Source: a virus. From it: DNA of 23,060 nucleotides. The notes beneath the pieces were generated by a model. The model was not told the DNA's origin. It saw only the letters and a program-made list of their open reading frames with translations, and did not search any database. Made by a program: the position numbers and the translations under genes. Positions 1 through 23,060 of the stretch are shown here, piece by piece; within the stretch, counting starts at the first letter, position 1, and each line of letters starts with the position of its first letter. The stretch covers positions 1-23,060 of IMG/VR virus record IMGVR_UViG_3300048121_000917. One strand, 5' to 3'.

Positions 1-71
1 GTTTGATAAACTTGTAAGGCTTTTACAATAATATCCTTTTGTGGCTGTGGTAATTTAACTGTGTTTCTCAT
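1..71 (-). CDS. Start of a protein gene that runs off the left edge (partial)
   Basis: An ATG at position 71 opens a frame with no stop to the window edge. The 23 visible residues begin MRNTVKLPQPQKD and contain the hydrophobic stretch IIVKALQVY. The start lies 11 bases after the stop of the glycosylase gene, as expected for the next gene of the same operon. The visible part is too short to assign a family. The frame call rests on the tight spacing, the ATG start and the absence of stops. Confidence 0.5.
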   Translation of the reverse strand, partial: MRNTVKLPQPQKDIIVKALQVYQ

Positions 72-82
72 TATCAATTTAT

Positions 83-937
83 TTATGATTTATATGCTGA
101 AGGACTTGGTAAGCCGCTATAATAATCCCAATCTTTTAAATCGTCTCTGTGCATCGGTGCGTTCCATTTAGGATCATACCAAAATCTACGTCCCTTAGGA
201 TCTATACGAGTATCCATCGTTTTGTTTCCATAACAGAGCATAAATTTTTCTTGGATGGCATCAGATCCAAATGGATTGTCCCAGTCTCGAATACTTCCGC
301 CTCCTTTGGCATACGCCAACATCGGAATATCTCTACATAGTTCCAAGATCTTTGGGTACTTAGCAATTTGCTGAGATGCTGGGAGAAATGGATCAACATT
401 CTCTGCTCTAAATATAATTTCAGCTCTTAGATAATTACCAATCCCATTAAACCATTTTTGGTCCATAAGAACTTCATAAAGTGGCTTACGAAATGTTCTT
501 TTAGTAAGATTAGTCATAATATTCAAAAAGAAGGCATCGAAATCTGACGTTGGATCTGGTCCTCTGTCCTCGTTCCATGCAACACCTTGTGTCCATTTAC
601 CAAATCTACGTACATCTACAAACGATAGTGTAGTGCCGTCTTTTCGATGGAACTTAAGGTGTGCGTGCTTTGGCTCTTGGCCAGTATTTGTTAGTTGAAA
701 ATGACCTGACATTCCCATAGTAATACGAATAGGAATAAAATCTTTGCTATCTTCATCTTTAATAGTTAGTACAATTTCTTTACCTTTACTTTCTGATTTA
801 AGCCTGAAATATTTAAATGGAATATCTAGCTCCTTACCTTTGTGTTGGGGATTCTTTTCTACGCGAGCATATGTTACTCCTTCTGAGCAATTATTTACGT
901 AATCTGATGTTAATTTAAGTTCGGCTAATTCTGGCAT
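83..937 (-). CDS. Fpg/Nei-family DNA glycosylase/AP lyase with a degenerate (zinc-less) finger
   Basis: Base-excision repair glycosylase of 284 residues, close to the usual family length. It starts MPELAE, giving the Pro2 nucleophile and Glu3 of Fpg/Nei enzymes. GMSGHF near residues 75-80 and VDVRRFGKW near 107-115 match the conserved Fpg core loops. The helix-two-turn-helix signature FNGIGNYLRAE lies at about 163-173. At the C terminus the fold of the finger is still visible (CYGN, then GRRFWYDPKWN), but the zinc-binding cysteines are gone except the first. It therefore resembles the zinc-less finger seen in some plant and viral-type members. It follows a 74-residue gene with a two-base gap. 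The family call is firm. Whether it acts on 8-oxoguanine or oxidised pyrimidines cannot be told from this sequence. Confidence 0.9.
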   Translation of the reverse strand: MPELAELKLTSDYVNNCSEGVTYARVEKNPQHKGKELDIPFKYFRLKSESKGKEIVLTIKDEDSKDFIPIRITMGMSGHFQLTNTGQEPKHAHLKFHRKDGTTLSFVDVRRFGKWTQGVAWNEDRGPDPTSDFDAFFLNIMTNLTKRTFRKPLYEVLMDQKWFNGIGNYLRAEIIFRAENVDPFLPASQQIAKYPKILELCRDIPMLAYAKGGGSIRDWDNPFGSDAIQEKFMLCYGNKTMDTRIDPKGRRFWYDPKWNAPMHRDDLKDWDYYSGLPSPSAYKS

Positions 938-939
938 AA

Positions 940-1164
940 TTAAAATGGTAAATCTTCTTTTAGTAATTTTTCTGTTCTAATAGCATCAATATCGACTTCT
1001 TTTACATTTAATGATGCAAATGGAGTGATATGTAGTTTATGTACATCCCATCTTTGACTCGGATGTAATGCGTTTTGATTTTTGGCTATTAGTTCTGCCT
1101 TAGAAAGGGCATGTTTGTCATTGTCGCCTTCAATGTAAACCTCGTAAGTTACTGTATATCTCAT
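940..1164 (-). CDS. Small hypothetical protein (74 aa)
   Basis: Begins MRYTVTYEVYIEGDNDKHALSK. The start has alternating beta-type residues followed by a charged helix (HALSKAELIAKNQNAL). This looks like a small alpha/beta domain with no signal peptide or membrane segment. It lies between the ligase gene (11-base gap) and the glycosylase gene (two-base gap), so it is almost certainly co-transcribed with them. A TATAAATA-like string sits just before the ATG, but it is too close to the start to be a convincing promoter. No family is recognised. Confidence 0.7.
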   Translation of the reverse strand: MRYTVTYEVYIEGDNDKHALSKAELIAKNQNALHPSQRWDVHKLHITPFASLNVKEVDIDAIRTEKLLKEDLPF

Positions 1165-1175
1165 ATTATTTATAT

Positions 1176-2486
1176 TTAAATGTCTCTTGGTGTTTCATAC
1201 ACCGCTTTAATTACTGGAAATCTTAGTGAGTGAGTTCCATTCATATTTGTTGTTTCTTCAAAGTATTGAACTGTGATTTGTTTTCCTAAAATCTGATTAG
1301 GATTTTGGAAATAGTATCTACGCTGCTCATGATTAAAGCCACTGCCGACTTGTACGCGATTTCCTTTGTGTTCAATAATAACATTCTTCAACATTACTTC
1401 TTCAACCTCTGTGCCATCGACAATAACACGATGTGTATCGTTTTCTAGATCGACAACTACATACTCATCATCAAAGAATTTCTTAACTTTAAGAACATCA
1501 TTAGAACGCTTACCTTTGTAAGTTGTATCTTTACGCAACATAAGACCTTCCCAACCTTCACGCTTTGACTTTTCCATCATAGTTTCCATTACCATGTCAT
1601 CTGCCAAAATTTGTTTTAAAACTCCAATGTAATCGTCATTCATTACATATGCTCTTGCAGTTTCAAGTCTTTCAGAAAGTGTAGTGATAGATTCTTTATC
1701 TGCAAAATCTTTAGAAGTCAATAAATCAAAGATATAATAGAATGGCTTTTCAATAGTATGATCTTTTCGTTTGATCTCTTTAATAATACCTTGAAAATCT
1801 TCATTACCATTTTCATCTACTACACAAACTTCTCCGTCAAAAACCATGTTAGTTAGGCCAAGCTTCTCAATCGATGGCTTAAGATTGTCAAGAGTCAAAA
1901 ACTCTTTACCTTGTCTTGAGTAAAATTTAACTTTACCTTTATCATCAATAACACCAAGACACCTAACTCCATCAAGTTTACGACTTGCATACCAACCATC
2001 ATTCCAATCTACCTTTTTCTTAGTCTTCTCGTCATATGCTTGAGCGAGTGCCACATCAAATGTAGGAATTAGGCCAGGTTTTACTTTATTGATCATAGAT
2101 GCAGTAGATCTAGTCTTCAAGTTACGATCGATAATATTCCAAATAAGATCTGCATAAAGCGGATTATCTGACACATATCGGTTAACTGATTTAATTGCAT
2201 CGTGGCCCGTAAGAGTTCTATCGTTTAGATAATCTAACAACAAGAAAAAGTCTTCAAATTGGTGGTAAGGACTTACCAAATCTGAATTTTTCTTACAATT
2301 AGCAGAAGTTACGCCATATTGTTTAAATGTGTCGTAAGTATAATTAAGTGCCTTACACACAATATCATACTGAGTATATTCTTTGATAACTTCTAGTTTA
2401 TCTGAATTAGAGTTCGTAGCATTTGATGCTTCAACGAAATCTGCAATAAGTTGAAAATCTGTCATGTCTTTTATTTTTTTAACCAT
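1176..2486 (-). CDS. ATP-dependent DNA ligase
   Basis: Seals nicks in duplex DNA through an enzyme-AMP intermediate, here probably for phage replication and repair. The 436-residue protein shows nucleotidyltransferase motifs in order: motif I SRKLDGVRCLG with the adenylated Lys170, motif III FYSRQGKEF at about 188-196, DGEV at 217-220, motif IV FYYIFDLL at about 249-256, motif V EGLMLRKD and motif VI LKVKKF. The first ~130 residues correspond to the N-terminal DNA-binding region of phage ligases such as T4 gp30, and an OB-fold follows motif V. It overlaps the upstream 76-residue gene by 16 bases, so translation is probably coupled. The upstream GTCA/TATATTAG promoter would drive both genes. 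Confidence 0.95.
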   Translation of the reverse strand: MVKKIKDMTDFQLIADFVEASNATNSNSDKLEVIKEYTQYDIVCKALNYTYDTFKQYGVTSANCKKNSDLVSPYHQFEDFFLLLDYLNDRTLTGHDAIKSVNRYVSDNPLYADLIWNIIDRNLKTRSTASMINKVKPGLIPTFDVALAQAYDEKTKKKVDWNDGWYASRKLDGVRCLGVIDDKGKVKFYSRQGKEFLTLDNLKPSIEKLGLTNMVFDGEVCVVDENGNEDFQGIIKEIKRKDHTIEKPFYYIFDLLTSKDFADKESITTLSERLETARAYVMNDDYIGVLKQILADDMVMETMMEKSKREGWEGLMLRKDTTYKGKRSNDVLKVKKFFDDEYVVVDLENDTHRVIVDGTEVEEVMLKNVIIEHKGNRVQVGSGFNHEQRRYYFQNPNQILGKQITVQYFEETTNMNGTHSLRFPVIKAVYETPRDI

Positions 2487-2701
2487 AAATTATAAACGTA
2501 ATCGTAACTTGTGTTTAATTGTTCTGCTAATTTAGAAAATAATCTTTCTCTAATAATACTATCACCTACACCAATATATGAATACACGTCGTTGGCTGTA
2601 ATTATATTATTTAGCAAACCTGCAAAAGTTGCGCTTTCATCGATCTCAGTACCCAAATCATCGCTTGGATAGTTCTCTAAGTAAAATTGTTTAATTGTCA
2701 T
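2471..2701 (-). CDS. Small hypothetical protein upstream of ligase (76 aa)
   Basis: Acidic, mostly helical protein beginning MTIKQFYLENYPSDDLGTE and ending YVYNLWLKK. There are no membrane segments or cysteine clusters. It is the first gene after a conserved promoter block at 2726-2760, with the ATG 25 bases from the -10-like box, and its 3' end overlaps the ligase start by 16 bases. Its position suggests a small early or middle protein expressed with ligase. No family is recognised. Confidence 0.75.
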   Translation of the reverse strand: MTIKQFYLENYPSDDLGTEIDESATFAGLLNNIITANDVYSYIGVGDSIIRERLFSKLAEQLNTSYDYVYNLWLKK

Positions 2702-2725
2702 ATCTTTTAGCTTTTAAATACAATA

Positions 2726-2760
2726 CTAATATACCACAAATAATTGACATAAAAAAATCT
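2726..2760 (-). promoter_or_regulatory. Early/middle-type promoter, copy 1 (GTCA-N11-TATATTAG)
   Basis: On the minus strand: AGATTTTTTTATGTCA, 11 bases ending in TGG, then TATATTAG. The same arrangement occurs at 4115-4150 and 21933-21966 with identical spacing. TGGTATATT fits an extended -10, and TATATTAG also resembles the Bacteroidota -7 element TAnnTTTG. The ATG of the 76-residue gene lies 25 bases downstream. Confidence 0.65.
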
Positions 2761-2774
2761 GGGACTAATTATTT

Positions 2775-3200
2775 TCAATTTATTTTTAAACGAGTAATAA
2801 TTTCTTCAAAATGTTTATGCATACTCATTCCACTATACCATCCTTTGTTTTTCCATGTGTCACATTGACCTGATTTGGTTTTTTCAAATATCTCTGCAGC
2901 TTGATCATGATTATAAATACAAAGCTCATTTGTTTTACGATCTGTATATGCAATCCAAATGTTTTTACCAGAATACTTACGATCCAGTGTAGCCCTGGAG
3001 CCTTTTAGCTGAATAGAATATGGAGTAGCTGTATCTATATGATATGCAATCATGTCTGCGCCATGCTTATCTGCTGTGATCTGAGAACACGCAAATCCAT
3101 ATTCTACTAGTACTGCTGCTGTTTTAGCAAAATTATAAACCTCTTGCTCTTTGCCACCTAATTTGTTATAATTAACTCTTTCTTTAAATAATTCTTGCAT
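2775..3200 (-). CDS. Possible PD-(D/E)XK-fold nuclease (141 aa)
   Basis: The central part reads like the core of a restriction-endonuclease-like fold. A helix (EVYNFAKTAAVLVEYGF) is followed by GADMIAYHI at about 47-55 with the candidate metal-binding Asp49, then YSIQLKGS at about 61-68, where QLK takes the place of the usual ExK. IWIAYTDRK then forms a further strand. Single-domain proteins with this layout include Holliday-junction resolvases and other small nucleases. The stop overlaps nothing downstream, and the upstream 63-residue gene ends on the start codon (TAATG overlap). The fold assignment is inferred from motif spacing only. It could be inactive or bind DNA without cutting. Confidence 0.5.
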   Translation of the reverse strand: MQELFKERVNYNKLGGKEQEVYNFAKTAAVLVEYGFACSQITADKHGADMIAYHIDTATPYSIQLKGSRATLDRKYSGKNIWIAYTDRKTNELCIYNHDQAAEIFEKTKSGQCDTWKNKGWYSGMSMHKHFEEIITRLKIN

Positions 3201-3391
3201 TAGTATTCTGTTTTAATTTTCATTTCGTGCCACTCTTGAGCAAACCAGCACATTATCTTCTGTTCTTTCTTAAGCATTCGCTTAGAAATTTCAATCGCAT
3301 ATTGTAATCCTTGACGAGTGCTACTGTGATGTAGCTCTGACTCAAATTGCTCAATTAATTCTACGATTGGTGTTTTGATTTTGTTTTCCAT
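3200..3391 (-). CDS. Small hypothetical protein (63 aa)
   Basis: Begins MENKIKTPIVELIEQFESEL and is predicted to be largely helical and charged, with a Trp-containing C terminus (MCWFAQEWHEMKIKTEY). The stop overlaps the start of the nuclease-like gene by one base (TAATG), indicating translational coupling. The helix followed by a Trp-rich tail is typical of small T4-like accessory proteins of unknown role. No family is recognised. Confidence 0.65.
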   Translation of the reverse strand: MENKIKTPIVELIEQFESELHHSSTRQGLQYAIEISKRMLKKEQKIMCWFAQEWHEMKIKTEY

Positions 3392-3421
3392 ATAAGTATA
3401 ATTACATACTTTCTGGAAAAT

Positions 3422-3535
3422 TTACATCATTTTCAAAAGATTTGAAATTAAAAGAGTTAAATACAAGCCGAATGCCGTAATCAAAAAGATGTCGGTTGCT
3501 TCTATTTTTCTAATAATTGTTTTGATTTTTTTCAT
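3422..3535 (-). CDS. Membrane micro-protein (37 aa)
   Basis: The ATG at 3535 follows the stop of the next gene upstream by one base (TAATATG). The product starts MKKIKTIIRKIEATDIF and continues as LITAFGLYLTLLI, one hydrophobic segment long enough to cross a membrane after a basic N terminus (positive-inside). It ends SNLLKMM. There is no cleavage site. The tight coupling to the 55-residue gene and the clear amphipathic/hydrophobic pattern support a real gene despite its length. The role is unknown; small phage membrane proteins often act at the host inner membrane. Confidence 0.55.
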   Translation of the reverse strand: MKKIKTIIRKIEATDIFLITAFGLYLTLLISNLLKMM

Positions 3536-3536
3536 A

Positions 3537-3704
3537 TTAACTAAAGTATATAAATTCTACACATGCTACATGATCCTCTAGATCATCGTCTTCAAATTGA
3601 ATTGCTGCAGTATCTGGATCAGAGAGATTGACGATGGCAATAACCTCGTCAACCACATCTTTACCAAAAATATTTACAGCTTCCAAAAACTTTTCGTTTT
3701 TCAT
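3537..3704 (-). CDS. Small acidic hypothetical protein (55 aa)
   Basis: The start codon overlaps the stop of the 124-residue gene by one base (TAATG). The product begins MKNEKFLEAVNIFGKDVVDE and carries a strongly acidic patch, FEDDDLEDH, near residues 37-45, ending VEFIYFS. It has no membrane segment. Overlapping junctions on both sides place it in the middle of an operon. Its family is not recognised. Acidic small proteins of this sort in phages sometimes mimic DNA or bind host proteins, but nothing here shows that directly. Confidence 0.6.
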   Translation of the reverse strand: MKNEKFLEAVNIFGKDVVDEVIAIVNLSDPDTAAIQFEDDDLEDHVACVEFIYFS

Positions 3705-4078
3705 TATTTTTTAATAGTATATGGTTTGTCCCATTTACCGATATGTACCCAAGTGTAATATGACGGCACATGTCCATAATCACTGTCTTCAAATCCTTCA
3801 CCTTTGCCCTCGTTTAAAATAGGCATAATAACATCCATAACGTCTGCTATTTGTGGATTAGATTCATACTGTTCGGTGTCTCTATTCCATCTTTCTTCTC
3901 TGTAATCGTGAAAATGATTAAGCTGCTCGTATGTAGACCCAAAATCTGTAGGTCCTTCCATAATGGCAACTTTGATACCGCTATAATGCTCAGTGGTAAT
4001 AGATAATTTGTACTGCGGAAGTGCAGCTTTAAGAGCTTTTCTTTTTTCTTTTACTTGTTCTTTACTAATGTAAGGCAT
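3704..4078 (-). CDS. Hypothetical protein, possibly an LPD29-like domain (124 aa)
   Basis: Starts MPYISKEQVKEKRKALKAALPQ, then YKLSITTEHYSGIKVAIMEGP. A helix ending in LKAALPQYKLSI followed by beta strands with a GP turn recalls the LPD29 domain found in polyvalent proteins of phages and plasmids. That match is from memory of the pattern and is tentative. The C-terminal half is rich in Tyr/Trp/Asp (YTWVHIGKWDKPY). It is the first gene after the second copy of the GTCA/TATATTAG promoter (37-base leader) and overlaps the next gene by one base. Confidence 0.6.
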   Translation of the reverse strand: MPYISKEQVKEKRKALKAALPQYKLSITTEHYSGIKVAIMEGPTDFGSTYEQLNHFHDYREERWNRDTEQYESNPQIADVMDVIMPILNEGKGEGFEDSDYGHVPSYYTWVHIGKWDKPYTIKK

Positions 4079-4114
4079 AATTTGTTTTTTTTAGTTTAAC
4101 TATTAATTACTCTA

Positions 4115-4150
4115 CTAATATACCAAATTCTTTTGACATAAAAAAATCTG
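4115..4150 (-). promoter_or_regulatory. Early/middle-type promoter, copy 2 (GTCA-N11-TATATTAG)
   Basis: Minus-strand block with CCCAGATTTTTTTATGTCA, an 11-base spacer ending TTTGG, then TATATTAGTA. The match to the copy at 2726-2760 extends upstream through the T-run and CAGA. The ATG of the 124-residue gene is 37 bases downstream of the box. Confidence 0.65.
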
Positions 4151-4173
4151 GGCTAAACTATTTTCAAAAAAAA

Positions 4174-4506
4174 TCAAAGTATTTTCTCAAGCACCTTCAA
4201 TTTAATCTCATCCCATCTAGAAAGAGGTCCAGACCACATCTTTCTGTCGTCTAACTTTGCCCATTGCTTATACATATAACTTCTAACGAATAAGAAATCC
4301 CAGTTATCAATGGTGAATTCTTTAACATTGCCTCCGTTTGGTAATCTAAACTCAAAAGCCAACAATGACTTTGTTTCGAAATTATGTACTATTTCAAACA
4401 AAACAAATCCCCAACAGCCATCGCCATCATGGAGGAATAAATCAAATAGGTTAATCTTTAGGTTCCACTTGCGTGTCTTCCACGCTATCTTCTGAAGTAT
4501 CTTCAT
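4174..4506 (-). CDS. Hypothetical protein (110 aa), start overlapping a smaller ORF
   Basis: Begins MKILQKIAWKTRKWNLKI with a basic N terminus. The body is aromatic-rich (LFLHDGDGCWGFVLFEIVHNF, WDFLFVRSYMYKQW) and the end is charged and helical (RWDEIKLKVLEKIL). It is probably a small globular alpha/beta protein. The start context is simply A-rich, with no Shine-Dalgarno. Its first 56 bases overlap a 42-codon ORF in another frame that also looks coding. The two may be a true nested overlap, or this gene may start further in. No family is recognised. Confidence 0.65.
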   Translation of the reverse strand: MKILQKIAWKTRKWNLKINLFDLFLHDGDGCWGFVLFEIVHNFETKSLLAFEFRLPNGGNVKEFTIDNWDFLFVRSYMYKQWAKLDDRKMWSGPLSRWDEIKLKVLEKIL

Positions 4507-4579
4507 GTTTTGTTATTTTTTTTAATTTTTTATCCGACATGTTCCACATATCGTCCCAAAATATCATATCGTCATTCAT
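4451..4579 (-). CDS. Small acidic ORF (42 aa) overlapping the next gene
   Basis: ATG at 4579, overlapping the end of the 69-residue gene by eight bases. It encodes MNDDMIFWDDMWNMSDKK, then a Lys/Thr stretch and an acidic tail (EDTSEDSVEDTQVEPKD) before TAA. It fills what would otherwise be a gap between the 69- and 110-residue genes. Its last 56 bases are read in a second frame by the 110-residue gene. The clean stop, the coupled start and the biased composition support it, but such a short frame could be chance. Confidence 0.45.
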   Translation of the reverse strand: MNDDMIFWDDMWNMSDKKLKKITKHEDTSEDSVEDTQVEPKD

Positions 4580-4781
4580 TTTCTACCAAATATGTGAGTT
4601 CGCACTCTGGATCATCTATTACTTGCACGACTCTGGGTTTTTTAGATCCATTAGCTTCTAGGATATTACATGCTCTGTCGAATGCAGTTGCGAGTATACA
4701 ACCGTTGATTCCAGAACTAAGATCACCAGGAACATCTAATATGCTCTCAATGTGTCTGTGTATAAAATCTTCTTCTTTCAT
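4572..4781 (-). CDS. Small acidic hypothetical protein (69 aa)
   Basis: Begins MKEEDFIHRHIESILDVPGD and is acidic overall, ending ECELTYLVENE. The middle (GCILATAFDRACNILEANG) looks like a buried helix, followed by a strand (RVVQVI). It overlaps the preceding 68-residue gene by four bases (ATGA), showing coupling. No family is recognised. Confidence 0.65.
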   Translation of the reverse strand: MKEEDFIHRHIESILDVPGDLSSGINGCILATAFDRACNILEANGSKKPRVVQVIDDPECELTYLVENE

Positions 4782-4984
4782 TGCGTCTTACTTTCTCCGA
4801 TTACTGTTACTGATTTCACATTTTTATCATTTGCCAATATATGCTTAGCGTATGCTTCTGTGTTTTTAATGTTTGAGTAAATTCTCTTTTCATTGTTGTG
4901 AAATTCTACTTCAACATCCCATCCTCCTGGAACAAGACTTTTTGAATTAGTTCTATACTCATCACTTATATAATATCCATTCAT
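4778..4984 (-). CDS. Small hypothetical protein (68 aa)
   Basis: Begins MNGYYISDEYRTNSK and contains WDVEVEFHNNEKRIYSNI, a likely pair of beta strands. A helix (TEAYAKHILA) and a final strand (SVTVIG) follow, so it is probably a compact alpha/beta domain. Both junctions are ATGA overlaps: its start with the membrane micro-protein gene and its end with the 69-residue gene. No family is recognised. Confidence 0.65.
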   Translation of the reverse strand: MNGYYISDEYRTNSKSLVPGGWDVEVEFHNNEKRIYSNIKNTEAYAKHILANDKNVKSVTVIGESKTQ

Positions 4985-5088
4985 GTTAGAACAGCTTTAA
5001 ATATTGTTGACCAAAGTGCATATGATATTGTCATAAGAATAGACCATGTGATTATCATGGTCCAATTCCATTTAGAATTCTTCTTCAT
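4981..5088 (-). CDS. Membrane micro-protein (35 aa)
   Basis: The ATG at 5088 lies inside the end of the 52-residue gene in another frame, and its TGA overlaps the start of the 68-residue gene (ATGA). The product is MKKNSKWNWT, then MIITWSILMTISYALW as a single transmembrane segment, then STIFKAVLT. A lysine-rich start, a Trp belt and one hydrophobic helix give a typical inner-membrane micro-protein. Overlaps at both ends make a chance ORF less likely. The function is unknown. Confidence 0.55.
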   Translation of the reverse strand: MKKNSKWNWTMIITWSILMTISYALWSTIFKAVLT

Positions 5089-5230
5089 AGTCATCTAAAT
5101 CTTTTAAACTTCTAACTCTACGGTGGTCAAAAGTTGGTTCTTGATTACGTTGTCTCTTCTTTTTAAAGTTGAGTTTACGTTTACGATCTTCGGGATTAAT
5201 ATCCTCACGCGATAGTTTACGCTTCTTCAT
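5072..5230 (-). CDS. Small highly basic protein (52 aa)
   Basis: ATG at 5230, 11 bases after the stop of the 63-residue gene. The first 30 residues are strongly basic (MKKRKLSRED, then RKRKLNFKKKRQRNQ). The C terminus is acidic (LKDLDDYEEEF). The charge split suggests nucleic-acid binding by the N-terminal half or an intrinsically disordered protein. Its 3' end overlaps the start of the 35-residue membrane protein by 17 bases in a different frame. No family is recognised. Confidence 0.6.
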   Translation of the reverse strand: MKKRKLSREDINPEDRKRKLNFKKKRQRNQEPTFDHRRVRSLKDLDDYEEEF

Positions 5231-5241
5231 TAGTAAATAGT

Positions 5242-5433
5242 TTAATCGATGTTACTTGTTGTGTTATCTTCGCACCAAACTGGTGGTGGTGATGACCAAT
5301 CTGGTCTAGTGTAATAAGGATTAGGTGTATACATTGGAATATTTACAGTTTCTGACTGTAACAAAATTACCGCTTCTTCTGCTGTAATTCTTTTTTCATC
5401 TAGCAATCTCTGTACAATGCTTGCTTTTGTCAT
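5242..5433 (-). CDS. Small protein with SHOCT-like helix and Pro-rich tail (63 aa)
   Basis: The N terminus (SIVQRLLDEKRITAEEAVILL) resembles the short helical hairpin of SHOCT-type or EF-hand-less 'ITxEEA' modules. It is followed by a Pro/Tyr/Asn-rich tail (MYTPNPYYTRPDWSSPPP) that is probably extended. It lies 11 bases downstream of the KTSC gene and 11 bases upstream of the basic 52-residue gene, in one operon. The resemblance is to a very short motif and carries little functional information. Confidence 0.6.
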   Translation of the reverse strand: MTKASIVQRLLDEKRITAEEAVILLQSETVNIPMYTPNPYYTRPDWSSPPPVWCEDNTTSNID

Positions 5434-5444
5434 GATTTGATATA

Positions 5445-5741
5445 TTAATTATCTAGTTGATAATCCGCGGGTGGTAATTCATTTAATAGACTACCCTTTG
5501 GATATTTAGTATCTATATTCTCATCAACCAATTTATCATACTCGTATTTACCTTTAATAAATTCGTTTAGTGCTTTACCTTGAGAATCGGCTTGATCAAA
5601 GGCATTAAAGTCTGCAGGCTCTACACCCTCATACATGTAACTAGCATGGTTAAAATTTACAATTAATGTCTTTTCTTTAAAATCATATTCAGCTGATGTT
5701 AAAGTAGAACTATTATAATGTGAAGTTGTTGATGTTCTCAT
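5445..5741 (-). CDS. KTSC-domain protein (98 aa)
   Basis: The pattern is that of the small KTSC domain: SSTLTSAEYDFKEKTLIVNF (residues ~11-30), then an aromatic-Glu-Val turn (YMYEGVEPADFNAF), then a small helix around DSQGKALNEFIKGKY. KTSC domains are found as stand-alone proteins in phages and bacteria, and next to RNA-binding domains. Their role is not established. It is the first gene downstream of the tape measure in the leftward direction, and a -10-like GGTATAAC lies about 25 bases before its ATG. It thus probably opens the accessory small-gene operon. Confidence 0.75.
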   Translation of the reverse strand: MRTSTTSHYNSSTLTSAEYDFKEKTLIVNFNHASYMYEGVEPADFNAFDQADSQGKALNEFIKGKYEYDKLVDENIDTKYPKGSLLNELPPADYQLDN

Positions 5742-5800
5742 TTATTTTGTTTAGTAGTTATACCGCGACGTGTATAAAAGGTTTCAAAATAAATTATTTA

Positions 5801-8800
5801 TTAGACTAAGTCGTCAATATTACTAATCTTAACACCACTTCTAACTAATACTTTAGTTAATGTATTAACGGCTGCAACTACTTGAGCAGAGTCTCCGCCA
5901 CCACCACCGGTGATTCCATCTTTAAATGCACCAATGGCACCACCGATGCCACCTGCTGCTTTTTCAAGAATACTTGCATTTTCTGCATTACCTTCACCGA
6001 CCGAAGTTTTAAATTGCTCAATCATATCTGCTAAATTCTGTAATGCATCTTCTAAAGATTCTCCCATTGCAGCAAGTATATCATCTGGACTATCTCCGCT
6101 TGCAAGAACCGCAAGTGCTTCAAACATTTGTCTGGATTCTTTAAGTTTAGTAAGATCCATTGAATTAATAGATTCAGCAACTTTAGGGAATGCAGAAGAG
6201 TTAGCAGTCATGTTTCTGCCGATAGCATTCCACAATTCAGCTTGAGCTCGGTATCCTGCGATAGGTCTTAGGTAGCTTACAGGACCAATGAACATTTCCT
6301 TCATAGTCACTGCGTTGACTTGATTTAAACCATTGATAGCTGCTGTAATTTTTGGAATAGAATTACCCATTATACCAAATGTGGTACCAACTGTCATAAA
6401 TAATGCCATTTTGGCTCCTGCCAATGCAGGATTCCAAGCATTACCTCCAATTACTTTAACAAACGAATCCATTTGTTCTTTTACTAAACTGTTAATAGCT
6501 GCAGTCATTTTTGGAATTGCCCATGACATTTTACCATATGCTGTACTAAGTCCCTTTAACATCATTAGTTTAGGAACTAAAGTTTTCGGTGTTGATTCAC
6601 CACCAAAAATACTCATAAATGCTTTACCCTTTTTAGCTTCGAACCCATTTACAGCGGTTACTATTTTGGGTATAGCATAACTAAATATATCGTAGTTGTG
6701 GCCTAGGGCATTTATCATCCTAATTGCCGTTTCTATTTCTGATTGTGATTTTTCTCCACCAGCTTCAGTAATAGCTTGAATCATAGCTTTAACCTTTTCT
6801 TGAACCTCTTGAGCGTTCGAAATATCCTTAACTATATTTGCAGCGTTCTTTGCAGCTCCCGCTAATTTCTTAAATGGATCTGCAATTTTTTCAACTAGAG
6901 CAATACCCTTTTCAAACTTGGTAGGTTTCCAGAATGACCATCCTCTACCTTTAGCAGCTTCACTACCACCAATAGTAGTAAATACGTTTGTTAATGCCTT
7001 AATTAGCATTTGTGAATTTTTTTCAATCTTAGGTACAATTTTATCTAGATCTGAAATAGTGTAATATCCAGTGGCTTTACCTTCAGCATCATATCCTTTA
7101 GCAAATTTTAAATTAGCCATATCTTGAACACCTGTTGCCAAGTTTTTAAGAGGTGTTCCCATGCCTTGTGCTAGATCAATACCTTTTTGTATTGTAGACT
7201 TTCCTCCCCACCAACTAGTTTTGGCATTAGGCGAATTACCTATTTGTGCAAAAGTACCTGATAGTGCTGTTATCAAAGTTTTAGTGTTTGCTGTAACTGT
7301 TTTAGCATGCTCTAAATTAAAAACCTCAAATCCTGTTGGTTCGCCCGTTTCTGGATCAAAACCTGTTGGCATTTTAAGCATTGCCATAGCTTGTACACCC
7401 ATTGCTATACCAGTTAAAGCTTCACCCATACCCTGTACAGAAGAAATACCGTCTGCTACTGGATTAGATTCACCTCCACCAAATATAGAAGCTAAAAGTC
7501 CTTTTTTACCACCACCTGGTAATTTAATTTGTTGACCAGTTTCTGGATCTGTTATTGTAAGACCGTTACCAATCATAGCAAATGGAACTGCTAATGAACC
7601 GACCATAGTTACTGTATTTTCAATAACTGTTTTCCAAATATCTCCAGATAGTGTTTCATATCCTGTAGCATTACCTTCTTTATCAAACCCTGTTGGGAAT
7701 TTAAGATTTGCCATGTTTTGAACACCTTTAGCAATACCAGTTAATGCAGCTCCCATACCATGTACAGAAGAAATACCCATAGCTACTGGATTACTACCAC
7801 CTAAGCCGAAGAAACCACCTCCACCACCAGTGAATTTAATTTCTGTGTCTTTCCCAGTCATTGGATCCTTAACAGTAAGCGTTCCACCTCCACCTATTAA
7901 ATTAAAAGGAACTGCTAATGAACCGACCATAAACGCTATATTTTCAGCTAGCGTAGGTAAATCAGCCTTCTCAGATATTTTTTGGAATTTATTAATACCT
8001 ATACCAATTGATATTAATGCTAAACCTGCGGTTAACATTGCTGCTGATCCTAATAATATACCAGCTGCTTCCCATGGCCACATATTGAAACTATCTCCAA
8101 TTTGACTCATTAGTACGCCTAAATTTGTCCCATCACCAGATGGGTGTTGTGCTAATAGTTTTTTAGATTTATCCATTGCTGCGCCCATGGCTGCAACACC
8201 ACCTGCAACAGTGATCAATGCAACACCAGAAACTAACATTGCCGCGGCACCTGCCAATATAAACGGAGATGCTAAACCAAGTAAACCGAATTCTACGGCT
8301 ATCATCGCTACTAAAGCACCTATTTGACCGATAAGTTCCCAACCTCCTTTTTCAAGTGGCTTTTGGATCATTCTTACTGCAAGCGCTATTAATATTATAG
8401 ACACACCTGCTAAAATCATTGCGATAGCACCTTGTTGAATTAAACTAGCTCCTAAACCTATAACTACGAATGCAGCTGCTATTCCTGCTACTACTAAAAG
8501 AGGCATAAATGATTCGAGTGTCATTTCTCCAGGTGGAATTAATGCATTTAAGATTAGAAATGCTAATGCTACAACTACTATCGCCAATGAAGCCCATAAT
8601 AGAGCTTTAGCACCTGTCATGATTGGTTTTTGGAACACCCCTATTATTGCAAATGTTACACCAATAATTGCTAACATTTTAATAGCTGCCCAAATTGTTT
8701 CCATATCTGGAATTAAATACTTAAATATTGCGAATGCAAGACCTAAACCAACAATGGCGATACCTGCCATGGCAATTGCCATAATACCTTCTCGCATGCT

Positions 8801-9667
8801 TTTGTCAACTCCCATCTTATCTAGCATCCAGAACATTAATCCCATTACTAATATAATACCTAGTGCCCATATAGCACCTTTCATTGCTTGTGGCATTATT
8901 AATTGAACTAATGCGAATGAAACAGCCATGGCTAATATACCAAGACCCAATAACATCATTCCCGTTCCAAATTCTTTTAATCTTTTACCGTCTAGGATAC
9001 CTAACATCTCAAGCACCTTTAGAGTTATACCTATTATACCTAACATAATAGCAACCCCTACAGCTCCTTTAATTGCAGGTCCTATAAATAAAGATATTAA
9101 AGCCAGTGATCCAGCAAAAACTAAAAGGGCTAAACCTACTTTTTTAAGCTGTGCTAATGCCTTTAACTTCTTTTTATCTAGTATTTTGGCCACTAACATC
9201 ACTGCACCAATTGTCGCAAAAAGAGCTATCGCTATTAAGGGCGATGCCATTGCTGTTATTATTAAAAGTGGAATTGAAAGTGCCATATACCCCGCGAATG
9301 CGAATATAGACTTACCGACTGCCCCTAGTTTTGATAAAGCGCCAGCAATGCTTTCCATTTGCTTAGCCTTTTTCTCACCGTCAGGTCCTAATTTGTTAAG
9401 TGCTTCAACTATGTAACCTAAACCTGTACCTATTGGTTTTAGTGTAGGTGCCATGATAGCCATGGCCATAGCTTCTTTAATACTTGTCTTATTACCTCCG
9501 CCTCCAGATTTACCGGAAGCCATATCCTCTAATACTGTTACTAGAGCGTCGATTCTAGAATACAAATCTCCACCTACTGAAACTGCCGCAGCAGTTACTT
9601 TAGCTGATTCATTGAGTTCTTCAATCGCCTTGCTCTGCGCCCCCATTCTATCGAAGGCGTTTTTCAT
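5801..9667 (-). CDS. Tail tape-measure protein candidate, repeat-rich and membrane-like
   Basis: A 1288-residue protein from ATG 9667; a TTG at 9682 would add five residues. Residues up to about 90 are helical and Gly-rich (ASGKSGGGGNK). From about 115 to 560 there are a dozen or so hydrophobic segments such as LSIPLLIITAMASPLIAIAL. Then come three to four repeats of about 90-105 residues with the core NPVAxGISSVxGMGxALTGI (DNA about 6830-7960), and later four shorter repeats with the core IPKITAAINGL (about 6140-6700). The C terminus has a poly-Gly linker and ends NIDDLV. Length, repeats, hydrophobicity and position right after the tube and chaperone genes fit a tape measure that sets tail length and contacts the host membrane. 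No lysozyme domain is visible. Confidence 0.7.
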   Translation of the reverse strand: MKNAFDRMGAQSKAIEELNESAKVTAAAVSVGGDLYSRIDALVTVLEDMASGKSGGGGNKTSIKEAMAMAIMAPTLKPIGTGLGYIVEALNKLGPDGEKKAKQMESIAGALSKLGAVGKSIFAFAGYMALSIPLLIITAMASPLIAIALFATIGAVMLVAKILDKKKLKALAQLKKVGLALLVFAGSLALISLFIGPAIKGAVGVAIMLGIIGITLKVLEMLGILDGKRLKEFGTGMMLLGLGILAMAVSFALVQLIMPQAMKGAIWALGIILVMGLMFWMLDKMGVDKSMREGIMAIAMAGIAIVGLGLAFAIFKYLIPDMETIWAAIKMLAIIGVTFAIIGVFQKPIMTGAKALLWASLAIVVVALAFLILNALIPPGEMTLESFMPLLVVAGIAAAFVVIGLGASLIQQGAIAMILAGVSIILIALAVRMIQKPLEKGGWELIGQIGALVAMIAVEFGLLGLASPFILAGAAAMLVSGVALITVAGGVAAMGAAMDKSKKLLAQHPSGDGTNLGVLMSQIGDSFNMWPWEAAGILLGSAAMLTAGLALISIGIGINKFQKISEKADLPTLAENIAFMVGSLAVPFNLIGGGGTLTVKDPMTGKDTEIKFTGGGGGFFGLGGSNPVAMGISSVHGMGAALTGIAKGVQNMANLKFPTGFDKEGNATGYETLSGDIWKTVIENTVTMVGSLAVPFAMIGNGLTITDPETGQQIKLPGGGKKGLLASIFGGGESNPVADGISSVQGMGEALTGIAMGVQAMAMLKMPTGFDPETGEPTGFEVFNLEHAKTVTANTKTLITALSGTFAQIGNSPNAKTSWWGGKSTIQKGIDLAQGMGTPLKNLATGVQDMANLKFAKGYDAEGKATGYYTISDLDKIVPKIEKNSQMLIKALTNVFTTIGGSEAAKGRGWSFWKPTKFEKGIALVEKIADPFKKLAGAAKNAANIVKDISNAQEVQEKVKAMIQAITEAGGEKSQSEIETAIRMINALGHNYDIFSYAIPKIVTAVNGFEAKKGKAFMSIFGGESTPKTLVPKLMMLKGLSTAYGKMSWAIPKMTAAINSLVKEQMDSFVKVIGGNAWNPALAGAKMALFMTVGTTFGIMGNSIPKITAAINGLNQVNAVTMKEMFIGPVSYLRPIAGYRAQAELWNAIGRNMTANSSAFPKVAESINSMDLTKLKESRQMFEALAVLASGDSPDDILAAMGESLEDALQNLADMIEQFKTSVGEGNAENASILEKAAGGIGGAIGAFKDGITGGGGGDSAQVVAAVNTLTKVLVRSGVKISNIDDLV
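6140..6700 (-). repeat. Four diverged 'IPKITAAIN' repeats in the tape measure
   Basis: In order of translation: YAIPKIVTAVNGF, WAIPKMTAAINSL, NSIPKITAAINGL, SAFPKVAESINSM. They are about 160-175 bases apart. Spacing is regular at the protein level, while the DNA has diverged, so these are old duplications under coding selection. Confidence 0.7.
6830..7960 (-). repeat. Tandem ~90-105 residue repeats in the tape measure
   Basis: Units are recognised by NPVAMGISSVHGMGAALTGI, NPVADGISSVQGMGEALTGI, TIQKGIDLAQGMGTPLKNL and a fading fourth copy (KFEKGIALVEKIADPFKKL). Each is followed by GVQ-MA-LK, a GFD/GYD-glycine turn and a helix ending in an IG-rich loop. The first two are most alike. A further half-unit, MVGSLAVPFNLIGGGG, precedes the array. 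Confidence 0.75.
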
Positions 9668-9710
9668 GAAATTTAAATTCAAGTTTTAGAGAAATATTTT
9701 TTAAGTATGT

Positions 9711-9738
9711 GGTGTGCTGATCGTTAGACCAGCACACC
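9711..9738 (-). terminator. Strong stem-loop between the chaperone ORF and the tape measure
   Basis: On the minus strand GGTGTGCTGGTC pairs with GATCAGCACACC across a TAAC loop, giving a 12-bp stem with one G-U pair. No U-run follows directly (the next bases are ACATAC and then A-rich). It may therefore be a weak terminator, an mRNA-stabilising 5' structure for the tape-measure transcript or an RNA-processing signal. It lies about 10 bases downstream of a GATATATA motif. Confidence 0.6.
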
Positions 9739-9748
9739 GTCTCTCATA

Positions 9749-9757
9749 CTATATATC
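9749..9757 (-). promoter_or_regulatory. GATATATA late-type motif before the tape measure
   Basis: GATATATAG on the minus strand, directly after the stop of the overlapping chaperone ORF. It is the same core as upstream of tube, sheath, small terminase and the 653-residue gene. The tape-measure ATG is 82 bases away, so the stem-loop would be in the leader. Confidence 0.45.
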
Positions 9758-9758
9758 T

Positions 9759-10055
9759 TTACAATTTCGGCATCTTAAACGAAGGTGCTTTCATTGATGG
9801 AACTTTGGGCATCTTAGGAGAGGACTGCGATCTCATAGCGGCCGATTGTTTCTCCTGTTGTTCTTGTTGTTCCGATGTTTGTTTATTCTTAGCCTTAATG
9901 TACTCTTGAAGATTTTGAACATAATACCAATATTCATAGTAGTACATTTCTTCAATCTCCGAGGGCTGCATTCTAAGATGTATACCCAGGTAGAACTTAG
10001 TCTTAAAGTAGTTCTGCAGAGAGATCTGAAATAATGAAAAGACTTTTGATGCCAC
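9759..10055 (-). CDS. Second tail-chaperone ORF, overlapping in the +1 frame
   Basis: Frame open from about 10127 to the stop at 9759, overlapping the end of the gp26-like gene in the +1 frame. Candidate starts are ATG 10091, GTG 10055 (used here) and ATG 9971 (70 residues, beyond the upstream stop); none has a clear ribosome site. The overlap-encoded stretch SLFQISLQNYFKTKFYLGIH flows naturally into RMQPSEIEEMYYYEYWYYV. This is the kind of 'PSEIEEM' helix seen in tail assembly chaperone C-terminal parts. The end is Gln/Lys-rich and then repeats MPK/APSFKMPKL. Position between tube and tape measure matches lambda GT or P2 E'. It may be made only as a frameshift extension of the upstream protein. 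Confidence 0.6.
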   Translation of the reverse strand: MASKVFSLFQISLQNYFKTKFYLGIHLRMQPSEIEEMYYYEYWYYVQNLQEYIKAKNKQTSEQQEQQEKQSAAMRSQSSPKMPKVPSMKAPSFKMPKL

Positions 10056-10998
10056 CTGGGAAGTCAAGAGGGGCCGTTGCGATCTCCCCATCGATTTCTG
10101 TTTCAAGTGTTGTTTGTACACCAATTCTCATTTTTTCTGCTAATCTATAAACGATCATGTATTTTCTATCATCCCAACCTTTATAATCAACTTCTAATTG
10201 AAATATCTTAGGAAGTGATAAAGATCTCCAATCACCAACAATATATGGTAAAACTTGAATAAATGCTTTATCCATTTCGATCTCTTTTTCTTGACGATCT
10301 TTTAAGTAAGCAGTTACTTCTTCCATTACACCAATTGTAGGTGGTTTCATTCTGATTTCACCAGCTGATCTAGTTTGGATTGTGTAGATTCTTTCTCCAG
10401 AATTGTAATATTTTTCAATTTCTGGTTCAATCACAGTAGGTACTAAGTTTTTAGTTGCTAATTCAATTTCAACTGTCTTTTTACCTTTTTTAGTTTTACC
10501 CTTTAGGATTAACTTATTTTCAGGTTCTGGGAAAGTTAAGTCTCTAATACTCAAAAGAAGTACAATTCTGTCTTCTTCTAAAATATCTTTGTAAGATAAT
10601 CTTCTATCACCTGACATGATTTTAGCACAAGATTCTACAATAGCGTTTAGCTTTTCTTCCATGTCGATATAATTGTTATCGTCCATTGTAGAGAAATGTC
10701 TAATCTCTGCTGCCTTTGCAGATCTAATCTTAATAATAGTATCTGCTGGATAGAATTTACCCTTTGAAGGCAAATTATCTAAATTCTCAACATGCCATCC
10801 TAATAGATCATCAGAAGGTGCAGCTTTTGGTGGGTTAAATGAACCCATATTAACTTTACCTAATCCTTGACTATCGATTACGGCTTCCATGTTAGAAACT
10901 TCTTCTGTGTTTTCTGGAACAGAAGATTGATTAATAGCGTCCTTTGACTCTAGAGCCCTTTTAGCCGCTTCTTCTTTTTTGTTTAATTCGTCACTCAT
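10003..10998 (-). CDS. gp26-like baseplate hub/tail assembly chaperone protein
   Basis: A 331-residue protein with a disordered charged N terminus (residues 1-70). It then has a domain starting NLPSKGKFYPADTIIKIRSA and running through AEIRHFSTMDD, a helix with SCAKIMSG, and DRIVLLLSIRDLTFP. This 'LPSxGxFY ... ID/EE-C ... D-LLL-IRDLTF' pattern is that of the T4 gp26-type baseplate/tail chaperone family. The last part (APLDFPGGIKSLF) then leads into a short tail SDLSAELL. It starts one base after the stop of the ribbon-helix-helix gene (TAATATG) and overlaps the downstream ORF. In other myoviruses the gene at this position makes a tail assembly chaperone acting on the tape measure. T4 gp26 itself works in hub assembly, so both readings remain open. 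Confidence 0.65.
   Translation of the reverse strand: MSDELNKKEEAAKRALESKDAINQSSVPENTEEVSNMEAVIDSQGLGKVNMGSFNPPKAAPSDDLLGWHVENLDNLPSKGKFYPADTIIKIRSAKAAEIRHFSTMDDNNYIDMEEKLNAIVESCAKIMSGDRRLSYKDILEEDRIVLLLSIRDLTFPEPENKLILKGKTKKGKKTVEIELATKNLVPTVIEPEIEKYYNSGERIYTIQTRSAGEIRMKPPTIGVMEEVTAYLKDRQEKEIEMDKAFIQVLPYIVGDWRSLSLPKIFQLEVDYKGWDDRKYMIVYRLAEKMRIGVQTTLETEIDGEIATAPLDFPGGIKSLFIISDLSAELL
10035..10041 (-). other. Candidate +1 recoding site (CTT-TTC-A)
   Basis: In the zero frame the mRNA reads AGT CTT TTC ATT. If tRNA-Leu on CUU slips forward one base onto UUU, the next codons become TCA TTA TTT CAG, entering the overlapping ORF and giving KSLSLFQISLQN. CUU-U is also the slip codon of the bacterial RF2 +1 site, though no stop codon follows here. 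The exact point is a guess within the ~120-base overlap. Confidence 0.3.
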
Positions 10999-10999
10999 A

Positions 11000-11221
11000 T
11001 TATTTGTCTTTTAGGTTTTTAAGTGTTTGTTTTAAAATTGATTTTTGATCGGGTGTTTTTAAAGATAACTCTTTTTGAATAAGATCTCGTATCCATGCAC
11101 TTACTGATACTGGGCGAGTTTCTGTTTCTAATGCTTCATTTAAAATAACCCGATTAACCTCTCGTACTTCGGCTTCTGTTAGAAGCACTTGGAGTTTTTT
11201 GGTTAATTTATTGTTATTCAT
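11000..11221 (-). CDS. Ribbon-helix-helix DNA-binding protein (73 aa)
   Basis: Started at ATG 11221 (MNNNKLTKK); a GTG 42 bases upstream would add a hydrophobic stretch that does not fit the fold. The order is a short strand KKLQVLLT, a helix EAEVREVNRVILNEAL, a turn with Pro, and a second helix SVSAWIRDLIQKEL. That is the CopG/Arc-type layout, dimeric repressors that insert a beta ribbon in the major groove. A Lys-rich tail follows (ILKQTLKNLKDK). It follows a terminator and an AT-rich gap and is coupled to the gp26-like gene (one-base gap). A regulator inside a tail operon is unexpected; autoregulation is possible but not shown. Confidence 0.65.
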   Translation of the reverse strand: MNNNKLTKKLQVLLTEAEVREVNRVILNEALETETRPVSVSAWIRDLIQKELSLKTPDQKSILKQTLKNLKDK

Positions 11222-11267
11222 AATATTTTGATATGTTAATAATATAATATATTTTCTGTGCAAAATA

Positions 11268-11299
11268 AAAGGAGAAGATACAGAAGCATCCTCTCCTTT
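11268..11299 (-). terminator. Intrinsic terminator after the tail tube gene
   Basis: On the minus strand AAAGGAGAGGAT pairs with ATCTTCTCCTTT (12 bp, one G-U) around an eight-base loop, followed by TATTTTG. A/T-rich base and U-rich tail are as expected for factor-independent termination. It begins ten bases after the tube stop codon and would limit read-through from the highly expressed sheath/tube genes. Confidence 0.75.
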
Positions 11300-11308
11300 A
11301 AATTTATC

Positions 11309-11866
11309 TTAGTTTAGTTCTTCAGCCCAAACATCAGCTCTCCAAGTGATCTCTAATGTTTGTGGATCAGCAGTTTCATAGTTTAATTCACCTGTGAAAC
11401 CAACTCCAGAAGTAATGAAACAATCATCAAGTGTTACCTTTCTGTAAATATCTCCTTCTCTGTTGAATTGTACGATTACAATTGTACCTACGTAATTCTT
11501 TTTAAGACCCATTTCACCAGTTTCTGGATTATATTGAGATCTGTACCATTGTCTTATAGTCTTGTATAAGTAAGCTTGGTTAGAATCGTTTAGGTTTAAT
11601 GTAAAGTTAACTGTTACGTCAATCGCAGTTCCGTCAGGCATACCAGCAAATGATCTGGTAGCAAACTTGTACTTTTGTTCAACCGCAGCTACTTCCCTGT
11701 GTAGAGTGTCAAGTCCTGAGATAGAGTTAATGTGCTGTAATAACATTCCTTGTCCTGTTACACCGTCTGGTGGTAAGATTGTTACTTCGAACAGGTTAGC
11801 CTGTACAGCTTCAAAATTTCTACCTTTCTTTTGAGTTTGATCCTCTGAATAATGTGGTAAAGCCAT
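11309..11866 (-). CDS. Tail tube protein (gp19-like)
   Basis: The 185-residue length is close to T4 gp19. An early strand region is FEVTILPP. The C-terminal half carries the family's features: RSQYNPETGEMG, then VTLDDCFITSGVGFTGELNY, and the end ADPQTLEITWRADVW. Stacked hexamers of this protein form the inner tube through which DNA passes. It lies just downstream of the sheath gene, as in T4 (18-19) and P2 (FI-FII). A GATATATA motif 21 bases before the ATG and a terminator after the stop suggest a separate strong late transcript. Confidence 0.9.
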   Translation of the reverse strand: MALPHYSEDQTQKKGRNFEAVQANLFEVTILPPDGVTGQGMLLQHINSISGLDTLHREVAAVEQKYKFATRSFAGMPDGTAIDVTVNFTLNLNDSNQAYLYKTIRQWYRSQYNPETGEMGLKKNYVGTIVIVQFNREGDIYRKVTLDDCFITSGVGFTGELNYETADPQTLEITWRADVWAEELN

Positions 11867-11886
11867 AATTTTTATCTTTGTTTATT

Positions 11887-11895
11887 TTATATATC
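11887..11895 (-). promoter_or_regulatory. GATATATA late-type motif before the tube gene
   Basis: GATATATAA followed by AATAAA on the minus strand, in the 37-base gap between sheath and tube, 21 bases from the tube ATG. This would give the tube its own late transcript. Confidence 0.5.
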
Positions 11896-11903
11896 TAGTT
11901 TTC

Positions 11904-14774
11904 TTATGCAAAGTTACCTGTTGCGATTTCTCCTGTATTCAAGATTGTTACTCTCGATACTAAGATTTCAAGACCTTTAACTGGCTCAACGTAAGTATCT
12001 AAAATACCCATGTTGTTGTCAATAACTTCGTTAGTGTTGTTAGTTCCGTCCATGATGTTTCTGTAATCGTAAACACCTTGATCTTTCTTAACTGACTCCA
12101 TGAAGTTGTCTGCTAAAGTTTTAATCTCTAATCTAGTTTGAGCAGTATTAAACTCGAACAAGTAGTTCTTCAATATCTCAGCTAAACCATCTTCGATGTA
12201 GATCATTGCTTCTCTAACGTGCGCAGAAGATAATGCTGATTGAATTCCTTGTTGTGCAGTTTTGTTACCTTTGATTGTAAGACCAACGCCTCTTTCGAAT
12301 ACGATTGGGTTGTAACCAAATGGCTCAAGTACATCTCTGTCATTCTTATCGAATGCAAATTCAACACTTTGTACACCTGTACCACCAACAACACCTCTTC
12401 TTGGTCCTGCGATGATTGACCATGGTAAAGCACTTGTATACTTATCAATGTAGTTGTTAGATACGTAACCTGCTGGTGGAATTACCAACGTTTTACCGTT
12501 CTCAAGTACATTTAAACCAGGACCATAGTAGAATCCGTAGTTAGCACCTTCGTTGATTGAAGGTAGTGTATACAATAATGATGGATTTAAATCTAAATTA
12601 CCACCAGTTGCTATCGTGTTAACATCAAATGCTCCAGATAAAGTATTTAAGAATGAAGGATTTGTTGATTTCTTCAATTCTTTTACCATTGGTGCATTTA
12701 GGATAGCTGATGCGTTTTGTCTTTCTTTACAAAGAAGTGTTAATTCTTCTTTATTTAAGATAGTACCATCTTCTAATGATCCAAAAGTATCAACAACATA
12801 TCTAAATGTAATGTTATCTTTGTCTACTAATGCATTACCTAAACCAGTACCTGGCTTAATTGCTGCCATTAATTCTGCAATTTTCTTAGGCGTATGTGTT
12901 GCGCCATTTAATGGGAACATTGTATAAAGTTCAGTAGATTCTTCGTATCTCTTAAGAGCATGTCCAGGTCTTTCGTTCTCAACATCTCTATGAACTTGGA
13001 ATTCATATTTAGTAGTTGTACCATCTACAACTTTTACTTTTCTTTGAATTTTAGCTAAGTTTCCGCTTTTAGTAGGAATGTACATTCCAACCTTAACGTC
13101 TGCCCAGTTAAATGGATCTAGTTCTGTACCAGTGTAAGAGTAAATAATTTTACCTGCACCCATATCATCAAAGCTCCATCCTGAACCAACGTTTGGTAAT
13201 AATACCGCTCTGTCGTTAGGATCAACCACAGATACTAATGCCGTTTCGGTTGCTTTTCTAACTGAAGCTTGTAATGTAGTAATACCTGTTAAGCCGTTGA
13301 AAGATGCAGAGAATGCTTCTCCACCTGCAGGTGCGATTCTAATTTGATCTCCGTCTTGACCATAATTAACATCAACTGCTGAAATAGCAACAAATTCACC
13401 ATTAGATGCACTTGGTAAGAAGTTTCCTTCTAATACTTGACCTTGTGTCCATGCGTTACTTGATATGATAAGAGAACCATCAACATCAACTGTAATATCT
13501 ACGCCTGTTACCCATGTAGCCGGTGCAACATTTGCAGCGTCACTGTCATATGCTTCATATTCAACTTTGTCAAAAGTACCTTCTTCAGTTTTAATAGTAG
13601 AACCTATAATGTTGCCAGATCCGTCTACTCTGTTTTCAACAGATGAGATTTGTAACCATTCTCCTGAAACTGATGAGTTTAAGAATTTACCAGGTACAAC
13701 TGGAGTTGATAATAGTGCTAAATCTGCAGCAGATAAATCAGCTACTTCTAATTCATTACCATCAACAATCATTACTTTACCAAATTCAACGTCATCTGAT
13801 GTTACAGTTTGGTCAACTCTGTGTGAAAGTACTTGATAATCTTGGTAGATATTAAAGTTTTTACCTACTAGATCGATTCTTTCTAATGCTTCTTCATTAA
13901 TTGCACAGAATAAACCAGTTCTTCTAGCTTCAAGATTAATTAAAGTCTCAATGTATAATTGACGACCTTCATTATCCATAAAGTCAGGAATAAGTGATCC
14001 AGTGTATTGTGCTAATAAAGTAACTTCTCTTAGTGCAGCAAATTTTGAAAGCTCAGATCTTTTAAGACCGCTTTGTTCAAACATTTCACCATATGTTGGG
14101 TCATTGTTTAATGTAGCTGCATCAAACTTACCTTTGAAGATCATTACATCTACCATGTAGTCAGATACGTATTCTAATTCTTCGATTCCTTCTGGAATGT
14201 TAGCTTCTCCGTACCATTCTCTTGCTGTTAAGTTAAAACCTTCAGTGTTAGCAGCTTGTCTAATAATGATAGTAATAGGATCTTGCTTGATATTTACAAA
14301 TGAAATTGCGTTATCAGAAGTCTCTTCTTCATTATTTGCAGCAGCTAATAATTTATAGTCAGCTGGATTCCAGAATTTATCTGTATCGAAAACTGCACTA
14401 TATTGTGCTTCTAAGTTTATTGCCGTTCCACCTTCTTGACCAGAATTAGTTGAAGGAGATACAATTGCTACTTTGTCAGCTGCGTCTGCTTCAGTTAAGT
14501 TTAATGCCAAGATTGGGCCTCTTGATAGAGTTTCGATTGCAGATCTGTGGAAAAACATTCCTTTCTTTTCTAAAGACTTATCTACACCGCCAAAAACTTG
14601 TGTGAACTGTTCAACATCTTCGATGAATACTGGAGTATTGTAAGGACCTTTTTTAGATCTACCTACAACTAATCTAATAGTTTCAGCTGGAATGTTAACA
14701 GTCTGTGATTTGTCAAACTCTAGACGATATACGCCTGAGCTTTTGAACTGTTGTAATTGAGGACTTAATGCCAT
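11904..14774 (-). CDS. Contractile tail sheath protein (gp18-like), enlarged
   Basis: 956 residues against roughly 660 in T4 gp18. The N terminus (SPQLQQFKSSGVYRLEFDKS, then RLVVGRSKKGPYNTPVFI) is the handle and first strand domain of sheath proteins. The last ~300 residues hold the conserved assembly domain: PWSIIAGPRRGVV, AFDKNDRDVLEPFGYNPIVF, HVREAMIYIEDGLAEILKNY and FEFNTAQTRLEI, ending VSRVTILNTGEIATGNF. Residues ~355-600 are an insertion with three similar beta-rich units (359-400, 447-485, 560-597). These probably project outward from the tail. An ATG with an A-rich leader and a GATATATA motif 32 bases upstream mark its start. Confidence 0.93.
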   Translation of the reverse strand: MALSPQLQQFKSSGVYRLEFDKSQTVNIPAETIRLVVGRSKKGPYNTPVFIEDVEQFTQVFGGVDKSLEKKGMFFHRSAIETLSRGPILALNLTEADAADKVAIVSPSTNSGQEGGTAINLEAQYSAVFDTDKFWNPADYKLLAAANNEEETSDNAISFVNIKQDPITIIIRQAANTEGFNLTAREWYGEANIPEGIEELEYVSDYMVDVMIFKGKFDAATLNNDPTYGEMFEQSGLKRSELSKFAALREVTLLAQYTGSLIPDFMDNEGRQLYIETLINLEARRTGLFCAINEEALERIDLVGKNFNIYQDYQVLSHRVDQTVTSDDVEFGKVMIVDGNELEVADLSAADLALLSTPVVPGKFLNSSVSGEWLQISSVENRVDGSGNIIGSTIKTEEGTFDKVEYEAYDSDAANVAPATWVTGVDITVDVDGSLIISSNAWTQGQVLEGNFLPSASNGEFVAISAVDVNYGQDGDQIRIAPAGGEAFSASFNGLTGITTLQASVRKATETALVSVVDPNDRAVLLPNVGSGWSFDDMGAGKIIYSYTGTELDPFNWADVKVGMYIPTKSGNLAKIQRKVKVVDGTTTKYEFQVHRDVENERPGHALKRYEESTELYTMFPLNGATHTPKKIAELMAAIKPGTGLGNALVDKDNITFRYVVDTFGSLEDGTILNKEELTLLCKERQNASAILNAPMVKELKKSTNPSFLNTLSGAFDVNTIATGGNLDLNPSLLYTLPSINEGANYGFYYGPGLNVLENGKTLVIPPAGYVSNNYIDKYTSALPWSIIAGPRRGVVGGTGVQSVEFAFDKNDRDVLEPFGYNPIVFERGVGLTIKGNKTAQQGIQSALSSAHVREAMIYIEDGLAEILKNYLFEFNTAQTRLEIKTLADNFMESVKKDQGVYDYRNIMDGTNNTNEVIDNNMGILDTYVEPVKGLEILVSRVTILNTGEIATGNFA
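12984..13700 (-). repeat. Three related beta-rich units inserted in the tail sheath
   Basis: The cores are VVPGKFLNSSVSGEWLQISS (residue 359 on), VLEGNFLPSASNGEFVAIS (447 on) and VKVGMYIPTKSGNLAKIQRK (560 on). Each is followed by a Gly/Asp turn and a second strand pair. Spacing is about 88 and 113 residues. The third copy is the most diverged. Confidence 0.6.
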
Positions 14775-14805
14775 AATTTTTCTAGTTTATTTTTTTGTTC
14801 TTTTA

Positions 14806-14814
14806 TTATATATC
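14806..14814 (-). promoter_or_regulatory. GATATATA late-type motif before the sheath gene
   Basis: GATATATAATAAAA on the minus strand, 32 bases from the sheath ATG and in the 58-base gap after terminase. This gap also holds ACGGAAACG just upstream of the motif. Confidence 0.5.
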
Positions 14815-14832
14815 CGTTTCCGTTTAGTAAAT

Positions 14833-16665
14833 TTATTTAAGCAGATCATAAATGTCAAACTGTAAATCCCCTTGCTCAGAGTTATCTTTAAATAAGATCC
14901 TTTCCATTGCATCGTGGACATCAGGGTCAATGACATCTAAGAGTTCCTCAATATAATCTGCATAGTCTGTAGTATTAAAAAATTCTGTTCCAGTAATCGC
15001 TGTCATAATGGTATCGTCATTTCCCATTTGAGCTCCGTAACTTCCATTTCTTAATGTACCAAACAAACTAGCTTCTACTATCGTTGATTCATCTGTCAAA
15101 TCTAATCTATTTATCTTGTATAATTTTGCAAAATTCTGACAAAATATTGCTTTATTATCTGTTTTTAATTTTATTCCTGGTTTTAGTGTTTTACTATCAT
15201 GCCTGTGTTTAAATCTAACAATCATCTCTTCATCAAAATCGTTTCTTTGCGGAAACACAGTTCCTAAGTATTGGAAAAGTACAGTACCATATGTGTTGTA
15301 TTCTACTACCATCTTAACATTCTCTGGATTGAAAATATCAACACTTAGCGTATATAGTATTTTAGCAAAATCTTCAATAACGTGTTCGTTAGACCTAAAG
15401 ACTGCAACTTGTTTAAATTTAAAGAAATCATACATCGCTCCAGGATTTACAACGTTTTGTATTTCTTGTTCATTCATGTGATCTATTTTAAAAATATTAA
15501 TCACTGAATAATCCCCTCCATTTCCTTCTGCTATATCTACTGAAAATAACCAAAAATTACCGCCATCTTTACATGTTTCAATATCAAAGTCAGGGTCCCA
15601 TGTTAAATAGTCTTTTACATCAATACTAATGTAATCAAATTGATCAAACTCGTTATGAATATATTTTTTCATACGCTTACGCATTTTCTTCATATCGACA
15701 GGATCTAAAAGAAGGTTTGAAGACGAAACAAATTCATTTCCATATTGTTTATTAAATGCTTCAATAGTACCTAAATTTGCCAGCTCTCTTTCATACCAAG
15801 CGTCATCTCTGTCGGGGTGTTCCCACCAATCAATACGCATTGCATGGTATTCGTTATCACCTCGTTCTGCAGCGGCATAAATATTATAAAATTTATTAAA
15901 TCCGTTTGGTGTAGAAGTAATAGTAATTCTAGAAACTTTAGAAGACGATAGCGTTGGATATACATTTTCATAAAAAGTATCGGCTATCGATGGGTGAATG
16001 TGGGCAAACTCATCTAAGTATAGGTTGTGAATTGTAAAACCAATACCTGATTTTGCTGTAGTTGATTGTCCTATTAATCGACAACCATTATCACATCTCA
16101 CATTCATCACGTCATATTTGATAATACCAGGCTTCATGAAGAATGGTAAATTTTCAACTACAACTTTTGCTTTATCTATAATTTCCTTTGTTGAGTCAGA
16201 TTTATTAGCTAATAAAAGTGTATTTTTGTCTGTGTTAAAAGTAACATACCACGCATTAAATATTGATGCAGTTACTGTTTTACCCATTTGTCGAGATGCA
16301 AGAACAATGTTAAATCTTTCATTTTGAAAGTTTCTCAACATTCTTTTTTGATATTCTCTAAGTTTTACTTGTTGAATACCATCATCTGTCATTACTACTG
16401 CATATTTTTCTGCAAAGTAAACGATGTCTTGAGCACATCTAGCTAATTCAGTAATTTCTTCATCTGTGTATTCAAATACAATATTACCTTTACGTAGAAA
16501 CTGTTTACCTTCATAAAATGGCATTGCAACCTTTGGCCTGTACCCTTGATCAAGCGCAAGCATAAGATCGTCTACTTGTTTAGTAGACCAAACAATCCTA
16601 TCAGAAGCTGCTTGTGCAGTGTCTTCTTTTGGTATCCATTTATTGTCTCCTACGTAATCGCTCAT
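14833..16665 (-). CDS. Terminase large subunit (gp17-like packaging motor)
   Basis: 610 residues, the length of T4 gp17. The ATPase domain shows Walker A SRQMGKT at 124-130 (Lys129), Walker B LYLDEF at 215-220 (Asp218, Glu219) and the coupling motif ITSTPNG at about 249-255. The RNase H-like nuclease domain has FSVDIAEGNGGDYS at 375-388 (Asp377), a second acidic strand VVEYNTYGT, and MGNDDTIMTA near the end. It cuts concatemers and pumps DNA into the prohead through the portal. Its start codon overlaps the stop of the small-subunit gene by one base (TAATG). No portal gene is in the window. Confidence 0.95.
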   Translation of the reverse strand: MSDYVGDNKWIPKEDTAQAASDRIVWSTKQVDDLMLALDQGYRPKVAMPFYEGKQFLRKGNIVFEYTDEEITELARCAQDIVYFAEKYAVVMTDDGIQQVKLREYQKRMLRNFQNERFNIVLASRQMGKTVTASIFNAWYVTFNTDKNTLLLANKSDSTKEIIDKAKVVVENLPFFMKPGIIKYDVMNVRCDNGCRLIGQSTTAKSGIGFTIHNLYLDEFAHIHPSIADTFYENVYPTLSSSKVSRITITSTPNGFNKFYNIYAAAERGDNEYHAMRIDWWEHPDRDDAWYERELANLGTIEAFNKQYGNEFVSSSNLLLDPVDMKKMRKRMKKYIHNEFDQFDYISIDVKDYLTWDPDFDIETCKDGGNFWLFSVDIAEGNGGDYSVINIFKIDHMNEQEIQNVVNPGAMYDFFKFKQVAVFRSNEHVIEDFAKILYTLSVDIFNPENVKMVVEYNTYGTVLFQYLGTVFPQRNDFDEEMIVRFKHRHDSKTLKPGIKLKTDNKAIFCQNFAKLYKINRLDLTDESTIVEASLFGTLRNGSYGAQMGNDDTIMTAITGTEFFNTTDYADYIEELLDVIDPDVHDAMERILFKDNSEQGDLQFDIYDLLK

Positions 16666-17330
16666 TATTCTTCGTCAGACTCTTCTATATCGACGTCTTC
16701 TATATCTTCTTCTTTTGTTTGATTAATACCTGCTTGAATTGCAGCCATTAGATCTTTTGTACCCCTTTGTACATTTCTTTCTGATGAATCTCCACCGGCT
16801 GCTTCAATTTCTGCAACATCATCTCTTTTTCTATAAATCTCAATATCTCTGGCTATTCTTTTAGTAGATTCTTCTGCAGCCATTAAATACATGGTCTGAG
16901 ATTTAATAATATCTAACATTGATTTCTGTAGAGTTGCAAGTACTTCGAACATTCTTGGTGCCAATTCTCCAGAATCTATAGTTTCTAATAGTGTTGTAAG
17001 TGCTCTTTCGCCTGCCTGTAGTTGATAGATCAATGACGACATTGTCATTTCATCCATTTTCTTTTTTGCTTGAATATATTCGTCCTTTTCAATAATATCT
17101 GCATCGAGATAAAATTTCATCAGGGACGTAATAGTTTTTGTTGCTTTTTTAGCAGCACTTGATTTTAATTCGGTATAATTTACAGGAGCTAAACTAGTTT
17201 CTCTCTGTATCATTGGTAAATCGGTCGGATCTGTTTCTACGTCCATTTGATTTTCACCTATTAAAGCATCTAATTCTTTTCTGATTTCATCAGCTTGATC
17301 CGAAATGCTTTTCTTTTTGTCTTCGCTCAT
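16665..17330 (-). CDS. Terminase small subunit (gp16-like)
   Basis: 221-residue acidic, helical protein directly upstream of and overlapping the large terminase gene by one base. It has a charged N terminus (MSEDKKKSISDQADEIRKEL), a central helical region with MKFYLDADIIEKDEYIQAKK and a long coiled segment around LATLQKSMLDIIKSQTMYLM. The tail is acidic (EEDIEDVDIEESDEE). T4 gp16 likewise has a helical core that forms rings and regulates the motor. The call rests on position and helical character. Sequence identity to known small subunits cannot be judged here. Confidence 0.7.
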   Translation of the reverse strand: MSEDKKKSISDQADEIRKELDALIGENQMDVETDPTDLPMIQRETSLAPVNYTELKSSAAKKATKTITSLMKFYLDADIIEKDEYIQAKKKMDEMTMSSLIYQLQAGERALTTLLETIDSGELAPRMFEVLATLQKSMLDIIKSQTMYLMAAEESTKRIARDIEIYRKRDDVAEIEAAGGDSSERNVQRGTKDLMAAIQAGINQTKEEDIEDVDIEESDEE

Positions 17331-17346
17331 ATTATTATATTATAAT

Positions 17347-17355
17347 CTATATATC
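17347..17355 (-). promoter_or_regulatory. GATATATA late-type motif before the small terminase gene
   Basis: GATATATAG on the minus strand, 17 bases upstream of the ATG, followed by an AT-rich run. It has the shortest leader of the five copies and is only 13 bases downstream of a perfect palindrome. Confidence 0.4.
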
Positions 17356-17367
17356 TAATAAACCATT

Positions 17368-17385
17368 GTAACAAATATTTGTTAC
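17368..17385. promoter_or_regulatory. Perfect 18-bp palindrome
   Basis: GTAACAAATATTTGTTAC is identical on both strands. It lies in the 59-base gap between the 653-residue virion gene and the small terminase gene, just upstream of the GATATATA motif. It could be an operator for a dimeric regulator or a weak hairpin at the end of the upstream transcript. Confidence 0.5.
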
Positions 17386-17389
17386 TAAT

Positions 17390-19351
17390 TTATCTAGCTT
17401 GATTGTAGCGTCTTAATTGAATAGAAGGTATTGCATTGTCGATAATATGTGCATATTGATTATCTCTAACGACATACTGTTGTAAAAGATTAATATGTTG
17501 TTCATCTCCAATAACTTTATTAAATAACCTTATGTTTGTTATTTCATGTGGACCTGGCATCAGAGACCATCTGTCAGGCGTTGTCCAACCATATGGGGTA
17601 ATACTATCTAGTTTTTCTGATAATACTGAAGTCAATGTATCCTGTATTGATTGGCCGTTTTGCCAATTGCTCATAGGATCTAATCTATAAACATCAACAC
17701 TTAGCCCGAAATAAGTATTACTTAAATTAAATACAACACCATACCATACATTGTGTTCTAATTCAGAATTGTAATTAAATGTATGTGTATCGTTGTTTAA
17801 CTTTATTGTAATTGAATCTTTAGAAGTTTCTAAGCTTAATCCCTTAGATCCTGTTCTACCCTTTACTAAGTTTATATTTGGATTAATTGAAGTAAATGAT
17901 TTATCACCAGGTCTAAACCAAAGTGTCATTGCTAGATTTTTATCAACTGCTAATTGTGATTTTTTTACATATTGTAATGCTTCAACACCAACATCTTTAA
18001 TACTAGACATATCATAACAGTTTTTGGCTACGATTGTCCACTGATTTCTAATTTCAGTATCTTTGATAGTTAAATCATTATGTATTTTATATCTAGTGCC
18101 ATCATTAACTTCACTAAAAACTGTTTTATATTGTTCTGGTTTAGTTACCTTTGCATATTCTTCTTGTAACTCTTCACCAAATACCTCTTCTATTCCCGTA
18201 ACTAAATCATCTACCTCTTGTTCAATTGCAGTATCGGTATGTATAGAGCTTGTTCTTTCTTCGTATTTAGTTAGCATTACTCTCCAATACGTCATATCCA
18301 TATTGAATTCATCTGCGAAAGAAACCGTACGTACTTCGTACATCCTATTCATTAGTGGGAAATATAAGTAATCTCTAGATCTAGGACTTGGTCCTAAACC
18401 AAATGCCGCTTTAAATTGGCCTTGCGTAATATGCACCTCAAAGTCTTCAAACCCCATTCCAAAAATATCATATTGAAATTCTTGGGTAGGCATTGCATTG
18501 TCTGGCACCATTATTTTAAGTTCCGCGTTTTCTGTTACATTATACAGCGAATATTCCATTAACACCACATCACTCGACCTTTTGTCAGGTTCTACTCTAA
18601 AGTATTTTACTGGGTGACCCCACATTTCTGAAGATAATTCACTTATATCTCTATAAGTATCAACTGGCCTCTGTAAATTATATGGATCATATAACGGTGC
18701 ATCACAGTCTATAACAATATTAGCACATCCACTCATTGACCATGCGTCATCACAATCCCCACAAAATTGTGGACAACTTTCTATTACACCGTTCTCAGAA
18801 AGTAATTCAAATGTAACACTTAATAATGTTATTGTGTTGTAGTCACTTAATCTATTAACCTCTGCTTTAACGTCTAACCAAAGCGGCTTTGTAGGATCAA
18901 ATGTTTGGCCTAATAAATCATTAGGTCCAGTACCCATATTTAATACCCTAGATGGAGACATTTGTCCACCATCTGTACTAGGACCATTTTGAGACCATCT
19001 ATATGAATATTCAAAATGATTATTAGAATCTGGTTTTTTATAGAATTTGATTCCTGTAGTTGAAATCGGAGCTCCTTCTAAAATAGTAAACTCGTTAGGG
19101 CTAATTATAGCATCAACAGTAACTGTATAATTAGAAATCAATATTTTTTCACCTGGAACTAAATCTAAGTTAGTGTCTATTCCTGTGATATTGAAACCGC
19201 CAAGAGACATAGATAAAAGTCCAACAGTATTTGGTGTAGAAACACCCGTAGTAACATTCCAGCCCGTAACTTTAGTAATATCCTCATAAGGATCTACAAG
19301 TTTAGCGAACATAAAGTCACCGATTTGATTTGCTGTAAAATTAGTTACCAT
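17390..19351 (-). CDS. Large virion protein with Cys cluster and possible LamG-like C-terminal domain
   Basis: A 653-residue protein with a beta-rich N-terminal part. A cysteine cluster (Cys193, 197, 200, 209, 216 around ESCPQFCGDCDDAW) suggests a metal site or disulfides. Residues ~250-370 (VKYFRVEPDKRSSDVVLMEY, EVRTVSFADEFNMDMTYWRV) resemble modules of neck or tail virion proteins. From about 455 to 600 the pattern MTLWFRPGD, LSLETSKDSITIKL, NVWYGVVFNLSNTYFGLSVDV fits a concanavalin/laminin-G sandwich, a fold often used for glycan binding. It precedes the terminase genes, where T4 has neck and tail-completion genes 13-15. It may be a neck, collar or fibre-type protein. The exact role is not recognised. 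Confidence 0.6.
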   Translation of the reverse strand: MVTNFTANQIGDFMFAKLVDPYEDITKVTGWNVTTGVSTPNTVGLLSMSLGGFNITGIDTNLDLVPGEKILISNYTVTVDAIISPNEFTILEGAPISTTGIKFYKKPDSNNHFEYSYRWSQNGPSTDGGQMSPSRVLNMGTGPNDLLGQTFDPTKPLWLDVKAEVNRLSDYNTITLLSVTFELLSENGVIESCPQFCGDCDDAWSMSGCANIVIDCDAPLYDPYNLQRPVDTYRDISELSSEMWGHPVKYFRVEPDKRSSDVVLMEYSLYNVTENAELKIMVPDNAMPTQEFQYDIFGMGFEDFEVHITQGQFKAAFGLGPSPRSRDYLYFPLMNRMYEVRTVSFADEFNMDMTYWRVMLTKYEERTSSIHTDTAIEQEVDDLVTGIEEVFGEELQEEYAKVTKPEQYKTVFSEVNDGTRYKIHNDLTIKDTEIRNQWTIVAKNCYDMSSIKDVGVEALQYVKKSQLAVDKNLAMTLWFRPGDKSFTSINPNINLVKGRTGSKGLSLETSKDSITIKLNNDTHTFNYNSELEHNVWYGVVFNLSNTYFGLSVDVYRLDPMSNWQNGQSIQDTLTSVLSEKLDSITPYGWTTPDRWSLMPGPHEITNIRLFNKVIGDEQHINLLQQYVVRDNQYAHIIDNAIPSIQLRRYNQAR

Positions 19352-19381
19352 TAACGATTAAAGTCTACGACCTATTTTTAT

Positions 19382-19390
19382 TTATATATC
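19382..19390 (-). promoter_or_regulatory. GATATATA late-type motif containing TATAAATA
   Basis: GATATATAAATAAA on the minus strand, overlapping the stop of the 216-residue gene and 31 bases from the next ATG. It contains the exact T4 late box TATAAATA, making it the best of the five copies. Confidence 0.55.
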
Positions 19391-20032
19391 TGATTTTTTG
19401 TCAGCTATTAAAAGCATCTCTGGGTCATCAGATTCGTATACCTCTACTCGTTGAATGATTGCGTTGATTATGTTATAAACTTCAGTGGTATTATTCTCTG
19501 ATAAGAATAAATCTAATGTAGATAAAAACTTTCTAACTCTCATGACCATAAAATGATCTTCAGGTCCCAATAGATTAGCCCTTCTTAGAATCATTCCTGC
19601 TACATCAGCTTCGTGTTCATTAAAAATATCAAATAGTCTAATACTACCTCTAAGTGTTTTTGTACTAAATTTAATAGTTTTTATTTGATCGATATTGACG
19701 ATTCTACTATAACTAGAATTAGTGTTAAGTGTAAATTTAACCCACATCAAATTAGACATCGTATCTAATATTTGATTTATAAAGTAAATAGATGTGGCTT
19801 CTTTATGAATGGCAACATCACTTATTGCTTTAAACCTAGATATTTCAGATTTAAATGCATTGTAAATTATTTTTCTAAGATCGTCTACTGAAAGCAACAT
19901 AGTGTTGTCCCCTAAAGTTTTAGCGGTAGAAAATCTAGAGATTATTCCCCACAATCTTAGATCAATAGAATTATATTTATGTAATGTAATATCTATTACC
20001 TCTGAAAAATTATCTCTATTTCCTGTAGACAT
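19382..20032 (-). CDS. Hypothetical protein in the virion block (216 aa)
   Basis: Mostly helical protein beginning MSTGNRDNFSEVIDITLHKY, with LRKIIYNAFKSEISRFKAIS and a C-terminal helix pair (FLSTLDLFLSENNTTEVYNI). No membrane or nucleotide motifs are seen. It overlaps the upstream 143-residue gene by 17 bases and precedes the large Cys-rich virion protein. It may be a head or neck component or an assembly factor expressed with them. T4 neck proteins are a positional analogy only. Confidence 0.6.
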   Translation of the reverse strand: MSTGNRDNFSEVIDITLHKYNSIDLRLWGIISRFSTAKTLGDNTMLLSVDDLRKIIYNAFKSEISRFKAISDVAIHKEATSIYFINQILDTMSNLMWVKFTLNTNSSYSRIVNIDQIKTIKFSTKTLRGSIRLFDIFNEHEADVAGMILRRANLLGPEDHFMVMRVRKFLSTLDLFLSENNTTEVYNIINAIIQRVEVYESDDPEMLLIADKKSDI

Positions 20033-20447
20033 CGACCTGGGCTTCTATTTTTTTTAAATCAGAATAAAGTTCTTCTTTTGCAAAAACTTTAAGTTCATTA
20101 AACTCTCTCATTCCTATCTCGTTTTTATTAAGATATATTTGAATAGATTGTTCTGTTGGAATATATTTATCAGCTTTATTTTTTGTGGCCGATTTCTTGG
20201 TTTTTGTATAAAACCACCCTGGTACAGATTTAAATCTTTGAGCTACCATTGCCCAAGATTCTACAACATTAGCACCACTAATTCCATTAACGTTAAACAA
20301 CTGAGCATTCGCTGGATATTTAATAGCCATAAAACGATTGATCATAAAATGATGGCGTTTTTTGTTGTGATTTTTTATTTTATCGTATTGACTTTTTTTC
20401 GTAAACATTATCTTTACGAAGTCAAATAATTTAGTTTCGTCTAGCAT
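20016..20447 (-). CDS. Possible clamp loader small subunit (gp62-like)
   Basis: A 143-residue basic protein starting LDETKLFDFVKIMFTKKSQY, then HHFMINRFMAIKYPANAQLF and a Trp/Tyr/Lys segment PGWFYTKTKKSATKN. The 'FD-i-KK ... FMINRF-sm ... W-Y-K-KK' order is that of the small clamp-loader subunit in many T4-like phages. Its partner, the gp44-like ATPase, is two genes upstream. The C-terminal helix (EFNELKVFAKEELYSDLKKIE) would also suit this family. If right, it pairs with four ATPase subunits to load the sliding clamp. It overlaps the next gene by 17 bases. The match is by pattern only and could be wrong. Confidence 0.5.
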   Translation of the reverse strand: MLDETKLFDFVKIMFTKKSQYDKIKNHNKKRHHFMINRFMAIKYPANAQLFNVNGISGANVVESWAMVAQRFKSVPGWFYTKTKKSATKNKADKYIPTEQSIQIYLNKNEIGMREFNELKVFAKEELYSDLKKIEAQVDVYRK

Positions 20448-20476
20448 ACTTATTATATGTTATTAGGTAAGAAAGT

Positions 20477-20638
20477 TTACCCTATAAGTGTATTAAATGC
20501 ATGTTGATATGCATCTACTTTTGAAAAATCATGGAGCATTTCTATTTTGTTAGCTAGCTCAATAACTTCTGGCTTTAGATTATGTGCATTTGCTTCTGCT
20601 AATATTTCTTCTATTTGAATATAATCAGTCAGTGTCAT
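20477..20638 (-). CDS. Small hypothetical protein (53 aa)
   Basis: The ATG follows the stop of the RNase H-like gene by one base (TAATATG). The product is helical: MTLTDYIQIEEILAEANAHN, then LKPEVIELANKIEML, ending DAYQHAFNTLIG. The junction and the TAA end support a real gene. The ending resembles small T4-like proteins of unknown role. Its downstream neighbour starts 30 bases on. Confidence 0.6.
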   Translation of the reverse strand: MTLTDYIQIEEILAEANAHNLKPEVIELANKIEMLHDFSKVDAYQHAFNTLIG

Positions 20639-20639
20639 A

Positions 20640-21908
20640 TTAAAATAACTTTTTAGTTGGATCCTTAGTTACTTTTTTAGTTTTCTTACCTACCAATTTC
20701 ATAGGCTTTCTTTTAGGTTTGCTATCTTCTTTTGGAATGTCCATACCTGCAAATGCATCGGGAGCAAAACTATTTTCTTTATCCAACCATCCAGTGCCTT
20801 CTAATATTTTATCCATTTCCATAATAGAATCCTTATTCTCGATTGCACCTTCCCAATCCTTTTCAATAGAATCATAGATAGCACGTTGTATTGCATCTGG
20901 TATAGTTTTATTATGCAATAACATCAGTGCAATATTCGTTGACAGTGCTACTTTAATGAGTGTGGGCGTACTATGACCAACTACACGATAAATTATATCA
21001 GATAGCTTATCTTTGTATTCAGAAGAGAACAGGTGATCTATAATAAAATTGTCGTATTCTTTAATAAACTGATCATATATGGTGTCAGCATGTTTCATTG
21101 TTAAAGAATAATTACGAAGCTTACCTGTCTTCATTTCTTTTTGCCATGTAACACATGCAGGAATATTATCTGATTTGTCGCCCGTTAAGATCTTCTTAAG
21201 AATAAACTCGTCACAATCTATTTCCTCAATAGAGATCTTATTGGCAGTAATCCAATTCGTAATGTCACCTTGATAATTATCTCTAAGCATCGTTTGACCG
21301 CCCATGTTGAATAACATATCGTCGTTTGATAGATCTGCAGCGGCAGAGGTTGCCATATCTTCTGCAAAACCTTTATATGCATACAATTGCTTTCGTGTAT
21401 TATAGTACCACAATGTGTGTGCATCATTAGTATTTGAATAGTTTACTAATTGAATAAGATCTTTATCACCAGACCATACAATACATGATTTGCCACGTGC
21501 ATTAAGCATTGTTGACCATCCAAAAATTACGTCATCTGCTTCTGCGCCTTGGATCTGGTGTACTGTTACACCTTTTTTGGCTACAATCTTTTGAAATTCT
21601 TCATAGACTCCGTAGACTGCAGTCCAATCCACATCTGAACTTTGCTTTCTAGTACCTTTGTAATCTGCTTCAGGATATAAGTCCTTACGCCATGATTTAG
21701 AATCAACTGTTAATACAACATCATCTACAAACATTTTTAGTTTACGCATCTCTGATGCAAAATCAATAGCAAGCTTTCTCATAAACTGAGACTTTTGCTT
21801 ATCATCGCCTAGCAATGGCACTCCATTTTTAGGTTTCGGTAGGACGAATAGTCTACTGAATACAAAATAATTACCGTCGATTAATAGTGTGTGTTTTCCC
21901 ACTTTCAT
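20640..21908 (-). CDS. rnh: RNase H / 5'-3' flap nuclease (T4 Rnh-like)
   Basis: A 422-residue FEN/PIN-family nuclease that would remove RNA primers and flaps during lagging-strand synthesis. Metal-binding acids fall where expected: Asp11 in LLIDGNYFVFSR, Asp69 in LTVDSK, Glu123/Asp125/Asp126 in GAEADDVIFG, Asp148 and Asp150 in WSGDKDLIQLV, Asp244 and Asp247 in LTGDKSDNIP. The helical arch region carries YKGTRKQSS. A Lys-rich C-terminal tail (KPKRKPMKLVGKKTKKVTK) is longer than the core family needs and may contact DNA or the single-strand binding protein. The third GTCA/TATATTAG promoter precedes it by 25 bases, and the clamp-loader gene is just upstream. Confidence 0.9.
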   Translation of the reverse strand: MKVGKHTLLIDGNYFVFSRLFVLPKPKNGVPLLGDDKQKSQFMRKLAIDFASEMRKLKMFVDDVVLTVDSKSWRKDLYPEADYKGTRKQSSDVDWTAVYGVYEEFQKIVAKKGVTVHQIQGAEADDVIFGWSTMLNARGKSCIVWSGDKDLIQLVNYSNTNDAHTLWYYNTRKQLYAYKGFAEDMATSAAADLSNDDMLFNMGGQTMLRDNYQGDITNWITANKISIEEIDCDEFILKKILTGDKSDNIPACVTWQKEMKTGKLRNYSLTMKHADTIYDQFIKEYDNFIIDHLFSSEYKDKLSDIIYRVVGHSTPTLIKVALSTNIALMLLHNKTIPDAIQRAIYDSIEKDWEGAIENKDSIMEMDKILEGTGWLDKENSFAPDAFAGMDIPKEDSKPKRKPMKLVGKKTKKVTKDPTKKLF

Positions 21909-21932
21909 ATCTTTATTTGTTTTATCTTATTG

Positions 21933-21966
21933 CTAATATACCAAAAATATTTGACAATAAAAAATT
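21933..21966 (-). promoter_or_regulatory. Early/middle-type promoter, copy 3 (GTCA-N11-TATATTAG)
   Basis: Minus strand: T-run, ATTGTCA, an 11-base spacer ending TTTGG, TATATTAGCA. It lacks the CAGA upstream of copies 1 and 2 but keeps spacing and box. The Rnh-like ATG is 25 bases downstream. Confidence 0.65.
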
Positions 21967-21982
21967 TATACTAACTTATTTT

Positions 21983-22939
21983 TTAAGAGTTAACAATAGA
22001 TTGTATTTCATACACACAACTTAACATTGTAATCACTGGATCAATAACATGTACTCGTTGCGCTTGGTGTTTTGCAACAGTAATGATAATTTGAGGGATG
22101 TGTTTAATATGTTGTAATTTCTCTTGTTGTATATATTCAACAAATTCTTCACCTAAAGTTTGTAATATGTCATCTACCTTATTACCATAATTACTAACTA
22201 GAAGTTGATAATTCTTAGCTGGATCTGTTTCATTAAATATAAGTTCAAATACATCTTTGTAAACAGAATTAAATTTCTTAACATCTTCTACTGTAATATT
22301 AGTAGTTCCTTGTGTTTTATAGCCCTGTAACTTATTTAGAGTTGATCTTAAATCTGGAAAATTACGTCTAACAAATTCAACCAATGCTGGTTTTTCAATT
22401 GTCATACCTTCATCACCACATATCTGGTATACTCGCTTAATATACTTCTTTGTCAATTCTGATTCTTCTTCTTTATCAAAGTCAAAATTAATAACTTCAA
22501 ATCTTGAAAGAATTGGATCTGGTAGCTTGTTAATGTAATTACATGTTGCAATAAATCTAGAATTACTAGCAAATTGTTCCATTGTTGCACGCAAAGCTTT
22601 AAAGAATTGATCTGATACTCCATCAACCTCATCTAGTATTACTACTTTGAACATTCCAGGTGCATCCATAATAGACACAGTTGAACAGAAATCTATAATC
22701 TTAGTTCTAATAACATCAACTGAAGTATCAGTAGACGCATTAATATAAAGATATGGTAGCTTAAACTGATTAACAATTGCTTTTGCACATGAAGTTTTAC
22801 CAGTTCCTGGTGAACCCGATAACAACATGTTTTGGACTAATCCATCTTTAAATTTTGCCATGACTCTATCTGGCAAAATCAAATCATCTAAATTTTTTGG
22901 ACGATACTTCTCTGTAAAGAGTTGATTTATTGACTGCAT
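21983..22939 (-). CDS. Clamp loader ATPase subunit (gp44-like)
   Basis: A 318-residue AAA+ protein from ATG 22939 (MQSINQLFTEKYRPKNLDDL), chosen over a GTG nine codons upstream because TEKYRPKNL is the conserved N terminus of this family. It has Walker A SGSPGTGKTS at 41-50 (Lys48), Walker B VVILDEVDG at 99-107, sensor 1 FIATCNYINK, and the arginine-finger motif SRF at 145-147. It opens and loads the sliding clamp on primed DNA together with a small subunit, possibly the product of the gene at 20016-20447. It heads the replication genes in this window. The gap upstream is shared with a divergent plus-strand gene. Confidence 0.92.
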   Translation of the reverse strand: MQSINQLFTEKYRPKNLDDLILPDRVMAKFKDGLVQNMLLSGSPGTGKTSCAKAIVNQFKLPYLYINASTDTSVDVIRTKIIDFCSTVSIMDAPGMFKVVILDEVDGVSDQFFKALRATMEQFASNSRFIATCNYINKLPDPILSRFEVINFDFDKEEESELTKKYIKRVYQICGDEGMTIEKPALVEFVRRNFPDLRSTLNKLQGYKTQGTTNITVEDVKKFNSVYKDVFELIFNETDPAKNYQLLVSNYGNKVDDILQTLGEEFVEYIQQEKLQHIKHIPQIIITVAKHQAQRVHVIDPVITMLSCVYEIQSIVNS

Positions 22940-23001
22940 ATAATATGTTTTGGTAATTATACACACACAAGGCGTTAAAGTTTCAAAGATAAATATAATA
23001 T
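22940..23001. promoter_or_regulatory. Divergent intergenic region with a probable promoter
   Basis: The 62-base gap between the clamp-loader gene (minus) and the edge gene (plus) must hold signals for both. On the minus strand TTGTGTGTGTATAATTACC carries a TATAAT box about 21 bases from the ATG. On the plus strand AGATAAATATAATATATGG has a TATAAT-like string and AAT-rich leader immediately before the start. No GTCA block or GATATATA is seen. Confidence 0.4.
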
Positions 23002-23060
23002 ATGGCTAGAAAGGTTGACATACAAATAATAAGAACAAATGGTCCAAATCCTAGGAATAG
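23002..23060 (+). CDS. Start of a plus-strand protein gene at the right edge (partial)
   Basis: An ATG at 23002 opens MARKVDIQIIRTNGPNPRN with no stop before the edge. It is the only candidate plus-strand gene here and would mark the divergence point between two transcription units. The visible 19 residues are basic and cannot be assigned to a family. The frame is uncertain because it is so short. Confidence 0.35.
   Translation, partial: MARKVDIQIIRTNGPNPRN

Follow-up and report, generated by a model that had tools for sequence, protein, structure and literature searches.

A conserved +1-frame overlap points to a probably recoded tail assembly chaperone pair in relatives of phages PAU, pT24 and the Lak megaphages

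Introduction

Recoding of tail chaperone genes is well known in lambda-like phages, and -1 frameshifts in tail assembly chaperone genes were reportedly described by Xu, Hendrix and Duda in 2004. The gpG/gpGT pair of lambda and other -1 frameshifts of tail assembly chaperones have been summarised (Atkins et al. 2016, PMC5009743, in excerpt). Frameshifts of this kind by -1, by -2 (phage Mu) and, probably, by +1 (the haloarchaeal myovirus HSTV-2) are already published, according to excerpts of the two sources concerned (PMC5009743; PMC8211752). For the release factor 2 mRNA, +1 P-site slippage on CUU before a stop codon is given in an excerpt of PMC10885494. The T4 proteins gp26 and gp51 are presented as hub assembly chaperones, gp51 being essential and of unknown function (PMC3004832, in excerpt). 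Among the listed titles and abstract openings of open-licence PMC papers, none reports recoding in the phage group considered here or equates gp26/gp51 with G/GT.

Here we analyze a stretch of viral DNA of 23,060 nucleotides (IMG/VR record IMGVR_UViG_3300048121_000917, positions 1 to 23,060), hereafter the window. A preliminary description made from the letters of this DNA had proposed a tail assembly chaperone gene with recoding into the +1 frame. Our comparisons bear this out: the locus very probably represents a G/GT-type tail assembly chaperone pair expressed by recoding. Conservation and the position in the genome speak strongly for this reading, and fold and family links lend it additional support.

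Results and discussion

The locus and its relatives

The preliminary description had placed a 331-codon open reading frame, overlapped for more than 100 bases by one in the +1 frame, between the tail tube and tape measure genes. The arrangement was found as described, with an overlap of 122 nt. The features of the locus are as follows.

5801..9682, minus strand: 1293-aa probable tape measure protein, encoded downstream (by length and position; weak phrog_10871 match, E 0.15)
9759..10124, minus strand: ORF2, the whole open +1 frame (ORF call)
9762-10037, minus strand: T-like part that would be read after a shift at CTT_TTC; stop codon at 9759-9761
10003..10998, minus strand: gene 1, probable G-like tail assembly chaperone, unshifted product; 331 codons, ATG start
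10003..10062, minus strand: conserved block from a TTC(F) codon to the gene 1 stop, its 3' part dual coding
10036..10041, minus strand: candidate slip site CTT_TTC (CUU_U for +1; UUC to UUU for -2)
10044..10047, minus strand: alternative candidate slip site AAA_A (+1, tRNA-Lys); re-pairing in 39/76 clusters
10080..10093, minus strand: CGAT[GGGGAG]ATCG, at the place of the hairpin of other subclades; not kept in the window's subclade
11309..11866, minus strand: tail tube protein, upstream (phrog_32623, 7.8e-40; phrog_4542 tail tube, 3.2e-7)

The CTT codon occupies 10041-10039, the next T lies at 10038, and the gene 1 stop is at 10005-10003. The neighbor on one side is identified as the tube gene by phrog_4542, its best match, phrog_32623, being a family without assigned function; the neighbor on the other side is taken as the tape measure gene by its size and a weak match. 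The overlap peptide given earlier was correct as far as SLFQISLQNYF(K), which lies inside the overlap, but TKFYLGIH is encoded past the gene 1 stop. Between tube and gene 1 there is also an 87-aa ORF (window 11000-11263) with no convincing family match. A perfect inverted repeat, GGTGTGCTG...CAGCACACC, terminator- or processing-like, separates ORF2 from the tape measure gene (window 9711-9738), and inverted repeats with T runs also occur downstream of ORF2 in loci L102 and L091.

A tblastn search with gene 1 matched 31 phage records, including Lak megaphages, Sphingomonas phage PAU, Tenacibaculum phages pT24 and PTm1/PTm5, Chryseobacterium phages MA9V-1/2, Flavobacterium phage MaF61 and uncultured phages of 462-735 kb; the hosts named in the isolate records are mostly Bacteroidota. 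Thirteen of the matched regions were taken for comparison. Scans of viral contigs yielded 249 loci, some contigs occurring twice, with three of the scans providing the best 80 of 140, 391 and 347 relatives, respectively. A readable gene 1 stop was present in 260 loci, comprising 246 scan loci, the window and the 13 records. Left out were L017 and L106, whose contigs end before the gene 1 stop, L264 (PAU again), L265 (phage NCTB, a single ORF) and L001, which is the window itself. With L262 dropped, as it falls into the same cluster as L261, 259 loci formed 77 clusters at 90% identity; most analyses were conducted without the L102 cluster, i.e., on 76 clusters.

Conservation of the +1 frame

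Comparison of the homologous loci, a check suggested in the preliminary description, showed that the overlap frame is kept: under translation table 11, 246 of the 251 untruncated loci had a +1 frame that was open at least from -36 to +150. The five misses were L102, L103 and the Lak loci L086, L261 and L262. When TAG was read as Gln in the three Lak loci, which we take to be its meaning in Lak phages, the count rose to 249/251. Nine more loci end at a contig edge and have an open +1 frame up to that edge. The -1 frame was open in 65/254 loci, of which 56 are the window or close relatives; counted per cluster, with TAG as Gln in Lak, the +1 frame was open in 74/75 compared with 8/75 for the -1 frame. 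Openness of the +1 frame thus exceeds chance expectation. The Lak loci are the weakest case, their +1 peptide (QYSTSIWTRNSIFNTW) containing no recognisable SLFQISL motif, and in L092 this motif is present only after an insertion. The T motif QPSE was found in none of the gene 1 ORFs when searched in their own frame.

A single-base indel would join both frames, and such an overlap could in principle reflect an error in sequencing or assembly, or a gene in decay. However, the +1 relation of ORF2, stated correctly in the preliminary description, recurs in isolates and many metagenomes (the same 246/251 untruncated loci). A one-base sequencing error is excluded because of this recurrence, and the error reading, refuted by it, retains a practically negligible probability.

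Synonymous constraint at the end of gene 1

Codon-level conservation was checked in the 46 clusters whose identity to the window is 40% or more (250 codons aligned), and the synonymous sites of the last ~15 codons of gene 1 proved to be mostly frozen. The excess of synonymous codon identity over expectation amounted to 0.371 for the 21 columns used of the last 22 codons, versus 0.048 for the remainder of the 250 aligned codons (sd 0.102, 153 columns). Ten of the last 15 codon columns showed identities of 0.91-1.00 among same-residue pairs, where 0.30-0.61 was expected; the other five were K (0.77), S (0.57), L (0.82), F (0.88) and the penultimate L (0.39). The excess starts at an ATC codon (1.00, expected 0.44) located 14 codons before the last codon and three before CTT; the GGN codon just before ATC is nearly free (0.45 vs 0.37 expected). 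In 79 close loci the DNA of the block 10003-10062 is nearly identical.

The loci L102 and L103 represent the natural exception. Here, ORF2 starts from an ATG of its own, located 7 nt beyond the first base of the gene 1 stop codon, and the peptide FPGGIKSLF is still encoded, in this case by GGA ATT AAA TCA TTA TTT, i.e., with the special codons lost. The special codons thus go where the overlap is gone. A second ORF with its own ATG and no overlap, named beforehand as the finding that would speak against recoding, does therefore exist, but in only 2/260 loci and with the special codons lost there. Judged from these two sequences, the overlap can be dispensed with.

Recoding or independent initiation of ORF2

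The same loci bring up the reading that no frameshift takes place and that ORF2 is made as a separate protein, via internal initiation or via termination-reinitiation at the gene 1 stop. L102/L103 do contain such a separate, ATG-started ORF2. GenBank likewise annotates a separate ORF2 in MA9V-1, MA9V-2, MaF61, PAU, pT24 and PTm1; none of these six records joins the two frames, and the starts assigned to ORF2 vary. PAU displays an SD-like GGGAGG ahead of a +1-frame ATG, and some +1-frame ATG, GTG or TTG upstream of -24 is present in 246/260 loci. Against this, a scan from the nearest upstream +1 stop to -24 flagged 14 loci without any ATG, GTG or TTG, two of which were L102/L103. The comparison thus demonstrates that no usable start is available in the remaining 12 overlapping loci of five lineages (L082/L096/L101, the six of L097, L126, L085 and L092), where the overlap is nevertheless conserved. 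With no start codon in those 12 loci, the conserved peptide of the overlap cannot arise by ordinary initiation. The argument rests on these five lineages and on conservation because the other 246/260 loci do have some start. Furthermore, the special codons vanish exactly where ORF2 gains its own ATG. We therefore regard independent initiation as very unlikely. SD-driven internal initiation had also been considered as a candidate; in the sequences looked at, the GAGG element stands at no fixed distance from a +1-frame start codon, and the candidate was rejected.

Candidate slip site and direction of the proposed shift

As had been recognised, reaching the frame of ORF2 takes either a +1 or a -2 shift. 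Among 259 loci, the codon pair at the candidate site was CTT TTC in 152, ATT TTC in 84, TTA TTC in 8, ATC TTT and ATA TTC in 3 each, CTA TTC, CTG TTC and ATT TTT in 2 each, and ATT GTC in 1; TTA TTT was the pair in the two loci without overlap. The CTT-T string highlighted in the preliminary description is hence kept in the 152 loci with CTT TTC but replaced by ATT TTC or other pairs in the rest, and [CA]TT TT[CT] occurs in 66/76 clusters. Applying a strict pairing rule, re-pairing by -2 at the Phe codon was available in 66/76 clusters, by +1 at the Leu/Ile codon in 43/76, and by +1 two codons upstream in 39/76. The rule rejects AUU to UUU; tolerating this pairing lifts the +1 count by up to 24 clusters. 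Ten of the 76 clusters cannot re-pair by -2, and in L111 and L112 (AAG TCT CTG TTC), which kept the overlap, no canonical re-pairing was available among those tried.

The predicted products are GIKSLFSLFQ for -2, GIKSLSLFQ for +1 at CUU and GIKVFSLFQ for a shift at AAA. A -2 slip of tRNA-Phe from UUC to UUU on CUU_UUC would be the most likely direction, which we rate as roughly an even call; its preference over +1 depends on the strict rule, which rejects AUU to UUU (24 clusters with AUU). The CUU-U slip point proposed earlier (10038-10041) was placed at the right coordinates and is one of the candidates, but re-pairing by -2 is available in more clusters (66 vs 43 of 76); likewise, the fused product suggested earlier, GIKSLSLFQ, is one candidate only, as -2 would give GIKSLFSLFQ. 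A T directly precedes the Leu/Ile codon in 70/76 clusters, which suits a tandem -2 slip (a middle-base match in the P site) and, equally, a hydrophobic codon in the +1 frame. Scoring of the junctions of 73 fusions against a profile of eight gp51 sequences gave a median of about 1-2 bits, i.e., noise level. At that level, the -2 junction scored above the +1 CUU junction in 24/73 fusions (mean difference +0.09 bit) and above the AAA junction in only 5/73 (mean -0.88 bit), which leans against -2.

The same recoding might instead proceed by +1 P-site slippage on CUU_U (or AUU_U) with GIKSLSLFQ as the product, which we consider somewhat unlikely. CTT or ATT precedes T in 238/259 loci, and the identity of the Leu codon is 0.82 against 0.30 expected, both as this slippage would have it. 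However, AUU to UUU is mismatched at the first position and AUU is found in 24 clusters, no re-pairing exists there in the clusters with TTA, CTG, ATA or ATC, and the A-site codon UUC is neither a stop nor rare in the genes of the window (0.29 of Phe codons).

A slip at CUU_UUC would leave the constraint at ATC, three codons before CTT, unexplained. Because synonymous constraint begins that far upstream, a +1 shift at an earlier codon (AAA_A, or between TTT/TTC and GGN) has to be weighed as well, although we deem it unlikely. In this case S-K-V-F-S-L-F, or part of it, would be read in the new frame. The third-base constraint from ATC onwards and the T of the NNT codon (70/76) would then correspond to second positions of +1 codons. 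The phrog_634 match of ORF2 begins at the V of VFSLFQ, seven of eight gp51 sequences contain [IVL]F before xFYxIN, and the AAA junction scored above the -2 junction in most of the 73 fusions (by 0.9 bit on average). On the other side, re-pairing two codons upstream is found in 39/76 clusters only, no upstream codon re-pairs in all lineages, AAG in L026, L122 and others speaks against a general AAA_A, and in some clusters the shift is bounded by +1 stops as near as -59.

RNA structures around the site

Many relatives contain a hairpin about 30 nt upstream of the slip codon, with a loop ending in GAGGU, e.g., CACGAGG[GTGAGGAGGT]CCTCGTG in L144 and GTGTGG[TGAGGAGGT]CCACAC in L184. Arms paired better with their own partners than with those of other clusters (13.19 vs 10.78; 76 clusters, 0/20000 permutations), also when 27 clusters at 75% identity were used (12.98 vs 10.50; 0/20000). 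Divided by group (90% clusters), covariation was evident in group I (0/20000) and in the group of others (1/20000); the huge group gave 2258/20000, its arms being too alike to tell, and in the window's subclade covariation was unsupported (17003/20000). As controls, arm windows slid by -60, -40, -20 and +20 gave no covariation signal, and those slid by +40 gave 38/3000. The strict hairpin motif was present at the site in 29/77 clusters, with 25 occurrences elsewhere in 351 kb; by group, it was found in 17/20 clusters of the huge group, 11/29 of group I, 1/10 of the others, 0/17 of the window's subclade and 0/1 for L102. RNAalifold supported the hairpin in the huge group (z -3.22). It found none in the window's subclade, and none in group I, whose loops vary in length. 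The upstream hairpin would thus explain nothing for this window. A distance of 30 nt exceeds that for ordinary SD stimulation.

Further candidate structures fared less well. A pseudoknot (S2; GGAGG loop with TTTCC) was rejected, with cognate pairing of 12.46 vs 12.50 shuffled (76 clusters; reached in 11881/20000 permutations). Three downstream arm pairs tested by shuffling as stimulators were unsupported, and shuffling likewise lent no support to pairing the upstream hairpin region with sequence downstream, in either of two arrangements; a search by RNAalifold for conserved downstream structure found none (z -0.93, 0.12, -1.01). A long CCCAGGU/ACCUGGG stem (window 10054-10060 with 9985-9991) flanks the slip site and stop; it is kept in the window's subclade, occurs also in L129, L133, L140, L147 and L157 via a G-U, and the whole region holding it gave an RNAalifold z of -3.84 in the window's subclade. 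As a stimulator, this stem was dismissed: covariation was little, and the 5' arm would be inside the ribosome at the slip.

Protein families and predicted folds

The gene 1 protein matched phrog_36717 (2.2e-24), a family without assigned function. Among 339 PDB chains aligned with an AlphaFold (AF2) model from 33 sequences (pLDDT 81.3, pTM 0.71), the best match, and the sole one above Z 5, was 2ob9, a tail assembly chaperone of HK97 (Z 5.3, rmsd 4.0, 88 aligned); a Z of 5.3 is below the caution level of Z 8, where chance arrangements occur. Compared with BFVD, the model gave 46 matches under 0.001; Gp26 of Aeromonas phage 25 (E 2.6e-4) was among them, and several others carry the name baseplate hub subunit or that of a T4-like baseplate hub assembly protein. 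A sequence search of the PDB with the gene 1 profile returned no convincing match. The family PF12322 (T4_baseplate) takes in T4 gp26 (8.8e-64), gp51 (3.9e-52) and gene 1 of PAU (3.4e-8; 33.9 bits, over the Pfam gathering cut-off of 24.5). Of 18 gene 1 relatives, 6 matched it with E values of 0.1 or lower; the gene 1 protein of the window gave no match.

ORF2 matched phrog_634 (4.8e-7, residues 28-90), and 13/24 ORF2 sequences did so with E values of 0.1 or lower, the best being 6.1e-7. The same family matches T4 gp51 at residues 147-246 (1.2e-23), not gp26. A T-domain profile reached T4-like gp51 weakly (EC-F2, E 0.019, C-terminal residues 199-246), T4 gp51 itself being absent from its best 15 matches; the link between ORF2 and gp51 is thus carried by phrog_634. 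Direct comparison of the gene 1 alignment with single sequences by hhalign was weak, with probabilities of 4% for gp51, 52% for gp26 and 38% for NCTB. The T model had no PDB match at Z of at least 5 among 10 chains aligned and none under 0.001 in BFVD, where a pT24 protein came best (0.026). From these family matches gp26 looks like G and gp51 like the fused GT, direct profile comparisons being weak.

A model of expression and its implications

We infer from the comparisons that recoding would occur, in which direction and how efficiently, and what its products would do. Most ribosomes would complete gene 1 and release the G-like protein; a minority would enter the +1 frame near CUU_UUC and synthesize a G-T fusion, with ORF2 supplying its C-terminal helical T domain. 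With the favored -2 shift, tRNA-Phe on UUC would re-pair with UUU two bases back to give ...GGIKSLF/SLFQISL.... If the pair works like lambda gpG/gpGT, the tape measure protein would be coated by many copies of G, and a few of GT would recruit the tube protein. As a wider and tentative scenario, the T4-like jumbo and megaphage group may use -2 on [CA]UU_UUC, several subclades may have added a new upstream hairpin stimulator (with its SD-like GAGGU loop end), and T4 may have swapped recoding for gene duplication, with gp26 as G and gp51 as GT.

If true, the annotation would be corrected across a large group including huge phages, perhaps Lak. The arrangement also hints at roles of two poorly understood T4 proteins, gp26 and gp51, and the conserved site, together with its natural loss in L102/L103, would make a good system for rare +1/-2 recoding.

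Comparison with known systems

In common with lambda gpG/gpGT, the gene lies between tube and tape measure, a short frame overlaps its 3' end, and G and G-T products are predicted. In contrast to lambda, the frame accessed is +1 (by +1 or -2) and not -1, the proposed slip site is not an XXXYYYZ heptamer as in the -1 systems, and the 331-aa product of gene 1 is grouped with proteins like T4 gp26/gp51. The slip sequence of phage Mu is a G-run, whereas the candidate here is [CA]UU_UUC. Mu and HSTV-2 are likewise myoviruses in which the +1 frame is reached, HSTV-2 being listed among tail chaperone frameshifts in the excerpt of the review.

In jumbo phages of Erwinia, Dickeya and Pseudomonas (NCTB, L265 1929-2870, and 68 further records), a G-T fusion in one ORF is possible; NCTB alone was read for this, and the profile did not confirm it. 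NCTB SBV38385.1 (L265; phrog_150 match, 7.7e-9) resembles the present locus in its place directly before the tape measure gene, which is annotated as such in NCTB. It differs in being a single continuous ORF of 313 aa, with a T-like tail seen by eye only and unconfirmed by profile. T4 gp26 and gp51, unlike the present pair, are encoded by two separate, divergently placed genes, and they match PF12322, which the window's own gene 1 does not. Both nevertheless share this family with gene 1 of PAU, and gp51, not gp26, matches phrog_634 in the same way as ORF2.
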